From a virus: DNA of 64,000 bases. The number at the start of each line of letters is the position of its first letter. Position 1 is the first letter of the stretch. Below are positions 1-64,000 of the stretch, piece after piece. The DNA lies in the IMG/VR virus record IMGVR_UViG_3300036795_000241, positions 1 to 64,000 of that record, one strand, 5' to 3'. The translations under genes and the position numbers were made by a program. Below the pieces are notes generated by a model. It did not search any database. It was not told where the DNA came from and saw nothing but the letters and a program-made list of their open reading frames with translations.

Positions 1-3000
1 CATACTGGTTCAGTATCGAAGCCGCATACGCTTGTGCGACCTGTGCGGAATGCGTTGTCGCACCCGAATTACCGAGATACGCGCTATTCGCGGCAGCTTC
101 CTGTGCCGTTTGCACGCCGCCCTTAATCGCGTCCTCGACGCTTTGAATCATCGCTTTTACGGAAAGCGAGTATTCGTTCAGAGTCCAGTTACCCAAGCCC
201 GGAACCGAACCACCAAATTGACCGACCACTCCACCGGCCGCATAACCGGGAACGCCTGCGGCGGCAAAGACTGGGGCCAACACCTGGCTTGTCTCCTTGG
301 AGACCACCGTCTCACCGGGTTCTGCAAGCAAGGGGACAATGTCCCCGCCTCCGTAACCGGGAATGACCCCGCCTAGTGCCCGCTTCAATGGCGACGGGAG
401 GTTTGAGCTTCCGGCAGCGAATACCTGCTGCTGCTGAACGGACCACGTACCCTTACCCGTAAGCCCGATATTCGTGTTCTCGTTCGGCGGGATATGCTGC
501 AGCTTCTTGATGTAGTCATCGACCAACCCGGTAGCCGTTTGCGCCTTTACTCCGGACTTCTCGAGGTCCGTGATCAATTGCGCGCGGGCCGGGCCATACG
601 TAATCGCCGTCGCTCCGTGCTTCTGTACTGCGGCGGCAAGAATGTTCATATCGTTCTTCGCCGATGGCGCACGGCTCAGGATACCCTGGATGTCGGCATT
701 AAGTGACGCACGGGCACCATGCGTCTGGTTCATCGTTTGCGCACCCTTTACGATGCTATTCCACAGCCGCTCAGCATCGTCGTGGCTCAGATTAAGCTTC
801 TCAGCGAATACGATGAATTCGTTCTTCGCCTGATCGGTATTGCCCAGGGTCGTTAGCAGCTCACGCGCCAGCCCCTTTGCCGAATTCTGCACCGCCGTAA
901 TGTTATGCGGCGTATTCTTCATTACGGTCGCGAAGTTGTCGAACGCTTTCTGACCGCCACCAGCTTGGAAGATCGCCGCAGCCATTGCCGAGTTCAAGTT
1001 GTTATTCAACGCGTTGGCGAGGTTCTTCATGTCCTGCGTCAAATTCGACGAGTCTACCGTCAACGTAGTCGTAATGTCGTCGAGGTTCTTCGCCGCATTC
1101 TTCGTATTTCCGAGCCAGCCGGTCAACGACTTCAAGCTGTCGGGACCTCGGTACCCGGCAAGCTGAGCGAATGCGTACAGCTGAGCGGTGTTCTCCTTGC
1201 TGCCCTTCGCCATCGGAATAAGCTGCGCAACCAGGTCTTTACCCGCTTGCGATAGCATATTCGTACCCTTGGCGCCTAGTCCAGCTGCACTCGCTTGATT
1301 CGCCAACGCATCGTACAGCGCTCCGGCACTGGACAGGGACGACTGCCAATCCGAACGCAACGTCAAGCTTTGCGAATTCAGCCCGGTAATCGATGACCCG
1401 GCAACGCCGGCACTCGTCCCGACCTTAGCTATCGACTGCTCGTACTTGATGAATGCCGAGTCGCCGCCGGACACGGTCTTCATAAACGCATCCCAGCCGC
1501 CAGTTATCGCCGTAATCTGCGATTGCTGCTGCTCCGCGGCGAAGGTAACGGCGTCAACGGCACTGGCGAGGATACCGCCCTGTATCGACATCGCCGAATA
1601 GCCGGTGATCAGGTTGTCGACCTTCTGCTTCATCACGCCGTAGCTGTCGCCAGCCTTAACGTTCGCCAGATCCATCAACGCGAGGGATTGCGAATACGTG
1701 AAGCCCTGCGAGATCAGGTTGCCCGTTTCGTGGAACAGACGATCCTGCTCACCGGACAGCTTTATGATCTCGCCGGTATACGCCTGGACATCGGAACCCT
1801 GGCCGAGCTGAAGCTTAGTAGCTCCGAATGCCTTTACCGTCGAATTCCAGAATCCGGCGGCAGCTTCGGTAAGCCCGTGGAACCACTGGGACAGTCCGCT
1901 GCCCCACTGCGTAACGTCGCCGATGTCCTTGAACGACGACACGACCAGTCCGACGCCGTGGCCTAGCTGATTGGTCGAATTCGCGAACGCCTGATTCGCT
2001 TGCGCTAGGTGTACCGGTACCTGCGTGATCTGCTCATCGAGCGACTTAATGTCGGTATTGATCGCGAGAATAGCCTGCGAAGCGTTCAGCTGTCCGAGAC
2101 CCGTATCGAGACTCGAGATGAACGAATGCGTTGCGCTATCGGCCTGCGTCATCCACCAGACAAGACCACCGATAGCTGCGGCACCGACAATTGCCCAGCC
2201 CCACAGCGGTAGCGCACCCATTGCGCCGAGGATTCCGCCGGTCTTGCTCGTTTCGCTACCTAGCTGGCCGGCTTTCGAACGCAGGTCTTCCAGCGGAACC
2301 AATGCCGCACGCCCGGCATCGCCGAATAGCCCGAGTCCGGCCGCGAGACGAGCCGTGGCCTGTACGCCACCGAACATCGCCGTAGCGAGATTCGTGATTC
2401 CGCTAGCCGCTAGCCCGCCCCACAGCATGAAGCTGTGCAACGCTAGCACGCTGTACAGAATCGGCGTCGGTAGCTTAGTGATTACGTCAAGTAGCTGCGA
2501 GGCGCCAACGAGTACGTCACCGAGAAAGTGCGCCGTACCGGGATCCGCCTTGATCAAGTTGCTAAACGCGAGGCCGACGTTGTCGATTATCTGCATGAAC
2601 TGATGCAGGAAGCCGACACCGGACTCGAGAATCCCGCCCATATGCGACTGCGAATTCGCCCAGATATCGAGCTTCGCGATCCACGTATCGAATCCGCCGA
2701 CAACCTGCTGCGCAACCGTGGAGAAGGTCGACCCTTGCTTATTAACGAGGTTTAGTGCGCCGCCGAAGATTTCCAGCGTTCCCGGTGCAACGGCTTGCTG
2801 CAGTTCGTGCAGGTGACCCGTGAGTGGCGGTATCGTCTGGTCGAGAGCTTTGCTGGTGTCGTGAATCGACAACATCTGCGTATAGATGTCGTGTGCCGCC
2901 GGCTCCATTGCGATCAAGCCGACGGTCAACGCAGCACTTGCCGCGGCGACCGCAATTAGCGATTCGAAGACCGCATCCAGCGCGATATGCCATAGCGGAA

Positions 3001-3649
3001 CGACACCGACGGACGGTATCTTCCCCAGTGCACCGCCCCACAGCGTTACCTCGCGCGTGAGGAGCCCGAATGCGCCGCCCTGCTGATTCGCCTGCTGCGT
3101 ACTCTGCCGCTGCCAATCGAGGAACGAACGGAAGCCGTTACCGAGGTTCCCGAGGCTATTGTCGAGATTGTCCGCCGAGCGGCCGGCTTTGTCCGTCTCC
3201 GTGGCGAAATCGGTCAGCTGCTGATCGGCCTGCCCGGCGCCACTTACGGCGAGATTCACCGTTTGCGTACTATCGCCGGGCTGCCAGTTCATCAAGCTTT
3301 GCAGCGAGTTAATCGCACCCGTACTTACCGTCGGGTTGATTACGAGGCTCTGCTCGAGATTGCGCCGCAGCTGATCGTATAGTGCGTCCGTGCCAACTAG
3401 CTTAGTATCGGCAACGGAGGTATCGAGGTTAAGCTTGTTCGGAGCATTTACGTCCGCCTGGAATACGTCCAGGCCAGCCTGCATCTGCGCCAATCGCGCT
3501 TGCGCAATCGACGTATCGAGGCCGAGCTTAGCTTGGTATTCGTTGTTCTCGAACGACATACCTTCGCTGCGGGCCGCCGCCAGATCGGCTTGAAACTGCT
3601 GCCGATTAAGAATCAGCCTCGCTTCAATTGCGCCCGCATCGAATGCCAC
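1..3649 (-). CDS. tape measure protein (partial, C-terminus off the window)
   Basis: Sets tail length and occupies the tail lumen during assembly and DNA delivery. The frame is open from a GTG at 3649 down to base 1, at least 1216 codons, so the C-terminus is outside the window. Its GTG shares one base with the TAG of the preceding chaperone frame (3651-3649), the normal position for this gene. The first ~200 residues are rich in Gln, Asp and Ala and look helical; around residues 400-500 (bases about 2150-2450) long Gly/Ala-rich hydrophobic stretches appear, as is usual in siphoviral tape measures. The call rests on size, position and composition; no enzymatic domain was recognised in the part read. 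Confidence 0.9.
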   Translation of the reverse strand, partial: MAFDAGAIEARLILNRQQFQADLAAARSEGMSFENNEYQAKLGLDTSIAQARLAQMQAGLDVFQADVNAPNKLNLDTSVADTKLVGTDALYDQLRRNLEQSLVINPTVSTGAINSLQSLMNWQPGDSTQTVNLAVSGAGQADQQLTDFATETDKAGRSADNLDNSLGNLGNGFRSFLDWQRQSTQQANQQGGAFGLLTREVTLWGGALGKIPSVGVVPLWHIALDAVFESLIAVAAASAALTVGLIAMEPAAHDIYTQMLSIHDTSKALDQTIPPLTGHLHELQQAVAPGTLEIFGGALNLVNKQGSTFSTVAQQVVGGFDTWIAKLDIWANSQSHMGGILESGVGFLHQFMQIIDNVGLAFSNLIKADPGTAHFLGDVLVGASQLLDVITKLPTPILYSVLALHSFMLWGGLAASGITNLATAMFGGVQATARLAAGLGLFGDAGRAALVPLEDLRSKAGQLGSETSKTGGILGAMGALPLWGWAIVGAAAIGGLVWWMTQADSATHSFISSLDTGLGQLNASQAILAINTDIKSLDEQITQVPVHLAQANQAFANSTNQLGHGVGLVVSSFKDIGDVTQWGSGLSQWFHGLTEAAAGFWNSTVKAFGATKLQLGQGSDVQAYTGEIIKLSGEQDRLFHETGNLISQGFTYSQSLALMDLANVKAGDSYGVMKQKVDNLITGYSAMSIQGGILASAVDAVTFAAEQQQSQITAITGGWDAFMKTVSGGDSAFIKYEQSIAKVGTSAGVAGSSITGLNSQSLTLRSDWQSSLSSAGALYDALANQASAAGLGAKGTNMLSQAGKDLVAQLIPMAKGSKENTAQLYAFAQLAGYRGPDSLKSLTGWLGNTKNAAKNLDDITTTLTVDSSNLTQDMKNLANALNNNLNSAMAAAIFQAGGGQKAFDNFATVMKNTPHNITAVQNSAKGLARELLTTLGNTDQAKNEFIVFAEKLNLSHDDAERLWNSIVKGAQTMNQTHGARASLNADIQGILSRAPSAKNDMNILAAAVQKHGATAITYGPARAQLITDLEKSGVKAQTATGLVDDYIKKLQHIPPNENTNIGLTGKGTWSVQQQQVFAAGSSNLPSPLKRALGGVIPGYGGGDIVPLLAEPGETVVSKETSQVLAPVFAAAGVPGYAAGGVVGQFGGSVPGLGNWTLNEYSLSVKAMIQSVEDAIKGGVQTAQEAAANSAYLGNSGATTHSAQVAQAYAASILNQY

Positions 3650-4056
3650 TATCCCAGCTCCGACCAGTTGACTTTCGCAGTGGTAACCGTTCGGCGACTC
3701 ATCCGGCTAAGGTCGACATTCCGTGCCGCTTGCTGTTCTGGCGAACGGCGTACTGCAGCGCGTTGCGGCTGTGGCTGACCTTCCGGACCGGCGATGACTC
3801 TCTCCTGCATCCATCCTTCGATATACATCTGCTTTTCGTACCACGGCAACCGATCCCACTGCTTCGGGCTAAGCTTCAGAAGCCGCCGTGCGAGGTAGTA
3901 GGTTAGGCGCCGTTCACCATACGCAGGTTCGGTCGAGTCGGCAAATCGACGCCGCTTACTTCCGGGCGCAGCTCCCGCTGGAACCACTGGAAGAAGGCGA
4001 TCTGAATCCGCGCCGGAAGCTTCTTCAACACGGCTTCGCTCGGCTGATTCGTACAC
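3649..4056 (-). CDS. tail assembly chaperone, frameshifted second part
   Basis: Overlaps the 3' end of the 3903-4328 gene by 154 bases in the -1 frame and stops exactly at the tape measure start. This is the arrangement of lambda G/GT-type chaperones, which bind the tape measure during tail assembly. The frame is open from an upstream TGA near 4112 to 3649, so the slip must lie between there and 3903. The 135-residue GTG-initiated ORF is probably made mainly as an extension of the upstream protein. The C-terminal ~90 residues (KQWDRLPWYEKQM region, then Arg/Gln-rich) resemble second-part chaperones. I found no canonical X XXY YYZ heptamer, so the slip mechanism is unresolved. Confidence 0.75.
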   Translation of the reverse strand: MYESAERSRVEEASGADSDRLLPVVPAGAAPGSKRRRFADSTEPAYGERRLTYYLARRLLKLSPKQWDRLPWYEKQMYIEGWMQERVIAGPEGQPQPQRAAVRRSPEQQAARNVDLSRMSRRTVTTAKVNWSELG

Positions 4057-4328
4057 GCCTTGGCGTAGACCTTGCGGGTACCGGCCAGCATCTCCTCGAA
4101 GACGTCACCCGGCGTCAGCTTCGCCATTGCTTCCGCAATGTCCTCCGGCGTTGACTCGGCGGTCAGTCCGGCACGGTGGCGCGCGACCTTTTCCGAGAGA
4201 TCGCGAAGCTCCTTGTAGAACGTCGCGATCTGCTTGTCAGTCGGCTCCGGTACCGTACCTTTCGGTCCGTCGAAGTCGCTGAAGTCCCAGTCCATCGGCT
4301 TTACGACGGACCCGGCGTTGAATCCCAT
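3903..4328 (-). CDS. tail assembly chaperone, first part
   Basis: A 141-residue acidic protein (starts MGFNAGSVV) between the tail tube gene and the tape measure. Position, size and the overlapping -1 frame downstream identify it as the short form of the tail assembly chaperone pair. It contains a predicted helical segment with a TPEDIAEAMAKL stretch at about residues 61-72. ATG at 4328 follows the tail tube stop by only 12 bases, with GGAGG-type Shine-Dalgarno bases (complement of cctatcaggaggtcg) around it. Translation ends at TAA 3905-3903; a fraction of ribosomes is expected to shift -1 before that. Confidence 0.8.
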   Translation of the reverse strand: MGFNAGSVVKPMDWDFSDFDGPKGTVPEPTDKQIATFYKELRDLSEKVARHRAGLTAESTPEDIAEAMAKLTPGDVFEEMLAGTRKVYAKACTNQPSEAVLKKLPARIQIAFFQWFQRELRPEVSGVDLPTRPNLRMVNGA

Positions 4329-4340
4329 CTTCGACCCCTA

Positions 4341-4964
4341 TCAGGAGGTCGCCGCTGCGGTGATGTCGATGATTTCCATCTCCGACAGGTCGCAGAGCGC
4401 GTTGAGGGTGATCGGGTACAGGCGCTGCGAAGCTGCACGGCGGAAAGCCGTCTGCACCTGACCGGCGGACTGGATCTTCGGGATGTAGAAGACCCGGGGA
4501 TAGCCCTGCTCGTTGCTACCGAGAATGGCGGCCGCGAGGACCGAGAAATTCGACGAGAGCTTCAGCACGGTCTTTCCGGGCTGTGCCGCACCGGCCGCGG
4601 TAACGGTCTTTGCTCCGCCGCCACCGTATGCGAGGTTGATGTTGTCGATGGTCTCCTCGGAAAGTGAGGTCGTGATCTGGTACGTCGCCGTGTTCACGAG
4701 AGCCGCAACCGGAATCGGCTGCTCCTCAACCTGCAGGTCGGTCATCGACGGGTTGAACGTTGTCGTAACGCCCTGACTCGTCGCTCCGGCATACCGCCAC
4801 GGTCCCGGCGTAACGACCGCCGCCCACTTCGTTGCGTCGCCGAGATCCGAGTCAGCGGGAAGTGGCGTCCCGAACTGCGCCGTGAACAGGTACCCGACGC
4901 CGTATAGGACGTTCTCGGTATCCCAGTCCGGCGGCAGAAATTCCGTGCCGACGTTAGCCGTCAT
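4341..4964 (-). CDS. major tail tube protein
   Basis: A 207-residue protein rich in beta-type sequence with alternating hydrophobics and many Thr/Val/Ser, located between the tail terminator genes and the chaperones, which is the standard place for the tube subunit that polymerises around the tape measure. Gly/Ala-rich segments (AYGGGGAKTVTAAGAA, about residues 112-127) look like surface loops. ATG at 4964 overlaps the upstream gene by 11 bases. Family call is from order, length and composition rather than a motif. Confidence 0.8.
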   Translation of the reverse strand: MTANVGTEFLPPDWDTENVLYGVGYLFTAQFGTPLPADSDLGDATKWAAVVTPGPWRYAGATSQGVTTTFNPSMTDLQVEEQPIPVAALVNTATYQITTSLSEETIDNINLAYGGGGAKTVTAAGAAQPGKTVLKLSSNFSVLAAAILGSNEQGYPRVFYIPKIQSAGQVQTAFRRAASQRLYPITLNALCDLSEMEIIDITAAATS

Positions 4965-5232
4965 TCGACATTTCCTCCTTCACCTGGTAACGCACGCCGT
5001 ACTGATCGGCGAGCTGCTTGAACTCAGCGAGGTGCTCCGCCGGAATCGCCGTCCAGTCGTTACCGACGGTGATGTCGAGATCCGGGATCACGAACCCGTT
5101 GTTCGGGTACAGCACCTTCACGTTCGAGTTCGCTCCGGCCGCATTCGACATCGCTGAGCCGGTCTGAGCCGGAGTCGAAGTCGGTGGCGTTGCTTCCGAG
5201 TCTGCGGACACTTCGTCTCCCCATGCGGTCAC
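4954..5232 (-). CDS. small head-tail region protein, unknown
   Basis: A 92-residue acidic protein with a Ser/Thr/Pro-rich N-terminal 30 residues and a compact C-terminal half (NGFVIPDLDITVGNDWTAIP). It overlaps both neighbours by a few bases, so it is translationally coupled within the tail operon. The position between tail terminator and tail tube suggests a structural or assembly accessory. I do not recognise the family. Confidence 0.7.
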   Translation of the reverse strand: MTAWGDEVSADSEATPPTSTPAQTGSAMSNAAGANSNVKVLYPNNGFVIPDLDITVGNDWTAIPAEHLAEFKQLADQYGVRYQVKEEMSNDG

Positions 5233-5645
5233 CGCGATACACCTACCATCGCGTAGTAGTTACAGACATAATCGTACCGAAATGCGTCATCCGGTGGACC
5301 CATGATTGCCGGCGCACCGCCGATACGACTGACCAGGAGCAACGGGGTACCGCTCTTTAGCCGCTGCGGGAATAGCTGATCGAAGATCAACTTGTCGAGC
5401 GCATTCGCTAGCGTTTCCGCCGAGGTCTGATCGTTCTGCGCACTGCGTACCCGTAGCTGAAACGACGGTCCGTCCAGTGCGCCTTCGTTCTGGAATCCGG
5501 TACCCGACATCTGCGTAATCGTAATCAGCTTGTTCGGCATATCCGGAACGTACGGACCTTCGTTGATATTCGCCGGAAGCGAAACCCCGGCGCCTTGTGC
5601 GAGTACCGAGAGCCAGGTGGACAGGTCATCGAACGTTAGCGGCAC
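5229..5645 (-). CDS. tail terminator / minor capsid-type protein
   Basis: A 138-residue product. The frame is open further upstream (to 5705), but GTG at 5645 is preceded at 5650-5658 by a strong GGAGGAGG, starts three bases after the upstream stop at 5648 and gives a sensible N-terminus (VPLTFDDLSTWL). The fold-type pattern (N-terminal helix, then strands around GTGFQNEG and a C-terminal RYDYVCNYYAM) matches small proteins that cap the tail tube at the neck in actinophages. Inferred from position and length; no catalytic motif. Confidence 0.7.
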   Translation of the reverse strand: MPLTFDDLSTWLSVLAQGAGVSLPANINEGPYVPDMPNKLITITQMSGTGFQNEGALDGPSFQLRVRSAQNDQTSAETLANALDKLIFDQLFPQRLKSGTPLLLVSRIGGAPAIMGPPDDAFRYDYVCNYYAMVGVSR

Positions 5646-5647
5646 GA

Positions 5648-6289
5648 TTAACCTCCTCCACGATGCGGCGGACCGGACATATGCATCACGTGCCACCAGA
5701 TCCACCCGACTAGCTCCGGGTCCATCGGCAGCATCCGGGCCTTCGCCTTTAGCTCGTCCTCCGTAAGCCGATGCGTTTTCGGCTCTCGGTCGTACGCGGG
5801 ATAGCCTTCTCCGTCCATCGAACCGGAGCCGTTGAACACCTGCGGGTGTCCACTGGAGCGGAGATCACCGAATAGCACTGGAGCAAGAGCCGCCACGCCC
5901 CATTGTCCCGGTGTCGCCGATTCACCGATCGTTGGCATTCCGCCGGTTTCGGTCAAGCGGGTTAGCGCCCCGAGACCGCCTCCGACCTCTCCGCGAATCG
6001 GTGTCGTACTTTCCGCCTCACCGCCGGCTAGATGCTCCATCGCGGTTGCCATTCCGCGTAGTCCGCCGTCCTCCAGTGCCGTTTTCGCCACCTGGATCAG
6101 GTACGCGTTACGGTTCTGGTATAGCGGATCGGTGAGGTATTTCGCTTGTCCGCCTCGTGGGTGACGCAGATCCATTCGTTCGTGCTGGTACTGCGCGTAC
6201 ACCTGGTCAACGGTCACCTTGCCGACCAGAAAGCCGTGTCCCACTTTGTCGGACAGTTCCTGCATTCGTGACCCGAAATCGCCCGCCAT
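5648..6289 (-). CDS. neck protein (gp10-like head-tail connector)
   Basis: A 213-residue protein with a basic N-terminus (MAGDFGSRMQELSDK) and a central Gly-rich linker, lying between the gp6-like connector and the tail terminator. ATG at 6289 overlaps the upstream stop as TGATG, indicating coupled translation. Position matches the HK97 gp10-type component that joins the portal-connector ring to the tail. The C-terminal third (Pro/Gly/Met/Trp-rich, WIWWHVMHMSG) is unusual for that family, so the assignment is tentative. Confidence 0.6.
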   Translation of the reverse strand: MAGDFGSRMQELSDKVGHGFLVGKVTVDQVYAQYQHERMDLRHPRGGQAKYLTDPLYQNRNAYLIQVAKTALEDGGLRGMATAMEHLAGGEAESTTPIRGEVGGGLGALTRLTETGGMPTIGESATPGQWGVAALAPVLFGDLRSSGHPQVFNGSGSMDGEGYPAYDREPKTHRLTEDELKAKARMLPMDPELVGWIWWHVMHMSGPPHRGGG

Positions 6290-6786
6290 CAGAACCCGTC
6301 CCTTCCCGGCATCCCGGGGTCGTTCTCGAAGCGCGGTCCGTCTTCGCCAGTGCTCACGCGAAGCCCGACATCGTCGAGAGCGAACATTGTCGCGTTCTGC
6401 GTATTAATCACGCGCGGCCGCTTACGTTGCGGCGGATCGTCGGTGGTTGGCGCACCCGGCTCGAAATCGAGCAGATTGGCTTTGATATCCTTCAGCGTTT
6501 GTCGCGCGTCCAGATACTGCAGGTAGACCGGGTGGAACTGCTCGAGTGCCTTTCCCTTGCGGTACGCAAGCGTTGCATAGTACGACCCCAGGGCAATCGT
6601 GAGACCTTTAAGCAGGTCGGGTACGTTAACGTCCGTAAACGCGGTACCGGTGGTGGCATCGACCAGATCCTGACCGCGCTGAATCTGCGCCTGGATCTGC
6701 GTGTCTTCGAGCTCACCGGCGGTACCGGTAACGTCACCGTCCGGCGCCAAGGCGTCACGAATATCCGCTGGAGTCGCATACGTCAC
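6289..6786 (-). CDS. head-tail connector (gp6-like)
   Basis: A 165-residue protein beginning MTYATPADIRDAL. An N-terminal DNA-packaging-adaptor pattern (short N-terminal helix, then a long helix IQAQIQRGQDLVDATTG) is typical of gp6/gp15-like adaptors that bind under the portal. Neighbours on both sides are connector genes and it overlaps both by 1-4 bases. The C-terminal 50 residues are Pro/Arg/Asp-rich and probably flexible. Confidence 0.7.
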   Translation of the reverse strand: MTYATPADIRDALAPDGDVTGTAGELEDTQIQAQIQRGQDLVDATTGTAFTDVNVPDLLKGLTIALGSYYATLAYRKGKALEQFHPVYLQYLDARQTLKDIKANLLDFEPGAPTTDDPPQRKRPRVINTQNATMFALDDVGLRVSTGEDGPRFENDPGMPGRDGF

Positions 6787-7190
6787 GCGAGGTCGCCGTC
6801 CTCCTCATCGGCGTCGGACTGCGCCTTTTCGCGCGACAGTCGAGCGTCCTCCGCCGCACGCGCGTTGGTCTCGCGCTCCTGCTGCTGCCGCGCGGCTTCC
6901 TCCTTCGGGGTCGAGTACTCGCCGGTCTCCGGGTTGAGTACGGGCGCCTGATCGGCCGGGTCGTCCTCGAACTGCTGCGTCGCCTGCGTAGCACCGACGG
7001 CGCGTGACCTCGGCATCTTGCCCTCGCCCTTGCGCGGCTTGCGCACAATCCCTTCGGCGAGAAGCGTTTCGGCGTGCGCCTTGGTTAGCCGCACCGGCGT
7101 ATCCGGCTGGATGATCTGGCCCTTCCAGCTCGAGAAGCGATTGCCGATAGCAACGACCGTCGGCTCCGGCTCCTGCGTGGTATCCGCCAC
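6783..7190 (-). CDS. head-tail region protein, unknown
   Basis: A 135-residue protein with a compact N-terminal half (residues 10-55, IGNRFSSWKGQIIQ region) and a long Gln/Glu/Arg/Ala-rich C-terminal tail predicted to be helical and charged (ends DADEEDGDLA). It lies directly after the capsid gene and overlaps the connector gene by 4 bases. Proteins of this kind occur at this place in actinophages, but I cannot name a family. Confidence 0.65.
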   Translation of the reverse strand: MADTTQEPEPTVVAIGNRFSSWKGQIIQPDTPVRLTKAHAETLLAEGIVRKPRKGEGKMPRSRAVGATQATQQFEDDPADQAPVLNPETGEYSTPKEEAARQQQERETNARAAEDARLSREKAQSDADEEDGDLA

Positions 7191-7227
7191 GTTTCCTCCC
7201 TTCGTTGTATCGGTTTACGAGAACGGA

Positions 7228-8253
7228 CTAGATGACCACCGCTCCGACGCCACCGGGAGCACCCGGCTCACCGAACGGCTGGACGGTGTTGGTCGTAACA
7301 CCGTCGAGACGCACGACTGCCTTCGGCTGGTCGAGGCCCATTGCCGCGGCGCGCTGAACGTCCGAACGCCACAGCTTGCGCGGCTCATCTCGGTATAGCG
7401 GAGACGCCGTGAGGGGCACCTCATCCGAGAAGAAGCCGAGCCGATTCCGCTGGCAGATGTACGCGTGGCCCGCCGGGCACTGGCGGGAGACCAGAACGTC
7501 GAGGTTCATGATCTTCCGGGGCAGCACACCGGTGTACTGAATCGAACTGGTTGCCGCGTCGCCAAGGTACGGCTTTGCGAAGTCCTCCGACTTGAACAGC
7601 GCGAGCTTCGCCGTGTGATCGATGATCAGCGTGTCCGGCTCGAACTCGAAGAAGTTCTGCGGTTGACCGGTGGCCGCGGCGTTCTCGACCGCCCAGATAC
7701 CGTCGGAGATGTGCCCGCGGATGATGTTCGCCTGGTATGGCGGCGCCAGCACCTCGGACATTGTCGTCGCGTCCCACGCTTCGGCGGACGCCACCGTATA
7801 GATCTGGTTCGCCGCCACGATCTGCTGGTCGAGAAGGGTGAAGAACGCCTGGTTCCAGTTCTTCACCATCGTGTTCTTGACCTGCGTCAGCTGCCGGTTG
7901 ACCGGGTCGATGATCTGACGTCGCCGCATCTCATCGGAAACGCTGATCGCCAGTGCCCGCTCATAGGTGTACGCCACGAGCAGGTCGCCGACCGCACCCG
8001 TAACCTGCGGGACCTCGGCGAACTCAGCACGAATTCCCGAGTCGTTCTGGGCGTAGAGCGGCGTGCTCCTTTCGTAGCGAACGGCGCCGGACTGGTTGTT
8101 GCCGGCGTTACGGAGCACCGTTTCGATGATGAACTCGTTCGCCATGATGCTGAGCACCAAGGCGGGGATCCGCATTGGATCCTTGAGATAGTCATCTACG
8201 GTAATCCGTGGGCCGTCGAACGAACTGACGATCGGATACGTCGGGGTGGTCAC
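7228..8253 (-). CDS. major capsid protein
   Basis: A 341-residue protein, the right size for an HK97-fold capsid subunit without a scaffold domain, encoded after the protease/scaffold and decoration genes and before the connectors. It has a helical segment with YERALAISVSDEMRRRQ, which resembles the spine-helix region, and a C-terminal RKLWRSDVQRAAAMG stretch. The gene is flanked by 37-42 base gaps holding strong Shine-Dalgarno sites (complement of cctccttt), in keeping with high expression. Confidence 0.85.
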   Translation of the reverse strand: MTTPTYPIVSSFDGPRITVDDYLKDPMRIPALVLSIMANEFIIETVLRNAGNNQSGAVRYERSTPLYAQNDSGIRAEFAEVPQVTGAVGDLLVAYTYERALAISVSDEMRRRQIIDPVNRQLTQVKNTMVKNWNQAFFTLLDQQIVAANQIYTVASAEAWDATTMSEVLAPPYQANIIRGHISDGIWAVENAAATGQPQNFFEFEPDTLIIDHTAKLALFKSEDFAKPYLGDAATSSIQYTGVLPRKIMNLDVLVSRQCPAGHAYICQRNRLGFFSDEVPLTASPLYRDEPRKLWRSDVQRAAAMGLDQPKAVVRLDGVTTNTVQPFGEPGAPGGVGAVVI

Positions 8254-8295
8254 CCGTCCCTCCTTTCCTCTTCTCTCGTGAGCCTATGCGCCCGG

Positions 8296-8736
8296 TTAGA
8301 GGGCGCTTCCGATTCGCGCCCGGGCCAGCGTGCCACCGGCAGCGACACCGAGCGGCTCGGTGCACTTACCGATGATCTGGTCGACGGTCGGCGTAGTTGC
8401 CGCACTCCAGCTCATCACGCCACCGGCTGCGTCGGCGACAAGAAACTCGCCGAAAGCTGCCGTCGAAGAGAAGAGCACCTGCATGTCGACGCCGTAATGC
8501 ACGGCGACATAGTCCGGAGCCTGCGCCATGTTGACGGGGTTCTGACCGGACTGGTTCGTCCGGACACCGACATCATTCGCCGCAATGCCGAGGACGTTCT
8601 TCGCCTGGGCCGTGGCGTTCTGCTTGACCATTCCCGGGTTCGCACCGTCCGGAACGACCAGCTTACCGCCGAGAATCGTTGTGGCGGTCGGATAGGTCGA
8701 TGGGCCTTGCTTGATATAGGGGATAACGCCTGGCAC
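8296..8736 (-). CDS. capsid decoration protein (DUF2190-like)
   Basis: A 146-residue small, neutral, Gly/Ala/Thr-rich protein located between the protease/scaffold and the major capsid gene, the classic place for a head decoration protein. Features such as GGKLVVPDG and VLGIAANDVG, and a C-terminal VAAGGTLARARIG, match trimeric spike-type decoration proteins that stabilise the expanded head. The family name is a recognition from pattern, not a search. Confidence 0.75.
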   Translation of the reverse strand: MPGVIPYIKQGPSTYPTATTILGGKLVVPDGANPGMVKQNATAQAKNVLGIAANDVGVRTNQSGQNPVNMAQAPDYVAVHYGVDMQVLFSSTAAFGEFLVADAAGGVMSWSAATTPTVDQIIGKCTEPLGVAAGGTLARARIGSAL

Positions 8737-8773
8737 CTATTCACCTCTTTTCGCCTATCGTTGTTGCGCCGGA

Positions 8774-10003
8774 TCAGAACGTGTACTGCGACCGTACGAG
8801 CGAGAGGAAGTCCTCGGTGTCTTTCGCCGCCGCCTGAGCTTCGCGCTTCTCGTCGTCGTCCTCGGGGAGACCGTTGCCGATCAGGTTCCCGAGATCGAGG
8901 ACCTTGATCTGGTTCCCGAAGGCGTGAAGCACGTCTCGCATGACCGCACTGGCGTCGACCTCATCGCCATTCGCCAGGTTGATCGTTCGCGGCTCACCTT
9001 CGAGCAGTGGCCGCGCCTTCTCGGCGATGTACGGCGGGATGCCGAACTTGTTCGCCAGCTGGACCTTCTCCGTCTCGAACGACTGCCTGTCGAGACGCTG
9101 CTGCAGGTTGGTCAGCTGAAGTGTCTGCTGCTCCAGTGCGGCGTTCGCCAGCTCGATCTGCGTACGCCGCCCTCGGTTGCGCGCGGCCACCTTGGTCGCC
9201 TTCACCGGCTCCGGAGTGTCGCCCTCGCTTTCGTCCTCCTCGTCTTCGTCCTCTTCGGGGTCCTCCTCACTTTCGTCCTCGTCGGCCTCGGCGATAAGCC
9301 GGTCGAGCTCGTCGTCGGTGAGCTCGGACTCGTCCTCGCTTCCACTGTTGAGCCCGTCGGTAATCTCCAGTAGGAGATCGAGCTCGTCGTCCGAAAGCTG
9401 GACGCCATCGCCGCCTTCCTTCATCTTCGCGATGATCGCCTTCAGCTTATCCTTCTTCGCCACTTGCACCTCCTCCGCATCGAATTGCGAGTCGGAAAGG
9501 TCGATTACCGTTCCGCCCTCGGTATTACTCAGCGCCGCGACTTCCTGCCACGAGCGCATTCCCGTGATGTGCGGGTCCAGCGTACCCAGTACGTGCTGGA
9601 GTGCCGCACGCCAGCCTTTTCCGTCCGACCGTTCGTAATTCTCGTAGATACGGGCGGAGACTCCGAGATACGGGTTTTCGCGGAGTACCTCTTCGCCTTT
9701 TTCCGTCGGCTCGAGAATCACGTCGAGTCCGTCATCGGTAAGCTCGACACCTACGATTGCCCCGCGAAAGCGCTCCGGGTCATTCGTATGCGAGTTCTTT
9801 CCATCGGCCAGCTGGAACGGTACCTGGTCGAAAGCCTTGTCGTGGAACGATTTGGCGAGATCCGAAAGGTACTCGCGAGTGAACTCGATCTTATTTCCGA
9901 GGTAACTGATCGAGCCCACTGGAAGAAGCTGCTTGCGCCACCGACGATTCCCGAGGTCAATTGCCGGCGTACGCCGCTCGGGCGTGAATACGGTTACCGT
10001 CAT
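8774..10003 (-). CDS. capsid maturation protease with scaffold (Mu I-like)
   Basis: A 409-residue protein. Residues 1-150 match Mu I-type prohead proteases (ISYLGNKIEFTREYLSDLAK, the SHTNDPERFRG motif with a candidate catalytic His, and PYLGVSARIYENY with a candidate Ser). Residues about 185-270 are extremely acidic and low in complexity (runs of Glu/Asp/Ser), and residues 280-330 form a coiled-coil-like stretch, as expected for an internal scaffold. It therefore likely builds the procapsid and then cleaves itself out. ATG 10003 has GGGAGGAAG just upstream and overlaps the previous stop. Confidence 0.85.
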   Translation of the reverse strand: MTVTVFTPERRTPAIDLGNRRWRKQLLPVGSISYLGNKIEFTREYLSDLAKSFHDKAFDQVPFQLADGKNSHTNDPERFRGAIVGVELTDDGLDVILEPTEKGEEVLRENPYLGVSARIYENYERSDGKGWRAALQHVLGTLDPHITGMRSWQEVAALSNTEGGTVIDLSDSQFDAEEVQVAKKDKLKAIIAKMKEGGDGVQLSDDELDLLLEITDGLNSGSEDESELTDDELDRLIAEADEDESEEDPEEDEDEEDESEGDTPEPVKATKVAARNRGRRTQIELANAALEQQTLQLTNLQQRLDRQSFETEKVQLANKFGIPPYIAEKARPLLEGEPRTINLANGDEVDASAVMRDVLHAFGNQIKVLDLGNLIGNGLPEDDDEKREAQAAAKDTEDFLSLVRSQYTF

Positions 10004-10527
10004 GGCTTCCTCCCGTGCACCGTGAACTGCGTATGCTTGGCGACGATGTACGGATCACCTCCGCCAGCCGGCGTAATCTTCACCGCATTCTTTTGCGACT
10101 TAACCACGTCGTAATTCGTGGTTTCGACCTTCGCAATCTGATGCGGCGGAAGATGCGCAGCGCGCCAGTTTGTAGTGCTAACCGTCATCCCCGGCTTAAG
10201 GTTTATCGCCGTAAGCCTCTTAGCGTTACCGCCAACTCCGGTACTCCGACCTCGAGCAGCTGACGGCTTCTGACCGATGTTTACTGGGTTTACGTGCGTG
10301 GTTCCGCCGCGACCGGAATTCTCGCTTTTCATCCGTTCCGCTGTACGCCGCTTCAACTCCGCACGGATATCCGTTATCGAAACGTTACCGCCGTTTAGCT
10401 GACGCTGCAATTCGGCTGGAGAAAGCTTCGTTAGATCCGGCGTTACGGGTGCGTATGCGCGCTGCTCCGTAGGCGTAAAGCGCGCATTGAGCAAGTCTTC
10501 GGCCCGCCGCTGAGCTGCGGTACTCAT
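10000..10527 (-). CDS. head accessory protein, unknown
   Basis: A 175-residue basic protein in the head operon. The N-terminal 60 residues (RRAEDLLNARFTPTEQR; LSPAELQRQLNGG) look helical; the C-terminal half has short strands (LTAINLKPGMTVSTTNW, ITPAGGGDPYIVAKH) like a small beta barrel binding domain. It overlaps the protease gene by 4 bases. No family recognised. Confidence 0.65.
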   Translation of the reverse strand: MSTAAQRRAEDLLNARFTPTEQRAYAPVTPDLTKLSPAELQRQLNGGNVSITDIRAELKRRTAERMKSENSGRGGTTHVNPVNIGQKPSAARGRSTGVGGNAKRLTAINLKPGMTVSTTNWRAAHLPPHQIAKVETTNYDVVKSQKNAVKITPAGGGDPYIVAKHTQFTVHGRKP

Positions 10528-10586
10528 CCTCGATCCATCCGCAGGCGAAACCAGCTTGCTACCCTCACTGCCCGACCCTGCCGGGC

Positions 10587-11810
10587 TTACGCTTTTCCCG
10601 CTTTCCGCGACTGTCGCACCGCGCGTTCGGCCTTAAGCCGCTCTGGATGCCCCTGCGGATACTTCGCGCGGGCATCCTTTCGCTCCTGCAGTAGCTGGGC
10701 ATGCGGTGTCTTCTGAACGGTTGTCGATGCCGCCCCGCCGCGCGTTGCCTTTGCGGACGCAGCTCGCTCCGCATTCATCCGATCGGTTGCGGGAGTCGGA
10801 AGCGGATCGAGTCCCATCGCTTTCCGCTTCGCCTGACCGACAGCTTCCGCGCGAGCCGCTCGTGCATCAACATGCGCGGAACCGCTACGGTCAGCTCTCC
10901 GTTTGCTCATCATCGCTTCGTACTCAGCGTTCGAGCGTTCGGTTAGCGTTCCTTCACCGTGTGCGATATCCTTTAGCGACGCCTCGTACACCTTACCGTC
11001 GTCGCGCTTTATCCGACCGAGGCCTCGCTTCTTCGATACGAGCTGGCCTTCCGTACCCTTAATTCCGGATACGTTAACGCGGTCGTTAACGTTCGGCTCA
11101 CGAAGCTTCGCGGGGTCCATCCCGTGTTCCGGCGGCTTACGGTCCTTCTTGTCGCCGTTGTTGAACACTTCGTGAGCCGAATGCAGCGACTTGAGGGTGC
11201 GAGAGGATCCCCCGGCTCCGCCACCTCGCTCAAGCATCGACCGGGAGACGCCGTGCGTCTCGACCATATGATCGATGAGGTGATGCTTTTCGGAGATCGC
11301 AAACGGGGATCCGTCCGCCTTTACGTACTTCCAGCCTTTACCCCGTCCAAGCCCGACCCAGTGGCCGCCGGAACCGGCGAATTCGACTGTCCGGGTTGAC
11401 TTGCCGGAGGTACGTACGAACTGCACGATCTCCGCGGTTACCGCATTGGCGTACTCGTTGGCTTCCCGGCGGATGCGAACCTCGTCATACCCGGCATCGG
11501 GATGCGTACTCGCGAACTCGCGGAGCTCGGTGGCCAGTGCATTCGCCATCGCCTTGGCCGACTGCGAATTGTCGGCCCACGAGCCCTTCAGTACCTTCGA
11601 CCCGGCGGTGCCCAACTGACGGGCGCGCTTACGGATCAGCTTCGCCAGTGCAGGACGCTTTCCCGGCTTCGCGCGTCCGACCGCGCGGATCGCCTTCTTC
11701 AAGTACGAAGTGTTCGGCATCGGGAACGAGCCGTCCGGCAGCGCTTGCTTCTTCTTAGCTAGCTTCCGACGGCTCGCTTGCCGCTCCGGGGCAGGAGTTG
11801 CAACGGCCAC
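10587..11810 (-). CDS. head-associated protein with repeated C-terminal module
   Basis: A 407-residue very basic protein starting at GTG 11810. Residues about 28-68 (LPDGSFPMPNTSYLKKAI, then AKPGKRPALAKLIRKRA) form a known actinophage motif found near capsid protease genes. The middle includes an SGGHWVGLGRGKGWKYV segment. The C-terminal ~35 residues (HAQLLQERKDARAK, PQGHPERLKAERAV) are nearly identical to a module inside the 12816-13613 protein, and the DNA is similar too. Role unknown; presence in the head operon and high charge suggest a DNA-contacting or injected head protein. Confidence 0.65.
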   Translation of the reverse strand: MAVATPAPERQASRRKLAKKKQALPDGSFPMPNTSYLKKAIRAVGRAKPGKRPALAKLIRKRARQLGTAGSKVLKGSWADNSQSAKAMANALATELREFASTHPDAGYDEVRIRREANEYANAVTAEIVQFVRTSGKSTRTVEFAGSGGHWVGLGRGKGWKYVKADGSPFAISEKHHLIDHMVETHGVSRSMLERGGGAGGSSRTLKSLHSAHEVFNNGDKKDRKPPEHGMDPAKLREPNVNDRVNVSGIKGTEGQLVSKKRGLGRIKRDDGKVYEASLKDIAHGEGTLTERSNAEYEAMMSKRRADRSGSAHVDARAARAEAVGQAKRKAMGLDPLPTPATDRMNAERAASAKATRGGAASTTVQKTPHAQLLQERKDARAKYPQGHPERLKAERAVRQSRKAGKA

Positions 11811-11922
11811 TTGGCAGTCCGTTCCGTAGAGGTGGATGCATCCACTATCTGTATGCCCACTACAGATGCATCTTAACCCGGAATTTCCGCCAATTTATCT
11901 AAGGTCCTACAAAAGTGTAAAG
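11811..11922 (-). promoter_or_regulatory. intergenic regulatory segment with two GATGCATC palindromes
   Basis: The only gap above 100 bases in the virion operon. It carries a perfect 14-base palindrome GTGGATGCATCCAC (11832-11845) and a second palindrome AGATGCATCT (11864-11873), sharing the core GATGCATC with centres 30 bases apart. The flank toward 11922 is distinctly AT-rich, and on the minus strand offers weak -35/-10 candidates. Best read as an operator/promoter region for the genes to its left; this is inference. Confidence 0.45.
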
Positions 11923-12807
11923 TTAGGCCAACAGCGACTGCGCCTGAGTCCTCAAGGCGGTAGCCTTAGTCAACAACGCGGCCTTCTGAGTCGTCAACGA
12001 CTGGTACTGCGCCAAATTACTCTGCAGCGAGGCATTCGTCGCAGTAGCGCTTGTCGCCTTTTTCGCGGACGCACTGGAGGAGGAAGCCGATTTCGCCGCC
12101 TTGGTCGTACCGGTCTTCGCTGACTTTGTCGCCGTACCGGTCTTCGACCCAGTTGACGTTCCCGATTTCGCCGCTGACGCCGTTTTCGCGGTATTCGAGG
12201 TCTGCAGCGTTAGCGTTTGCTGGGTGATCAGTGCGCGAAGCGCGTTGATCTGCACTCCGAGCGCATTCGCCTGATCGGTAAGCTTGTTCGCGCGGTTCAT
12301 CAACGATGCAGACTTAGCCTTCGCCTGCGGTGTCGGACCGGCGGGCTTTTGCTGCGGGTTCTTCGGATTCGTTGCGCCCGAACCCTGGTTCCCGGCCGAC
12401 GTAAACTGACCGCCGGACGAATGGTACGGATTCGCCGCGAACTCCCGGAGCATTAGCCGGTCCACGACATTCGTATGCTCCTGCGCACTTTGTGCGTGTG
12501 CGCGAGCTTCCTTGTCCTTCAGCGACGCCAACGCCTTCAATGCCGCCGCGCGTACTTCGGGATGCACGTTTCCACCGCCACGCGCCCATCGGCGAATCGA
12601 GCCCCACGTAATTGCCGAAGCCTCCGCAACCGACTTACCGTTACGAATCAGCGCATTGCGAACGTTCTGGAAGTACGGCGGGAACTGCATCCCCTTCACG
12701 TCCCACAGTCCCGGACCGCCAGGCTTCCCGATTGGCGCCGGCGTAACCGACAACGCTCCGGTCTTCGCGCTGAGCTCGACCATCTGCTCGGCAATGGTAC
12801 CGCTCAT
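11923..12807 (-). CDS. head-associated protein with low-complexity tail
   Basis: A 294-residue protein. Residues about 60-105 (ASAITWGSIRRWARGGG followed by HPEVRAAALKALA) are a motif seen in actinophage head proteins next to portal and MuF genes. Residues 145-260 are Lys/Thr/Ser/Ala low-complexity, and the last 50 residues are Gln/Leu/Thr-rich and coiled-coil-like. ATG 12807 is preceded by GGAGACG. Function unknown; composition suggests an extended, possibly DNA-binding, internal head protein. Confidence 0.6.
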   Translation of the reverse strand: MSGTIAEQMVELSAKTGALSVTPAPIGKPGGPGLWDVKGMQFPPYFQNVRNALIRNGKSVAEASAITWGSIRRWARGGGNVHPEVRAAALKALASLKDKEARAHAQSAQEHTNVVDRLMLREFAANPYHSSGGQFTSAGNQGSGATNPKNPQQKPAGPTPQAKAKSASLMNRANKLTDQANALGVQINALRALITQQTLTLQTSNTAKTASAAKSGTSTGSKTGTATKSAKTGTTKAAKSASSSSASAKKATSATATNASLQSNLAQYQSLTTQKAALLTKATALRTQAQSLLA

Positions 12808-12815
12808 TCGTCTCC

Positions 12816-13613
12816 TTAGTATCCTTTCGGGCCCTGGTGCGCACTCTTGTAGACACTGATGAGCTCGGCGATGGTCAGCGAACTACGGTATCCGTTACGT
12901 CGCGCCCACGCGCGAACTTCCTCTTCGTCCGGCTCCGACTGCGGCTTACGAATCTGTAGGTTTGCGCCTTCCGTCCGAACGGGAAAGAAGCGACCGCGAT
13001 AGTCGATAACGACTTCCTTTTCGGTCGTTGACGCTACCTTCGCTTTAACCCATCCCGCATCGCTTAGGTAACTCTCAACCGTATCGCCGACTTTATATCC
13101 CGCGGAATTCGGTTCGTCAGCTTGCTGCGAAGCTTCATCCGCGACTTCGGCATTGGCTTCGCGGATGATCGCTTCGTCCTGCTCCTGCGTTACCGTTCCG
13201 CTGGTAATCCCGAAAAGGCGTTCGGCAGCATTCTGGTACGCTGACTCCCACCGTTCCGGCGACACCTTACCCGCTGCGTCAGCGTCCGGAGTACGCGTCG
13301 CGGTACCTAGCTTACGGCTTTCCCGTACCGCGCGTTCGGCTTTTAGCCGTTCGGGATGCCCCTGCGGTAGTTTAGCTCGCGCGTCACTGCGCTGCTGCAG
13401 CAAATCGGCATGCGGTGTCGTACCCGGGATTCCGACGAACTTCCACCCGTGTTCGTATCCGTGCGGACCGACAAACTCCTGCACGTCGTATTCGCCACGG
13501 TTCTGCAGGTCGGTACCCGCCGTGTAGATGTGCGGAACGCCGTCGATCATCTCAATAACGGTGTCACCGGGTTCGATGTCTTCTTCATCGGTATCGGTCG
13601 GGTCTGAGGTCAT
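12816..13613 (-). CDS. head-associated multi-module protein
   Basis: A 265-residue protein built from short modules: an acidic N-terminus, a YEHGWKFVG motif (about 52-60), the HADLLQQRSDARAK...ERLKAERAV module shared with the 10587-11810 protein (about 66-100), a Kyprides-Ouzounis-Woese or SH3-like strand region (YKVGDTVESYL, about 170-215) and a C-terminal EEEVRAWARRNGYR helix-turn resembling the Lsr2 C-terminal DNA-binding domain but without its usual RGR continuation. It overlaps the MuF-like gene by 4 bases. Role unknown. Confidence 0.6.
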   Translation of the reverse strand: MTSDPTDTDEEDIEPGDTVIEMIDGVPHIYTAGTDLQNRGEYDVQEFVGPHGYEHGWKFVGIPGTTPHADLLQQRSDARAKLPQGHPERLKAERAVRESRKLGTATRTPDADAAGKVSPERWESAYQNAAERLFGITSGTVTQEQDEAIIREANAEVADEASQQADEPNSAGYKVGDTVESYLSDAGWVKAKVASTTEKEVVIDYRGRFFPVRTEGANLQIRKPQSEPDEEEVRAWARRNGYRSSLTIAELISVYKSAHQGPKGY

Positions 13614-15049
13614 TGGCGGTACCCCATCTTCTTCTGAGCCTGGCGGAGATTATCGTTCGTGTACGAATACGATCCGATCTGCTCCATTGCCGCGACGTGC
13701 TTCGAGGCGAATTGCGGGAAGGCGTACACGGTAATCGTATTCGTTTCCTGGTCGACAACCTGCACGATTAGCAGTGGCGCAACGCCGGCCTGTCGTACGG
13801 CCGTGTACTTCCGAGCCACCTCATCCGCTTTGATTGCCGTCTTCTGGTTCTTCGCTTTCGCACTGAGCGTCTTTAGTTCGCCACCGTACTTATGGTCGAG
13901 ATGAAAGTCGAGAGGCGTATTCCGGGCACCGAGTCCCGTCTCGCCTTCGGCATGCGAGATAGCGATGTACGGTCCGCCGAATTTCTTGGCGAGCAGGTGC
14001 GCTCCGTGTGCCCGAAATAGCTCTTCGTATGTGTCGCCGATCGAGCTCTTGCTCATCGCTTCGCCGGTATCCGGGTCCACGAAGTTCGACTTCGTCTGAC
14101 CGCCGCGCTTCCGTTTGTCGTCAGCTCGAGTAACGTAATTCGACTGTGAGCCAGCTAGTGGCTGCCACCCGTGCCTATAGTGGTACGCCGTACCGGGGAT
14201 GTGCTCGTGATCCGGTGTCGCAGCTAGCTCAACGACTCGCCTACGCTGTCGTAGCTGACCAACGATACTAGCTAGCGCATACTCACGCACCCCCCTCCGC
14301 TGATTGGATGCTGCCAGTATAGCCGATTCTTCCGGTCCCGGCAACATGGGCGCACCCGCATGCGGCGGACCGGGTTGGCACCGGCAGTGCACGTGAACGA
14401 CACCGGGATATCCGATATCCGGAGGCGCACTGGCGAGGAAGTTCTTTCCGTTCGCCTCACGACATTCCGGTGTCGTTCGATCGTCGTCATGCGAATACCA
14501 TCCGAGAACGGTACCGTGCGTACTCGCCAGTGCATCGATTCGGTTTCCGGCTTCGGTACGACCGTAATCTGCTGCCACGTGCTGATTGAAGTAGCGATCC
14601 TCCGCGGACCGAATCTCCGCTATCGCCTCCTCCCGTGTCGTACCGTTCCGTGCGGCCTCGGCAAGCGCTTCGGCGGATCGCTTTGTCGCCGCATAGATAT
14701 ATGCCGAGCGACGGATGGTGTTTGTCGCCAGCATGCTCTTCTGCGCCGGACCGATTCCGATGTATCGTGGTTGCGGGAAGCGCTCCGCTTCGCTAAGTGC
14801 CAGCTTTAGTGCCGCTCGTCCGATCTCGTTGTTCGCCAGGCCCATCTTCGGCAAGAAGCGCTGCAGCTCAGCGAAGATAAGCAATGGCGAAGCCGCCACG
14901 GCCAATTCCGCGGCGATACTTCCGATTAGTACGGCTGCTTCCGTACCGATTGCCGCCGCTTGGGTTTGCCGCTCTCTCCGCTTTGCCGCCTTATTCTGCG
15001 CCGGTGTCGGACGTTGCGGCTGTACCGTACTAGCCACGCTGCAGGTCAC
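13610..15049 (-). CDS. MuF-like head morphogenesis protein with C-terminal nuclease-like domain
   Basis: Residues about 100-230 are a Mu gpF-type head domain with the diagnostic HDDDRTTPECRE (187-198) and VHCRCQPG (220-227) motifs. After a short linker containing a YHYRHGWQPL motif (289-298), residues about 335-479 form a separate domain with the layout of PD-(D/E)XK nucleases: GDTYEELF (338-345), LDF with Asp381 and GGELKTL with Glu391 and Lys393. MuF proteins carrying C-terminal toxin or nuclease domains are known in phages; here the effector would be packaged with the head and could enter the host with DNA. GTG 15049 used; GTG 15037 with upstream GAGG is an equally good start. Confidence 0.8.
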   Translation of the reverse strand: MTCSVASTVQPQRPTPAQNKAAKRRERQTQAAAIGTEAAVLIGSIAAELAVAASPLLIFAELQRFLPKMGLANNEIGRAALKLALSEAERFPQPRYIGIGPAQKSMLATNTIRRSAYIYAATKRSAEALAEAARNGTTREEAIAEIRSAEDRYFNQHVAADYGRTEAGNRIDALASTHGTVLGWYSHDDDRTTPECREANGKNFLASAPPDIGYPGVVHVHCRCQPGPPHAGAPMLPGPEESAILAASNQRRGVREYALASIVGQLRQRRRVVELAATPDHEHIPGTAYHYRHGWQPLAGSQSNYVTRADDKRKRGGQTKSNFVDPDTGEAMSKSSIGDTYEELFRAHGAHLLAKKFGGPYIAISHAEGETGLGARNTPLDFHLDHKYGGELKTLSAKAKNQKTAIKADEVARKYTAVRQAGVAPLLIVQVVDQETNTITVYAFPQFASKHVAAMEQIGSYSYTNDNLRQAQKKMGYRQ

Positions 15050-16613
15050 CTCGCATTGAGCCCTCTAGCTGCGATCCGCCACCTAGCGCTTCCGGGGTCA
15101 CGCCCATCGCATCATTTGCTCCCGGTGGCTGACCGTTAACCTGTCCGAGGACGGTAAACGTTGCATCCAGTGCGCCAGCTAGCTCAGCCGCCGCCTGTCC
15201 CTCCGGAGTTGCGCCGGACGGGGAATCGAGCAACGCCTTCTCCGCGCGCACTTTCGCGCCATTCGTGATCATCTGCGCGACCTGGCCCATCGGCAAGTCG
15301 AATTTGGTCGCCACCTTAGTCGCCAGCATGTCGACAAACTGGTCGGGAATGCGCAGTGCCGGTGCCTGCACCATCGCCGTAAACGTCGCAATCAACTGCG
15401 CGGCATCCGTATCACTAATCGGTTCCGCGATCAACTTCGGAATCGCCTTCGACTTACCGCGATTCAGTACGACAATCGGTGCGGATACGTCATGCGTGAA
15501 TGACGTGCAAATCTCATCGATAACGCCTTGCCGGGACTGCTGGAAGAACTGCGTCTGGCTCTCGGACAACGCGTAAGAACCACGGCCGAGCGCTGCGGCA
15601 CTCGGGAGGTTCAAGAAGCCGGCGAGAACGCTACCGGTCTGGTAGTTGTCGAGGAAATTGATCGCGGCCGTGAATTGCGCCGCACCCGATCCGGCCGCTT
15701 CGATAACGTCGAATAGCTTTCCGCCCTGCGGCGGACGAACGAAGCCACCTACGGCGGAAGATCGCATGGCTGCCAATGCGGCTGCGGCATCGTCCGCCTG
15801 ATCCTGGTCGGAGCCGTACACCGCCAATTTCGGCAACGACTGGTTCTCGAGGAACTGGAACCAGAGGAACAGCAGCTTCTGCTTCTGCTTATAGCACCAG
15901 TACGCAATGTCCATATCCGAGATACCGGTAAGTGGCGCACGGTGCTGCCCGTGGATATAGACGTACGATCGTATCTTCGGGATATCGAGATAGCCGGTGA
16001 AGTCCTTACCGTACGCCTTTTCGAAGTTCTGCTTACCTTGTCCCGGACTCGAATAGAACCACCAGGCTCGCTGACGAAACCCGTTCATTCGTGCCGTGTG
16101 CTCGTCGCGTCGTACTTCGCACGTACTCGGAGGACGCCATGCGAGATGCTGTAGTCGTACGGTTTCGTCATCGTCAAGCCCCCACTGCTTTTCGAAGAAG
16201 GCTTTCTTGTAAACGGAACCGCCGGATAGCTGACCGAGAATCAGCTGCATTCCCGGATCGAGACCGCCGGATTCAGCTGGCGTATACAGCTGCTCTTCGA
16301 CCAAATCGAGCTCGCCGGTATCGCCTTTCTGTCCCTCCAGTGAGAACTTCGTTCCGCGTATCGGAAGCGTGAGCACTTGTTCGACCTGGCGTGCGGTACC
16401 GTCCCGCGACAGCATAGTGTCGATATCGCGAGCGCGCCATTCCCCGATCTCGAAGACGTCACCGCCGCTAAACGCGGAGAATAGCCGCGTATACATATCG
16501 AACGCAGTACCGATCTCACCGCCGAGAAGCTGCTTCCGATCCTTCTTCGACAGTTCCGGGAGGCTAACGCCACCGTGCTGGTCCAGCCGCACTACGTTCG
16601 ATCGGCTTACCAT
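15030..16613 (-). CDS. portal protein (DUF935 / Mu gp29-like)
   Basis: A 527-residue portal forming the dodecameric DNA channel at the head vertex. It lies directly after the large terminase and before the MuF-like gene, the order found in Mu-like portal modules. Supporting segments are WRARDIDTMLSRDG and LTLPIRGTKFSLEG near the N-terminus, a DIAYWCYKQKQKLLFLWFQF segment and a helical C-terminal region typical of the DUF935 family. ATG 16613 is chosen because GGAGG lies 12 bases upstream; a TTG at 16625 is in frame but too close to it. Starts overlap the terminase end by 7 bases. Confidence 0.85.
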   Translation of the reverse strand: MVSRSNVVRLDQHGGVSLPELSKKDRKQLLGGEIGTAFDMYTRLFSAFSGGDVFEIGEWRARDIDTMLSRDGTARQVEQVLTLPIRGTKFSLEGQKGDTGELDLVEEQLYTPAESGGLDPGMQLILGQLSGGSVYKKAFFEKQWGLDDDETVRLQHLAWRPPSTCEVRRDEHTARMNGFRQRAWWFYSSPGQGKQNFEKAYGKDFTGYLDIPKIRSYVYIHGQHRAPLTGISDMDIAYWCYKQKQKLLFLWFQFLENQSLPKLAVYGSDQDQADDAAAALAAMRSSAVGGFVRPPQGGKLFDVIEAAGSGAAQFTAAINFLDNYQTGSVLAGFLNLPSAAALGRGSYALSESQTQFFQQSRQGVIDEICTSFTHDVSAPIVVLNRGKSKAIPKLIAEPISDTDAAQLIATFTAMVQAPALRIPDQFVDMLATKVATKFDLPMGQVAQMITNGAKVRAEKALLDSPSGATPEGQAAAELAGALDATFTVLGQVNGQPPGANDAMGVTPEALGGGSQLEGSMRGDLQRG

Positions 16614-18415
16614 TCGCTTTCCCAACCTCCACTATCGGCGTACTGATGTACGTTCGTCAGTGTCGATCCCCTTGCGCTCAACGCTAGCTGCTCCATTTGC
16701 GCACGGCGACGTTGCACTGGCGGAGGAGCCCCCTCCTGATACGGCGGGGTGTCGTCCCACTCGTCATTTCCGTCCATCGCATTCGCATATTCGTGCACCG
16801 TGGCTTTTGCGGTTAGCGAGGACTCGGGCCAGAACGACATCACCGCTGCGTCACCGCAGTCAGGTGACCGGCGCAACCGGGTTACGACCTTTTCCTTCGG
16901 CTCGACGGCGATTTTCGCACCCGTCTTTACGCTCCAGGTCGGTACCGTGAGGTCCGTCTTGAGGTCCTCATCCGGCGGGAGCATTAGGTCGTCCGGACCG
17001 TTTATCGGATCGAGCAATTCGCGGAGATTCCAGTACGCTGCAGAACGCTTATTCGCAAACGTAAACTCGGACGTGATATCGCGCATTCCCTCGGCACTGG
17101 ACGCCCCGATGTACGCGCGCACCTTTAGCCGCAATCCCCGTAGCCGATTGACCACGCCAGCTCCGATACCGGCACCGTCCACGATCGCAATCGAACCAGC
17201 GTTTTTCTGCAGCCGACCGGCAAGTCGCATCGAAGTGGTTTCGGTATCCTGCTGTGCGTCACGAATCATGTCGACAAGGCAATGCCCGACTCGCTTAGTG
17301 AGTACGGTTTCGTCCTTGCCGGAGTCCGCAACGTCGCAGCTGTAGATCTGCCGTCCTTCGACCTTGGGTCGCCCTTGCGCGTCCCATTCCTCCCAGCGCT
17401 GCATCGCACGCTCGACCCACGAAAGCGGGATGACACCTTCCGACCCTTCTTCTGGCGACCTTCCCCGTACTTTGCTCCACCACAAGGCAGGTTCGCGCCA
17501 CCGGACCTTCCCGTCTTCATCGGTGAACCGGGTGACGCCCCATCGCTGCATTCGCTCAGCGACCCATTCTGGCGACAGCAGCAAATCTCGCCATTCCGCG
17601 CGGACGCTCTTCGGGATATCCGCAAGCGACTGATCCGCAAACGGAATACCGTTGTCGCGCATGTACCGGCCCAGCTCGGGATACGGGGCTACTCCAGCGC
17701 GAGTGAAGTTCGGGGTGAATAGACCGTCAATCCGCACAACGTTCCAACCGGAACCGGGGCGGATGACACGAGCGAAATGGCTATCTGCTGAGTCCGGGTT
17801 TCCGATGGCGAGAACTCGTGCATGACCACTGGAAGCGAGGGTATCGGCGGCAATCCAAAGCTGCTCATCGATACCGTCCGCTTCGTCAAGTACGATGAGA
17901 ATGAATCGGGCGTGTATCCCCTGAAATGAGGCGATCTCAGTAGGTCGGCGGCCGAACGCAATTAGCTCATCTCCAATGCGCCACTGGGGGTAGCCGCTTC
18001 GGGTGAGCCTTCCCCGCAAGCCGGCCAATGCGTGTACCCGGTGTAGCTCGCGCCATAGCACGGACTCGATCTGCGCGCTGGTCGGCGCCGTGGTAACTAC
18101 GAACGCGGAGCCAACCGTATGCGAATCGATAAAATGCCCCGTCTTCAACGCCGAGAAGAACGACTTTCCGGCGGAGTGACAGGACGGGACCGCGGTGTAC
18201 CGGTTGCGAATGATCGAGTCGTTGATCATCTTCTGCGCGGGATTCAACCAGGCGCCGACACGATCTCGCGCCCACGTCTCGAACGAGTCGGTCGATCGCG
18301 GCTTGAACATATCGGCAGCTAGCATTATCGGATCGACATCGCCACGAAACGCAGCGTTCTTAGCCGGGTCTAGCGGAATCTTCCGCCCGGCTACACTTAC
18401 GTTCGCCTTCGGCAC
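16607..18415 (-). CDS. terL: terminase large subunit
   Basis: ATP-driven DNA packaging motor and headful/cos nuclease, 602 residues. Walker A is PSCHSAGKS (77-85), Walker B LIVLDEADG (173-181). The RNase H-like nuclease begins near residue 375 with YSCDVADSGKDET (first Asp), continues with IAIVDGAGIG and ends near SPDCGDAAVM (Asp pair). GTG at 18415 follows GAGGAGAAC. It is the first gene of the leftward virion operon; the small subunit sits about 850 bases upstream beyond two rightward genes. Confidence 0.93.
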   Translation of the reverse strand: MPKANVSVAGRKIPLDPAKNAAFRGDVDPIMLAADMFKPRSTDSFETWARDRVGAWLNPAQKMINDSIIRNRYTAVPSCHSAGKSFFSALKTGHFIDSHTVGSAFVVTTAPTSAQIESVLWRELHRVHALAGLRGRLTRSGYPQWRIGDELIAFGRRPTEIASFQGIHARFILIVLDEADGIDEQLWIAADTLASSGHARVLAIGNPDSADSHFARVIRPGSGWNVVRIDGLFTPNFTRAGVAPYPELGRYMRDNGIPFADQSLADIPKSVRAEWRDLLLSPEWVAERMQRWGVTRFTDEDGKVRWREPALWWSKVRGRSPEEGSEGVIPLSWVERAMQRWEEWDAQGRPKVEGRQIYSCDVADSGKDETVLTKRVGHCLVDMIRDAQQDTETTSMRLAGRLQKNAGSIAIVDGAGIGAGVVNRLRGLRLKVRAYIGASSAEGMRDITSEFTFANKRSAAYWNLRELLDPINGPDDLMLPPDEDLKTDLTVPTWSVKTGAKIAVEPKEKVVTRLRRSPDCGDAAVMSFWPESSLTAKATVHEYANAMDGNDEWDDTPPYQEGAPPPVQRRRAQMEQLALSARGSTLTNVHQYADSGGWESEW

Positions 18416-18527
18416 CGTTCTCCTCGCGAAAGGAATGCACTCCCTTCTGGTTATGCCCAGTGCGACGTACGCTCAATCCGTAAATTGCGGATTTCTTTCC
18501 CTATGTCTTACATGCATGAAATGCGAC
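18416..18527. promoter_or_regulatory. divergent control region between terL and the rightward arm
   Basis: About 110 non-coding bases between the leftward virion operon and the first rightward gene. It contains an inverted repeat AATCCG-7-CGGATT (18475-18493) with an AT-rich centre, and AT-rich sequence near 18490-18520. A late promoter reading left should be here but no clear minus-strand -35/-10 pair was found. Confidence 0.4.
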
Positions 18528-18556
18528 TTGACAGCTACCGAAAACTCTGCTACACT
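18528..18556 (+). promoter_or_regulatory. promoter P1
   Basis: TTGACA (18528-18533), 17-base spacer, TACACT (18551-18556); GAGAGGAGG then ATG 18581. First member of the repeated early promoter set. Confidence 0.9.
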
Positions 18557-18580
18557 GGTGCTGTGAGAGGAGGTCATCGT

Positions 18581-18784
18581 ATGGATGACGTTAAGTACCC
18601 GAAGGTAACCGTCCGGCTGACCGGGACGGACGGTAGCGCGATGGCGGTCATCGGTAAGGTACGCGTTGCGCTGCGGAAGGCCAAGGTTCCGACGCGCGAG
18701 ATCAACGAGTTCACGAAGGAAGCCACGGGCGGCAACTACGACAACGTGCTAACGACCGCGATGAAGTGGGTCAACGTCGAATGA
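18581..18784 (+). CDS. small conserved actinophage protein
   Basis: 67 residues (MDDVKYPKVTVRL...). The ATG at 18581 is set by a GAGAGGAGG site and by promoter P1, whose elements rule out the longer in-frame reading. The pattern of strand (VTVRLTG) then helix (AVIGKVRVALRKAKV), then EINEFTKEATGG and YDNVL is a recurrent actinophage small protein, probably a host-takeover or regulatory factor. Function is not known. Confidence 0.8.
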   Translation: MDDVKYPKVTVRLTGTDGSAMAVIGKVRVALRKAKVPTREINEFTKEATGGNYDNVLTTAMKWVNVE

Positions 18785-18800
18785 GCGAGGTATGGTACCG

Positions 18801-19289
18801 ATGACCCGAGCACTACATGTCGGCGTAACGGCAACCCGAGACGGCATCACGAATGCGCAGATGCGTAAGCTACTGGCCCAGCTAGGAGATATCTGCGATT
18901 CGAACCGAGTCTCCGCTCGCTACTTCCATCACGGTGACTGCATTGGCGGTGACGTCCAGTCAGCTGGCGCCGCGCGCCTTCTCGGCTACCGAATCGCCGG
19001 TCATCCGCCGGACGATCCGACGTACCGAGCGTTCTTCGAGAACGACGTAACGTACCCCGAGCGCCCGTACCTCGCTCGCGACCTGGACATCGTTACTATC
19101 GCTGCCGTGATGTTCGGCTTGCCGCGCGGGGAAAGTGAACTGCAGCGTTCGGGAACGTGGGCAACGTTGCGGTACGCTCGCGCCAAGGCACGAGAGGTCG
19201 AGGCATTCCGCGGAACGGCGATCTACCCGGACGGGAAAACGAAGGACATCCGCGACCCGTCAGTCTTCAACCTCCAGCGGCAAAGTTGA
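18801..19289 (+). CDS. SLOG-type nucleotide-binding protein
   Basis: 162 residues. A Rossmann-like core carries HHGDCIGGD (about 43-51), followed by a helix and HPPDDP; this is the signature of SLOG/DprA-related nucleotide-binding proteins of the DUF2493 type found in many phages, thought to bind nucleotide derivatives. ATG 18801 is preferred (AGCGAGG ten bases upstream) over ATG 18792, which has no spacing to it. The last 30 bases overlap the converging small terminase gene. Confidence 0.6.
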   Translation: MTRALHVGVTATRDGITNAQMRKLLAQLGDICDSNRVSARYFHHGDCIGGDVQSAGAARLLGYRIAGHPPDDPTYRAFFENDVTYPERPYLARDLDIVTIAAVMFGLPRGESELQRSGTWATLRYARAKAREVEAFRGTAIYPDGKTKDIRDPSVFNLQRQS

Positions 19290-19847
19290 CCTCCGTTGCG
19301 TTTCCTGCATCGCAACCCCGGACGCTTGGGTCAGCCACTTCCACACGACCTCGCGCACCTTGTCGTCCTCGGGGTCGATATCGAGGTCGTAAAGCATTCC
19401 GCGAATCGCCTCACCGATGCGTTCGGCTTGGCGCTCGGCCAGGCGGATCCGCCGCTCTTCGATTCCCGCCGCCAGTGCAGTACGACAGATCGTGGCGAGG
19501 TGTCGCCGTTCCGACTGGTACAGCTCGAGCCACATCGCCCCGGCCTGCGAGAAGTCGCCCATGTCGATCTCGGTGTCTTTGATGTAGCCGGATTGCCGCT
19601 TCGTAAGCCACAACGAGCGCACGAAGGCTTCGGGATCGCTCTTCTGCAGATTCCCGCGCAGCCACTCGATATGTCCCGCCGTTCGTCGAATCTCCTGCAG
19701 CAGCACTTCCGCCGGATCGGTATCCTGCGTGGGTGTACCGTAAAGCAGTTGTGCCTCCGGTGCGCGCCTTCGCTTCGTACGTTTCACGGCCCGATCCGTA
19801 CGATTACGACTAGTCGCTTTGTGCGCGCCACCGCCAAATTCCGTCAT
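19260..19847 (-). CDS. terS: terminase small subunit
   Basis: 195 residues, the only leftward gene among the early genes. N-terminus is Lys/Arg-rich (DNA binding); the body EVLLQEIRRTAGHIEWL ... LATICRTALAAGIEERRIRLAE ... QAERIGEAIRGMLYDLDIDP is the long-helix oligomerisation pattern typical of actinophage small terminases, which recognise the packaging site. ATG 19847 has GAAAGGA ten bases upstream; a longer in-frame reading to 19880 lacks one. Its 3' end overlaps the rightward SLOG gene by 30 bases. It lies away from terL, so the packaging signal may be nearby. Confidence 0.75.
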   Translation of the reverse strand: MTEFGGGAHKATSRNRTDRAVKRTKRRRAPEAQLLYGTPTQDTDPAEVLLQEIRRTAGHIEWLRGNLQKSDPEAFVRSLWLTKRQSGYIKDTEIDMGDFSQAGAMWLELYQSERRHLATICRTALAAGIEERRIRLAERQAERIGEAIRGMLYDLDIDPEDDKVREVVWKWLTQASGVAMQETQRRSTLPLEVED

Positions 19848-19900
19848 ACGATATCCTTTCCCGCTTTTCGATCCTTCCAAACCGCAGCTTTTCGACCGAC

Positions 19901-19929
19901 TTGACAGACAATTGCATCTCTGCTAGACT
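19901..19929 (+). promoter_or_regulatory. promoter P2
   Basis: TTGACA (19901-19906), 17 bases, TAGACT (19924-19929). Divergent from terS; drives the genes from 19967. Confidence 0.9.
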
Positions 19930-19966
19930 GATGCCTGTACCGCGACCCACTGGACGGAGATACCCG

Positions 19967-20194
19967 ATGCCTAGCCTCCCGTACGACGGCCAATCCAGCC
20001 TCGTAATGGCTACCGATGAGGAGATCAGCCGCGCGCCACTTGAGCAGCTGTCCGCGATGAACCGAATGGACGAAACGCTCGGCACGCCGCAATGGCACGA
20101 TGCGATGCACGAGTTCATCGACTGGACGGTGGTCAAGTCGTTCGGTCGCCACGCGCTTCCGCACTCCGAGACGTGCCCGGAGGACGCCACGTGA
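19967..20194 (+). CDS. small acidic protein, unknown
   Basis: 75 residues. ATG 19967 has GGAG seven bases upstream; the longer in-frame ORF starts inside promoter P2 and is not real. One region, TDEEISRAPLEQLSAMNRMDE, is predicted helical. No family recognised. First gene of the P2 operon, overlapping the next by one base (TGATG). Confidence 0.7.
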   Translation: MPSLPYDGQSSLVMATDEEISRAPLEQLSAMNRMDETLGTPQWHDAMHEFIDWTVVKSFGRHALPHSETCPEDAT

Positions 20195-20358
20195 TGCTGA
20201 TTCTCGCAATTCCGGATCACGTCGCGCTTGGCGTGCTGGAGGCGATTCAGGAGCGTGGGATCATCGCGGTCCCGAGTGACGCGGGAAAGTTCCGCAAGGT
20301 GAAGGTCGACTTCGTATACGAGACGCCACGAGATGGGAGGCGCAATGACTCCGGCTGA
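20194..20358 (+). CDS. small protein, unknown
   Basis: 54 residues, strand-helix-strand pattern (MLILAIPDHVALGVLEAIQE then VDFVYETP). ATG 20194 overlaps the previous stop; GTG 20191 immediately before it is an alternative. GGAGG lies about nine bases upstream. Overlaps the next gene by 14 bases. Confidence 0.65.
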   Translation: MLILAIPDHVALGVLEAIQERGIIAVPSDAGKFRKVKVDFVYETPRDGRRNDSG

Positions 20359-20599
20359 GCGAGCGCTGGCTAGGCGACTTCGCGACCGGATCTATCGGCG
20401 CAAGAAGAAGGACCTCCGGCTCGCACTGGAGAACCAGCCGAATACGGTCTATCCGTCCGCGCATCCGGAGGGCGAGCTGATCTCGCTGAGCGGGATGATC
20501 GAAGAGCGCGTGATGGAGATGAACCAGGTCGAGTGCATCGACGACCTGAAGGGTCGCGGAAAGCCGCAGATGTATTCGACCATCGTCAACTACAACTAG
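20345..20599 (+). CDS. small basic protein, unknown
   Basis: 84 residues, N-terminus strongly basic (ALARRLRDRIYRRKKKDLR), C-terminus with a short helix EERVMEMNQVECIDDL. GGGAGG seven bases before ATG 20345 fixes the start. The basic helix suggests nucleic-acid contact; no family recognised. Confidence 0.65.
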   Translation: MTPAERALARRLRDRIYRRKKKDLRLALENQPNTVYPSAHPEGELISLSGMIEERVMEMNQVECIDDLKGRGKPQMYSTIVNYN

Positions 20600-20607
20600 G
20601 AGCCGAA

Positions 20608-20820
20608 GTGGCCGTTCGAGCCGGCTCATATTCCGAAAGCGTCTGGCACGGAATCCTCCGGGACGACCGGTACCCGATTGCGGTCTGCTTTCACTCGCAT
20701 AAGGAGCGAGTTCAGGCGCAAGAATGCGCGCGGGATGCGAAGGTGTACCTGAACGCAAACGATAACAAGCTACCAGAAGGCTGGGCGCCATACACCCCGA
20801 GCGCGGTACACCGCGCCTGA
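20608..20820 (+). CDS. small protein, unknown
   Basis: 70 residues from GTG 20608, with the stop/SD sequence CTAGGAG just upstream. Contains VCFHSHKERVQAQECARDAK, a helix with one Cys. Ends 17 bases before promoter P3, closing the P2 operon. No family recognised. Confidence 0.6.
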   Translation: MAVRAGSYSESVWHGILRDDRYPIAVCFHSHKERVQAQECARDAKVYLNANDNKLPEGWAPYTPSAVHRA

Positions 20821-20836
20821 GCTGGGGCTTTGCCGC

Positions 20837-20865
20837 TTGACAGCCGCGGCAGTTGCTGCTAGACT
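20837..20865 (+). promoter_or_regulatory. promoter P3
   Basis: TTGACA (20837-20842), 17 bases, TAGACT (20860-20865); leads to GTG 20900 after AGGAG. Confidence 0.9.
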
Positions 20866-20899
20866 GGTTGCTGTAGGGCAAGATGTGAGAGGAGATGCA

Positions 20900-21541
20900 G
20901 TGACCACCATGACAGCGCCGGAAGCACCCATCACCGAGCGACAGGCACCGTTCATTCGCCAGCTCGCCAACGAGAGGGTACTGCCTGAGGACGTTCGTCA
21001 GCGACTGCTGAACGGATACGAGGGCTTCTCGAAGGCAAAGGCCAGCGAGACGATCAAGTGGCTGCTCCGGCAGCCCGTGAAGCCGGGTCAGGTGCCCAAC
21101 CGGATCGCCGCGATGCCGCAGGCGGCAACTTCACGATCCCGTACCGTAGCAGCCGAACGGGTCAACGCGGAACTGTCCCGCCAGCGGACCACTGGGGAGC
21201 GGCCGGCACGAAGTGCGCCGGCGGAGGAGGGTGCGTACCAGAAGGACGGTGTCGTTTACATCGTCATCAGCAACAAGCAGGGCACCCGCCGTTACGCGAA
21301 GAAGATCGTGGAGAGCCCGCCACGGATGACCGAGTCCGGCGAGGTCGTGGACTTCGAGTTCGAGCGGTCGCCCGGAATGGTTTTCGTGCTGACCGCAGCG
21401 GACCGGCTGGAGAAGGTCGAGATCGAAAGGCTGATGACGAAGTACAAGCGCTGCATCCGCTGCCACGTTCAGCTGAAGGCGGCCAAGTCGGTAGCGCGTG
21501 CCGCCGGTAAGCGTTGCGCGACCAAGCTGGGACTGATCTGA
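20900..21541 (+). CDS. DUF6011-like zinc-finger protein
   Basis: 213 residues. N-terminal motif ITERQAPFIRQLANER with a helical follow-up (residues ~10-60) is common in actinophage proteins; the middle has VVYIVISNKQGTRRYAKKI strands; the C-terminus has CIRCHVQLKAAKSVARAAGKRC-type spacing (CxxC, then SVAR, then GKRC), matching the DUF6011 zinc motif. GTG 20900 sits five bases after AGGAG; the longer ORF begins inside promoter P3. Probably binds nucleic acid; specific role unknown. Confidence 0.65.
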   Translation: MTTMTAPEAPITERQAPFIRQLANERVLPEDVRQRLLNGYEGFSKAKASETIKWLLRQPVKPGQVPNRIAAMPQAATSRSRTVAAERVNAELSRQRTTGERPARSAPAEEGAYQKDGVVYIVISNKQGTRRYAKKIVESPPRMTESGEVVDFEFERSPGMVFVLTAADRLEKVEIERLMTKYKRCIRCHVQLKAAKSVARAAGKRCATKLGLI

Positions 21542-21542
21542 G

Positions 21543-21821
21543 GTGGCCGCCAAGTTCTTCGACATTTCGCGTCCCGGTGTCGACCCGATGCTCACCGCAA
21601 CCGTTAGCGAGCAGGGCTTCGTGTACCTGCACAGCCGTTACGAGGACGGACACGAACGCTCGGTAACCGTGATCGCGTCGTACGAGATCGACGCTCTCGC
21701 CGCAGTCGTATCCGAAGCCAAACGCCAACGAAGGAGGACCGCCCGCAAAGAGGCTCGGCGGGAGCAGCGGAAGCACCTGCGGGACATCTCCGCGGATACC
21801 TGCGGACAGAACAGCGTGTGA
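21543..21821 (+). CDS. small basic protein, unknown
   Basis: 92 residues from GTG 21543, one base after the previous stop, so coupled to it. The C-terminal third is Arg-rich (KRQRRRTARKEARREQRK) and likely helical and nucleic-acid binding; the N-terminal half has beta-like repeats (TATVSEQGFVYLHSRY). No family recognised. Confidence 0.6.
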   Translation: MAAKFFDISRPGVDPMLTATVSEQGFVYLHSRYEDGHERSVTVIASYEIDALAAVVSEAKRQRRRTARKEARREQRKHLRDISADTCGQNSV

Positions 21822-21851
21822 TCCAACTCACATTCAGATGCCCATTTCGGG

Positions 21852-21880
21852 TTGACAGGACCCGGAAGTCATGCTAGACT
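21852..21880 (+). promoter_or_regulatory. promoter P4
   Basis: TTGACA (21852-21857), 17 bases, TAGACT (21875-21880); drives the 21929 gene. Confidence 0.9.
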
Positions 21881-21928
21881 GGCATGTGCCAGCAACACCA
21901 GCGGAACCTTTCAGAAGGGGAAATCACA

Positions 21929-22855
21929 ATGGCTGATACCGTCAGCGGCCAGCTCAAGCGCCGTCAGGCCACTCGTCGGGCCAAGCCCGCCGCAGCGAAG
22001 GCCGAGCCCGACATCACCGAAGCCGCAGACACCGTGAAGGCGGAGCCCGAGGCCGCCACTCCGAAGCCCGCCGCGCCCAAGGGTCCCCGGCGCCGGAAGC
22101 CCGCCGCGGTCAAGGCGGCACCCGAGCCGGAGCCCGAGGTCGACGAGGAGGAGGACGAGGAGCCCGAAGAGGACGATGACGAGGGCACCGAGACCGAAGC
22201 GAAGGAGAAGGGCAAGCCCGGTCGCAAGCCGGTCGAGCGGACCCCCGAGGAGGAGGCCGAGCGCGCCCGCGTCAAGGAGGAGAAGAAGCAGGCCGCCTTC
22301 GCGAAGCTGCGTGAGCGGAACGTGGCCAAGCGCGCCGCCGCGGACAAGGCCCGCAAGGAGCTCGTGACCAAGCTTTCCGGCGAGCTGACCACCGGCCAGG
22401 AGAAGTACCTGATCCGCGCCAGCTACTACGGCGTCAAGTGCATCGTGCAGAAGGTCGAGGAGGTGCGGGGTCGCGTTCTCGTCACCGTGCTCTGCGTGAC
22501 CACGAAGACCGGTCAGCCACTGGAGGAGAGCGCGTTCTACACCCGCCGCGTTTCGCCGAAGTTCCTCCTGGACGAGAAGCCCACCGAGGCGTACGAGCCC
22601 CGGCGCGGCGGAAAGCCGAAGCGGAAGGCGAAGAACCGCCGGGAGCGCGCCGCCAAGCGCACCGAGGCCGAGGCCGCCTCCGATGTCGAACTCGACGAAG
22701 AGGCCGAGATCGACGAGGAGGACCTGGAGGACGAGGAGCTCGAGACCGAAGAGGCGACGGACGAGCTCGAGGACGACGCCGACACCGATGAGGACGAAGA
22801 GGAGGAGGACGAGGAAAGCGACGAGGAGGACGAGGAGGGCGACTCCTGGGGCTGA
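21929..22855 (+). CDS. charged nucleoid-like protein, disordered
   Basis: 308 residues. Ala/Pro/Lys/Arg-rich N-terminal ~60 residues (histone H1-like), an acidic patch, a small folded centre at about 165-225 (SGELTTGQEKYLIRASYYG, then CIVQKVEEVRG and a strand pair), a second basic stretch and a C-terminal ~75-residue tail almost wholly Asp/Glu ending GDSWG. Codon use here is more GC-rich than in neighbours. Own promoter (P4) and own terminator (22905-22934) suggest high, independent expression. Possibly a DNA- or RNA-organising protein; no family named. Confidence 0.7.
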   Translation: MADTVSGQLKRRQATRRAKPAAAKAEPDITEAADTVKAEPEAATPKPAAPKGPRRRKPAAVKAAPEPEPEVDEEEDEEPEEDDDEGTETEAKEKGKPGRKPVERTPEEEAERARVKEEKKQAAFAKLRERNVAKRAAADKARKELVTKLSGELTTGQEKYLIRASYYGVKCIVQKVEEVRGRVLVTVLCVTTKTGQPLEESAFYTRRVSPKFLLDEKPTEAYEPRRGGKPKRKAKNRRERAAKRTEAEAASDVELDEEAEIDEEDLEDEELETEEATDELEDDADTDEDEEEEDEESDEEDEEGDSWG

Positions 22856-22890
22856 GCGTCCCGTTCCACTTCCGTCAACCGGAGTTACCG

Positions 22891-22947
22891 ATGAGTAAGC
22901 CGCAGAGGCGGGCATCCATTCGGGTGTCCGCCTCGCGGCATCTTTAG
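22891..22947 (+). CDS. possible 18-residue peptide over the terminator
   Basis: ATG 22891 seven bases after GGAG opens an 18-codon frame ending TAG 22945-22947, spanning the hairpin at 22905-22934 and ending 10 bases before the next gene. It may be chance; if translated, ribosomes would melt the hairpin. Confidence 0.2.
   Translation: MSKPQRRASIRVSASRHL
22905..22934 (+). terminator. terminator hairpin
   Basis: A 13-base-pair stem (GAGGCGGGCATCC with GGGTGTCCGCCTC, two G-U pairs) and a four-base loop, after the 21929 gene. No strong U tract, as is common in high-GC hosts. Confidence 0.7.
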
Positions 22948-22957
22948 GGAGATCGCG

Positions 22958-23434
22958 TTGCAGCTAAACCCGAATCATGCTCCTGTCGAAACGAAGGTAG
23001 TGGCGCAATCCGGGACGTCCATCGCCAGTGGGATTCTCGTGTGGTGCCTCGTAACGTTCGTCCCCGCATTCCACGCCGGCATTCCATCCGACCTGCAGCC
23101 GTTTGTCCCCGTTATCGCGGCATGGCTCGTCGGTACCGCATCCGGCTATTTCGCGTCGCATACGCCACGGCTTGACGAAGCGCTGCGTCAGGCGATGCAG
23201 GCACTGGGGACGGTGTCGACAAAGCTTTCCCCCGCAATCGTTGGCGAACTCCGGTCGTTTACGCCGGCGCCCGTTACCGTTAACGTGCACACAAGTGGCG
23301 GGGATCCGGGTGTGGCCGTTACGCAAGCTGAGCAGCCGGCGCCAAAGTCCGAGGCACCGACCGTTACGCAGTCGTCAGGCGTAAAGGTGATCACGGACCC
23401 GTCAGCCGGAACGGGCTCGTGGTCATCCGGATGA
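22958..23434 (+). CDS. membrane protein, holin-like
   Basis: 158 residues from TTG 22958 (GGGAGA five bases upstream). Two membrane segments, about residues 22-39 (ASGILVWCLVTFVPAF) and 50-68 (VIAAWLVGTASGYFAS), then a helix and a Pro/Thr/Val/Ser-rich C-terminal tail. The layout resembles actinophage holin-like proteins, but it is far from the lysin gene at the right end and is expressed with early genes, so an early membrane role is also possible. It overlaps the helicase start by 4 bases (ATGA). Confidence 0.55.
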   Translation: MQLNPNHAPVETKVVAQSGTSIASGILVWCLVTFVPAFHAGIPSDLQPFVPVIAAWLVGTASGYFASHTPRLDEALRQAMQALGTVSTKLSPAIVGELRSFTPAPVTVNVHTSGGDPGVAVTQAEQPAPKSEAPTVTQSSGVKVITDPSAGTGSWSSG

Positions 23435-24762
23435 AGCTAAGCAACTATCAGGTCGAGGCCGTACAGAAGTTCCTCGCGAACCCGACCTTTGCGGATTTCG
23501 ACGTGCCCGGAGCGGGAAAGACCGCCGTAGCCGCAAATGCGATCTCCGAGTACGACCGGTATCCCGCCGTGATCACCATGCCCGCGCACTTGATTCCGCA
23601 ATGGGTCGATGAGCTAGTGCGGTGGGGCGTCCCGGAGGACGAAATCGCCGCGTGTCCCCGGGGTACGAAGCCGGCGGAACGGATCGACGCGTTGACGAGT
23701 AATGCGGCGATAAAGCTGGTCAGCTACAATGCGTGGACCAGTGCGGAGTATCGTCCCTATCTCCTCGATCGCCGAATGCAGTGTTACGTATTCGACGAGA
23801 GTCACCGCTTGCGCAAAGGGAAGCAAGGGAAGACGGGAGCGTGGCAAGCCGTATCATGGCTGCGAACGAAGACCCGATCGAAGCACATGAAGACCCCGGT
23901 GTGGTGGCTGAGCGGAACGCCGATCGTAAAGGACGCGACGGACGTATTCCCGCTGCTACACATGGCGAATCCGTATCGATGGCGATCACGTCGCGACTTC
24001 GCTATCGACACGTGCCTGACCACGCAAACCCCGTATTCGCTTTCTATCGGGCGAGTACGGGACCAGGAGAAGTTCCGCAACTTGCTGGGTCGCTATTCTA
24101 TCAGGCGCACCTGGGCCGAAATACCGGAGCTGCGGGGACTGAAACGCCGCGACATTCCGTTGCCGCTGACGATGGACCGGGAGCTGCGACAGCGCCATCG
24201 GACGATCAAGAAGGACTATCGGGACCCGGTCACCGGTGAACCGATTGACTCGGCGTCGGCTATGATCCATGTCCTCCGTGGGCTAACCCTGCCCCTGAAA
24301 GCCGAAGCAGCCGCAGAGCTCGTTGAAGACCATCCTGGCCGGCTCCTGCTCTTCGTTTGGTACAAGGACAGTGGTCGGTACCTGCAGACCTACCTGGAAC
24401 GCCACCTCAAACGGGAAATCGGGCACATTGACGGGTCGACTAGCGAGAAGCAGCGAGAGGCGGCGATCCGTCACTATCGTAGTGACCCGAATGCGGTACT
24501 GGTCGCGACCATCGGATCACTGGCGGAAGGCGGGAATTTCCAGCAAGGCTACCAGGTAGCTTTCGTTGAGCAGCATTATTTGTCCACGAGCAACGAACAG
24601 GCACTGATGCGCGTCTTCCGCCGTGGACAGAAGCAACCGGTTCTCGTTTTCTGGCTGCACGTGAAAGGCTCCTTCGATATGCGGGTCAAGCGAGTGGCGG
24701 ACAAGCGCGGATCGGACATCGAGTACGCGCTGGACGATTTCCTCGCGGAGGAAGAATGGTAA
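23431..24762 (+). CDS. SF2 helicase (SNF2/DEAD-type)
   Basis: 443 residues. Motif I is VPGAGKTA (25-32), motif II DESH (122-125), motif III WLSGTP, and the C-terminal lobe has LLLFVWYKDSGRYLQTYL, LVATIGSLAEGGNFQQG and the motif VI MRVFRRGQKQPV. This is a compact SNF2-like ATPase that translocates on DNA and is common in actinophage replication/recombination modules. ATG 23431 overlaps the preceding stop; GTG 23419 is an alternative with four more codons. Confidence 0.88.
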   Translation: MKLSNYQVEAVQKFLANPTFADFDVPGAGKTAVAANAISEYDRYPAVITMPAHLIPQWVDELVRWGVPEDEIAACPRGTKPAERIDALTSNAAIKLVSYNAWTSAEYRPYLLDRRMQCYVFDESHRLRKGKQGKTGAWQAVSWLRTKTRSKHMKTPVWWLSGTPIVKDATDVFPLLHMANPYRWRSRRDFAIDTCLTTQTPYSLSIGRVRDQEKFRNLLGRYSIRRTWAEIPELRGLKRRDIPLPLTMDRELRQRHRTIKKDYRDPVTGEPIDSASAMIHVLRGLTLPLKAEAAAELVEDHPGRLLLFVWYKDSGRYLQTYLERHLKREIGHIDGSTSEKQREAAIRHYRSDPNAVLVATIGSLAEGGNFQQGYQVAFVEQHYLSTSNEQALMRVFRRGQKQPVLVFWLHVKGSFDMRVKRVADKRGSDIEYALDDFLAEEEW

Positions 24763-25001
24763 CAACAGTACTGGGCAGTATCGGTATTGCATTCTCGCTG
24801 TGGGTGCTTTTCCTCGTACTGCGATCAGCTAATACGCGTTGCGCGTGGTGCTTTGCGCCACTTTACCGTATTCGCCGATATCAAGGCTACTGCCACGAAT
24901 GCGGCGAACGGATTTGCGGTGAAGGCGGGCTTTACCTGCAGAACGGTAGCTCGCCGTATAAGTTCCACGCTCGTAGCAGCAACACTGAACGAGTGCGGTG
25001 A
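24756..25001 (+). CDS. membrane-anchored zinc-ribbon protein
   Basis: 81 residues. One N-terminal membrane segment (residues 4-22, VLGSIGIAFSLWVLFLVL) followed by two CxxC pairs (CAWC, CHEC, plus a later Cys) that form a zinc ribbon facing the cytoplasm. GGAGG lies just before ATG 24756, which overlaps the helicase end by 7 bases. Function unknown. Confidence 0.65.
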   Translation: MVTTVLGSIGIAFSLWVLFLVLRSANTRCAWCFAPLYRIRRYQGYCHECGERICGEGGLYLQNGSSPYKFHARSSNTERVR

Positions 25002-25231
25002 TGTGTCTTCGCCAGTGGGCACTTCTCGAAAGCCGGTTGCACGAGCTGCACTGTCAGGAGTGCGAACCGCATATCAAGCATTACGATCCGACGTTCAATG
25101 CCGAATGGTACGCAATTCATCCCGAAAAGCCGGTAGTGCTTTACCGTTCCGATTTCCAGCGCTTCTTTCATCAATCGCCATACGATTTTCCCCTTCTCGC
25201 CACTGTTGACAGTGCGGGTAATCTGGATTAG
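25001..25231 (+). CDS. small protein, unknown
   Basis: 76 residues (MCLRQWALLESRLHELHCQEC...), possibly one longer from GTG 24998. Contains a CxxC and several aromatic/His residues (HYDPTFNAEWYAIHP). Its 3' end runs into promoter P5 (stop at 25229-25231 inside the -10 box). No family recognised and the Shine-Dalgarno site is poor, so moderate confidence. Confidence 0.5.
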   Translation: MCLRQWALLESRLHELHCQECEPHIKHYDPTFNAEWYAIHPEKPVVLYRSDFQRFFHQSPYDFPLLATVDSAGNLD

Positions 25232-25234
25232 ACT
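25206..25234 (+). promoter_or_regulatory. promoter P5, leaderless type
   Basis: TTGACA (25206-25211), 17 bases, TAGACT (25229-25234). The ATG of the next gene (25241) begins exactly six bases after the -10 box, so transcription should start at or next to its A. Confidence 0.85.
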
Positions 25235-25240
25235 GGAGCC

Positions 25241-26470
25241 ATGACCGAACAGCTCACGTTCCCTCCCCGCTGGCAGCAGAGGCCGCCCGCCGGGACCGGA
25301 TCGCCACTTACCGCACCGTTTGAGGTGTCGGTAACCGAACTGAACACGTTTCAGCGATGCCGTCGCAACTGGGACGAGACATCGCCATCACGGAAATCGC
25401 TGCACCTCAAGGGCGTCCCATCCGTCGCATTGAATGTCGGCTCGGCGATGCACTACGCCGTAGCCGCGCAAACGCTCGGGCAGGATCCGGAGCAAGCGAT
25501 CCGCGAGTTCTATTCCGCCTCACGAGCCAAGATCGAGTTCGACTATCGCAATCAAGTCGGTACCGGACTTTCCGACGAAGAGCTCGACTCACTCGATGCG
25601 CAGCGAATGATGTGTCTGCAGCTCATCCGCGCGTACTACGCACGCTACGGACTGAAGAACCCCGTGCGACCGTATCGGTCCATCGCCTGCGAGGTCACGT
25701 TCCGCATTCCGCTCGATGAGTGGCTCGGCATCTATCTCATCGGGACGATCGACCAAGTGGTCGTTGACGAATCCGACTGCCCGATCCCGGTCGAAACGAA
25801 GACCTACAGCCGGAAGCCGAACAAGACGGACTGGCGTTTCGCACACCAGCCGTACGGATATGCGGCCGCGCTGCAGTACCTCACTGGGCAACGGGTCCCG
25901 TATTTCTTGTATAACGGAATCCGCAAGACCGGTCCCACGCAACCGAAAATCCTCAAGCGCGGCGGCGTATCGCAGCGCTGGATCGATACGACCTACGAGG
26001 TCTATCGCGATGCCGTACGCCTCGAGCACGGCGGGAAGATTCCGAACAGCTATCTCGATATTCTGAACCGCTTCAAGGCGCGCGACAATTCGCCGGAGAA
26101 TGCGTTCACGACACGCTTCCGGATGCCGGTGTCGCAGCACGCGATTGAGCTGTGGCTAGACCAAGCCGCCGCGATCGCCCGCGAAATGGCGTTCTCGCCG
26201 ATCATCTACCCGAACTTCCCGTGGAACGGATGTCGCTTCTGTCGCACGCAGGATCTGTGTCACGCGCTGCAAGCCGGTGACGACGCCCAGTACCAGTACC
26301 TCGTTAACGAGAACTACCGGATCGACACCACGCACACGCGGAAAGCGAAGCACATCGCGACCCGTAAGAACGTACGCAACGTGGAAGACCTCGCGGCATT
26401 TGCCCGCAACCAGGAACTGCTCCCGCCCGTTATCGAAGACTCGAACGCCGAAACACTGGAGGAGGACTAG
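25241..26470 (+). CDS. Cas4/RecB-like PD-(D/E)XK exonuclease with iron-sulfur cysteines
   Basis: 409 residues. N-terminal Cys40 in FQRCRRNWD, GSAMH (67-71), the nuclease core GTIDQVVVD ... PIPVETKTY (Asp then Glu-x-Lys), the motif QPYGYAAAL, and three C-terminal Cys in CRFCRTQDLC (about 336-345). Four Cys plus this core define Cas4-like 5'-3' exonucleases that hold a 4Fe-4S cluster and resect DNA ends. It likely works in phage recombination with the Sak4-like ATPase (46429) and SSB-like protein (49860). Translation may be leaderless from P5. Confidence 0.85.
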   Translation: MTEQLTFPPRWQQRPPAGTGSPLTAPFEVSVTELNTFQRCRRNWDETSPSRKSLHLKGVPSVALNVGSAMHYAVAAQTLGQDPEQAIREFYSASRAKIEFDYRNQVGTGLSDEELDSLDAQRMMCLQLIRAYYARYGLKNPVRPYRSIACEVTFRIPLDEWLGIYLIGTIDQVVVDESDCPIPVETKTYSRKPNKTDWRFAHQPYGYAAALQYLTGQRVPYFLYNGIRKTGPTQPKILKRGGVSQRWIDTTYEVYRDAVRLEHGGKIPNSYLDILNRFKARDNSPENAFTTRFRMPVSQHAIELWLDQAAAIAREMAFSPIIYPNFPWNGCRFCRTQDLCHALQAGDDAQYQYLVNENYRIDTTHTRKAKHIATRKNVRNVEDLAAFARNQELLPPVIEDSNAETLEED

Positions 26471-26471
26471 C

Positions 26472-26789
26472 ATGCGTCGCCTCGGACACCTACTCCGCAA
26501 ATGGGCCGACCGCATCGATCGGGACCACGCCTTTCTCGCCACGCACTGGCACCTGACGTTCGAAACCGGTAAGGGTGCCGATATCCACGAGCAGTCGTAC
26601 GGCTGTCGGCTGTGGTACTACGCTCCGGACTACGGAAAGGCGCACAGCGAAGCGAAAGCTCGCGATCCGGAACTCGATGAAGAAACAATGCGCCTCATCA
26701 GCGAGCAGGAGCAGAATCGCCGCCTAGCCGAAGCCAACGCACGGGACGCCTACTGGAAGCGGACGAATCCTCCTAGCGAAGGGAGGTAA
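26472..26789 (+). CDS. small acidic/basic protein, unknown
   Basis: 105 residues, starting MRRLGHLLRKWADRIDRDH at ATG 26472 with GGAGGA directly upstream. C-terminal half is a charged helix (EETMRLISEQEQNRRLAEANAR). The LTFETGKGADIHEQSYGCRLWYY core is probably a small beta sheet. No family recognised; part of the P5 operon. Confidence 0.65.
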   Translation: MRRLGHLLRKWADRIDRDHAFLATHWHLTFETGKGADIHEQSYGCRLWYYAPDYGKAHSEAKARDPELDEETMRLISEQEQNRRLAEANARDAYWKRTNPPSEGR

Positions 26790-26790
26790 C

Positions 26791-27063
26791 GTGCCGCGGC
26801 TCACACCACGACGTAATGACGGTAAAGCGGTACTCGATCATCCCGGCGAAGTTAGCTGGTTCTCCGGTTACGGCCCGCTACCGATTATAGGTGATTGCGA
26901 TCACACCGACTGTCTTCATCGCGGTACCGCTGATATCGCTTACGGTCCGGACTTCGATCACTACGAACTGGTCGAATGCTCAGACTGCGGGTGTCGCGCG
27001 TGGATACCGGATTCTGCACAAGTGAAAGATTTCGAGAATGCGCACTGGAGGAAGGTCCGATGA
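26791..27063 (+). CDS. small zinc-binding protein
   Basis: 90 residues from GTG 26791 (GGGAGG upstream). Cys/His spacing GDCDHTDCLHRG and ELVECSDCGCRAW suggests one bound zinc. Overlaps the next gene by 4 bases. Function unknown. Confidence 0.65.
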   Translation: MPRLTPRRNDGKAVLDHPGEVSWFSGYGPLPIIGDCDHTDCLHRGTADIAYGPDFDHYELVECSDCGCRAWIPDSAQVKDFENAHWRKVR

Positions 27064-27620
27064 CTAACATCTATTACGACACCGAGTTCCTCGAGGACGG
27101 GCGTACGATCGAGCTGATCTCGATCGGGATGATTCGCGAGGACGGTACCGAGTACTACGCGGTCAACGCGGATATGCCGGTAACACGGATCTGGCGGCAC
27201 CCGTGGCTGCGCGAGAACGTCCTACCGTCGCTTCCCGTTATCGATACGCATTCGATCCATCTCGTGCGCCTGGACTACAATAGCATCGACGTGAAGCCGC
27301 GACAGGTTATCGCCAACGAGGTTCGCGAGTTCGTGCTGGGTGTACCGGATCCGCGACTTTGGGCGTGGTACGGAGCTTACGATCACGTCGCACTATGTCA
27401 GCTCTACGGACCGATGATCGTCCTTCCGCCAGGTTTCCCGATGCATACGAACGACCTGAAGCAAACGGTTGACGACCTCGGCGGTATCGCACTCCCTTCG
27501 ATGCCGGGGATAACGGAGCACAATGCGTTGGACGATGCGCGTGAGCTTCGGTACCGGGCCCGGTGGCTCCGGGAACGCGAACTACGTATCCGCGCGGGTA
27601 CCTACGAATTCAAGCCGTAG
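27060..27620 (+). CDS. 3'-5' exoribonuclease, Rv2179c-like
   Basis: 186 residues of a DEDD-type nuclease. First motif YYDTEFLEDGRTIELISIG (Asp6, Glu8), YGAYDHVALCQLYG as second motif, and the C-terminal HNALDDARELRYRARWL as third. This matches the mycobacterial Rv2179c family of 3' overhang-trimming exoribonucleases, which is widespread in actinophages and may degrade host RNA or process phage RNA. ATG 27060 is preceded by GGAGGAAGG; the longer frame upstream is a shadow of the previous gene. Confidence 0.82.
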   Translation: MTNIYYDTEFLEDGRTIELISIGMIREDGTEYYAVNADMPVTRIWRHPWLRENVLPSLPVIDTHSIHLVRLDYNSIDVKPRQVIANEVREFVLGVPDPRLWAWYGAYDHVALCQLYGPMIVLPPGFPMHTNDLKQTVDDLGGIALPSMPGITEHNALDDARELRYRARWLRERELRIRAGTYEFKP

Positions 27621-27628
27621 CGACCAGC

Positions 27629-27657
27629 TTGACAGACTTGTCAGTTTCTGCTAGACT
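27629..27657 (+). promoter_or_regulatory. promoter P6
   Basis: TTGACA (27629-27634), 17 bases, TAGACT (27652-27657); drives 27689 and the next small genes. Confidence 0.9.
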
Positions 27658-27688
27658 GGGTGCTGTGGGAGAGCACCAGGAGGCAGCA

Positions 27689-27907
27689 GTGGAGCGTCAG
27701 GTAACGATGCAGCTAAAAGTCCGGCGCGCGATTGACGACGAGGGGCTGGGCTTTGACGGTGACGGACCCAAGCCGGAGCCGATCAACGAGATCACCGATT
27801 GGCTGATCGCGAAAGGTTACACCGTCGAGCAGTTCCAGCACGACAGCGGAGTTGCGAACCGGTCCGTACTATTTCACCTGTACGACCTGCTGTGCCGAGT
27901 GCTGTAG
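27689..27907 (+). CDS. small helical protein, HTH-like
   Basis: 72 residues from GTG 27689 after AGGAGG. The segment ITDWLIAKGYTVEQFQHDSGVANRSVLFHLYDLL has the length and hydrophobic spacing of a helix-turn-helix. It may be a small regulator. No family recognised. Confidence 0.55.
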   Translation: MERQVTMQLKVRRAIDDEGLGFDGDGPKPEPINEITDWLIAKGYTVEQFQHDSGVANRSVLFHLYDLLCRVL

Positions 27908-27919
27908 AAGGGGAACGAA

Positions 27920-28078
27920 ATGTACACGTGGGGCACGATGACGATAAGCGGAATTTACGGATCACCCGTGGTCGCGGATACCCTCGAAGAGGCGATCAAG
28001 AAGGCGGAAGCTATCGGCGAAGTGGTCCTGGACGCCACCGATGTGAACGGCGAGCACACCCTGATCGTGGCCGAGTAG
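27920..28078 (+). CDS. 52-residue protein, unknown
   Basis: MYTWGTMTISGIYG then a helix with EEAIKKAEAIGE and a C-terminal strand. AAGGGGAA lies upstream of ATG 27920. Strand-helix-strand composition resembles small ferredoxin-fold proteins. No function inferred. Confidence 0.6.
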   Translation: MYTWGTMTISGIYGSPVVADTLEEAIKKAEAIGEVVLDATDVNGEHTLIVAE

Positions 28079-28088
28079 GAGGCAGCTA

Positions 28089-28244
28089 ATGTCGCAGCGT
28101 TTTGTGATATTCAAGAACGGCGTAGAGGTCATCGAGGACGGTGCTCCGGTTGCACTCGATCGTTACGAGTCCGCTCAGATGTACGCCGGAATGGTCGATG
28201 GCGAAGTTGCGCAGCTCGTGTGGTCCCGCGAGGACGAGTCCTGA
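28089..28244 (+). CDS. 51-residue protein, unknown
   Basis: ATG 28089 eight bases after GGAGG; ends SREDES with TGA overlapping the next ATG. Beta-rich N-terminus (RFVIFKNGVEVIEDG) resembles small strand-turn repeats of phage regulators. No family recognised. Confidence 0.6.
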   Translation: MSQRFVIFKNGVEVIEDGAPVALDRYESAQMYAGMVDGEVAQLVWSREDES

Positions 28245-28513
28245 TGCCGACGCCGACCGGACTGCCGAAAGTTGGCGAAGTGTGGGAGCGTACGTGGAGT
28301 CAACCTCCGGCATGGCATCCCGACACCGTTCGATTCGTCGTGCTGGAACGCGGAAGTGGCTCCTACTGGTCGCTACGCGTATACGTAGCCAACGCCAACC
28401 CGGGTAACGAACGACAGCTATGGGTCGACTCGTCCTACTGGTTCTCGCGTGGTCAGCTCAAATACCTCGAACCCGCCGGTCCGGAGACGAAGAAGAAGCT
28501 AGGACTCGCGTAG
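28244..28513 (+). CDS. small beta-rich protein, unknown
   Basis: 89 residues, ATG 28244 overlapping the previous TGA. Sequence is rich in Trp, Tyr and Val (LPKVGEVWERTW, VRFVVLERGSGSYWSLRVYV), like a small SH3-type barrel. Last gene before a CCGCCACACCC hairpin and promoter P7. Confidence 0.6.
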   Translation: MPTPTGLPKVGEVWERTWSQPPAWHPDTVRFVVLERGSGSYWSLRVYVANANPGNERQLWVDSSYWFSRGQLKYLEPAGPETKKKLGLA

Positions 28514-28518
28514 GCGAA

Positions 28519-28536
28519 CCGCCACACCCGGAGGCG
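28519..28536 (+). repeat. CCGCCACACCC hairpin, copy 1
   Basis: CCGCCACACCCGGAGGCG, able to fold as CGCC/GGCG; sits between a gene end and promoter P7. Related copies precede P8, P9, P10 and P15; the motif also occurs in two genes. Probably a weak terminator in each expression cassette. Confidence 0.55.
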
Positions 28537-28556
28537 ATAGCGTATCGAATTCCGAG

Positions 28557-28586
28557 TTGACAAGTGTCGATGCGGGATGCTATACT
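28557..28586 (+). promoter_or_regulatory. promoter P7, leaderless type
   Basis: TTGACA (28557-28562), 18 bases, TATACT (28581-28586), and ATG six bases later at 28593. Confidence 0.85.
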
Positions 28587-28592
28587 ACAGGC

Positions 28593-28793
28593 ATGGAGCC
28601 AGCAGAGGTATTGCGTCAGCACGGTCTGGAAAGCCACCACAACGCGAAGGGAGAGCTAGTCCTAGCAAAGCAGGAAGCCAGTGACCTAGCGGAGTACCTA
28701 GAGCTAATGTACCACGAGCTCTTTAAGCTAGGGCTGTGTCCGAACGGTTCACCGCTATTCCGCGAGGAGATCCGCCACACCCGGGGGCGTTAG
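28593..28793 (+). CDS. 66-residue protein, probably leaderless
   Basis: MEPAEVLRQHGLESHHNAKG..., with a helix DLAEYLELMYHELFKL. No Shine-Dalgarno room exists: the ATG lies six bases after the -10 box of P7. The longer in-frame ORF begins inside the promoter. The 3' end of the coding region contains the CCGCCACACCC repeat copy 2. Function unknown. Confidence 0.65.
   Translation: MEPAEVLRQHGLESHHNAKGELVLAKQEASDLAEYLELMYHELFKLGLCPNGSPLFREEIRHTRGR
28772..28789 (+). repeat. CCGCCACACCC hairpin, copy 2
   Basis: CCGCCACACCCGGGGGCG at the very end of the previous gene, 17 bases before promoter P8. Confidence 0.55.
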
Positions 28794-28805
28794 CGTTTCG
28801 CGAGC

Positions 28806-28834
28806 TTGACAGTCACGGAGTTTTCTGCTATACT
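28806..28834 (+). promoter_or_regulatory. promoter P8
   Basis: TTGACA (28806-28811), 17 bases, TATACT (28829-28834); about 40 bases of leader before ATG 28881. Confidence 0.9.
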
Positions 28835-28880
28835 GGTGCTGTACGCCAGCGAAAAGTTACGACACAGCTAGGAGACCGCA

Positions 28881-29111
28881 ATGCCGCGACAGGACGCCGA
28901 AGTGAAGTACTATCTCGAAAGCGATAGCGGACTATCCGACCAGGACAAGCTCGCAATCCCGTTCACCGTTCAGCGGCTGCAGGCGATCGAGCAGGCCCTC
29001 CGGGAGCAGGTCGTTACCGAGCGGTCGCAGGGCGACGAAGAAACCGCCTGGGCACTCGAGCGTGACGCCGACCTGATCGCGGAGAATCTCGAACGACACG
29101 GCTGGCTCTAG
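28881..29111 (+). CDS. small helical acidic protein, unknown
   Basis: 76 residues. GCTAGGAGACC precedes ATG 28881. Mostly helical (VQRLQAIEQALREQVVTERSQG ... ALERDADLIAENLER), suggesting a small helical-bundle protein. Single-gene cassette between P8 and P9. No family recognised. Confidence 0.65.
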   Translation: MPRQDAEVKYYLESDSGLSDQDKLAIPFTVQRLQAIEQALREQVVTERSQGDEETAWALERDADLIAENLERHGWL

Positions 29112-29116
29112 GTAAT

Positions 29117-29136
29117 CCGCCACACCGCTGCGCCGG
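29117..29136 (+). repeat. CCGCCACACC element, copy 3
   Basis: CCGCCACACCGCTGCGCCGG, a diverged form of the repeat between the 28881 gene and promoter P9. Confidence 0.45.
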
Positions 29137-29151
29137 CCGCTACTCACCCGC

Positions 29152-29180
29152 TTGACAGGCTGGGCAGTCTCTGCTAGACT
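29152..29180 (+). promoter_or_regulatory. promoter P9
   Basis: TTGACA (29152-29157), 17 bases, TAGACT (29175-29180). Confidence 0.9.
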
Positions 29181-29222
29181 GGTGCTGTGGGCACAGGTGG
29201 AGCGACCAGGAGGGTCAGCAGC

Positions 29223-29327
29223 ATGCAGGAGATCGTCGAATGCCCGTTCTGCGGAACGGAGTGCGTGATCGTTCAGGGTTACTGCAGCGAGTGCGACCAC
29301 GAGATCACCGAGGAGGACGCAAAGTGA
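29223..29327 (+). CDS. 34-residue zinc ribbon
   Basis: Two knuckles, CPFCGTEC and CSECDHE, in a 34-residue protein; AGGAGGGTC lies nine bases before ATG 29223. Too small for anything but a single zinc ribbon. Its TGA overlaps the next start (GTGA). Confidence 0.7.
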   Translation: MQEIVECPFCGTECVIVQGYCSECDHEITEEDAK

Positions 29328-29452
29328 AGATGGCATACGTTTACGATGACGCCGACAACCTGCAGGAAGCGTTCCTCGTTACCCCGCAGCAGTTCGCCGA
29401 CCTGGAGGCGGACCTGCCCGAGGGCTGGAGCGTTTCGGAGAAGGGTAAGTAG
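29324..29452 (+). CDS. 42-residue protein, unknown
   Basis: GTG 29324 (or ATG 29330) after GGAGG, coupled to the previous stop. Beta strand VKMAYVYDDADN, then a short helix and a charged end. Function unknown. Confidence 0.6.
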   Translation: MKMAYVYDDADNLQEAFLVTPQQFADLEADLPEGWSVSEKGK

Positions 29453-29466
29453 CGATGAAGCAGGCA

Positions 29467-29482
29467 GCCACACCCGGAGGCG
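29467..29482 (+). repeat. CCACACCC hairpin, copy 4
   Basis: GCCACACCCGGAGGCG between the 29324 gene and promoter P10. Confidence 0.5.
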
Positions 29483-29498
29483 CAGCTACTCCGCGGAC

Positions 29499-29527
29499 TT
29501 GACAGTCGCGGGGATCTCTGCTAGACT
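29499..29527 (+). promoter_or_regulatory. promoter P10
   Basis: TTGACA (29499-29504), 17 bases, TAGACT (29522-29527). Confidence 0.9.
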
Positions 29528-29561
29528 GGGTGCTGTGGATGAAGCAGCGACCAGGAGGACC

Positions 29562-29816
29562 ATGACTGAGACCAATTACGCCGTTGCTCCGGGCGAGTAC
29601 CTGGAGGAGTGGATCGATGACCGCGACCTCTCTCGGCAGCACGTCGCCGACCTCCTGGGCTTCAGCCGCAAGCAGGTCAACGAGATCGTAAACGGGCGTG
29701 CGCCGATAACCGGCCACATCGCAATCCGGCTGAAGCGGGTTGTCGGCATTCCCGCCGACACCTGGTTGCGGTACGAAGCGTCCTACCGAGCCGACCTGGC
29801 CCGTATCGCCGAGTAG
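29562..29816 (+). CDS. HigA-like XRE antitoxin/regulator without adjacent toxin
   Basis: 84 residues with an XRE helix-turn-helix (about 24-62): VAPGEYLEEWIDDRDLSRQH then VADLLGFSRKQVNEIVNG and a closing IAIRLKRVVGIPADTWLRYE. The motif RKQVNEIVNGRAPIT and the length match HigA antitoxins closely. No HigB-type RNase is encoded next to it. It could neutralise a host HigB or act as a repressor. AGGAGGACC precedes ATG 29562. Confidence 0.8.
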   Translation: MTETNYAVAPGEYLEEWIDDRDLSRQHVADLLGFSRKQVNEIVNGRAPITGHIAIRLKRVVGIPADTWLRYEASYRADLARIAE

Positions 29817-29828
29817 GAGGAGCAACTA

Positions 29829-30125
29829 ATGCCGCAGCAGAACGAAGAGCACGTTCCCGACAGTGCAGTTCTCGCCGAAATCCTCGAGGACATGCAGGCG
29901 CACGAGGAGGAGGAGGAGGACGATGTCGAAATCTCCTTCGCCGATGCACTGCGTTCGTACCTCGGCAACCTGAGTGACGATGCGCATGACGCCGGAACGG
30001 ATGTCGAGTACATTCTCGGACTCGCCGGTCGCGTCAACGCGATCAAGCGTATCCACACGCAGCTAGGGATGCCGACCGAAGACCCGCTCTACTTCCCGAC
30101 CTTCGATGAGCTAATGGAGATGTGA
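29829..30125 (+). CDS. acidic helical protein, unknown
   Basis: 98 residues with an acidic run (AHEEEEEDDVEISF) around 24-37 and helical segments; GGAGGAGC nine bases before ATG 29829. Overall negative charge suggests a DNA-mimic or a partner for a basic protein, but no family is recognised. Confidence 0.65.
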   Translation: MPQQNEEHVPDSAVLAEILEDMQAHEEEEEDDVEISFADALRSYLGNLSDDAHDAGTDVEYILGLAGRVNAIKRIHTQLGMPTEDPLYFPTFDELMEM

Positions 30126-30126
30126 G

Positions 30127-30432
30127 ATGCCGATATTCACCTGGTCGCATCGGCCAGCCGCCGTTCCGGGCAGCGCACTGGAGGCGACGCTGTACATCGC
30201 CCGCGCGCAGTTCGCCGTTGAGCGCTTTATCGCCGGCGACCCGCACTTCACGTGGATCGCGGACTACGCCACCCGTATCTGCGACGATTGCAGTGAGATT
30301 CAGACCGCCGCCGACGGGAATCACGTGGTCTACCGCGATCTGCTGATCGTCGGGTGCGAAGGCTACCGCCACCTTCCGCCGCAGTTCCTCGGGCTGGACG
30401 GTAGCAACTGGGAGGACTGGACGAAGTCGTAG
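30127..30432 (+). CDS. small protein, unknown
   Basis: 101 residues, ATG 30127 one base after the previous stop. A central helix (LEATLYIARAQFAVERFIAG) and CDDCSE (a possible metal pair with a later Cys). Its TAG (30430-30432) is immediately followed by the hammerhead-like RNA. No family recognised. Confidence 0.6.
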   Translation: MPIFTWSHRPAAVPGSALEATLYIARAQFAVERFIAGDPHFTWIADYATRICDDCSEIQTAADGNHVVYRDLLIVGCEGYRHLPPQFLGLDGSNWEDWTKS

Positions 30433-30499
30433 GTGACACCGAGGACGAAACGCCGAAAGGCGTCCACGGCTTAGGTGGCCGTGCCGACGAGTCCGTCAC
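30433..30499 (+). ncRNA. type II hammerhead ribozyme-like RNA
   Basis: The RNA folds as a hammerhead opened at stem II. Outer stem GTGAC/GTCAC (30433-30437, 30495-30499), stem II GGAC/GTCC (30443-30446, 30491-30494), core GAAA (30447-30450), stem III ACGCC/GGCGT with a GAAA loop (30450-30463), cleavage base C30464, stem I CACGGC/GCCGTG with a seven-base loop (30465-30483), then the second core C-C-G-A-C-G-A (30484-30490). All core bases match the consensus except position 4, where C replaces U. Predicted cleavage is after 30464, between two genes. Confidence 0.65.
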
Positions 30500-30523
30500 T
30501 TTCCGCGACAGGAGCAACACGCA

Positions 30524-31090
30524 ATGAGTACTACGCCCACACCGAAGAGGCACCACCGCATCCGCAACACCGTGATTGGCGGTATCGTTATCGGCGGCTT
30601 CGCCATCGCGATGGCGAACACTGGCGGAAGCAGCCAGTCGCCGACCGCCAAGTCCTCCGTCGCGCCCGTTTCCGTGTGCAAGACGCCGAGTCCCGTGAGC
30701 CCGGGAACGGCGTGTGCGCAGCCGAAGAAGGCGTCCGCCACACCCGCGGCGGTTACCGTTCCGACCACTCCGCCTCCGGCCCCGGCGCCGAAGTCCGACA
30801 CCGTAACGTACCAGGTGACCGGCACCGCTCCGGCCGATGTCACGTACGGACCGTCCGGCTCGAACTCGACCGGTTCCGTCCCGATGAGCACGACGGTGAA
30901 CATCCCGGACAAGGCGCCGGCGTACTACGCGATCAGTGCGCAGCTGCAGGGCGACGGCGCCGTGAGCTGCGTGATCCGGGTCAACGGAAAGGCGGTCTCG
31001 GTCGGGCAGGCGTCCGGCGGCTACAACATCGCCACCTGCGAGATCACCCAGGGCCTGTTCGGCGGCTGGGAGGACGCGAACGCTGGCTGA
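30524..31090 (+). CDS. membrane-anchored MmpS-like surface protein
   Basis: 188 residues. A short basic N-terminus and one membrane segment (about 14-31, TVIGGIVIGGFAIAMAN), a Pro/Thr/Ser-rich linker (40-90), then a beta domain: VTYQVTGTAPADVTYGP, NIPDKAPAYYAISAQL, GAVSCVIRVNGKAVS, and ATCEI, with two Cys likely disulphide bonded. This is the pattern of MmpS-type extracytoplasmic domains of mycolic-acid and streptomycete bacteria. GACAGGAG precedes ATG 30524. A surface role such as superinfection exclusion is a guess. Confidence 0.65.
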   Translation: MSTTPTPKRHHRIRNTVIGGIVIGGFAIAMANTGGSSQSPTAKSSVAPVSVCKTPSPVSPGTACAQPKKASATPAAVTVPTTPPPAPAPKSDTVTYQVTGTAPADVTYGPSGSNSTGSVPMSTTVNIPDKAPAYYAISAQLQGDGAVSCVIRVNGKAVSVGQASGGYNIATCEITQGLFGGWEDANAG

Positions 31091-31124
31091 CTGCGCCCCG
31101 GCTCCGTAACTTAGACCAAGCAGC

Positions 31125-31153
31125 TTGACATCCGCGAAGAACTCTGCTAGACT
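31125..31153 (+). promoter_or_regulatory. promoter P11
   Basis: TTGACA (31125-31130), 17 bases, TAGACT (31148-31153); GAGAGGAGG then ATG 31184. Confidence 0.9.
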
Positions 31154-31183
31154 GTAGCTGGATGGGGAGAGAGGAGGTACCCG

Positions 31184-31375
31184 ATGTTTAGTCCATTCCC
31201 GCTGAGAACGTGGCCCTTGTGTCTCGTCCTGGTTATCGTGCTCGGATGGCCGTATTTCGTGTGGTCGGGAGGGGAAGCTGCACGAGCGACGGTCCTGTGG
31301 TGCCTCTTCCTCTCCCTGTCCGTTATCGCCATTCGCATTCTCGTAGTCAGGAGCAAGCGTCATGTCCGCCGTTAA
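31184..31375 (+). CDS. small two-helix membrane protein
   Basis: 63 residues with two membrane segments (PLCLVLVIVLGWPYFVW and TVLWCLFLSLSVIAIRILVV) and a basic C-terminus (RSKRHVRR). GAGAGGAGG before ATG 31184. Together with the next gene it may modify the host membrane early. No family recognised. Confidence 0.65.
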   Translation: MFSPFPLRTWPLCLVLVIVLGWPYFVWSGGEAARATVLWCLFLSLSVIAIRILVVRSKRHVRR

Positions 31376-31631
31376 CCAGAAGGGAGTCGCACCGAGGTCC
31401 GTTATCGGGGCAGTCTTCCTGTCCATCGTCATACCGGGTGCCGGCGCAATGTACGGTGGCAGGTCCGGCGACGGGATCTTCCAGATGATCCTCTTCGTCC
31501 TCGGATTCGTCATCGCAGTCGCGATCACCCCGTATGTCGTACTGCTGTTCCCGATTCTGTACCTGTTCGCCTTGCTCTCGGCGGCGTCATCCGTCAAGCA
31601 GTGGAACGCTGCACACGGGATCGTGTCGTAA
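31362..31631 (+). CDS. TM2-like membrane protein
   Basis: 89 residues, overlapping the previous gene by 14 bases. Two to three membrane segments; the motif IPGAGAMYGGRSGDGIFQ before the second helix resembles the TM2-domain turn (P-G-x-G-x-xY-x-G). Role unknown. Confidence 0.6.
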   Translation: MSAVNQKGVAPRSVIGAVFLSIVIPGAGAMYGGRSGDGIFQMILFVLGFVIAVAITPYVVLLFPILYLFALLSAASSVKQWNAAHGIVS

Positions 31632-31862
31632 GTGGGTCTCCGTAACCTATTCCGTACCCGCTGGATCGGCGACAATCCGATCAGCTGGGAAGAATGCTGG
31701 CGCTGCAATGGGGCGGGGTACCTCACGCTGCGCCCCGGAGTAGGTTACGTCCCCGCCTTCCGAATCGACGGTAATACGACCGAGTGCAACATCTGCGGAG
31801 CGTACAAGTTCGTACCGGTTTCTCGCCGGGCCGAAGGAGAAGTGGAGATGCGTAATGGCTGA
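31632..31862 (+). CDS. zinc-binding small protein
   Basis: 76 residues from GTG 31632. Two CxxC pairs, CWRC and CNIC, in a single zinc site, with WEECWRCNGAGYLTL reminiscent of DnaJ-type CxxCxG knuckles. Coupled to the membrane gene ahead of it and overlaps the next by 8 bases. Function unknown. Confidence 0.65.
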   Translation: MGLRNLFRTRWIGDNPISWEECWRCNGAGYLTLRPGVGYVPAFRIDGNTTECNICGAYKFVPVSRRAEGEVEMRNG

Positions 31863-32127
31863 CGATGACGGCGTTCGGACCCTGGTTGCTATCGGAATCT
31901 TCCGCAATCGGAAGCCGGAGGCACCGGAGCCGAGCGCCGCAAAGGTGTTCGATGTCGATCTTGAGCTGAGCATGATCGCGCCGGAATCCCGCGCAAAGGT
32001 TAAACGGCTGATCGCGCTCGATCCGGCACTGGCGGAAGGTCTCATCGAGGTTGTCCGCAGCGCGTACGACGAAGGCTCGGACGACGCCATCGACACCATC
32101 GCTACAGGTACTACACACGAAAGGTAG
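31855..32127 (+). CDS. small acidic helical protein
   Basis: 90 residues, overlapping the upstream gene by 8 bases. After a Pro/Glu linker, LSMIAPESRAKVKRLIALDP and IEVVRSAYDEGSDDAIDT form helices. No family recognised. Confidence 0.6.
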   Translation: MADDDGVRTLVAIGIFRNRKPEAPEPSAAKVFDVDLELSMIAPESRAKVKRLIALDPALAEGLIEVVRSAYDEGSDDAIDTIATGTTHER

Positions 32128-32135
32128 GGGGCGCA

Positions 32136-32591
32136 ATGTCTCGTATCGTAATGGTCGAATTCGCGGACAAGAAGGAAGCCGACTCGTTCGTTCGGGGGAT
32201 GCAGCCGAATGCCGAGACCGAGCTGAGTCTCGACACCGCAAAGGTCGTCGCCACCGTTGCGCGACCCGAGAAGTGGTGCACCTGCGCCTACGTCGAGACG
32301 GGGACCCGCCGTGGTCGCCGTTCGAAGAGTCGTTCGCGCGGTGACTTCGGCTGGACGCGCGGGGCGCACTACGGGTGGATGCTCTGCACGAAGTGTCACA
32401 AGCCGAGCAAGGCGATGGTCGAGCACTTCGTGACGACACTACTCGCTGGGGCGAACGACCTCACGCCGGAAATCCTCGGCGAAGGTGTCCCGATCTCGCC
32501 ACACCAGCGGTGGCTACTGGAAGGCGGTACCGAGATCGGGTACGGCGAAGGCTTCCCGGTCGAGGACGGCAAGCGCACGATGGTCGGTTAG
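32136..32591 (+). CDS. protein with zinc-knuckle residues, unknown
   Basis: 151 residues. N-terminal strand-helix (RIVMVEFADKKEADSFVRG), a basic centre with CTCAY and, later, CTKCHK (possible metal site), and a C-terminal helical region. Its many basic residues between the Cys pairs (RRGRRSKSRSRGDFG) suggest nucleic-acid binding. No family recognised. Confidence 0.6.
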   Translation: MSRIVMVEFADKKEADSFVRGMQPNAETELSLDTAKVVATVARPEKWCTCAYVETGTRRGRRSKSRSRGDFGWTRGAHYGWMLCTKCHKPSKAMVEHFVTTLLAGANDLTPEILGEGVPISPHQRWLLEGGTEIGYGEGFPVEDGKRTMVG

Positions 32592-32601
32592 GAGGAGACC
32601 T

Positions 32602-32817
32602 TTGTCGACTCAATCGGTCGTTCGCGACGTACACTTCGTGGTCGCAAATCACGCTACCGCCTGCGGGGAAGCAGGCGGTGCACTGCGACAGACCTTCGAG
32701 GTCACGTGCTGGAACTGTCGATCGACCGACGCATTCCTCGACGAGCGGATGCGCCAGAACCTAAGGGAGGCGAGTGATCGTGGCGGTGACCGGTCCGCCG
32801 AAGCTAGATACGTGTAG
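32602..32817 (+). CDS. small protein with CxxC, unknown
   Basis: 71 residues from TTG 32602, with GGAGGAGA seven bases upstream. Contains a CWNC pair and a helix of Arg/Glu. It overlaps the next gene by 44 bases. No family recognised. Confidence 0.55.
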   Translation: MSTQSVVRDVHFVVANHATACGEAGGALRQTFEVTCWNCRSTDAFLDERMRQNLREASDRGGDRSAEARYV

Positions 32818-32992
32818 CGTTTGCGCTTCAACGCAGCTCGAACCGCACTGTGCCTCACCGAAGTGCGATTGGCGTAAGTGCACCGCGTGTCGCAATCTAC
32901 TCGGAATGTGGCACCTCTACCGTTCGAGGCTTAACAACGGATCGTTCCGCTACCACGTTCACGTCTCCGGAAAGGACGAACACTTTACGTAG
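32774..32992 (+). CDS. small zinc-finger protein
   Basis: 72 residues from GTG 32774 after AGGGAGG. Cys pairs CSVC, CASPKC and CTAC point to one or two zinc knuckles. Overlaps the previous gene by 44 bases; both frames look authentic. Function unknown. Confidence 0.6.
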   Translation: MIVAVTGPPKLDTCSVCASTQLEPHCASPKCDWRKCTACRNLLGMWHLYRSRLNNGSFRYHVHVSGKDEHFT

Positions 32993-32999
32993 AAGTGAG

Positions 33000-33042
33000 A
33001 GGACCGGCCGCCGCCAACGAACCGGTCCCCTCTACCGCCGAA
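33000..33042 (+). terminator. terminator-like hairpin
   Basis: GAGG-ACCGG against CCGGT-CCCCTC with a two-base bulge and a GC-rich loop, in the 150-base gap 32993-33143 between the P11 operon and the 33144 gene. Nothing else of note is seen in that gap. Confidence 0.5.
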
Positions 33043-33143
33043 CCTCCGAACGGGAAACTCACTCTTTCCAGCGCCTCGTTCCACCTTCCAGGTTACCAGA
33101 GGTCAATAGTTTCGGCAAGTATCACACGAATGAGAGGAAAGGC

Positions 33144-33308
33144 GTGCCGACCGTTATTGAAGACGAGGCGTGGGAAGCCGTGTCGGATACCGAACGGAGT
33201 ATCGAACGCAATACGACACCGAGTAACGGCGCACAGTTGTGCACTGCGAAAGGCCTCGTAGCAGTAGCGAAGGCGCTGCTTGCGATTAACGAAACGCTGA
33301 GGGGATAA
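33144..33308 (+). CDS. 54-residue protein, unknown
   Basis: GTG 33144 after GAGAGGAAAGG; acidic helical N-terminus (TVIEDEAWEAVSDTERSIER) and a C-terminal helix (LVAVAKALLAINETLRG). No promoter of the standard type was found just upstream. Function unknown. Confidence 0.55.
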   Translation: MPTVIEDEAWEAVSDTERSIERNTTPSNGAQLCTAKGLVAVAKALLAINETLRG

Positions 33309-33309
33309 C

Positions 33310-33690
33310 GTGGACGACACTTCCGCGACGGCCAACGGGAAAGACCGCGAATCCATCGCGAGACGTCATGTCGCGAATCCGCCGAACAAGTACACGGAAT
33401 TCGAACACTGCATCTACGACGGTGACGAGTGGCCCTGCGATGCCGCAATGCTCCTCCTCGCACTGGAGGAGAAGAAGCATCCGCCGGCGTACATAATCCA
33501 GGGCGTTAACGGTCACCTCGTACTGACCTCGGAAAGCGATTCCGCGCTCTCGTTCACGCTTGCGCTGGTCGATGAGAATTACCGTGCCTCCGTTCGCTTC
33601 ATGGTTGTCGATGAGCAGCTCATTCGCGATAACATCGCCACCGTGGCCAGCGAAGTGCGTAGCGGGAATCCCGGGTTGACAACCCGGTAG
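33310..33690 (+). CDS. protein of unknown function
   Basis: 126 residues from GTG 33310, one base after the previous stop. Beta-rich second half (SESDSALSFTLALVDENYRASVRFMVVDEQ). The C-terminal codons overlap promoter P12. No family recognised. Confidence 0.55.
   Translation: MDDTSATANGKDRESIARRHVANPPNKYTEFEHCIYDGDEWPCDAAMLLLALEEKKHPPAYIIQGVNGHLVLTSESDSALSFTLALVDENYRASVRFMVVDEQLIRDNIATVASEVRSGNPGLTTR
33671..33687 (+). promoter_or_regulatory. operator-like palindrome over the P12 -35 box
   Basis: CCGGGTT-GAC-AACCCGG, a perfect 7-3-7 inverted repeat that contains the TTGACA box of P12. A regulator bound here would block the promoter. Confidence 0.6.
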
Positions 33691-33704
33691 TTGTCTGCTA
33701 TACT
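33676..33704 (+). promoter_or_regulatory. promoter P12
   Basis: TTGACA (33676-33681), 17 bases, TATACT (33699-33704). An ATG lies exactly six bases after the -10 box (33711). Confidence 0.9.
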
Positions 33705-33710
33705 GTCGGT

Positions 33711-33740
33711 ATGACCGTAACCGCGACTACGGAGGTATAG
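33711..33740 (+). CDS. leaderless 9-codon upstream ORF
   Basis: ATG 33711 six bases after TATACT; MTVTATTEV then TAG at 33738-33740. The GGAGGT Shine-Dalgarno of the next gene lies inside it, so its translation could control access to that site. Inference from spacing. Confidence 0.4.
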   Translation: MTVTATTEV

Positions 33741-33744
33741 ACGC

Positions 33745-34323
33745 ATGGCACAGGAACCCCGCGATCTCAGCCTCGAGGTTAAGCTAAAGGGTCTCGATGA
33801 GAAGATCGCCGAACTTCGCGAGGTGATCCGCGAGGCGAACGGAATGCTGAAGGATCTCGATCGCGAGAAGCGGAACGCGGCGAACCTGATCACCTCGCGA
33901 CTGAGCGCGGACGCTCTCGAAAAGGCCATCGGCGAACTCATCGATGAAGGGCTCAAGAAGTACGATGACTCGCTAGCGAAAGCAATCGATATGTCCGAGA
34001 AGCGGATCTGGAATCGCTTCGACCTCATCGTGGCAATCGCTCTCGGCGAAGATGCGCAGTCCGTTCGCCAAGGGAAGCCGTCTATTGACGATCTGATCCG
34101 CCAGCACATCGCCTTCCACGGACCGCTACCGGTGAGACCCCCGCTACCGGACAAGTTCGATGAACGCGTTGCACACCGTTTGCTCGATCAGTTCGGACTG
34201 GAGATCCGCTCGGACGGAAAGGTCCCGGAAGGTACGATGCTGGTCATCGGGACTGGCCGAAACCCGGCCACCGGTATCGAAGAAGAAGTCGTAAACGTCG
34301 TCAAGCAAACCGACAGGAAGTAG
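33745..34323 (+). CDS. coiled-coil protein, unknown
   Basis: 192 residues. Residues 5-75 are heptad-like (LEVKLKGLDEKIAELREVIREANG, then LKDLDREKRNAAN), continued by SADALEKAIGELIDEGLKKY. The C-terminal half is more globular. GGAGGT lies within the short upstream ORF. It starts the P12 operon; a scaffold or partner protein is likely but unproven. Confidence 0.65.
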   Translation: MAQEPRDLSLEVKLKGLDEKIAELREVIREANGMLKDLDREKRNAANLITSRLSADALEKAIGELIDEGLKKYDDSLAKAIDMSEKRIWNRFDLIVAIALGEDAQSVRQGKPSIDDLIRQHIAFHGPLPVRPPLPDKFDERVAHRLLDQFGLEIRSDGKVPEGTMLVIGTGRNPATGIEEEVVNVVKQTDRK

Positions 34324-34326
34324 CTA

Positions 34327-34710
34327 ATGCGTACACTCATTCTGCGTCTCGAAGACGAGGACTACGAGACGATAACGCTGCTGCGGGAAGCGTTGAAGCG
34401 TGACGGGTCGCTAAGCGACCACAATCGCGAGGAACTGCTCGCCGCAATCGCAACCGCGGACATCGCGAATGCGCAACGGGATTATGTACTCGCGAAGTCA
34501 CTGATTGTCGTGCAGGAACGTGCCGGTGCGGCCAAGCTGTTCATCGATGGCGAGCCGTTCCCGTACGCGACACTGGACGGGTTCTCGGTGCATCCGAAGC
34601 GAGGTAACGCACCCGGCGTTTCGTGTACGCTTTACGCGGATCGGGTCGAACTCATCTCGACGATGGACGAGGTCACGAAGGACGAAAAGGAGCGGCTGTT
34701 CGGTGGATAG
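34327..34710 (+). CDS. protein of unknown function
   Basis: 127 residues. N-terminal strand then helix (RTLILRLEDEDYETITLLREAL), a basic helix, then a beta-rich half (AKLFIDGEPFPYATLDGFSV). It resembles small actinophage proteins with no assigned role. Three bases after the previous stop; overlaps the next start by 8 bases. Confidence 0.6.
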   Translation: MRTLILRLEDEDYETITLLREALKRDGSLSDHNREELLAAIATADIANAQRDYVLAKSLIVVQERAGAAKLFIDGEPFPYATLDGFSVHPKRGNAPGVSCTLYADRVELISTMDEVTKDEKERLFGG

Positions 34711-35155
34711 CGTACTGGCGGTAATCCTCTACGCAACGTATCTCGCTACCGCACTCGTAATCATCACTGCTTTCGTTGTCGTAGGGCTGCCCAAACTGCG
34801 TAGACCGTCCGCGCAGCCTACCGAATTGCGGTACAGCATCTCGCGGACCCGTGCGCTCGAGTTCGACCTCTACGAGAAGTACTTCACCCGCCTGGACGGT
34901 ACGATCGATTACCGCGGCTTCCTCGAACCCGGTTCGATAGCGCAAGTAGAAGCGTGCGAAAACGCGGTTAGCTATGTCGTAAAGAACCTAGGTCCGATGA
35001 CGTCATTCGACGAGTTCATCCGTACGGCGGAGCGAATGATCACCGCGGCTTACGCCGTACCCAGTGTCGAGATTTTCGTACCGGAGGAACGCGAACCGAT
35101 TCGCCGAATCGCACTGGACGGAAGCTACTTCTTCGGAGGGGACGATGATAACTGA
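34703..35155 (+). CDS. membrane-anchored protein, unknown
   Basis: 150 residues from GTG 34703, reading from inside the previous gene. One N-terminal membrane segment (SVLAVILYATYLATALVIITAFVVVGL), then a soluble C-terminal domain with LEFDLYEKYFTRLDGTIDYRG and a helical end. No family recognised. Overlaps the next gene by 11 bases. Confidence 0.55.
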   Translation: MDSVLAVILYATYLATALVIITAFVVVGLPKLRRPSAQPTELRYSISRTRALEFDLYEKYFTRLDGTIDYRGFLEPGSIAQVEACENAVSYVVKNLGPMTSFDEFIRTAERMITAAYAVPSVEIFVPEEREPIRRIALDGSYFFGGDDDN

Positions 35156-35315
35156 CGGAGCAGCAATCGCGGAGGAGGAGCGCAAACCGGTACTCTGCTC
35201 TCGGTGCACGAAACACGCCGGTAAACGGCTGCACTGGTGCATTAAGCTAGCTTTCCCGCCCGGACAATTGCCGGTGCGGTGCCAGTGCCCCTGCGAACAG
35301 TGGAGGAAGAAGTGA
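35145..35315 (+). CDS. small Cys-rich protein
   Basis: 56 residues from ATG 35145 (GGAGGGGACG upstream). CSRCTKH, HWCIK and CQCPC give five Cys plus His for a zinc site. It overlaps MazG by 4 bases. Function unknown. Confidence 0.6.
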   Translation: MITDGAAIAEEERKPVLCSRCTKHAGKRLHWCIKLAFPPGQLPVRCQCPCEQWRKK

Positions 35316-35713
35316 CCGAATCGGCATACCTGCATCAGCACGATGACGACATTCTTAGCGAGCAAGCGAAGGCGCAGATCGGTGTCGTGGACGATTGGCT
35401 GGACCGGGATGTCGGTCCATCGTACAAGGTCGCTCCGTTGGCGCAGGACTGGGCGCGCGTTGCGAAAGTCTGCGAAGAGGCCGGCGAAGCGATCAAGAAC
35501 CTCATCGGCGCAACGGGTCAGAACCCGCGGAAAGGGATCAGCTGCGAGATCGAGGACGTGTTCTCCGAACTCGCGGATGCGTGGTGTAGCGCAATGTTCG
35601 GGATTCAGCACTTCACGAAGGACACTGACGAGACGGAACGCATCCTCCGGGGTGCACTGGAGAAGGCCTACCGTCGCGCGGTTGGTGCCCCGGTACAGCG
35701 TCCGCGACCGTGA
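35312..35713 (+). CDS. MazG-like nucleotide pyrophosphohydrolase
   Basis: 133 residues. GTG 35312 follows GTGGAGGAAGAA. The helical core carries WARVAKVCEEAGEAIKNLIG (ExxE metal-binding pair) and CEIEDVFSELADAWCSAMFG (second acidic pair), the MazG/dUTPase-superfamily layout. MazG proteins hydrolyse NTPs or dNTPs and can lower alarmone levels or clean nucleotide pools; here it may support modified DNA synthesis. A role beyond hydrolysis is inference. Confidence 0.78.
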   Translation: MTESAYLHQHDDDILSEQAKAQIGVVDDWLDRDVGPSYKVAPLAQDWARVAKVCEEAGEAIKNLIGATGQNPRKGISCEIEDVFSELADAWCSAMFGIQHFTKDTDETERILRGALEKAYRRAVGAPVQRPRP

Positions 35714-35859
35714 AACGGGAAGACGGAAGTAGCTACTGGTTCGGCTGGATGAGTCCGATCGGAATCATCTGGCTGTGGCACGCGTTGTTCGACGGTACGC
35801 AACTATGTCGCTGCCAGCACAGTGCGGAATATCGACAAGCTCGGCGATCGGTGACTTGA
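35710..35859 (+). CDS. 49-residue protein with hydrophobic segment
   Basis: GTG 35710 overlaps the MazG stop (GTGA). VKREDGSSYWFGW, then SPIGIIWLWHALFDG (a possible short membrane segment) and CRCQH. Its last codons overlap the P13 -35 box. Function unknown. Confidence 0.5.
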   Translation: MKREDGSSYWFGWMSPIGIIWLWHALFDGTQLCRCQHSAEYRQARRSVT

Positions 35860-35883
35860 CAGTTTACCGCAACCGGGTATATG
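35856..35883 (+). promoter_or_regulatory. promoter P13 (weak -10)
   Basis: TTGACA (35856-35861), 16 bases, TATATG (35878-35883). Would start the structured leader of the primase gene. Confidence 0.6.
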
Positions 35884-36099
35884 CTGGAGGCTTATTAGAA
35901 GTGGAAAGGCCCGGGCCGCGACTCCCGAGCCTTTCCCAAGCCAGCACATATCGGACGGAGGTGCTGAGCAATCAGTCCATCCGGTCGCAGGAAAGGACCA
36001 ACAAACCTACGTCATCGAAAGGACCAACTAATGTCCAGAATACCCGATCCACCCAATCCCTGTCAAGTCCGCACTTCTATTGCCCTGCGGTAGGGCAAC
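35884..36099 (+). promoter_or_regulatory. structured leader of the primase gene with antisense promoter
   Basis: About 215 non-coding bases. It holds: a GGAAAGGC ... GCCTTTCC stem (35903-35936); CAGCAC/GTGCTG (35943-35967); a direct repeat GAAAGGACCAAC at 35991-36002 and 36017-36028; and a TTGCCCT/AGGGCAA hairpin (36080-36098) that covers the only Shine-Dalgarno bases before GTG 36100. On the minus strand, TTGACA (36066-36061), 18 bases, TATTCT (36042-36037) makes a promoter aimed back across the leader. This looks like antisense-controlled initiator synthesis as in plasmids; inference. Confidence 0.5.
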
Positions 36100-38277
36100 G
36101 TGGTAGCCGCGACAGCATCCTCGCTACAAGAATGCATCGATAAGCTCGAGGACGTTACACAGGAGGGGTCGGAGTACCGAGCACTTTGTCCGAATCACGG
36201 CGGACACGCACTACTTGTCTTCATCGACAAACGGAACAAGAATAGTGGTCGCGTCGTATTCCAGTGCAAGGCAGGATGCGAATATAGCGAGCTTGTCGTA
36301 AAGCTTCGCGAGCTCGGGATTCAACCCTTCGGCGACAATCTCGAATTCGTATACACCGACGCTAACGGAAAGCCGCTGTTCATCAAGGTAAAGTACCGTC
36401 GCAAGTCCGACGGGCACAAGGCGCACTTCTACAAGTGCTTCGGGCGTAACGGCGTACCGATGAATCACAACAGCAAAACGAAGAATACGCGCGGACCGGA
36501 CGGTAAGTGCAAGCGATGCGGAGAGAAGGATGTTCCGCCGACACTATACCGACTACCTGAGCTTATCGAAGGTATCCGCAACGGTGCGGAAGTGTGGTTC
36601 TGCGAAGGCGAGAAAGATGCCGATGCCGTATTCGAACGTCGCGGAAAGCGGAACATTGTCGTTACGTCAACGATGAACGGTGCGGATGACTGGAATGCGG
36701 AATACCGAGATCAGCTTGCCGGTGCCGCGTCAATCGTCATCGTTGCACATAACGACACGAAACTAGCTACCGGTACGAATCCAGGTTATCGTGGTGCGTG
36801 GAAGCGCTACGTATCGCTAAGCGAGTTCTCGAGCGTATCCGTAAAGCGAGCCGCCGAAGGTAACGATGCATTCGATCACTTCGCAAACGACCACGAACTC
36901 GATGACTTCGTATCCGTTTCGCCAGAGGAACTAGCGCAATACGCGAATCCCGATACACCTACCGCATCGCTAGCTGGCGAATTCGAATACACGCAACCGG
37001 AATACGCGGATCGCTTTGTCGCATTGTACGGTGATCGCTTTCGGTATATCACCGCGGAAGAGTGCTGGCTGTACTACGATGAAGGTCGATGGCGCGAAGA
37101 TCAGTACGACACCGCATTCCACTTCGCCGAGACGCTATGTCGCGAGATCCTCAACGAAACGCCACGAATCGGCGATGACGGTAAGCGGAACCCGAACTAT
37201 CAAGCTGCGAAAGATCGAACTAGTGTCGGCAATATCGGTGCGATCTGTCGGATTGCCCGCAATCGCCGCCCAGTTGTCACGACACGTGAGAAGTTCGATA
37301 GCGACCCGTTCCTGCTGAACCTCGCAAACGGAACGTACGACCTGCGTGCCCGTGAGCTTCGCGGATACGATCAGTCCGATATGATCACGAAGCTAATCCC
37401 GTATCGCTATGACCCGGAAGCGAACGGTCCGGACTTCGATGAGTACTTCGCGGAAGTGCAACCGGACGAGCACTGGCGGGAGCAGATACTTCGCGATCTC
37501 GGATATTCGATAACCGGGAAGTACGGTGAGTTCGTATTCGTGCATGTCGGTAGTGGCGGTAACGGAAAGACCACGCTACTGAAGCTCGTTTCGCGGATCT
37601 TCCACGATTACGCAACCGCCGCTTCGTGGAAGATCCTCTCGAACAAAGCGGAAGACACGCACGAGACGATTCTAGCCGAGCTCGAAGGTAAGCGATTCGG
37701 GATTGTTCAGATGGGCGGACGCGCCCTCTCGTCCGAGCAGCTACGAACGATTGTCGCGGAGCCCGATTTCAAGGCACGTCGAATGCGCAGCGACTCCCGC
37801 ACGATTGAAGCTACGCACACGTTGCACGTGGCGCAGAACGATCCGCCTCCGATGAAGCAGCTTGACGCGAGTACACGTCGCCGAATCGTGGTCATCGAGT
37901 GGACCACCGTAATCGAAGATCAGGACGATACACTTCCCGATAAGCTTATCGCGTGCGGCGATTACGTATTGACGCGGATCATCGAGGCGTACTATCGCTT
38001 CAACCGGCACGAAATCGATAAGACCGCAACGGAAGCATACTTCGAGAAGAATCGCGTATACGCGTGGATCGCTGAGGCACTGGAGCCGGACGCTAATTCG
38101 TGGATCTCCACCGACGTGCTGTACGAAGCGTACAAGGAGTGGAGCGAAAGCTTCGGCGAGAAGGCGGAATCTTCTACGTCACTCGGTCGTACGCTAACGG
38201 CTCTCGGTTCGCTTCGTGACCGCAAATCGGAAGGCGGAAGGAAGCTGGTTATGCGCTCGGGTTTCCGATTCCGCTAG
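36100..38277 (+). CDS. primase-helicase (TOPRIM / D5-type SF3)
   Basis: 725 residues: N-terminal zinc region (Cys30, His33, His36, Cys56, Cys60), a TOPRIM-type domain with FCEGEKDADAVF (Glu169, Glu171) and SIVIVAHND (211-219), and a C-terminal SF3/D5-like ATPase with Walker A VGSGGNGKTT (483-492), TARRM-like KARRMR and sensor HVAQND (576-581). In TOPRIM proteins the second motif is DxD; here its first Asp is His217. The Walker B region (KRFGIVQMGGRAL, 531-543) also lacks acidic residues. It is likely the replication initiator, since the iteron array follows it directly. Start GTG 36100 sits inside a hairpin-controlled leader. Confidence 0.85.
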   Translation: MVAATASSLQECIDKLEDVTQEGSEYRALCPNHGGHALLVFIDKRNKNSGRVVFQCKAGCEYSELVVKLRELGIQPFGDNLEFVYTDANGKPLFIKVKYRRKSDGHKAHFYKCFGRNGVPMNHNSKTKNTRGPDGKCKRCGEKDVPPTLYRLPELIEGIRNGAEVWFCEGEKDADAVFERRGKRNIVVTSTMNGADDWNAEYRDQLAGAASIVIVAHNDTKLATGTNPGYRGAWKRYVSLSEFSSVSVKRAAEGNDAFDHFANDHELDDFVSVSPEELAQYANPDTPTASLAGEFEYTQPEYADRFVALYGDRFRYITAEECWLYYDEGRWREDQYDTAFHFAETLCREILNETPRIGDDGKRNPNYQAAKDRTSVGNIGAICRIARNRRPVVTTREKFDSDPFLLNLANGTYDLRARELRGYDQSDMITKLIPYRYDPEANGPDFDEYFAEVQPDEHWREQILRDLGYSITGKYGEFVFVHVGSGGNGKTTLLKLVSRIFHDYATAASWKILSNKAEDTHETILAELEGKRFGIVQMGGRALSSEQLRTIVAEPDFKARRMRSDSRTIEATHTLHVAQNDPPPMKQLDASTRRRIVVIEWTTVIEDQDDTLPDKLIACGDYVLTRIIEAYYRFNRHEIDKTATEAYFEKNRVYAWIAEALEPDANSWISTDVLYEAYKEWSESFGEKAESSTSLGRTLTALGSLRDRKSEGGRKLVMRSGFRFR

Positions 38278-38290
38278 GATGATAGACCCT

Positions 38291-38544
38291 GGACACGGTT
38301 TTGGACACGGTTACTACATGCGTCCTTGCTGGGAGGACACGGTTTGACATGGTTTTCAGTCTTTCACCCTCAGGGGAAAAAGGCGAACTATATGTCTATT
38401 GAGCCTACAATATCGTACGTCGATATTGTTTTTCTCCCATACAGGACTATAGTCTAAAAAACCGTGCCAACCGTGTCCCGCGCCAGTATACGAGATGTAG
38501 AACCGTGTCCAAAACCGTGTCCTAACCATGTCCGAACCGTGTCC
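38291..38544 (+). other. putative replication origin: iteron array around an AT-rich core
   Basis: Ten copies of GGACACGGTT or its complement: direct at 38291, 38303, 38335 and (variant) 38345; inverted at 38460 (variant), 38469, 38501, 38513, 38524 (variant) and 38535. The last three are spaced 11 bases apart, on one face of the helix. The two clusters point toward each other across about 105 bases of AT-rich DNA containing a 9-base hairpin (ACAATATCG-5-CGATATTGT, 38407-38429, followed by five T) and a GACTATAGTC palindrome (38445-38454). Location directly after the primase-helicase fits an origin. Confidence 0.7.
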
Positions 38545-38546
38545 AG

Positions 38547-38575
38547 TTGACACTCCGGTAAGAAGGGTATATACT
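38547..38575 (+). promoter_or_regulatory. promoter P14, leaderless type
   Basis: TTGACA (38547-38552), 17 bases, TATACT (38570-38575); ATG at 38582 exactly six bases later. It abuts the last iteron. Confidence 0.85.
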
Positions 38576-38581
38576 GTCGCT

Positions 38582-38848
38582 ATGGAGAGCAAAAGTATCG
38601 CGGATGGCGAAAAGCTAATCGACCTGATGTTCGGTGAGTTCGATGAGGTAGCGATCGCTATCGTATCGCACGGAAGTGCGAATCCAAGCTGCAACGGCTT
38701 CGTGGTGCACGCACAGAGTGCTAGCGAAGCTAAGCATATCCTACGAAATGCGAATCGCTATCGTTACTGTCCACGATGCGGGCAGGACAATCACTTCCAC
38801 GGAACCGTTAGCTTGCAGTGGAACTTCGAAGTACGCACCTCGAAATGA
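38582..38848 (+). CDS. zinc-finger protein, probably leaderless
   Basis: 88 residues from ATG 38582, six bases after the P14 -10 box; the longer in-frame reading would start among iterons. N-terminal MESKSIADGEKLIDLMFG helix, and a C-terminal CPRCGQDNHFHG zinc site. Lying between the origin and its own promoter, it could regulate the origin or the iterons; that is a guess. Confidence 0.65.
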   Translation: MESKSIADGEKLIDLMFGEFDEVAIAIVSHGSANPSCNGFVVHAQSASEAKHILRNANRYRYCPRCGQDNHFHGTVSLQWNFEVRTSK

Positions 38849-38911
38849 CAATGGCGAACGGTGGTGCAAGGTGCCCGAATCGACCGCACAGTTCGTCAAG
38901 CTAGCCATTAA

Positions 38912-38925
38912 CCGCCACACCCCCG
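38912..38925 (+). repeat. CCGCCACACCC element, copy 5
   Basis: CCGCCACACCCCCG in the gap 38849-39044 ahead of promoter P15. Confidence 0.45.
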
Positions 38926-38991
38926 TTGCTAGACCGAAGCAACGACGTTTTCGTAGCTTACCCGACCACCGAAAGCGTAATCGCGACCAGC

Positions 38992-39020
38992 TTGACAAAC
39001 CGGAGCATCTCTGCTATACT
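38992..39020 (+). promoter_or_regulatory. promoter P15
   Basis: TTGACA (38992-38997), 17 bases, TATACT (39015-39020); GAGAGGAGG then ATG 39045. Confidence 0.9.
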
Positions 39021-39044
39021 ACTGGATGAGAGGAGGTTGACGAG

Positions 39045-39299
39045 ATGGCCCCAGTAAAACCGATTCAGATCAAAGATATCGACGAAACGTCCAAGCGGGT
39101 GCGCGCGGAACTGCGTACCTGCATCGATGCGCATATCCGGGGCGATAACGTGTCGGCTTACGCAGCTGCGGAACGCGCTCAGCACATTTGCTTCGAGCTC
39201 AAAGAGCTCTTCATGCAGCCGCTGAGTATCCGAGGAAGGAAACCGAGTCCGAGTGACGATGAAATGGCGCAAAGCCAGCTACAGCAACCCGAGCGGTAA
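39045..39299 (+). CDS. small helical protein, unknown
   Basis: 84 residues. GAGAGGAGG before ATG 39045. Two helices (ETSKRVRAELRTCIDAHIRG and AYAAAERAQHICFELKELF) form a likely hairpin. Its last 47 bases overlap the DUF397 gene in another frame. No family recognised. Confidence 0.65.
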   Translation: MAPVKPIQIKDIDETSKRVRAELRTCIDAHIRGDNVSAYAAAERAQHICFELKELFMQPLSIRGRKPSPSDDEMAQSQLQQPER

Positions 39300-39498
39300 C
39301 TGCGCGGAGGTCTCGCAACCGGAACGGTTGGCAGAATGGCGCAAGCCATCACGCAGTAACAGCCAGGGTGCGTGCTTCGAGGTCGCGGAAGCGGACGGCA
39401 TAATCGCACTCCGCGACAGCAAGGACCCGCACGGTCCGCAGTTCCACTTCTCCGCCAGTGCGTGGCGGGCCTACACCGAGAGGATAAAGGCGAGCTAA
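39253..39498 (+). CDS. DUF397 protein with duplicated N-terminal motif
   Basis: 81 residues (GTG 39253; ATG 39259 is an alternative). The domain WRKPSRSNSQGACFEVAEA then IIALRDSKDPHGPQFHFSASAWRAY is a full DUF397, a small protein abundant in Streptomyces and relatives, usually paired with XRE regulators controlling development. It is preceded by a second, partial copy (MKWRKASYSNPSGNCAEVSQ). No adjacent XRE partner gene is present. It may interfere with host regulators and indicates a streptomycete-like host. Confidence 0.85.
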   Translation: MTMKWRKASYSNPSGNCAEVSQPERLAEWRKPSRSNSQGACFEVAEADGIIALRDSKDPHGPQFHFSASAWRAYTERIKAS

Positions 39499-39732
39499 AT
39501 GGCGTTCATCGTAACGTACCGCAAGCCAGCGACCGAGTCCGGCGTTCCCGGACCGATCATCGAGCAGATCGCCATTCCGGACGAGCCTCAGCTGACCCAG
39601 ATCGTGGTGGTCGAGGAAGAGCTCACGTTCATCTTCGCGGACGGCGCGGAGAAGACCATCTACGACATACCCGATGAGTGGGTCACGGTGACGCAGAGCG
39701 GTGCGACAAGGGAGGCAACGAATGGACACTGA
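39499..39732 (+). CDS. small beta-rich protein, unknown
   Basis: 77 residues, ATG 39499 right after the previous stop (GAGAGGATAAAGG upstream). Strands TYRKP, QIVVVEEELTFIFADG and a C-terminal strand suggest a small beta barrel. Overlaps the next gene by 11 bases. No family recognised. Confidence 0.6.
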   Translation: MAFIVTYRKPATESGVPGPIIEQIAIPDEPQLTQIVVVEEELTFIFADGAEKTIYDIPDEWVTVTQSGATREATNGH

Positions 39733-40183
39733 GCAGGCGGACTACTTCGAGATACCGCCGGAGGGCGATCTCGTTCCGCCAGTGGGCTCCCGGGTCTTCG
39801 CCAAGCGAGAAGGCGAACCCGATCGTGTCGGTCTCGTGGTCGCGTGGGGTCGCGACAAAGCGGCGCACGAGCGTTTCGTCCAGCTCAAGAAAACGGCCGG
39901 CGAGAGCGCGTACGAGGCCCTGGTCGACAGCGAAGGACCGATTGTCGAGTTCGATGACGGCAACGGCGGACTGACCACCGAGTTCTACCCCGGGCAGAGC
40001 GTTACCGCGCTCAACCCGTATCAGATCCGCGAGAACATCCCGACCCGCACCGCCGGTATCGATGAGGCGGAAGCGAATCGTCTCGTAGATGCGTTCCGCG
40101 AGGGGTTCCCGGACGTTCACCCGGAAAGCAAGATTCGCGGTACCGTTACCGGTCGCCTGAACCCGCGGGACCCGGATTCCTGA
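39722..40183 (+). CDS. protein with KOW/SH3-like strand region, unknown
   Basis: 153 residues from ATG 39722 (GGGAGGC nine bases upstream). The centre (LVPPVGSRVFAKREGEPDRVGLVVAWG) resembles a small barrel with a strand-turn motif; the C-terminal half is acidic and helical. Last gene before the 40200 inverted repeat. Confidence 0.6.
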   Translation: MDTEQADYFEIPPEGDLVPPVGSRVFAKREGEPDRVGLVVAWGRDKAAHERFVQLKKTAGESAYEALVDSEGPIVEFDDGNGGLTTEFYPGQSVTALNPYQIRENIPTRTAGIDEAEANRLVDAFREGFPDVHPESKIRGTVTGRLNPRDPDS

Positions 40184-40199
40184 GGACCCAGGGTGAAAT

Positions 40200-40249
40200 G
40201 GGCAGGCCAGGGTCCCAGTACTACATCGTATAAAGGTCCTGGCCTGCCC
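40200..40249. repeat. 50-base inverted-repeat element, copy A
   Basis: GGGCAGGCCAGG (40200-40211) and its exact complement CCTGGCCTGCCC (40238-40249) flank 26 bases. The 62622-62671 element has 12-base arms and the same 26-base spacing, and its spacer, read in the opposite sense, shares ATGTAGTA and an ACC end. Confidence 0.7.
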
Positions 40250-40272
40250 GACCTGCCCCGAAGGTATGCGAC

Positions 40273-40288
40273 CATGTCAAATGACATG
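40273..40288. promoter_or_regulatory. palindrome, operator-like
   Basis: CATGTCA-AA-TGACATG, a perfect 7-2-7 inverted repeat between the 40200 element and the 40325 gene. Confidence 0.45.
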
Positions 40289-40324
40289 CCCCCACCATGA
40301 TCACTTCCTCAGGAGACTTTCGGT

Positions 40325-40468
40325 ATGGGACAAGCTAGAAAGGATAAGCCGAAAATTTCATCCCGCGAAAGTATCCTGATTGAGCAGCAGGAGGAGCTAG
40401 CCAGGCGAAATGCGTGGCGAGAGCCAGTACGTGGAACCGTTGTTCGGTGACAAAGAAGCAAATATAAC
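40325..40468 (+). CDS. 47-residue basic protein
   Basis: ATG 40325 nine bases after AGGAG. MGQARKDKPKISSRESIL, then a helix IEQQEELARRNAWREPV. Strongly basic ends. Lies between two inverted repeats in a region without other genes (40184-40485), so it may be regulated by them. No family recognised. Confidence 0.5.
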
Positions 40469-40485
40469 CACTTCCTAACAGGACT

Positions 40486-40513
40486 TGACAGTGTGCCAGG
40501 TGGCGGGTAAACT
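40486..40513 (+). promoter_or_regulatory. promoter P16
   Basis: TTGACA (40486-40491), 16 bases, TAAACT (40508-40513). Leads into the repeat-rich leader before 40776. Confidence 0.75.
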
Positions 40514-40520
40514 TGCTCCT

Positions 40521-40655
40521 GTGGACGGCAACCAGAAGCGTCGGAAGCGCTTTGACATCGGGGCAACTGGCGCTCGCACTTCCCCCCCAGGCGAGTGGCC
40601 GCCTTCGGGTCCGGTTTCCGTTCATGCACTATCGGCTCGGGGAGCTACTACCTAG
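40521..40655 (+). CDS. possible 44-residue near-leaderless peptide
   Basis: GTG 40521 seven bases after the P16 -10 box opens a 44-codon frame ending TAG 40653-40655, inside the first copy of the GCTCGGGGAGCTAC repeat. The first codons are basic (VDGNQKRRKRFDIG). Evidence is position only. Confidence 0.3.
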   Translation: MDGNQKRRKRFDIGATGARTSPPGEWPPSGPVSVHALSARGATT

Positions 40656-40802
40656 TACGCGATCGTCCGGCGGAACCTTCTTCGCCCCCGTGAGAGGGAA
40701 CCCTGGACATCGTGAAAGGGTAGCTCCCCGAGCTGACTTTATGCCTGCCGCTAAGCACGAGGGACGGACCGCGACGTGGGACAAGACAGCTCGGGGAGCT
40801 AC
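40635..40802 (+). promoter_or_regulatory. leader with three GCTCGGGGAGCTAC copies (alternative pairing)
   Basis: GCTCGGGGAGCTAC occurs direct at 40635-40648, inverted at 40720-40733 and direct again at 40789-40802. The middle copy can pair with either outer copy (14-16 bases), and pairing with the third encloses the start and Shine-Dalgarno of the 40776 gene in a loop. Between 40514 and 40775 no convincing full-length gene was seen. Confidence 0.5.
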
Positions 40803-41702
40803 TATCTCGGCAACGTACACCTGCAGACTGCACTCGGTGGCGCCGGCGGTAGCTACGCCGGTTCGAATATCGAACACGTGTACCACAAAACGGGCAACGA
40901 GGTTCGCGTAACGGATCCGCAGCTCGGTAAGTTCGCCATCTCCGCCGCCGCATATCAAGCGGTGCGCAACGCCGTCCTCCGTGAGCTAAGCGATAAGCTA
41001 CCGGCGCCTTTCGTTGGGCTGCTTAATGTAATGTCCGGCGAACAAGATCTCAACTTGACAGGCCGGGTAACTTCGGCTACACTGGAGGAAGATAAGCCAG
41101 TTGGCCGCGACGAGACGGAGGACGAGATGACACTGCGCAAACAGCCGATTACCCGCGAGGGAGCGGAGGCGCTGGCGCGGCGAGCCGCCGAGGAGCTGGC
41201 GTTCCTCGACCGGCTGGAGGACAAGTACGGCGCCGAGCCGCAGGACGGAGCGGTGATCCGGTTCACGAAGCAGTTCGCCTCACCGTCCTACGGTTACTCG
41301 GCACCGACATCACAGGTGGTCCGGTACACGTATGCCGGGATCCGCGCGAACGGGAAGTGGTACCTGACCGGCGCCAAAGGATCGCAGTCGTGGTCGTGGT
41401 TCGAGCTACTGAACTGGCTGGACGAGGGCGTTCCGGCGGAGCACTTTGTCGTCCTCTCCAGTGGCTTCGATCCGGATCCGGTCGACGTTACCGAGCGCAT
41501 TCTCGAGCACCGCGTCGTTTACGATGAGCCGGGTAGCGTTCCCGGAGGCGACATCGATGCGGCCACGACCGAATTCCACGATGCGGAATACGACATCATC
41601 TCCCGTGCGCACCCGCGCTTCACGCCGAATCAGATCGAGGCGTTTATCGCGGACGAGCACAACTGCGCTAAGTGCATTAGCATGCGGGAGGACGTCAAGT
41701 GA
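40776..41702 (+). CDS. two-part protein with internal promoter, unknown
   Basis: 308 residues from GTG 40776. Residues 1-95 (ending near VMSGEQDLNL) are Gly/Ala/Ser-rich and structural in appearance. Residues 118-308 (MTLRKQPITREGAEALARR) look like an independent protein: helical start, VIRFTKQFASPSYGYSA and VRYTYAGIRANGKWYLTG strands, and a C-terminal CAKCIS. A promoter (P17) and a good start at ATG 41127 (GGAGGACGAG upstream) lie inside the frame, so a shorter form (41127-41702) is probably made separately. No family recognised. Confidence 0.6.
   Translation: MGQDSSGSYYLGNVHLQTALGGAGGSYAGSNIEHVYHKTGNEVRVTDPQLGKFAISAAAYQAVRNAVLRELSDKLPAPFVGLLNVMSGEQDLNLTGRVTSATLEEDKPVGRDETEDEMTLRKQPITREGAEALARRAAEELAFLDRLEDKYGAEPQDGAVIRFTKQFASPSYGYSAPTSQVVRYTYAGIRANGKWYLTGAKGSQSWSWFELLNWLDEGVPAEHFVVLSSGFDPDPVDVTERILEHRVVYDEPGSVPGGDIDAATTEFHDAEYDIISRAHPRFTPNQIEAFIADEHNCAKCISMREDVK
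41055..41083 (+). promoter_or_regulatory. promoter P17 (inside an ORF)
   Basis: TTGACA (41055-41060), 17 bases, TACACT (41078-41083); ATG 41127 follows with GGAGGACGAG. Confidence 0.8.
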
Positions 41703-42913
41703 CATTCACGCCAACGAAGGAGCAGGACGAAGCCCTCGACACGATCTTCCAGTGGTACAACGAAGGCGGAATGACGCTGACGATGGGCGGGTACGCGGGA
41801 ACCGGTAAGACAACGATTCTCGGCGTCCTCCCGGAGCACTTGTCCGGTATCCGAATGGTCTACGTGTCGTACACCGGTAAGGCGGTAAGCGTACTCCGCG
41901 GTAAGCTGCCGCGCGGAAGCGAATGCAGTACGATTCACCGGCTGCTCTATCATCCGCGTAAGGAACTGCTCTGCATCGAATCGGGTGAGCCGGTACCGTT
42001 TATCGGCGGTTACTGCTCCGAACACCACGACAATCCGCGAATTGAGCCGGACACGGAGTTGCCGGTTCCATGCGAAACCAAGTCGCACCTGAACTGGTCG
42101 CTGGTCCAGAATCCACTGGACGGGATCGACCTGGTCGTGGTCGATGAAGCGTCGATGGTAAGCGAGAAGCTATGGCAGGATCTGACGCGCTGGGACGTTC
42201 CAGTGCTGGCGGTCGGTGACCACGGACAGCTTCCGCCGATTCGGTCCGAGTTCAACCTGATGGCAAACCCGCACATCAAGCTCGAGAAGATTCTGCGGCA
42301 AGCCGCCGATTCGCCAATCATCCAGATGGCGACACAAGCGCGAACGGAAGGACGGATCAAGCCCGGCGATTACGGTCAAGGGTGCATGAAGATTCCGCAG
42401 CACCAGCTGTACCGCGTTCCGCTCAATCCGAACAACGGCGACCTCGCAATTGTCGGGTTCAACCGCACCCGCAACGAGCTCAACGAGTTCTACCGCCGAA
42501 AGAACGGGCGCAAGGGCGACCCCACGGTCGGTGACGTGGTCATCTGCCTGCGCAACAACTACGAGGCCGGCGTGTTCAACGGGATGCGCGGTACCGTGGT
42601 TGACTACGAGACGATGCCGTACGGCGACCGCGCTTTCGCGGAGATCGCACTGATGGATGAGGAGTTCGAATACACCGGCGAGATCTCCAGTGAGCAGTTC
42701 GGTAAGCCGAAGACGCTTTCCGATACCCCCCGGCGTTTCGGACTGTTCGATTTCGGCTATGCGATGACGTGCCACAAGGCGCAAGGCAGCCAGGCGAATC
42801 GGGTGCTGGTAGTCGAAGAGCGGATGCCCCGTGCCGACAATGAAATGCACGCGCGGTGGTTGTACACGGCAGCGACAAGAGCGGCGAAGGAGTTGGTCAT
42901 CGTTGGCCGTTAG
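41699..42913 (+). CDS. Dda/RecD-like SF1 helicase
   Basis: 404 residues from GTG 41699. Motif I GGYAGTGKTT (29-38), motif II VVDEASMVS, motif III VLAVGDHGQLPPI, and C-terminal AMTCHKAQGSQANRVLVV and WLYTAATRAAKELVIV (motifs V and VI). This is the compact 5'-3' SF1B helicase found in many phages, working at replication forks and in recombination. It follows the gene with the internal promoter P17. Confidence 0.88.
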   Translation: MTFTPTKEQDEALDTIFQWYNEGGMTLTMGGYAGTGKTTILGVLPEHLSGIRMVYVSYTGKAVSVLRGKLPRGSECSTIHRLLYHPRKELLCIESGEPVPFIGGYCSEHHDNPRIEPDTELPVPCETKSHLNWSLVQNPLDGIDLVVVDEASMVSEKLWQDLTRWDVPVLAVGDHGQLPPIRSEFNLMANPHIKLEKILRQAADSPIIQMATQARTEGRIKPGDYGQGCMKIPQHQLYRVPLNPNNGDLAIVGFNRTRNELNEFYRRKNGRKGDPTVGDVVICLRNNYEAGVFNGMRGTVVDYETMPYGDRAFAEIALMDEEFEYTGEISSEQFGKPKTLSDTPRRFGLFDFGYAMTCHKAQGSQANRVLVVEERMPRADNEMHARWLYTAATRAAKELVIVGR

Positions 42914-43349
42914 CCAGAAAGCGCTGGTCGAAGTGCTATCCGGCGATAAGCTAGGACCGATAATCGGCCAGTGCCGAGGACTAAGTTACGAGGAGATCGC
43001 CCGGTACATTCTCAACGGTCTCGAAGAGAAAGGCGTTGCGGAGGTCGTAGAAGCTGTACACGAAGCGATTTCGTATTGTCGTCAACGCGAACCGGAGCCG
43101 TACGATCCGCCTCGCGACGAATTCACGGAGGGGCTAAAGCTACTCGTACACCCGATAGCCGAGTACGCACTCATTCGTAACCCGAAGCTCGTTAGCAGCT
43201 ACGTGCTAGCGGAAGTCGCGCCCGGACGAAAAGAGCTTTACGGGATTCCGGTCGAGCGGCTGCTCCCGTCACTTCCAGGAACGTGGAAGCTAGTGAACAA
43301 GTACGGAGCGACGCTAAAGCATGGCGCCGTTATCGAAATCATCGCCTGA
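42903..43349 (+). CDS. protein of unknown function
   Basis: 148 residues from TTG 42903 (AAGGAG ten bases upstream); GTG 42930 is an alternative. Helical N-terminal half (SYEEIARYILNGLEEKGVAEVVEAVHEAISYC), Pro-rich centre, beta-like C-terminus (ELYGIPVERLLPSLPGTWKLV). It overlaps the helicase by 11 bases. No family recognised. Confidence 0.6.
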   Translation: MAVSQKALVEVLSGDKLGPIIGQCRGLSYEEIARYILNGLEEKGVAEVVEAVHEAISYCRQREPEPYDPPRDEFTEGLKLLVHPIAEYALIRNPKLVSSYVLAEVAPGRKELYGIPVERLLPSLPGTWKLVNKYGATLKHGAVIEIIA

Positions 43350-43361
43350 AAGGAGTAGCGG

Positions 43362-43742
43362 ATGGTCCGCCACCGTACGCTACGTGCAGTAACCGAAGAA
43401 GATCGGCTGTTCTTCGAATGGCTAGACACCGTGCCGATCGAGTGGCTCGAGTGTCGGCTGAAGAACCAGCACCGCTTGCCGGACCTGATCAGCGAAGACA
43501 CCGCAGTGTCGAAGCCCAAGTATCTTAAGGGGCGGGTGCTGATCGAATCCGACTGTGAGCGTTGCGGTACCCATGTCTCGCAGATTTCCAACCGGGAAGG
43601 TTATCTCGAGAGTGCCGGTCGACCGAACTACATTTACCCCGAAGAATACGCGCTTCCGCCGGGCGCCGGACACATCACTCGCGATCGCCGGGCCATTATC
43701 CGTCTCTACATCCTCGATCGAAAGGCAGCCGCAGCTAGATGA
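43362..43742 (+). CDS. zinc-binding protein, unknown
   Basis: 126 residues. GAAAGGAGTAGCGG precedes ATG 43362. A CERCGTH motif sits in a region resembling small zinc fingers; IEWLECRLKNQHRLPDL and a basic C-terminal end surround it. Likely nucleic-acid binding. Overlaps the next gene by 4 bases. Confidence 0.6.
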   Translation: MVRHRTLRAVTEEDRLFFEWLDTVPIEWLECRLKNQHRLPDLISEDTAVSKPKYLKGRVLIESDCERCGTHVSQISNREGYLESAGRPNYIYPEEYALPPGAGHITRDRRAIIRLYILDRKAAAAR

Positions 43743-44401
43743 CCGAGGAAAACGAGATCCGCATCTATCCGGTCTACATTGACGGGCCGCTGAAAGGAAA
43801 GGAGCATGCGATACGGGACCCGCGAATCTCGCTAGTACTACCTCTGCCTACTAACACGGTTAACGGTGATACCGCAAGCGATGATCCCCTAAGCATCGAC
43901 ACAGAACGCGTAGTTTATCACTTCTACCCGTGTAGGCTGTTCCGCCGTGTCATTATTCTCGGATCGCTGCATTCCAGTGACGCTGAACTCGATCTCGATA
44001 ACGTATTCGATCAGGTGATCTCTGCGTATGCCAAGCGTTCCGTGATATTATACCCGCTAATGAGGGACGGAATGCCACGAATCGAAGACATCATTGGTGC
44101 GACATATCGCCAATTGGATCACTGGTGCCGGACCGGCTACCTGAAGCCAGTTGGCGGAACGAATGGCGTACAGCGCCGGTTCCCGCCCGAGGAGCTGAAA
44201 GTCGCGAAAACGATGGCGCGCTTGGTCGATCTCGGATTCAATCCGGGGGCGGCTGCTAGTTACGCACGCCGGATGGTTCGTGACGGTGATGTCGGGAAGG
44301 TCGAATTCACCGAGGAGGGTCGGCTAAAACTCGCCGGCATTTTCTCGGAACGCTACAAGGAACGTGCGCAAAGCCGAATAGCAAGCTTGACAGATAGGTA
44401 A
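43739..44401 (+). CDS. MerR-like transcriptional regulator
   Basis: 220 residues. The C-terminal half carries a MerR-type winged helix: MPRIEDIIGATYRQLDHWC, then RTGYLKPVGGTNGVQRRFPPE with the usual Y/F-x-x-L of the wing, and LKVAKTMARLVDLGFNPGAAASY. The N-terminal ~110 residues (a strand-rich VYHFYPCRLFRRVIILG unit) may be an effector or dimer domain. Its C-terminus overlaps promoter P18. It is a candidate controller of the repeated promoters or palindromes; that is inference. Confidence 0.7.
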   Translation: MTEENEIRIYPVYIDGPLKGKEHAIRDPRISLVLPLPTNTVNGDTASDDPLSIDTERVVYHFYPCRLFRRVIILGSLHSSDAELDLDNVFDQVISAYAKRSVILYPLMRDGMPRIEDIIGATYRQLDHWCRTGYLKPVGGTNGVQRRFPPEELKVAKTMARLVDLGFNPGAAASYARRMVRDGDVGKVEFTEEGRLKLAGIFSERYKERAQSRIASLTDR

Positions 44402-44415
44402 GTTTCGGCTATACT
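44387..44415 (+). promoter_or_regulatory. promoter P18
   Basis: TTGACA (44387-44392), 17 bases, TATACT (44410-44415), overlapping the 3' end of the MerR-like gene. Confidence 0.9.
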
Positions 44416-44460
44416 GGAAGCACCAGCCCGGACCCCGCTGGAGAGCAGGAGCGTAGTGCG

Positions 44461-44652
44461 TTGGAGCCCGTGTCACTCGACAGCCAGCGTAAGGTACAAC
44501 GGATTCTAGCCGAGGAGGGACAGACACTCCGCGACCTGCACGAGCGGATTAACGGTGAGCTCGGAATCGGTAAGAAGGATGCGGATCCCGAGCTTATCGC
44601 ACTACTTGACGAGTTCGACCCGCCAACCGAAGGGGAAGCAGTTGGCACTTGA
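44461..44652 (+). CDS. small helical protein, unknown
   Basis: 63 residues from TTG 44461 (AGGAG ten bases upstream) or GTG 44470. Long helix SLDSQRKVQRILAEEGQTLRD then acidic end. Overlaps the next gene by 11 bases. No family recognised. Confidence 0.55.
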   Translation: MEPVSLDSQRKVQRILAEEGQTLRDLHERINGELGIGKKDADPELIALLDEFDPPTEGEAVGT

Positions 44653-44866
44653 GGTGTATGATATCGAGGTATTTCCGACCAAGGACGGGCGGGACAGCGA
44701 GCGGGGCATTTTCGACATCGAGATACGACACAACGAGCAGCAAGGCACCACGTTTCGGCTTACCCCGTCAGCGATGCGTCTCGCCATTCAGCGGATGCAG
44801 GTGGCACTGGCGGAGCACGAGGACTACGCAAAGCGCGAAATCGACACTGAGGAGCAACCCTTCTAA
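44642..44866 (+). CDS. small beta-rich protein, unknown
   Basis: 74 residues from TTG 44642 (AAGGGGAAGC upstream). Strand LEVYDIEVFPTKDGRD, strand GIFDIEIRHNEQQG, then a helix MRLAIQRMQVALAEHE. No family recognised. The next ATG overlaps its stop. Confidence 0.55.
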   Translation: MALEVYDIEVFPTKDGRDSERGIFDIEIRHNEQQGTTFRLTPSAMRLAIQRMQVALAEHEDYAKREIDTEEQPF

Positions 44867-45063
44867 TGGACCTGGAGCAAGTAAAGCGGATTCGCACAAT
44901 GGCGACCTGGTTGCGCCGGTCATCCCGGACCGCGGAGCAATACCCGAAGCGCGACCAGCTCTCCGGAACCGAGATCTTCGATGCGAAGCAGTTCGCTTCC
45001 GGGGTGTACCCGTGGCCTTCGAGATGGACGATTCGGCTCACCCGCCTCGCAAAGGAGGGATAG
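44866..45063 (+). CDS. small basic protein, unknown
   Basis: 65 residues, ATG 44866 overlapping TAA. Basic helix VKRIRTMATWLRRSSRTAEQY. No family recognised. GAGGGATAGCCC leads to the next gene. Confidence 0.55.
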   Translation: MDLEQVKRIRTMATWLRRSSRTAEQYPKRDQLSGTEIFDAKQFASGVYPWPSRWTIRLTRLAKEG

Positions 45064-45066
45064 CCC

Positions 45067-45246
45067 GTGTCGGCGCAAATCGTCAGCGCACTTTACGACC
45101 GCGCGCGGATCCTGGATGCCGAGGCGAAGGACCTCGCGGACCAGGGGCTTACCGAGGACCTCCACGTACCCGGGCGTACAGTCGACAACCTCCGCTTTCT
45201 CGCCGAGGAGTTCCGCAAACTGGGTCGCAACGCAGAGGCGCCCTGA
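45067..45246 (+). CDS. 59-residue helical protein
   Basis: GTG 45067 nine bases after GGAGGG; SAQIVSALYDRARILDAEAK and a second helix ending NLRFLAEEFRKLG. Stop TGA overlaps the next ATG. No family recognised. Confidence 0.6.
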   Translation: MSAQIVSALYDRARILDAEAKDLADQGLTEDLHVPGRTVDNLRFLAEEFRKLGRNAEAP

Positions 45247-45731
45247 TGCCGGAGGACATTCGCAACTCGGCATTCCCGAGCACGATGTACGGACGCGCGA
45301 TCGTGCTGCTCACTCGTGACGGCTATAAGCCGGAGCAGATTTCCGCGTTTCTGCGGATCGCTCTCGATGACGTGAAGGTCATCCTCGCGGTGAACAAGAT
45401 CGAGCGATCGCGGGTGGATAGCTACGAGCCGAGAGCGGTCCGTCCAGTGGTCGGCACGATCTGGGTCTGGGAGCACGAGTCGGCGCCTGAGCTGATCAAA
45501 GTCACCGCCGTCCGCTGGAACGGCGAAGAGTGGTTTGTCGGAACGAAGAAGCTCGGTGGCGTCGCAATTCCGTCGTGGCGTCCTTGGCTGGCCGATACTA
45601 CCGAAAGCTGGAACGACTTGTCGCGCTTCTGGGAGGCGTGCCACTACGTAGCAAAGACCGCCGGACCGCCTAGCACCAAAGGCATCCTGCGCACCGGACC
45701 GCCACTACCCGGGGAGCTCGCAAATGGCTGA
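45246..45731 (+). CDS. protein of unknown function
   Basis: 161 residues, ATG 45246 overlapping the previous TGA. N-terminal HTH-like stretch (YGRAIVLLTRDGYKPEQISAF then LRIALDDVKVILAVNK) and a beta-rich centre with many Trp (GTIWVWEHESAPELIKV, EEWFVGTKKLGG, SWRPWLADTTESW). May be a small regulator with a ligand domain. Overlaps the next gene by 8 bases. Confidence 0.55.
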   Translation: MPEDIRNSAFPSTMYGRAIVLLTRDGYKPEQISAFLRIALDDVKVILAVNKIERSRVDSYEPRAVRPVVGTIWVWEHESAPELIKVTAVRWNGEEWFVGTKKLGGVAIPSWRPWLADTTESWNDLSRFWEACHYVAKTAGPPSTKGILRTGPPLPGELANG

Positions 45732-45966
45732 CATGGAGCCGCAGATCCGGCGCACTAAGGACGGGTTCGAGTTCATCGTTCCTCCGCCAGTGTCGGTACC
45801 GGACGATATTACGCCGGAGCAGGTGCAGGCGTACATTCGCAACCGTTACGGACGCCTCGATACGATGATCGCCGAGGAGGGCTTCCGCGCGGCGTACCAC
45901 CGCGATGACGTATGGCGCATCTGCCTCGAGGCTGAGCTAGCCGAGATGTTCCGCGAGTTCCGATGA
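45724..45966 (+). CDS. small protein, unknown
   Basis: 80 residues, overlapping the previous gene by 8 bases. Helix EQVQAYIRNRYGRLDTMIAEEG plus an acidic end. No family recognised. Shares ATGA with the next gene. Confidence 0.55.
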   Translation: MADMEPQIRRTKDGFEFIVPPPVSVPDDITPEQVQAYIRNRYGRLDTMIAEEGFRAAYHRDDVWRICLEAELAEMFREFR

Positions 45967-46100
45967 GTGATCTCGAGAGGGCGATCGAGCTGCTAAAGGC
46001 GGGCGTAATCGCCTACTCGTCACACGACACGGACCAGATGCACGACTGGTCGATGAAGGCACAGGAATTCGTCCGGGAGACGCAAGGTCGTCCCGCTTGA
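45963..46100 (+). CDS. 45-residue protein
   Basis: ATG 45963 overlaps the previous TGA. SDLERAIELLKAGVIAYSSH helix. Its last codon overlaps promoter P19. Function unknown. Confidence 0.5.
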   Translation: MSDLERAIELLKAGVIAYSSHDTDQMHDWSMKAQEFVRETQGRPA

Positions 46101-46125
46101 CCTCCAGGTAGTTATCGGCTATACT
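46097..46125 (+). promoter_or_regulatory. promoter P19
   Basis: TTGACC (46097-46102), 17 bases, TATACT (46120-46125). Confidence 0.85.
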
Positions 46126-46132
46126 GGAATGA

Positions 46133-46195
46133 ATGTCACCGGGTCCCCGAAAGCCGGATGCAGTGAAGTTAGTACGGGACCCGGTGGCTTGCTAA
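46133..46195 (+). CDS. leaderless 20-residue upstream ORF
   Basis: ATG 46133 seven bases after TATACT; MSPGPRKPDAVKLVRDPVAC then TAA 46193-46195. Nested in it is an 11-base inverted repeat, CACCGGGTCCC/GGGACCCGGTG (46137-46147, 46176-46186), so translation and hairpin formation compete. The Shine-Dalgarno of the next gene directly follows. Confidence 0.4.
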   Translation: MSPGPRKPDAVKLVRDPVAC

Positions 46196-46208
46196 GGAGA
46201 AGCAACGA

Positions 46209-46427
46209 ATGGGCTGGCGAAGTGATGTACCGGGAGCAAGCGAGGCTCGGCGGATCACCCGCGAGAAGAAAGCCGTAAGCGAAAACCGAAGACGAAGCAC
46301 GCATTCCGACAATTCGTTCCCGCATTTCAGTACCCGCAGCGGACAGTGCATGTGCCTCTCGACATGCTGTCACGGGGTTAGCGGATGTCACTGCAAGAGC
46401 TGTCCGTGTCTAGGGAAGGGACACTAA
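46209..46427 (+). CDS. Cys-rich small protein
   Basis: 72 residues; AAGGAGAAG precedes ATG 46209. Basic N-terminus and a Cys-rich C-terminus CMCLSTCCHGVSGCHCKSCPC (eight Cys), which could bind zinc or an iron-sulfur cluster. No family recognised. Cotranscribed with the Sak4-like ATPase. Confidence 0.6.
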   Translation: MGWRSDVPGASEARRITREKKAVSENRRRSTHSDNSFPHFSTRSGQCMCLSTCCHGVSGCHCKSCPCLGKGH

Positions 46428-46428
46428 A

Positions 46429-47286
46429 ATGCCGCCAGTAGCTCCTCGAAGGGTGCGCCCAGCGCGCCGTGAAGCCGACCCGCCGCCAACGAATGGCGAT
46501 GGCGAAACACCGACTCCGCCAGTGCGGGAAGACCCGTGGTCGCCCGCCAGTTCGATGCGCGATATGCAGGGGCTGCTCCTCCTGCTATTCGGCTTTCCGG
46601 GCTGCGGTAAGACGACACTGGGCACGACCGTTACCCGTTCCGAACTCGGATCGCCACTTCTCGTCGTAAACTTCGATGAGGAAGTGCGGTCGATCGCGGA
46701 TCGCGACGACATCATGGTCTGGCCCGGCGTAAAGCAGGGCGGGAAAGTCGGTAGCTGGGATAAGGCGAACGCGTTTCTCACCCGGCTGCAGGGTCGCGAG
46801 CATCCGTTCAAGAGCATTATGTTCGACACGCTGAACCGCGCGGCGGAGCTCGCACTGCGTAAAGTTCGCGAAAGCGGTAACCCGAATCGTGACGGTCGGC
46901 AGATCTTCGGTGAAGCCAACGACATGGTGCTTCAGCTGGTCGAAACGTGGGCGACACTATCCCGTGAGCGCGGGATCAACGTCATCTTCACGTGTCACGC
47001 GAGGGAGGTGCAGGAAGGCGAGAACGGACCGGTATACATCCGGCCCGATGTCACTCCCGGAATCGTTCGCGGGCTGTACCAGAAGGTGTCGACTATCGGC
47101 TACCTGGAGGACGCGAGGACCAATCGTCCGCGCAAGCTGATTACGCACAATACGGCGCGCGTGGTGGCGAAGAACCATCAGCCACGAAGCGGACCGCAGG
47201 TGCCGACCGATATCAGCGACCCCGATCTCGGCAAGATTATCGATCACGTACGCCACGTTAAGCGGTATGCGGCGGCGGACGCATGA
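46429..47286 (+). CDS. RecA-fold ATPase, Sak4-like
   Basis: 285 residues. After a Pro-rich N-terminus (1-40), a RecA-type ATPase with Walker A FGFPGCGKTT (54-63), a strand-end acidic pair in LLVVNFDEEVRS, a Walker B-like segment HPFKSIMFDTLNRA and INVIFTCHARE as a sensor. Phage Sak4 proteins are single-strand annealing recombinases of this fold. It likely works with the Cas4-like nuclease and the SSB-like protein. ATG 46429 overlaps the previous TAA; ends ATGA with the next gene. Confidence 0.75.
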   Translation: MPPVAPRRVRPARREADPPPTNGDGETPTPPVREDPWSPASSMRDMQGLLLLLFGFPGCGKTTLGTTVTRSELGSPLLVVNFDEEVRSIADRDDIMVWPGVKQGGKVGSWDKANAFLTRLQGREHPFKSIMFDTLNRAAELALRKVRESGNPNRDGRQIFGEANDMVLQLVETWATLSRERGINVIFTCHAREVQEGENGPVYIRPDVTPGIVRGLYQKVSTIGYLEDARTNRPRKLITHNTARVVAKNHQPRSGPQVPTDISDPDLGKIIDHVRHVKRYAAADA

Positions 47287-47615
47287 CCGAGCCGGCTAAA
47301 GGGCGTCGTTGGTACCGACATCCGCGTCAGCAAGCAGCGGTAAAGCCGCCGGTTATCTTTCCGGACGTGATGTTCTACGGCCCGTATCTCGACTGCCACG
47401 ATACGTGGATCGGCATGTACTGGAAGCACGACGTGCAGGGCTGGGATGGTGGCTGGTGGGAGGGCTGGCGATTCTACCTAGTGCTCCTTCCCACGACGGT
47501 ATTGCGGATGGACGTGGATCGGTCCGGACGGGATACGCTAGCCTTCCGCCGGTGGAAACGGGAGACCGGACAGAATCCGCGTCCTAACTATCGGCGATGG
47601 AAGGCGTACGCATGA
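47283..47615 (+). CDS. Trp-rich protein, unknown
   Basis: 110 residues, sharing ATGA with the ATPase. A Tyr/Trp-rich core (YGPYLDCHDTWIGMYWKHDV, GWDGGWWEGWRFYLVLLP) and a basic C-terminal helix. No family recognised. Confidence 0.55.
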   Translation: MTEPAKGRRWYRHPRQQAAVKPPVIFPDVMFYGPYLDCHDTWIGMYWKHDVQGWDGGWWEGWRFYLVLLPTTVLRMDVDRSGRDTLAFRRWKRETGQNPRPNYRRWKAYA

Positions 47616-47848
47616 TCATCCTCGATTGGCGCAAGAACGAAAAGCCGTGCGCCCATCCGTTCGAATCGCAGCGGCTTATCGCGATTCATCACTGGTTCCC
47701 GGAGGACGAAGACCTCGATCGTATTCCGAAGACATTCGTCCTCCGCCAGTGTGACAAGTGTCTCGAGCCGAACGTGCTCACGCTATTCGGTACGTGGGAT
47801 CTGGCGCAGCTGGATTCGCTGTCCCGTAAGGTATCTACCCGACTATAA
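47612..47848 (+). CDS. small protein with Cys pairs
   Basis: 78 residues, ATG 47612 coupled to the previous stop. CAHPF and CDKCLEPN suggest a zinc site. No family recognised. Confidence 0.55.
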   Translation: MIILDWRKNEKPCAHPFESQRLIAIHHWFPEDEDLDRIPKTFVLRQCDKCLEPNVLTLFGTWDLAQLDSLSRKVSTRL

Positions 47849-47857
47849 GGAGAATCG

Positions 47858-48415
47858 ATGCCTGTTTCGACTTCCGCTCCCGAAGCTAAGCTCGGCTGGC
47901 TAAAGCCGGCGGACGTGATCGTATGTCGCACTGGCGGAATCGAAGCCGAGTTCATTCGCTTCGGTGCCGAACTCATCGACAAGCCGAACCTCGACAATCA
48001 CGTCGTGGTGGTCGATCACATCGATGCGGCCGGTACCGTGTGGGGTATCGAAGGTCGCCCCGGCGGCGTCGGATGGGTCGACTGTGCGAAGTACTTCGGT
48101 AACGGATACGCGCTCACGAATCGGCGCCAACCGAAGTCCGATGAACAGCGAGCTCACGTTACCGGAACGATGAAGAAGCTAGTCGGTACCGGTTACGACT
48201 GGCGCGCAATTATCGAGGATTGCGGTGACGACCTGCACATTCCCGATCCGTGGCGGGAGAAGTGGAACGGACTCGTACCGGGTCACGTGGTGTGCAGCTC
48301 CGGAGCCATCATCGGTTACTACGGTTCCGGCTTGCTTTATCCGACTGATATCGACATGGCGCATATCCAGCCCGCCGACTGGACCGCGTTCATTCTGCAG
48401 CACAGCTACGAATAG
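47858..48415 (+). CDS. NlpC/P60-like amidase (permuted, YiiX-type)
   Basis: 185 residues, AAGGAGAA before ATG 47858. Layout of the circularly permuted NlpC/P60 fold: LKPADVIVCR start, His in NHVVVVDH (about 47-54), and a C-terminal Cys in VVCSSGAIIGYYG (about 148-160). These proteins are Cys peptidases, amidases or lipid-modifying enzymes. No signal peptide is visible, so it probably acts inside the cell on a peptide or lipid substrate rather than as the lysin. Confidence 0.7.
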   Translation: MPVSTSAPEAKLGWLKPADVIVCRTGGIEAEFIRFGAELIDKPNLDNHVVVVDHIDAAGTVWGIEGRPGGVGWVDCAKYFGNGYALTNRRQPKSDEQRAHVTGTMKKLVGTGYDWRAIIEDCGDDLHIPDPWREKWNGLVPGHVVCSSGAIIGYYGSGLLYPTDIDMAHIQPADWTAFILQHSYE

Positions 48416-48424
48416 GAAGTAACG

Positions 48425-49570
48425 ATGGAAACCGCTCTCGCCGCCATATCCGCACTCTTCGTCCTGCTTACCGCGCTCTGCCTGTGGCTCATCCGCCAAG
48501 TGTGGCTACTGCGGTACCGTACGCCCGGTAAGCACGCTGTCGCTGTCGAGGTTAAGCCGGCACCGACCAACGATGAGCCGGACGTCAAGGACGCGCTGAT
48601 CGCTAAGCTCGAAGCGGACCTTCGTGACGCACGTAACGAAAGCCTCGCAATGGTTGGCGATCTAAGGCGACAGCTGGCCGAAGCGGACGCCAATGCGACG
48701 TTGCGGATTCAGCGTTCCGAAGCACTGGCGGAACGCCAGGCGGGTGAGCGGATTGCCGCGATTAGACAAGAATACACGGAGAGGCGACGAGCGGAGAATA
48801 AAGCGTCTAACGCTCGCTCACGTACCGCACTGGTTGCGAAAATCGGCGAGCACCTTGCACCGCTTTTCGAAGGCTTCAAGTATAACTTGAAAGATGTAAG
48901 ACACGTAGGCGAGATATTCGATTTCCTTGTCTTTGATGGACTCGAGGAAGGCGAAATTCGTCAGGTGGTCTTTCTCGAGGTAAAGACAAAGCGAAGTGGC
49001 GCACGAGTTACGAACCCGCGTGAGAAGATGCTACGGGATGCCGTTGAAAATGGTCGTGTGTCCTACGATATCTACGTACCGCCGGTTAATGGAAGCTTAG
49101 TTATGCGAACATGTAGCGTAGTACTTCCGGGCGGAGCGGACTGCCCCAAAAAGCATTACGCGCTAGGTTTCTGTCGTCCGCACTACTACCGAAAAAGGCG
49201 GTACGGAGATCCGGGCTTTATTCCGGATATCACGCAGGACGGTAATCCGAACTGGAGCGAAGTACCGGGATACCGCGCAAAGCACGGACGTGTGCGCAGA
49301 GCTTACGGAAAGGCTAGCGAATACGAATGCGAAAACTGCGAAAAGCAAGCTAGCGACTGGGCGATGCTGCATGATACGAACGGAGAAGATATCGATGACT
49401 TTATCCCGCTGTGTCGAAGCTGTCACTGCCTCTACGACGATATCGGAAGACACTGGCGCGTAAAGTCGCCACCGCATTGCTCAACGTGTACTTGCAGCAT
49501 AAACGGAGGAACTAATGGCCGACCCCGCCGGCGAAGCGTTCGCCCGGACGGTGACTCCACCGCAGATTGA
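48425..49570 (+). CDS. membrane-anchored Holliday-resolvase-like nuclease fused to HNH
   Basis: 381 residues. One N-terminal membrane segment (residues 4-29), a coiled coil (55-130), an archaeal-Holliday-resolvase-related domain with GEIFDFLVFDG (162-172, Asp167) and VVFLEVKTKRSG (181-192, Glu185 and Lys187), then from MRTC (227-230) an HNH unit: CPKKHYALGFCRPHYYRKRRYG, CENCEKQ and DFIPLCRSCHCLYDD. The HNH part reads exactly like stand-alone actinophage HNH genes, so a homing-type gene has probably fused onto a resolvase. The centre of the gene is less GC-rich than its neighbours. The 3' end overlaps the next gene by 56 bases. Confidence 0.75.
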   Translation: METALAAISALFVLLTALCLWLIRQVWLLRYRTPGKHAVAVEVKPAPTNDEPDVKDALIAKLEADLRDARNESLAMVGDLRRQLAEADANATLRIQRSEALAERQAGERIAAIRQEYTERRRAENKASNARSRTALVAKIGEHLAPLFEGFKYNLKDVRHVGEIFDFLVFDGLEEGEIRQVVFLEVKTKRSGARVTNPREKMLRDAVENGRVSYDIYVPPVNGSLVMRTCSVVLPGGADCPKKHYALGFCRPHYYRKRRYGDPGFIPDITQDGNPNWSEVPGYRAKHGRVRRAYGKASEYECENCEKQASDWAMLHDTNGEDIDDFIPLCRSCHCLYDDIGRHWRVKSPPHCSTCTCSINGGTNGRPRRRSVRPDGDSTAD

Positions 49571-49775
49571 CATTCCCAGTGTCCGGCCAGACGAAAACCT
49601 ATCGCCGCGGGAGCTTCTCGAAAGGGCGGTCTTCGAATCGCTCGGTCGCGCCTCGGTGTGCTGGGAGGACTTCCCGTCCGGGGTGTTCCTCGCGGAGCAG
49701 GCGAAGGCGGTTGGCGAAAACTTGCTCGAATGCATTGACGCGTTCGTGCAGCACAAACTTCAGGGTAGCGGTTGA
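49515..49775 (+). CDS. small protein, unknown
   Basis: 86 residues. ATG 49515 follows GGAGG. Acidic helix-rich (SPRELLERAVFESLGRA, AEQAKAVGENLLECIDA). Its last codons reach promoter P20. Because ATG lies within the fusion gene's 3' tail, the last ~19 residues of the latter overlap it. Confidence 0.6.
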   Translation: MADPAGEAFARTVTPPQIDIPSVRPDENLSPRELLERAVFESLGRASVCWEDFPSGVFLAEQAKAVGENLLECIDAFVQHKLQGSG

Positions 49776-49801
49776 CAGTTTGCGACTGGCTATGCTATAC
49801 T
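49772..49801 (+). promoter_or_regulatory. promoter P20
   Basis: TTGACA (49772-49777), 18 bases, TATACT (49796-49801). A GAGGC/GCCTC hairpin lies in the leader (49815-49831). Confidence 0.9.
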
Positions 49802-49859
49802 GGAGGTTCAATTAGAGGCCGATCGCGCCTCAAAGCGATCACGTAGAAAGGACAGGCAG

Positions 49860-50264
49860 ATGCCCGTTCAGGTAGACCTCACCGGCGTTTCCGTTGAAGG
49901 CCCCACTCCGCTGGAGCCGGACACGTATGACGCAGTTATCACGAAGGCGGACATTCATCCGTCCAAGTCCTCGCAGAACGACACGCTGTACCTCGAGATA
50001 GCGGTCGGTGAGGAAGGGCGCAATCTCCGCTGGAACTGCTCCGTGGCGGGGGACTCGCTGTGGCGCTTCAAGAAGCTGCTGGTGCGACTCGGATTCGAAA
50101 TCCCGGAAGGGCCCTTCGAGTTCGACGAGAAGGAACTGATCGGCGCCGAATGCCAGGTCAAGGTCAGCCTCGAGCCGCACTACCAGGACCCGTCCCGCAA
50201 GACGAACAAGATCACCGCCGTTCTCGGCCCGGACGGCGAAGAAGGTGAGGGTTCCTGGGGCTAG
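49860..50264 (+). CDS. single-stranded DNA-binding-like protein (DUF669)
   Basis: 134 residues. Strand-rich OB-like body (VEGPTPLEPDTYDAVITKADI, DTLYLEIAVGEEGRNLRWNC, LIGAECQVKVSLEP) ending in an acidic, Trp-tipped tail (GEEGEGSWG), as in SSB proteins that recruit partners. Family call is DUF669-like by pattern. Its own promoter, P20, and a strong terminator (50271) suggest high expression. It probably coats single strands for Sak4, Cas4 and polymerase. Confidence 0.75.
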   Translation: MPVQVDLTGVSVEGPTPLEPDTYDAVITKADIHPSKSSQNDTLYLEIAVGEEGRNLRWNCSVAGDSLWRFKKLLVRLGFEIPEGPFEFDEKELIGAECQVKVSLEPHYQDPSRKTNKITAVLGPDGEEGEGSWG

Positions 50265-50269
50265 CTTAG

Positions 50270-50291
50270 CTTCCCGCCGAAAGGCGGGGAG
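50270..50291 (+). terminator. terminator hairpins after the SSB-like gene
   Basis: CCCGCC-GAAA-GGCGGG (about 50274-50289) with further pairing outside, then a second stem GGCGGGCCG/CGGTCCGCC further along (about 50298-50343). The 50265-50368 gap holds nothing else. Confidence 0.65.
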
Positions 50292-50368
50292 GCTGGGGGC
50301 GGGCCGGCACCTCCTCTCACAAGTTGCGAGTCGGTCCGCCTCCTTCCTAATGGCGTAAAGGAGTACCG

Positions 50369-50914
50369 TTGCTGTATGTCGGAATAGACCCGGGGTCGAT
50401 TTACACTGGGATCGCCGTATACAACGGTACCGAATTCACGCTATGGTGCGAGACAAGTGATCCAACGGCTATCTTCGATTTTATCGATGATCTCCGCGCA
50501 GTTGAACCGATACACGTAGTGCTCGAAATAATGACGGGTGGCGGCGTCCGCGACAAGCACATTGTCCGCACCATCGAAGTCGTTGGCTACGTGTATCACG
50601 GGTGCCGGGAACGCGATGTCCCGATAACCCGAGTCCCGCAGCAGTTGCGGCTATCCGCGGTGTCGCAATTGCCGGACGCGATAAAGGGAAAGGACGAACG
50701 GTCAGCAGCGGCACACGCAATGGCGTTTGCCGAACGGACGGAGAGAAAGAATGCTCGAGCAAGCCAGCATCGAGGTGCGCCACCACTTCGAGGCCGCACA
50801 CCGGCTGTTCCTGACGTCGGGAAAGTGCGAAAATATCCACGGACACAGCTGGAAAGTCGCACTAGAGTTGACCGGTCTGGTCGACTCCGCCAACGGAATG
50901 GTCGGCGCACTTGA
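50369..50914 (+). CDS. RuvC-like Holliday junction resolvase, ORF overrunning QueD
   Basis: TTG 50369 five bases after AAGGAG. YVGIDPGSIYTGIAVY (Asp7) starts the RNase H fold, VVLEIM carries the second acidic residue, and AAAHAMAFAERTE ends the recognisable domain (about residue 130). The frame continues for 164 bases in an unrelated frame over QueD without a stop, so the C-terminal ~50 residues are run-on or a frameshift has removed a stop. Likely resolves recombination or replication branches. Confidence 0.75.
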   Translation: MLYVGIDPGSIYTGIAVYNGTEFTLWCETSDPTAIFDFIDDLRAVEPIHVVLEIMTGGGVRDKHIVRTIEVVGYVYHGCRERDVPITRVPQQLRLSAVSQLPDAIKGKDERSAAAHAMAFAERTERKNARASQHRGAPPLRGRTPAVPDVGKVRKYPRTQLESRTRVDRSGRLRQRNGRRT

Positions 50915-51251
50915 CTTCAGCGACGTAAAGGGTTCGTTCCGTACGTATCTCGATAACGAGTTCGACCACCGATTGCTACTGCACCGCGAAGACCCATTCG
51001 CCGGTCCACTGATCCACAGCTTCGAACACGATCTGGTCTCCGCAAAGCCGGACACGGGAAAGCTCGATTCACTCCCCGGTGTCTCGTGCTTCGATTACGA
51101 CCCGACCACCGAGAACGTCGCACGGACGATCGGCGTCTGGGCCAGTGACGAGTTCGGGATGAATGCCGCACTTAGCGCGGTCCGCGTAACGGTTCACGAG
51201 ACGGACGTAAATTCCGCGACGTGGATGACGGCACTTACAGGAGAAATGTAG
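50751..51251 (+). CDS. queD: QueD, 6-carboxytetrahydropterin synthase
   Basis: 166 residues. Second step of preQ0 synthesis: converts 7,8-dihydroneopterin triphosphate to 6-carboxytetrahydropterin. Zinc ligands His17 and the HGH at 30-32, catalytic Cys26 in GKCENIHGHSW, and EFDHRLLLH and VHETDVNSA in the second half. ATG 50751 follows GGAGAGAAAGA. It begins the cassette QueD-QueE-FolE-DpdA-QueC. Confidence 0.9.
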   Translation: MLEQASIEVRHHFEAAHRLFLTSGKCENIHGHSWKVALELTGLVDSANGMVGALDFSDVKGSFRTYLDNEFDHRLLLHREDPFAGPLIHSFEHDLVSAKPDTGKLDSLPGVSCFDYDPTTENVARTIGVWASDEFGMNAALSAVRVTVHETDVNSATWMTALTGEM

Positions 51252-52025
51252 ATGACAACTGAGGCTCCGGCCCGAGATTGGCTGCTGGTATCCGAGCAGT
51301 TCCTCTCGCACCAGGGCGAAGGGCCGTCAACCGGGCGGCTCGCGAAATTCCTTCGCCTCGGCGGATGCAACCAAGCGTGCCACTGGTGCGATACGCCATA
51401 CTCGTGGGTCTATGACGATCGACACGTCGCACTTCACGATAGCGGGAAGAAGTACAATCCCGCGGAGGAGCTCAAGCGGCATCAGATCGGCGAGATCACG
51501 GAATGGCTAGCCACGCCGCCATTCGCACCGCTATGCGTGATCACTGGCGGTGAGCCGATGCTCCAGCGCGATCAGCTCGAACGAATGATCAGCGCCGCGA
51601 ACGAGGAGCTCAACTACCGCTTCGAAATCGAAACCGCGGGAACGATTCATCCCGGTCCGTTGCTGCTGTTCCAGAACGTTGACTACAACGTGTCCCCGAA
51701 GCTGGCGTCCAGTGGCAATCCGTATAAGCTACGGTATCAGCCCGAGGTGCTCCGCGCGTTCGCCGAATCGTGGGCCACGTTCAAGTTCGTGGTCGATACC
51801 CGCAAAGGGATGACCGCGGAAGTGCGTGACGATATCTCGGAGATCCGGCGAATCATCCGCGACTGCGAAATCCCGCCGCGTAACGTCTGGCTAATGCCGT
51901 GCGGAACGATATCGCGGGAAGTGGTCGACGGGATGCGCGTCCTTGCCCCAGTGGCTGCCGAGTCCGGGTGGAACGTGAGCACGCGACTGCACATTCTTGC
52001 CTACGAGAACCAGCGGGGGATCTGA
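51252..52025 (+). CDS. queE: QueE, 7-carboxy-7-deazaguanine synthase
   Basis: 257 residues. Radical-SAM enzyme converting 6-carboxytetrahydropterin to 7-carboxy-7-deazaguanine. The 4Fe-4S motif CNQACHWC (Cys39, Cys43, Cys46), SHQGEGPSTGR at the start, and CVITGGEPMLQ as the SAM-binding GGEP motif are intact. Starts right after the QueD stop; its own stop overlaps FolE (TGATG). Confidence 0.92.
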   Translation: MTTEAPARDWLLVSEQFLSHQGEGPSTGRLAKFLRLGGCNQACHWCDTPYSWVYDDRHVALHDSGKKYNPAEELKRHQIGEITEWLATPPFAPLCVITGGEPMLQRDQLERMISAANEELNYRFEIETAGTIHPGPLLLFQNVDYNVSPKLASSGNPYKLRYQPEVLRAFAESWATFKFVVDTRKGMTAEVRDDISEIRRIIRDCEIPPRNVWLMPCGTISREVVDGMRVLAPVAAESGWNVSTRLHILAYENQRGI

Positions 52026-52603
52026 TGCTCGATAAGAACGTCGCCGAAATGGAATCGGCTGTCGGCTGGCTTCTCGATCAGCTCGGTTACGACCGAACGA
52101 CCCAGCACTTCACCCGCACGCCGCAACGCGTAGCGAGAATGCTTTCCGAGTACGCGAAGAACGGTAGCGCGGATCGGGTGCGTGAGCTGCTCGGCGTTAC
52201 GTTCATCGAACCCGGTGCGGTCTCGTCACTGGTCCTCGAAGGTCCGGTGGACTACGTCTCGATGTGCGCGCACCACATGCTCCCCGTAACCGGTACCGCC
52301 TGGATCGGTTATCTCCCCGCAAAGGCGGTATGCGGACTCTCGAAACTGGCGCGCGTGGTCGATCACTATGCGCATCAGCTAGGCGTACAGGAAGTGATCA
52401 CGCAGCAGATAGCGGATGCACTGGTGGAACACCTCGAACCGATGGGCGCAATGGTCGTGGTCCGGGCACAGCACGGCTGCATGTCCACCCGTGGCGTAAG
52501 GCAGCCGCAAGCGTTTACGACCACTTCGGCGGTCCGCGGCGCGTTTAAGGAAAGTGCGGCCGCCCGCAACGAGTTCCTCCAGCTGATGCAAACGAAGGGC
52601 TAA
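52025..52603 (+). CDS. folE: FolE, GTP cyclohydrolase I
   Basis: 192 residues. First step of 7-deazaguanine synthesis (GTP to dihydroneopterin triphosphate). Zinc ligands Cys81 (SMCAHHMLP), His84 and Cys152 (HGCMSTRG); LSKLARVVDHYA and VITQQIADALVEHL are typical of FolE. ATG 52025 is coupled to QueE. Slightly short at the N-terminus, normal for bacterial/phage FolE. Confidence 0.9.
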   Translation: MLDKNVAEMESAVGWLLDQLGYDRTTQHFTRTPQRVARMLSEYAKNGSADRVRELLGVTFIEPGAVSSLVLEGPVDYVSMCAHHMLPVTGTAWIGYLPAKAVCGLSKLARVVDHYAHQLGVQEVITQQIADALVEHLEPMGAMVVVRAQHGCMSTRGVRQPQAFTTTSAVRGAFKESAAARNEFLQLMQTKG

Positions 52604-52609
52604 GGTAGC

Positions 52610-53428
52610 GTGAAGCTTGCGCACATCGTGCCAATCACGATGCTTACTGCGGTCCCGCGAACCGCGTCGGCGCACCTAACGATTACGAATCTCGTGCTTA
52701 GCTGTCCGCGCTATCAGCGATTCTATCGTAAGCGAGCGCACGCGGGTGACCTAGTCATTCTCGACAATCCCGTCCACGAGAATCAGCCAATCGATATCGG
52801 TAGCTGGCTCGAGGCAATCTCGATGCTCGAACCGACGGTGGCGATTGTCCCGGACGTAATTGACGATATCCCGATGACGGTAAACCTCGCGCGGCACGCG
52901 GCGGGAATCGTATCCTCGCGGAAAGCAATCCTCCCGCAACCGGAGCTAATGGCGGTTCCGCATGGTCACACGCATGAAGAGTTCTACCAGTGCGCCGCTG
53001 AGCTGATCAAGATTCCCGGGATAACGTGGCTCGGGATTACCCTGGAACGGCGATTGAACGATGATCAACTCGCGCTAAAGCGTAGGCGTGAACGGCTGCG
53101 GATGCTCTCGTACGACCCGCTATTCTCGGGTACGAAGATCCACCTTCTCGGCGTTTCCGAGACCGCGGAGGAGCTCGGTGACGATTCCGTATGGGAACGC
53201 GCGGTCAGCTGCGACACTTCGAAGTTCGCCGTATGGGCGCTTACCCGCAATCCGGTTGCGCCACCGGTTCCGCTTAGCACACCGTATCCCGGTCGCGAGA
53301 TATTCGGCGGGAGCTACAATTACTACTGGGCGCACGGTTTGTCGTGGCCGGACCGGCGAAAGTTCACGCAGAATCTCGCCGAATGGTCGCGCTATGCCCA
53401 GCGATACGACAGGAGCACGAACGAGTAA
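52610..53428 (+). CDS. dpdA: DpdA-type DNA guanine transglycosylase
   Basis: 272 residues from GTG 52610. Paralog of tRNA-guanine transglycosylase that exchanges guanine in DNA for a 7-deazaguanine. Candidate nucleophile region GDLVILDNPVHE (Asp52) and IVPDVIDDIPMTVNLARHA (Asp82) fit the DpdA pattern seen in phages with modified DNA. GITWLGITLERRLN is the later substrate-binding region. It ends at the TAA that overlaps the QueC start. Confidence 0.85.
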   Translation: MKLAHIVPITMLTAVPRTASAHLTITNLVLSCPRYQRFYRKRAHAGDLVILDNPVHENQPIDIGSWLEAISMLEPTVAIVPDVIDDIPMTVNLARHAAGIVSSRKAILPQPELMAVPHGHTHEEFYQCAAELIKIPGITWLGITLERRLNDDQLALKRRRERLRMLSYDPLFSGTKIHLLGVSETAEELGDDSVWERAVSCDTSKFAVWALTRNPVAPPVPLSTPYPGREIFGGSYNYYWAHGLSWPDRRKFTQNLAEWSRYAQRYDRSTNE

Positions 53429-54780
53429 TGTCTGGAATCTTTGCGGCGATGGTGCATAGCCAGAGCGTGCCCTCGGCGCCACTTGAGCGGCTGGTCAAGG
53501 GTTCGCAGAAGCGCGGTAACGATGGCGTTAGTGTCGTAACGCTTAATCGGTCGTTTAGCCGCGTTTCGCGGAATCGCACATGGTACGACGTTAACGCGAA
53601 AACGGGCCGCGGAGTATTCCCGCCGGGCGTGTATGGCGTTCTCGGGTGTGCGTATTCCCGTCCCGCCGCGGGTGACCACGTTGCGCCGCCGTTCATCAAT
53701 CGCGCTAGCTCGTGGTGCGTAACGGTCGATGGGGCAATTACGAACTGGTACGGACAGCAGCTTGCCGAACGGCTCCTCGTTGACGAGTACGAGGACTGGA
53801 CCGAATTCGTCGAGGACCTCGAAGGTCAGTTCGCGATTGTCGCGATGCATCGTGACGACCCACGTACGCTGTATTACGGCTGCAAGGCTAAGCCGCTCTA
53901 CATGCTTTACGACCCGATCATGCACGCCGTTTACATCGCACAGCAGCCGGAGTACTTCTACGGGATGTACGATGAGTCGCGGACTCCCCGTCCAGTGCGG
54001 CTGGGCCCGTATTCCTGCGGCGAAATCGCAGCCGATGGAAAGGTCCGTCCGGCGCATCCGTTGCGACACCGTTACGGCTCCGGTTCGCTGATGCTTTGCG
54101 GTGGCGGTCTCGACAGCACCGTAGCCGCGTGGGATAATGCGCAAACGTATGCCGATGACACGCTGCTAATGTACGTCGATTACGGAGCGCGGGCGCGCGT
54201 GAAGGAGTGGCACGCGACGCAGTCACTGGCGGCCGCAATGGCCAGCCCGCACAGCGGATTGGTCGGCTCCACTGAAGCGGTAAAGGTGCCCTTCGATTTC
54301 TTTCGTAAGCATGTCGCCTCGCCACTGTTTCCGGGTGGCAAACCGGTATCTGAGCACCCTCAGCCCGGACAGGCTACGGAGTGGGTACCGGCACGGAATA
54401 CCGTACTAATGGCACTGGCGGTGTCGTTTGCTGAATCTAACGGTCTGGCGCGGATCGTGACCGGGATCAATATGGAAGCGGCTGCCGCGTATCCGGATAA
54501 CGAAGAAGAATGGCACCGTCGCTGGGAGCAGCTGCTACCGTATGCGGTAGGCGATGGCGCACAGATCGACCTGGAATCACCGCTTCGCGGTATGTCGAAA
54601 GCGGACATCGTAAGGCTCGGTGAGACGCTAAAGGTACCGTGGGGCACGGTCGATAGCTGGTCCTGCTATAACGGCGGGAAGAATCACTGTGGCCAGTGCT
54701 CCAGCTGCCGAGCTCGTCGTGGCGCATTCGTCCGCGCGCAGATTCCGGACGTTACGCGATACACCAGGGAGCCGAAATGA
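53428..54780 (+). CDS. queC: Gat-QueC fusion, 7-cyano-7-deazaguanine synthase
   Basis: 450 residues. N-terminal class II glutamine amidotransferase-like part (MSGIFAAM, DGAITNW) and C-terminal QueC with the PP-loop LCGGGLDST (223-231) and a zinc knuckle CYNGGKNHCGQCSSC near 420-434. QueC uses ATP and ammonia to make preQ0 from the QueE product. Class II amidotransferases need a Cys at residue 2; here it is Ser, so the ammonia-donating half may be inactive or changed. ATG 53428 overlaps the DpdA stop. Confidence 0.9.
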   Translation: MSGIFAAMVHSQSVPSAPLERLVKGSQKRGNDGVSVVTLNRSFSRVSRNRTWYDVNAKTGRGVFPPGVYGVLGCAYSRPAAGDHVAPPFINRASSWCVTVDGAITNWYGQQLAERLLVDEYEDWTEFVEDLEGQFAIVAMHRDDPRTLYYGCKAKPLYMLYDPIMHAVYIAQQPEYFYGMYDESRTPRPVRLGPYSCGEIAADGKVRPAHPLRHRYGSGSLMLCGGGLDSTVAAWDNAQTYADDTLLMYVDYGARARVKEWHATQSLAAAMASPHSGLVGSTEAVKVPFDFFRKHVASPLFPGGKPVSEHPQPGQATEWVPARNTVLMALAVSFAESNGLARIVTGINMEAAAAYPDNEEEWHRRWEQLLPYAVGDGAQIDLESPLRGMSKADIVRLGETLKVPWGTVDSWSCYNGGKNHCGQCSSCRARRGAFVRAQIPDVTRYTREPK

Positions 54781-54977
54781 CCGAACCGCCGCCGATGAGC
54801 CAAGAGTCCGCTCAGCGAGTACAGGAGGTAATGAAAGAGGTCATTCAAACGAACGACGCAATGCCCGGGAAGTACGTTATCTTCGTTACCGCGGATGTCG
54901 TACCGGACGACCCGCAGGCGATTGTCGAATGGGAATGGTACTGGCGTCCGATAAATCGACATGCAGGCGGCGGTTAA
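54777..54977 (+). CDS. small protein, unknown
   Basis: 66 residues sharing ATGA with QueC. Helix QESAQRVQEVMKEVIQTNDA and strand GKYVIFVTADVVPDDPQAI. It may be part of the modification operon but has no recognised family. Confidence 0.55.
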   Translation: MTEPPPMSQESAQRVQEVMKEVIQTNDAMPGKYVIFVTADVVPDDPQAIVEWEWYWRPINRHAGGG

Positions 54978-55318
54978 TGCAAGCGGAACTGGTCCCGGTA
55001 ATCGTACGCGTTCAATTCACGTGCGGGAATCACCTGACGCCACTCAAGCCGAATCTTATGCGACTTGAGTACCGATGTCCAATGCGCGGTTGCGACACAC
55101 TGCTACGAAAGGAAGAACTGCACCGCTGGAACTTGCACTTTACGAACGCCTTTCCCGAGGTAATCGTCACTGGACGGAAGGAGACGTTATGCCGCTCGGA
55201 ATCTGCCAGCCGTGTCAGGACGGAGCGACCGAGATGCTACTGGGCAATACCGAATTCGCTACCCGCCTGCACGAGCAGTGCCCCGGCGGTACGTGGTGTC
55301 TATGCCACCATAGCGTAA
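54977..55318 (+). CDS. zinc-type protein, ORF running into the next gene
   Basis: Starts at ATG 54977 overlapping the previous stop. Convincing part is about residues 1-72 (LVPVIVRVQFTCGNHLTP; CPMRGC zinc pair; LLRKEELHRWN). The frame then continues for 130 bases over the 55189 gene in another frame, so the real end may be earlier than the open frame suggests. No family recognised. Confidence 0.45.
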   Translation: MQAELVPVIVRVQFTCGNHLTPLKPNLMRLEYRCPMRGCDTLLRKEELHRWNLHFTNAFPEVIVTGRKETLCRSESASRVRTERPRCYWAIPNSLPACTSSAPAVRGVYATIA

Positions 55319-55401
55319 GTGGCTCCGCGATGTCGGAGCAGGATCAGCTACGACGCAACTTGACAATCCGGGATACCCCGGCTATACTTGAGGAACCATG
55401 A
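55189..55401 (+). CDS. small Cys-rich protein
   Basis: 70 residues from ATG 55189 (AAGGAGACGTT upstream). CQPC and CPGGTWCLCHH give a possible zinc site; the last 40 residues include the promoter P21 sequence. No family recognised. Confidence 0.5.
   Translation: MPLGICQPCQDGATEMLLGNTEFATRLHEQCPGGTWCLCHHSVSGSAMSEQDQLRRNLTIRDTPAILEEP
55360..55388 (+). promoter_or_regulatory. promoter P21
   Basis: TTGACA (55360-55365), 17 bases, TATACT (55383-55388); ATG 55398 is nine bases after the -10 box, near-leaderless. Confidence 0.85.
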
Positions 55402-55763
55402 CCACGGAGCGCATTTACATCTCGCACCACACGGAGAAGCTGCTCATTCCGTTCAAGCAGCAGCTCGAAGCACTCGGCTACGAAGTGACCAGCAACTTCG
55501 ACAGCGAAGATCTGGTCGAGCACGTTAGCGACATTCGCGAAAGCGATGTCTTCGTGCTGTTCTTGGTCGGGCACGGTGCCCAGCTCAATCGTACCGTCGA
55601 ATTCGGTATCGCAATCGGTCTCGAGAAGGTGCTCGTGTGCATCGGTGACGCCTACGAGAAGGACTACCCCGGACGGTCGTTCGTGAATCACTACCGCACC
55701 ACCGAGCAGTTCCTCGCGGCATGGCGTACCGGTGAGCCGGAGTCGGGACTGGTCAGTGCGTAA
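55398..55763 (+). CDS. nucleoside deoxyribosyltransferase-like protein
   Basis: 121 residues. A flavodoxin-like fold with IYISHHTEKLLIPFKQQLE at the start, SDVFVLFLVGHG before the active site and TVEFGIAIGLEKVLVCIG, whose Glu fits the catalytic residue of nucleoside 2-deoxyribosyltransferases. These move deoxyribose between bases and could serve 7-deazaguanine nucleoside metabolism. TIR- or SLOG-like proteins share parts of this shape, so the call is moderate. Confidence 0.6.
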   Translation: MTTERIYISHHTEKLLIPFKQQLEALGYEVTSNFDSEDLVEHVSDIRESDVFVLFLVGHGAQLNRTVEFGIAIGLEKVLVCIGDAYEKDYPGRSFVNHYRTTEQFLAAWRTGEPESGLVSA

Positions 55764-58290
55764 ACGCGCTACCGCAGCATCCTGCGCGGACTGCCCCGAG
55801 GAGGGACCTGTCTGCGTTGGCGGATTCGGACCGGAGAAAGCGCGGCTGGTCATTGTCGGTGAGGCACCGGGTCACGACGAGTGCCTCACCGGCCGTCCGT
55901 TCATCGGGAAAAGCGGTCAGCTGCTTAACGCCACGCTGCAGAGCTACGGGATTAAGCGAACCGAGTGCTTCGCCACTAACTCCGTAATGTGCGCCGTTAA
56001 GCCGGGAACGCGGCACCATAACGCCTGCTGGTCGCGGTTGAAGTCCGAGATCCTTTCGCGCGAGCCCGAGATCGTGTTGACACTGGGCAAGGCCGCCTTT
56101 TCGGCGGTATGTCGCACTCGCACGCCACTATCGAAGACCGATGGAACGTTGTGGTGGCAACCGGATTTCGGCGTGTACGTAATGCCGACGTGGCATCCCG
56201 CTGCCGTACTTCGCGGTGGCGCCGATGACAAGTTCTTCCCGATGATCTCGAATGCGATATGGCGCATTTCCCGGCTACTGGACGGACGGGATAAGTTCCC
56301 CGATCCGAATGGTCAGCCGGGATACAAGTGGACGTTCTTCCGCACCGCCGAAGGAACGATTCGGTGTGCGAAGTACTACCTGCGGAAAGCCGATTCCTCG
56401 CCAGTGCCATACGTGATCTCGGTCGACACCGAATCGCGGTCCCCGGGTAAGCGTCCGCATCCGGAGCAGGACCTATGGCTCATGCTGCAGTTCTACGATG
56501 GCGATCGTGCCGCGGCAATCGACATGATCACGAATCAGACGCCAGAATCGTTGCGCTGGCTAATGAAGCTAATCCGGCATCCGAATGTCGAATGGGTCGG
56601 ACATAACATTGCGACATACGACACCCGGGTGTTCCGGCATAACCTCGGGAAAGGCGTGCGGGATAGTAGTATCCGCGACACGCTGATCTACGGACTCGGA
56701 TTGAGTGAGCGCGCCAACGCGGTTGGCTTGGAGCCACTGGCCCGAACGTGGCTAGGTGCCCCCGCGTACAAGCGCGGTCTCGCTGAATCGGGCTATCGGC
56801 ACGCGAAGGGTCCGCAGAACGAGCTGCAGTGGAAGCAGCTGGCGAAGTATGGCGTGGACGATGTCTATAACACGTACGAGCTCAACCGTATTCTGCCTAC
56901 GCTGGTCCGCGATGAGGGTACCGAAGATCTCGTCAACAATATCATCTTGCCGCTAGCACTTACGTGCGGTAAGCTAAGCGGACGCGGGTTCCCGATTGAC
57001 CTCGAGCAAGGAAAGCGACTCGAGGAGCTTTGGGGCGGACGCGTTGACGATACGGTTCATCGGCTACAGGAGCTAGCGATAAGCTCCGGGTGGCCAAAGG
57101 ATCCGAATAACGCTAAGGCGAAAGACGGTCGACTCAACCCGCGAAGCCATTTGCAACTGGCGCATTTCGCTCTCGACTGCCTCGGTCTTGCGCCGACCGA
57201 TGGCGCGACAAACCGTAAATATAGCGGAACCGCGAAGAATCTGCACGGTCGCTCGCGGTCAATTGACGCCGACTTTCTCGTCGGACATCAGGACACCGAA
57301 TTCGGACAGCTGATGACGCTGCTGCGGGTATACGATAAGCAAGTGCGCACGTATGTCCGCGGTATTCTGAAAGAGCTCGACCCCGATGGCTTGATTCACC
57401 CGTCATTCGATATTGCGGGTACCGCGACCGGGCGCCTCGTGATTAAGCCGCTGCTGCAGGTGCTCCCGCACTATGGTGCGCATGCGCAACTCGAGGAAGA
57501 GGACATCGCAAAGGAAGTGCGGAGGCTATTCCCCGCGCGCAAGGGCTATGTCATCGTTACGGCGGACTACAAGCAGCTGGAGTTCCGGGTCGCGTGGATG
57601 CTGTCCGGGGACCAGAAACTGGGCCATGCCCTTACCTCCGGTGATATGCACGCGAAAACGGCTGCGTACATGTTTAAGCGTGACGAAAGCATCGTGACCA
57701 AGGCCGACCGGCATGCGGCCAAGCGGGTGTCCTTCGGTACCGCATACTGGCGCTCCGCGTACACACTGGCGAAGGGTCCCCTGCTCGAGGTGCTCGGTGG
57801 GATTACGATACCCGAAGGCGTGCGAATCGCCCGAGCGCAGCGGTTCATCGACGACTTCCGGGCGCTGTATTCCGATTACTATGCGTGGCAGCTGGAATCG
57901 GCGGATAGTGCCGTGCGTAACGGTGAACTGTCCACGGTATTCGGTCGCAAACGTCGCTGGCCACTGATCACGCACGACAACCGCGAAGAGATCCGCCGGC
58001 AAGGCGTGAACTATCCGATCCAGTCCACCGCCAGTGATATGTGCTCCAGTGCCCTCGTTCGACTAGCCGATGTGCTGCCGAAACGCAAGCTCGGATTCCC
58101 GCTATACACCGTGCATGACGAGGTCGTTAGCGAGATCCGCGAAGACCGCCTTGACGAAGGAATTGCCGCGATCGCGGAGGTGATGTCGAACCCAGCTATC
58201 GACACTAACGGGGCCGTGTTTCCCGTGGACGCTTCGTACGGTCCGAATCTCGGCGATCTTACGGGATACCAAATAAAGGTAGCAGCGTGA
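55756..58290 (+). CDS. uracil-DNA glycosylase / DNA polymerase I fusion
   Basis: 844 residues from GTG 55756. Residues 1-180: family 4 UDG with Cys10, Cys13, Cys79 and Cys91 as iron-sulfur candidates, GEAPGHDE (35-42) and WHPAAVLR (146-153). Residues ~215-390: 3'-5' exonuclease (VISVDTESRSPG; HNIATYDTRVF; YGVDDVYNTYEL). Residues ~390-844: polymerase A with VTADYKQLEFRVAW (motif A), RHAAKRVSFGTAYW (O-helix, SFG rather than NFG) and TVHDEVVSE (motif C). Such fusions are found in actinophages; the UDG may check for uracil during replication. It follows the deoxyribosyltransferase-like gene directly. Confidence 0.9.
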   Translation: MRKRATAASCADCPEEGPVCVGGFGPEKARLVIVGEAPGHDECLTGRPFIGKSGQLLNATLQSYGIKRTECFATNSVMCAVKPGTRHHNACWSRLKSEILSREPEIVLTLGKAAFSAVCRTRTPLSKTDGTLWWQPDFGVYVMPTWHPAAVLRGGADDKFFPMISNAIWRISRLLDGRDKFPDPNGQPGYKWTFFRTAEGTIRCAKYYLRKADSSPVPYVISVDTESRSPGKRPHPEQDLWLMLQFYDGDRAAAIDMITNQTPESLRWLMKLIRHPNVEWVGHNIATYDTRVFRHNLGKGVRDSSIRDTLIYGLGLSERANAVGLEPLARTWLGAPAYKRGLAESGYRHAKGPQNELQWKQLAKYGVDDVYNTYELNRILPTLVRDEGTEDLVNNIILPLALTCGKLSGRGFPIDLEQGKRLEELWGGRVDDTVHRLQELAISSGWPKDPNNAKAKDGRLNPRSHLQLAHFALDCLGLAPTDGATNRKYSGTAKNLHGRSRSIDADFLVGHQDTEFGQLMTLLRVYDKQVRTYVRGILKELDPDGLIHPSFDIAGTATGRLVIKPLLQVLPHYGAHAQLEEEDIAKEVRRLFPARKGYVIVTADYKQLEFRVAWMLSGDQKLGHALTSGDMHAKTAAYMFKRDESIVTKADRHAAKRVSFGTAYWRSAYTLAKGPLLEVLGGITIPEGVRIARAQRFIDDFRALYSDYYAWQLESADSAVRNGELSTVFGRKRRWPLITHDNREEIRRQGVNYPIQSTASDMCSSALVRLADVLPKRKLGFPLYTVHDEVVSEIREDRLDEGIAAIAEVMSNPAIDTNGAVFPVDASYGPNLGDLTGYQIKVAA

Positions 58291-58895
58291 TTATCTCGCC
58301 ACTGAAGCTCGTAATCAGTGCGCTGGCGGCCATTACCGCCGCAATTGTCGGAAGCTTTTTCGGGGATCAAGGAACACTAATCGGTGTCGCCACCGGCAGC
58401 GTTGTCTCGGGTGCCGCCGCGGGAGTATATGAGCATGTCGCCTCGAAAACGAAAGGAGTGATCAAGTTTGCCCCGCAGTACCGAAAGCTGCCACTGGCTG
58501 AACGACAGAAGTTGCTAAAGCGAATCGCAATTGCGTCCGGGGCCAGTGTCCTCGCTATCGGAACCGTTTCCGCCGCCGTAGTCGTCATCCCCGAGTTGGC
58601 CAGTGGGCGGACGCTACATAGCCTGACCACGGGAAAGGTGGACTACGGATCATCGTTCGGGAGCAGTTCGACGGTATCTCCGGCCCCAGTGCCAACGATC
58701 CGGTACACCCCGAGCGCAACGCCAAGCGTTACCGGAGGTACGCAATCAGCAGTACCGACAAGCCCAGTGACGCCTTCGCCGAGCTTCTCCGCGACATCCC
58801 CTTCGTCCGTGTCGCCGACCTCGGCCCCGCCGATTATACCTTCGTCCCTCTCGTCGCCACAAGCGACACCACTGGAAGGAACGCCGACCCCATGA
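58287..58895 (+). CDS. membrane protein with Pro/Ser/Thr-rich tail
   Basis: 202 residues from GTG 58287 (GTGA overlap). Two membrane segments with small residues (LKLVISALAAITAAIVGSFFGD and ATGSVVSGAAAGVYEHVA), a third hydrophobic stretch around SGASVLAIGTVSAAVVVIP, and a C-terminal ~85-residue Pro/Ser/Thr tail, probably outside. A surface or envelope role is likely; no family recognised. Confidence 0.6.
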   Translation: MIISPLKLVISALAAITAAIVGSFFGDQGTLIGVATGSVVSGAAAGVYEHVASKTKGVIKFAPQYRKLPLAERQKLLKRIAIASGASVLAIGTVSAAVVVIPELASGRTLHSLTTGKVDYGSSFGSSSTVSPAPVPTIRYTPSATPSVTGGTQSAVPTSPVTPSPSFSATSPSSVSPTSAPPIIPSSLSSPQATPLEGTPTP

Positions 58896-59479
58896 TCGAC
58901 ACAGTTGAACTCGAGATCCCGGTTCATCTGGCCCCGGCAATAGCGATTCTCGTTAAGACCGCCGTGCAGAAAGGAAGCGACTACGCACGTGACGAGTGGA
59001 GCAGCAACTTCTCCGATACCGCCGACCACTTCGGCATCCCGCGTTACGAATCGTGCGACTTCAACGAGATTCAGAAGCTCGCACGGCTGAAGAGCCTTCG
59101 TACCGGCCGAAAGGTGCTCAACGAGTCCGTCGAAGACACGTACCGGGACAAGGCGCTTTACGCCATTCTCGCATACGTGCTGTATCTCGAAGAAGTGGCA
59201 GCTAGGCGCGGGGCCGAGAACGAAGAGAAGATGAGTGGCTTCCTCTATACCGAGGCGCCAAGCGAGTCCGTACTGGACGGGGAGCTCCCGTCCCGCGCGC
59301 AGGTGTCCACGCATATGCCGATCGAAGGTGACGGGGTCGACGCCTGGCTTCAGCGGATTCGTGGCGACTTCGATACCGATTCACCGCAGTACGCGCTGCT
59401 TACCGAGATGATGGCGAAGTATCAGCGGCGTGCGGAGGAGGGTAAGTCCCTTTCGGAACCGGTTATATATCCGACTTGA
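58892..59479 (+). CDS. DUF1599-like, nucleotide-modification-associated
   Basis: 195 residues. KGSDYARDEWSSNFSDTADHFG (28-50), DFNEIQKLARLKSLRTGRKVLNESV and the DTYRDKALYAILAYVLYLEE helix match the DUF1599 (nucleotide modification associated domain 1) pattern, whose members occur next to DNA base-modification genes. This supports the DpdA system around it. ATG 58892 overlaps the previous stop. Confidence 0.55.
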   Translation: MIDTVELEIPVHLAPAIAILVKTAVQKGSDYARDEWSSNFSDTADHFGIPRYESCDFNEIQKLARLKSLRTGRKVLNESVEDTYRDKALYAILAYVLYLEEVAARRGAENEEKMSGFLYTEAPSESVLDGELPSRAQVSTHMPIEGDGVDAWLQRIRGDFDTDSPQYALLTEMMAKYQRRAEEGKSLSEPVIYPT

Positions 59480-59505
59480 CAGGACCCGCGCCGGTGTGCT
59501 AGACT
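59476..59505 (+). promoter_or_regulatory. promoter P22
   Basis: TTGACA (59476-59481), 18 bases, TAGACT (59500-59505); GAGAGGAGG follows. Confidence 0.9.
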
Positions 59506-59531
59506 GGATGCTGTGAGAGGAGGTGGTCAAG

Positions 59532-60251
59532 GTGGCCGCAGATAACGCACTTGACCGCATTCAGAAGCTCCTGGCGAAGGCAGAGAGCCCCGCAGTTACG
59601 GAGCAAGAGGCCGAGTCCTTTCGGGACAAGGCCTTTGAGCTGGCTGCGAAGTACCGGATTGACCACGCTGAGCTTAAGGCGAAGGGCCAGGCGCCCTCGG
59701 AGAAGATCGTGAACCGGCGAATGCACGTGTCCCGCCCGTTTACGCAGATGATGCGCCTGGCCCTTATCGTGTTCGAGTCGAACGATTGTTCGCTCATCCG
59801 CATCAGCGGGACCAAGGACACGATACACGCATTCGGATACGAGAACGACATGGCGAAGGCCGAATTGCTGTTCACCTCGTTGCTGGTGCAGGGTGCCCGG
59901 TGGTGCGCACAGGACTACCGCGAGTACCGGTACGAAAGCGAGGAGCGGCGTTCGACATTCCGGCGAGGGTGGTGGACCGGATATGCGAACAAAGTGTACA
60001 AGCGACTGCAGGCAATTCAGCAGCGTGCGGAGAGCGAATCCGCCACACCCGGGACGGCAATCGTTCTGCGGGACCGCAAGCAGGACACGAATACCGCGAT
60101 GGTCAACCACTACTCCGGAGCGATCAGCCGCGGTCGGCGGACTAAGGGCGTGTCCAGTCACGGTGGATACCGAAGGGGATCGGAAGCCGGTGACCGGGCC
60201 GACCTGGGTGGGACGCGGATGGGGCCCTCCGCCCGCGGTGAGCTGGGCTGA
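59532..60251 (+). CDS. DUF2786 protein
   Basis: 239 residues from GTG 59532, eight bases after GAGAGGAGG (GTG 59523 is too close to it). RIQKLLAKAESPAVTEQEAE then FRDKAFELAAKYRIDHAEL is the DUF2786 motif, common in actinophages; function unknown. The C-terminal third is basic and Gly-rich. Confidence 0.75.
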   Translation: MAADNALDRIQKLLAKAESPAVTEQEAESFRDKAFELAAKYRIDHAELKAKGQAPSEKIVNRRMHVSRPFTQMMRLALIVFESNDCSLIRISGTKDTIHAFGYENDMAKAELLFTSLLVQGARWCAQDYREYRYESEERRSTFRRGWWTGYANKVYKRLQAIQQRAESESATPGTAIVLRDRKQDTNTAMVNHYSGAISRGRRTKGVSSHGGYRRGSEAGDRADLGGTRMGPSARGELG

Positions 60252-60259
60252 TACCCCGC

Positions 60260-60288
60260 TTGACAGTCGCGGGAGGATCTGCTATACT
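60260..60288 (+). promoter_or_regulatory. promoter P23
   Basis: TTGACA (60260-60265), 17 bases, TATACT (60283-60288). Confidence 0.9.
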
Positions 60289-60319
60289 GGGTCCTGTGAG
60301 AGGAGCAGGGTCAGCCAGG

Positions 60320-60604
60320 GTGGCAGGACCCAACCGCGACATGGCAACAGTTCTCGGGACCAGGAACGCCGATGGAAGCGTCCAGATCGAGCGCGTGCTC
60401 ACCCCGACCGAGGTCAAGAGCCGGCGGGGAAGTGTGAGCGAGAAGCGCGTTACCAGGTACCAGCAGGGCCGTGGCCGTCGGACCCGGAGCGTGTACCAGG
60501 CAAGGGCACTGGGTTCCGGTCAGGGAGTGCTAGCCGCTCAGGACGCCGTGTTCACCGACAGCCCGCAGATCGACGAGTACCGGAGCGGGTTCCGGACCGC
60601 ATGA
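60320..60604 (+). CDS. small basic protein, unknown
   Basis: 94 residues from GTG 60320, or 87 from ATG 60341; Shine-Dalgarno spacing favours neither strongly. Very basic middle (RRGSVSEKRVTRYQQGRGRR). No family recognised. Overlaps the next gene by 4 bases. Confidence 0.5.
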   Translation: MAGPNRDMATVLGTRNADGSVQIERVLTPTEVKSRRGSVSEKRVTRYQQGRGRRTRSVYQARALGSGQGVLAAQDAVFTDSPQIDEYRSGFRTA

Positions 60605-60747
60605 GCGAATACCACGAGGTGCCCGGCACATTCCGATGTGCCGGGTGCGGGCGGGAGCACGCCAGCCACACCCCGCCGGTACAGATTGACTTCGAGCTTT
60701 ACGCACCCGAGTGCGTTCCTGACAACTCCACCGCGACGGAGGGATAG
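60601..60747 (+). CDS. 48-residue zinc ribbon
   Basis: ATG 60601. CAGCGREHASH and a later C at FELYAPEC give a small zinc-ribbon type site. No family recognised. Confidence 0.6.
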   Translation: MSEYHEVPGTFRCAGCGREHASHTPPVQIDFELYAPECVPDNSTATEG

Positions 60748-60749
60748 CA

Positions 60750-61139
60750 ATGGCACGAAGGACGGTTGTGCGCCGAAAGGCCACCGGAAGCGTTACCGCA
60801 CGGACCGCGGCCAGGCGCGCGGCGCGGAGACAGACCGAAACGATCCAGGTCCGCGCGGCCCGGCGGGTTGGCGGTGATGAGCCGGAAAGCGTTACGCAGG
60901 CCCGCACGTGGGACCGCAAGTACCGCCGGTATCTCGTGGCCGGGCTGTGCCACCCGTGCGCCGCAAAGGCATCGTGGGGCCATTCGCTCGGATTCCAGAA
61001 GATCGATGACCCGTGCGCCAAGTGCCAGCCGATCGTGAACCAGTTCGCGACCCCCGGCCCCGAGGGTTCGAAGTGGCGTAAGGTCCTCGACAAGCTCGAG
61101 CGAAGCGTTACCCGTGAAGAGATGGAGGCGCTGCTTTGA
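60750..61139 (+). CDS. basic zinc-finger protein
   Basis: 129 residues; GGAGGG before ATG 60750. N-terminal 45 residues are Arg/Ala-rich; then LCHPCAAKAS and CAKCQP form a CxxC...CxxC site; C-terminal helix KVLDKLERSVTREEMEAL. Likely nucleic-acid binding. Coupled to the next gene. Confidence 0.65.
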   Translation: MARRTVVRRKATGSVTARTAARRAARRQTETIQVRAARRVGGDEPESVTQARTWDRKYRRYLVAGLCHPCAAKASWGHSLGFQKIDDPCAKCQPIVNQFATPGPEGSKWRKVLDKLERSVTREEMEALL

Positions 61140-61312
61140 AGCTCGCAGAACCGGCGGGTAAGCGCGGTGACCGAGTGCGTAACGTGCATAGCAATCGCAC
61201 GGCAACCGTGGAGCGCGTATCCGCGAACACGACATTCGTTATCTACGATGACGAACCCGGCGTAGAATACGGCGGAACGCATAGTGCGTTTGAACCGCTT
61301 TCGCCGAAGTAG
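61136..61312 (+). CDS. 58-residue protein
   Basis: TTG 61136 after GGAGG, overlapping the previous TGA. LAEPAGKRGDRVRNVHSNRT then VIYDDEPGVEYGG; looks like a small SH3-type barrel. Overlaps the next frame. Function unknown. Confidence 0.55.
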   Translation: MKLAEPAGKRGDRVRNVHSNRTATVERVSANTTFVIYDDEPGVEYGGTHSAFEPLSPK

Positions 61313-61853
61313 GAGGAGCCGCACCGCGCCCCGGTCCGCCGGGGCTTCCGGTGTCTCCGAAGGTAACGGGCTACACCCCGCCGCGCTACCTACGCGAAAC
61401 ACGTCGCCCGATCCGTGTCCGAAGTGCGGTGCACTGGCGAACGAGCCATGCACGTACACGCAGGACCGCACGCAGATTCACCGCGATCCCGCCACGTGGG
61501 ATTACGTGTGGAACGAGGGCGGTAAGCCGATGCAAATCATGCACCACGAACGACGGAGGAAAGCTATGACCGGATGCCCCGACCCGACGCCACGCCCGGA
61601 GGACGGACAGACGTACACCGATTATGTCCTTCGCACGACCGGGAAGCCGGCGGACGCGGATCTCGTTACGCCGCCGAACGACTCGGAAACGACAACGCGA
61701 CAGAAGGACAGCATCGCACACCAGCTAGTCGAACTCAGTTTCGACCCGCCGGCGTGGTTCGTAGCTAGCGCGTACCTGTCCGACCTAAAGGCGCTGCTCC
61801 GTTACGTCCAGCGGGCTCACCTGCGCAAGGAGGCAGCGGAGAATGCTCGATAG
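61284..61853 (+). CDS. zinc-type protein, possible frameshift near its start
   Basis: The frame open from 61284 to 61853 has a convincing core from about 61420 on: CPKCGALANEPCTYTQ, then a conserved HHERRRKAM, and a helical C-terminus. But no good start exists between 61312 and 61420 in this frame, while a GTG at 61351 in the next frame encodes VSPKVTGYTPPRYLRETRRP, which would join smoothly to the zinc motif by a one-base shift near 61418. A GCCCCGG/CCGGGGC hairpin lies at 61329-61346. Confidence 0.5.
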   Translation: MRLNRFRRSRRSRTAPRSAGASGVSEGNGLHPAALPTRNTSPDPCPKCGALANEPCTYTQDRTQIHRDPATWDYVWNEGGKPMQIMHHERRRKAMTGCPDPTPRPEDGQTYTDYVLRTTGKPADADLVTPPNDSETTTRQKDSIAHQLVELSFDPPAWFVASAYLSDLKALLRYVQRAHLRKEAAENAR

Positions 61854-62334
61854 CCGCGATCCCGCCTGGATCTTCGACATCGATGGCACGCTAGCGCATA
61901 ACCGCAGCGGACGTAACATCGTCGACTATACACGCGTTAGCGAGGACGAGCCCGACGAAGCGGTGTTCCGGATCTGCCAAGCCCTCGTCGACAAAGGCGA
62001 CACCGCGCTGTTCGTTACCGGTCGTGAGGACACGGAGCAGTGTCGACGCGATACCGAGCAGTTCCTGTACCTGAACCTCGACGTATTCGCGCTCGATCTC
62101 AGTCCGTATCTCTATATGCGCCCGGCAACCGAAAAGGATCGCTTCCGTAAAGGCGCCGAGCTCAAGCTCGAGATCTACCGCACGCAGATCGAACCGAAGT
62201 ACCGCGTTTTCGGCGTATTCGAAGATCTACCTACCGTGGTACACATGTGGCGCGAAGAGGCCGGGCTGTCCGTCTTCCAGTGCGCCTCAGTTCCTGAGCT
62301 CACTCCGGAGGAGGCGGCTAAGCGTGGACGATAG
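61843..62334 (+). CDS. HAD phosphatase, polynucleotide kinase 3'-phosphatase-like
   Basis: 163 residues. FDIDGTLAHNR (11-21, nucleophile Asp), VTGREDTEQCRRDT (second motif) and the acidic motif GVFEDLPTVVHMW near 125-137 are the HAD signature, close to T4 Pnkp phosphatase domains that remove 3' phosphates from nucleic acid ends. No kinase half is present. GGAGA precedes ATG 61843. It may repair cleaved tRNA or DNA ends. Confidence 0.8.
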   Translation: MLDSRDPAWIFDIDGTLAHNRSGRNIVDYTRVSEDEPDEAVFRICQALVDKGDTALFVTGREDTEQCRRDTEQFLYLNLDVFALDLSPYLYMRPATEKDRFRKGAELKLEIYRTQIEPKYRVFGVFEDLPTVVHMWREEAGLSVFQCASVPELTPEEAAKRGR

Positions 62335-62584
62335 CACATTCGGCGAATACGTACCGGGAAAAGGCGGCGGCTCGATTTCGTACAACGTGCAAGGGCTCCC
62401 CGACGGTCTCCCAGCCGGTACCTATGCGACCCGGGTGCTCAACGCACGATGGGTCGTGCGACGCGACGGCGTTCTCGACTGGGTTGTCGAGATGGAATTT
62501 GTCGGACCGGCAAAAGATGACGAGCCGTGTCTGTTTCCCTTGATCAAGACCGACGTGTCCGGAGGGAGTGATCATGGTGAGTGA
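62324..62584 (+). CDS. small beta-rich protein, unknown
   Basis: 86 residues from GTG 62324 (GGAGGAGGCGGC upstream). Strand-rich (SISYNVQGLPDGLPAGTYATRV then VEMEFVGPAKDD). Last rightward gene. No family recognised. Confidence 0.6.
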   Translation: MDDSTFGEYVPGKGGGSISYNVQGLPDGLPAGTYATRVLNARWVVRRDGVLDWVVEMEFVGPAKDDEPCLFPLIKTDVSGGSDHGE

Positions 62585-62621
62585 TGGCCATTCCACCAGG
62601 TTCTCATTTTAACCCGGCCTA

Positions 62622-62671
62622 GGGCATCCCAGGACCGGATGGCTATGTAGTATGCTGGCCCTGGGATGCCC
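62622..62671. repeat. 50-base inverted-repeat element, copy B
   Basis: GGGCATCCCAGG (62622-62633) and its complement CCTGGGATGCCC (62660-62671) around 26 bases, between converging genes. See copy A at 40200. The gap 62585-62682 otherwise shows nothing. Confidence 0.7.
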
Positions 62672-62682
62672 ATTTGACCCGG

Positions 62683-62895
62683 TTAGCCCTGGCCGGCCCA
62701 CTTCGTTAGCGGACCGCCGTTACCTGGTTCGCCTTCGCGCCAGCCGTGCCACCGGTCGCGCTCCACCGTTACGCCATTGAACGCATCGAGGCACGCGGTG
62801 AGAAAGCTAGCGAGGACGAAGTCGGGCGTATCGGATACGTTCTCGACGCTGTGCTTGTTGATGAGCTCCTCGAGCTCCTGCTTAAACGTCGCCAT
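62683..62895 (-). CDS. conserved small phage protein
   Basis: 70 residues. FKQELEELINKHSVENVSDTP then DFVLASFLTACLDAFN is a pattern common across phages of many hosts; function unknown. ATG 62895 overlaps the previous stop (TGATGG). Confidence 0.75.
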   Translation of the reverse strand: MATFKQELEELINKHSVENVSDTPDFVLASFLTACLDAFNGVTVERDRWHGWREGEPGNGGPLTKWAGQG

Positions 62896-63167
62896 CAGTA
62901 CGACAACGTTCCGTAGGTGACGACACTGCTCGCCGTATTAGCGGTCGAGATTCGAATACCGGATCCCGCCATGATCACGAGAGCGGTAATCGCGAGCAGG
63001 CTAAACGCGCCCTGCAGTAGCCCATTGAACCGATTCGGGCGCGCGTAAATCGGCGTGCGGTGCAGCGGGCGGTATCGCTTGGACTTCGTCTCGTCGCGAG
63101 TTCCGTAAAGGAAGATCGCACTTCCGATAGCGATGACGATTCCGCAGAGGGTCCAATATAGTGGCAT
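62895..63167 (-). CDS. two-helix membrane protein, holin candidate
   Basis: 90 residues with two membrane segments (LYWTLCGIVIAIGS and LQGAFSLLAITALVIMAGSG). Next to the lysozyme gene and late-strand, so holin is a reasonable guess; no family is recognised. AAGGGAGGG precedes ATG 63167. Confidence 0.55.
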   Translation of the reverse strand: MPLYWTLCGIVIAIGSAIFLYGTRDETKSKRYRPLHRTPIYARPNRFNGLLQGAFSLLAITALVIMAGSGIRISTANTASSVVTYGTLSY

Positions 63168-63178
63168 CGAACCCTCCC

Positions 63179-63817
63179 TTAGCAGCCGTCATACGGGGAC
63201 CAGTTGAACTGTCCGCCGCGCGCCATCGCGTTGGCGAACACCTGGTTCTGCTCCGCCGCGCTGGCGTGTCCGAAGTCGGCACCGTTACCGCCGTAAACGA
63301 CCCACGTGGAGTAGCTGAACTGGTATAGCCCGTAGTGACCGGTGGAGTTCATCACCTGCGTATTCCCGCCGGATTCCCGTGCGATAACGCAGGCCTGGAA
63401 GCCGCTGTAGTTACTCGGGTTCACGGTAGCCGCCGGAGCCTGAATCGCTTTCGCAACGGGCGCCGGTACGGGAGCGGGAGCCTTCGGCATCGAGGTAACC
63501 GTTCCGGTAAGGGACAGTGCCGTACCGGGATAGATCAGATTCGGGTTCGCGATCTTCGCCTGGTTGAGCGCCCACAGGTACTGCCACTTCGCCGAGCTGC
63601 CGAGCTGGTTCTGTGCAATTCTGCTCAGCGTGTCACCGCTTCGGATGACGTAGTTTGTCGCACTGGCTAGCTGCGTTGCGAAGTGTCGTATCGGGTGAGT
63701 CGGAGTCGTGTAATTCGCGGGAATCGCTTGGACGGTCGTGCTCCCAGTGAGTGCGAACGGAAGGAGCACGTTAGCCAGCGTGATTGCGGCTACGGCCATT
63801 AGGTAGAGCTTACGCAC
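63179..63817 (-). CDS. secreted LysM / Rpf-like lysozyme
   Basis: 212 residues from GTG 63817. Signal peptide (MRKLYLMAVAAITLANVLLP), LysM (YVIRSGDTLSRIAQNQLGSS, about 57-77, continuing to TALSLTG), a Pro/Ala linker and an Rpf/transglycosylase-like domain: FQACVIARESGGN (catalytic Glu), GHYGLYQFSYSTWVVYGG, ending NWSPYDGC. It cleaves peptidoglycan of the actinobacterial host; in a phage it is probably the lysin or a virion-linked muralytic. The signal peptide implies export by the host. Confidence 0.85.
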   Translation of the reverse strand: MRKLYLMAVAAITLANVLLPFALTGSTTVQAIPANYTTPTHPIRHFATQLASATNYVIRSGDTLSRIAQNQLGSSAKWQYLWALNQAKIANPNLIYPGTALSLTGTVTSMPKAPAPVPAPVAKAIQAPAATVNPSNYSGFQACVIARESGGNTQVMNSTGHYGLYQFSYSTWVVYGGNGADFGHASAAEQNQVFANAMARGGQFNWSPYDGC

Positions 63818-63855
63818 GATGCTAACCTTCTGTGTGTGATGTCGCCCTAACGAAA

Positions 63856-63896
63856 GGGTAGCTTATGCTTCGGGGTCACGGAAGCTAAGCGTACCC
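63856..63896 (-). terminator. bulged terminator hairpin
   Basis: GGGTA-GCTTA-GCTTC pairs with GAAGC-TAAGC-TACCC across a short loop (15 base pairs with single-base bulges) between the partial gene and the lysozyme gene on the minus strand. Confidence 0.5.
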
Positions 63897-63918
63897 GAGG
63901 GCACTGGACGAGGAGATG

Positions 63919-64000
63919 CTACGGGTTGAGGTGATAACCGATCGGGGCTGCGCCAGTGTCGGTACGGTGCAGCACCACGCTGTTAACGTCCTGCTTCGAT
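63919..64000 (-). CDS. partial leftward CDS, C-terminus only
   Basis: From base 64000 down to TAG 63921-63919 the frame reads SKQDVNSVVLHRTDTGAAPI then GYHLNP. Codon use is coherent and the stop precedes a terminator hairpin, so this is the end of another late gene, perhaps a tail or receptor-binding protein. Too short to identify. Confidence 0.45.
   Translation of the reverse strand, partial: SKQDVNSVVLHRTDTGAAPIGYHLNP

Follow-up and report, generated by a model that had tools for sequence, protein, structure and literature searches.

Does a 67-base intergenic segment of a virus genome encode a self-cutting RNA when one base of its core departs from the consensus? The segment lies at 30433-30499 on the + strand of the window, the whole stretch of 64,000 nucleotides analysed here (positions 1 to 64,000 of IMG/VR record IMGVR_UViG_3300036795_000241), and is predicted to be a type II hammerhead. 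Stems I and III are closed and stem II is open, which is the type II arrangement. The three stems occur in hammerhead order in both the fold and the alignment to our covariance model R1, the GAAA core and the A15.1-U16.1 pair are present, and position 17 is C, i.e. H and not G. The exact consensus C3 U4 G5 A6 N7 G8 A9 was not matched: position 4 is C, the other bases being as required. Folded alone, the 67 bases gave an MFE structure that was exactly the hammerhead (-27.2 kcal/mol, z -2.2, 4 of 200 shuffles as stable); in 161 nt of context the MFE fold retained the hammerhead, with an energy no better than that of shuffles. The earlier note had described this hammerhead element by element, read its second core as CCGACGA with C for U at base 4, and placed it directly after a stop codon and 24 bases before the next ATG; sequence and fold bear out all of this (Table 1). 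We add that the 5′ bulge and the stem II extension place the element in a peripheral subclass that recurs, and that C4 is common to many phages.

Table 1. Features of the hammerhead locus, in window coordinates.
Feature	Position	Strand	Basis or remark
Upstream open frame, 101 aa	30127-30432	+	No family match
Upstream stop codon TAG	30430-30432	+	Sequence
Stem II extension, 5′ arm AGGTGAC	30431-30437	+	Pairs with 30495-30501; recurrent in subclass; first two bases are also the last two of the TAG
GTGAC segment of extension	30433-30437	+	Sequence
Stem II 5′ bulge ACCGA	30438-30442	+	CC common in subclass
Stem II 5′ strand GGAC	30443-30446	+	Fold and model R1 alignment
Core GAAA (G12, A13, A14, A15.1)	30447-30450	+	Model R1 alignment
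Stem III hairpin ACGCC-GAAA-GGCGT	30450-30463	+	Fold and model R1 alignment; strands 30450-30454 and 30459-30463, loop GAAA
C17	30464	+	Hammerhead position; predicted cleavage between 30464 and 30465
Stem I hairpin CACGGC-TTAGGTG-GCCGTG	30465-30483	+	Fold; loop subclass; strands 30465-30470 and 30478-30483
Loop I, 7 nt	30471-30477	+	UNNGGYR type
Core CCGACGA, C4 at 30485 replacing U4	30484-30490	+	Sequence; C4 recurrence
Stem II 3′ strand GTCC	30491-30494	+	Fold and model R1 alignment
Stem II extension, 3′ arm GTCACTT	30495-30501	+	Pairs with 30431-30437; GTCAC segment 30495-30499
Shine-Dalgarno AGGAG of downstream gene	30510-30514	+	Sequence; outside extension
Downstream open frame, 188 aa, ATG at 30524	30524-31090	+	Only phrog_8241, function unknown

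Searched against Rfam 15, the window contained nothing at gathering level, and the locus matched no hammerhead even with a cut-off of E 10. We therefore built our own descriptor and covariance model. Model R1, trained only on 54 canonical U4 hammerheads from other viral contigs with the window excluded, scored the element at 53.8 bits (E 1e-17; this E-value is approximate because the model was only briefly calibrated, which leaves the bit score unaffected). The next match of this model in the 75.7-kb record had E 0.11, and a search for types I-III found no further hammerheads in that record. The search with the Rfam type II model that the earlier note proposed thus found nothing, the element falling below the gathering cut-off of RF02276 (Hammerhead_II), but the model built from U4 hammerheads recognized it. 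On both strands of 2.64 Mb, the type II descriptor gave 0 matches for 40 permuted cores vs 327 with C-any-GANGA; only the zero serves as a chance estimate, because these loci were chosen for hammerhead-like patterns. Rfam matches to Rev44, Actino-ugpB, c4-2 and CRISPR-DR33 were at chance level. Streptomyces phage hammerheads, canonical U4 members included, also scored below the RF02276 gathering score (loci L381, L382, L386, L387 and L294), and standard annotation therefore misses them. The standard model overlooks much of this hammerhead group.

Patterns with C at position 4 revealed C4 type II hammerheads in dozens of viral contigs. The strict C4 pattern, which did not demand stems I and III, yielded 33 distinct sequences; all three stems were present in 39/46 C4/U7 matches, 4/9 C4/C7 matches and 2/10 matches with C4 and A7 or G7. 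The least biased comparison drew on loci chosen for U4 hammerheads and on three stretches of Streptomyces phage DNA similar to the window, and contained 339 canonical hammerheads, 8 with C4 (4 distinct), and 3 in total for the 33 other single core substitutions. G17, which blocks hammerhead cleavage, was absent from this set, whose loci were chosen mainly for U4 hammerheads. Judged by these sequence counts, C4 is the one recurrent core change; a change singled out in this way is therefore not expected from random decay or sequencing error. An A4/G4 control, scanned with C7 only, matched two contigs, neither with all three stems (0/2). A genome-collection scan gave seven pattern matches, and all stems were present only in L290. 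Coupling of C4 to base 7 was rejected, since U7 dominates in both the U4 and the C4 sets (p 0.23). C4 and U4 hammerheads share one contig in L004 and in L124. In L124 (2786-3863) they lie on either side of one 132-aa open frame, and the proteins encoded downstream of the two look secreted when judged by eye; the 188-aa protein of the window may be of this kind too.

Among public phages, the sequence nearest to the window element (82%) lies between genes of Streptomyces phage Wentworth and is itself a U4 hammerhead. In the stretches examined, Wentworth, Rooney, Lizz, Gibson, PHTowN, ShakeNBake, phiRKBJ001 and Dryad have five to eight type II hammerheads each, and the feature tables consulted do not label any of them as hammerheads. 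One C4 hammerhead occupies the same syntenic site in 8/8 of these phages and is conserved though its flanks vary. C4 is kept in phiRKBJ001, where a stem III pair has changed in a compensatory way, and in Dryad, where position 7 is A. Wentworth, phiRKBJ001, Rooney, Lizz and their relatives resemble the window in that some members have the same loop I, bulge and extension, and the same genomes hold the C4 hammerhead at another site. They differ from the window in having several ribozymes per 12 kb; moreover, their members with the window's periphery are U4 and pair the extension with the Shine-Dalgarno sequence. No close relative of the window element at the same locus was found. Since other phages repeat this change and conserve it, C4 appears to be tolerated in the core, and the window copy looks like a working variant, not a defunct one.

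The periphery of the element was compared across 416 hammerheads. Of these, 26, the window included, have a loop I of 7 nt whose positions 4-5 are GG (consensus UNNGGYR). In this subclass, picked by loop I alone, CC occurred in the stem II 5′ bulge of 24/26 members vs 83/390 others, and a stem II extension of at least four pairs in 22/26 vs 37/390; these statistics treat related phages as independent, though they are not, and about six distinct downstream contexts are represented. The extension was specific within the subclass (21/26 under a slightly narrower rule, against a maximum of 16 in 1000 shuffles), and its arms covary between groups (CUCCAC/GUGGAG, UCCUCA/UGAGGA and UUCUCC/GGAGGA; AGGUGAC/GUCACUU in the window). 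Loop GGU stands opposite ACC (10) or GCC (8), and loop GGC opposite GCC (2); in the window, bulge bases ACC (30438-30440) are complementary to the GGU of loop I. Two members of the subclass are C4, the window and L266. The 3′ arm of the extension overlaps the Shine-Dalgarno sequence in most members but not in the window, for which a rule that this sequence is always locked in the extension fails. Pairing of loop I with the 5′ flank showed no excess in hammerheads at large; only the subclass with the 7-nt GG loop shows it. A pseudoknot of the kind described in PMC3088659, taken here as at least four pairs between loop I and the 3′ tail, is real class-wide (z 8.8 at 5 pairs). Such a pairing (AGGTG/CACTT) is possible in the window, where it competes with the stem II extension, and it is not clearly the solution used there. 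The contact between loop I and the 5′ bulge appears to fit the subclass better than this pseudoknot.

A Shine-Dalgarno sequence, a start codon and an open frame were found within ~60 nt downstream of 84% of U4 and 78% of C4 hammerheads vs 10.5% of random positions; median distances after stem II were 10 nt to the Shine-Dalgarno sequence and 22-23 nt to the start. The window hammerhead likewise lies just 5′ of both signals. These hammerheads look like mRNA leaders. The earlier note had termed the flanking genes early, which is plausible because replication-type genes (helicase, exonuclease, primase and polymerase) lie on the + strand of the window. Its description of the downstream gene as MmpS-like was not upheld: Pfam and NCBIfam gave no MmpS match. 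Relatives of the 188-aa protein were absent from the viral contigs and phages searched, and relatives of the 101-aa protein from the phages searched. A window protein encoded at 16607-18415 has ~40% identity to Streptomyces phage terminases, and the uncultivated virus looks like an actinophage.

Three other accounts of the element were weighed. It might be a decaying hammerhead, an inactive copy that has lost U4 and persists by descent; U4C is reported to lower activity in known hammerheads (PMC3088659), and the nearest phage relatives of the element are U4. However, the remaining core bases and all stems are intact in the window, C4 is nearly the sole core change seen, and the Streptomyces phages conserve it alongside the stem III and position 7 changes; we consider decay improbable. 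A normal U4 hammerhead in which assembly or sequencing has wrongly put C at 30485 would be compatible with a metagenomic record and with the U4 state of the nearest Streptomyces phage hammerheads. The C is plausible, however, because C4 occurs in eight separately deposited isolate genomes and dozens of contigs, and such an error is hardly credible.

An RNA that merely resembles a hammerhead and is not catalytic, e.g. a host nuclease processing site or a leader shielding the ribosome-binding site, would also be expected in a leader region adjoining a Shine-Dalgarno sequence, which the extension pairs in most subclass members. Catalysis, and not a plain hairpin, explains why unpaired core bases are fixed and why G17 variants are missing, and the fit to model R1 is a fit to a catalytic core; a non-catalytic structure therefore seems very unlikely. 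A type II hammerhead that would cut after 30464 is supported by the sequence, the structure, the model score, the gene context and the related loci. We regard it as probable that this type II hammerhead is catalytically competent, that its C4 core is natural and that it cuts the operon RNA.

In the transcript, the ribozyme would form the leader of the 188-aa gene and would cut the operon RNA at the predicted site. Because of the type II strand order, both RNAs would have structure-capped new ends: the upstream RNA would carry the stem III hairpin and a 2′,3′-cyclic phosphate at its 3′ end, and the downstream mRNA the stem I hairpin and a 5′-OH at its start. Stems I and II would be docked by the extended stem II and a contact between loop I (GGU) and the stem II bulge (ACC); such docking may offset the cost of C4. 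The proposed role is processing of the operon transcript into units with protected ends. The sequence, the fold, the model score, the placement ahead of a Shine-Dalgarno sequence and start across the class, the recurrence and conservation of C4 and the peripheral subclass are observations; cleavage and its rate, the loop-bulge contact, the protection of ends and the effect on expression are inferred.

Perreault et al. 2011 (PMC3088659) showed that phage type II hammerheads cleave in vitro, found in vivo activity for one triple arrangement, and proposed a processing role where hammerheads flank phage genes. The window element shares with the type II hammerheads of phages and bacteria in that paper and in RF02276 the strand order, the three stems, the GAAA core, A15.1-U16.1, C17, CNGANGA and placement between phage genes. 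It differs from them in C4, in the proposed contact with the stem II 5′ bulge instead of the 3′ tail, and in not being detected by the Rfam model. A viroid hammerhead with the same U4C substitution (Ambros and Flores 1998, as cited in PMC3088659) is reported to be considerably less active in vitro, yet active enough in vivo. Unlike the window element, it resides in a viroid RNA genome. The viroid is peach latent mosaic viroid, whose hammerhead has type III topology. Almost every CUGA change gave low activity when a type III hammerhead was mutated (PMC9901934). Because U4C reduces activity in vitro yet suffices in the viroid, and CUGA changes are low, the window element is by analogy likely to be active, but perhaps slow. 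The A6C hammerhead of phage Bcep176, which prefers Mn2+ over Mg2+ (PMC7151607), is likewise a natural variant lying between phage genes, at another core position. Since natural C4 members recur structurally intact and PMC3088659 mentions a U4C hammerhead that is active, the exact core consensus is no absolute criterion for a hammerhead.

Phage type II hammerheads, U4C from a viroid and phage core variants such as A6C were thus already known. In the part of the literature covered, we found no report that C4 recurs and is conserved among the type II hammerheads of phages and no description of the subclass combining loop I, 5′ bulge and extended stem II. The set found here includes culturable Streptomyces phages. 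It combines a ribozyme just 5′ of starts, a supposedly forbidden core base fixed at one site and, in one subclass, an extended stem II that often pairs the Shine-Dalgarno sequence; a link between ribozyme rate and gene expression is therefore directly testable. A bolder and rather doubtful idea, put forward tentatively, is that C4 type II hammerheads are a selected, slower ribozyme class and that members with the loop I-bulge contact and extended stem II are ribozyme-gated leaders. If so, self-cleavage would separate the 5′ arm from the ribosome-binding region and time the translation of single genes within phage operons.

Other features were observed near these hammerheads and elsewhere in the window. 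In L381 (5380-6006), a conserved noncoding stretch of ~620 nt ends right at the C4 hammerhead, and homologues occur in L382, L386, L387, L388, L180, L278 and L239. It has 90% mean column identity in the alignment and several helices with compensatory changes, without an Rfam match; it is a candidate large structured RNA whose 3′ end would be made by the C4 ribozyme. Dense arrays were found in L259 (nine type II hammerheads, 505-3420) and L281 (eight, 1611-4400), ~3 kb each. A sigma-70-type promoter (TTGACA-17-TAGACT, with TG before the second hexamer) lies at 31125-31153 of the window, just 3′ of the 188-aa gene, which may therefore be the last of its transcript. The window also encodes a QueC-like protein (53344-54780; Pfam E 8e-41), possibly reflecting 7-deazaguanine DNA modification by the phage.
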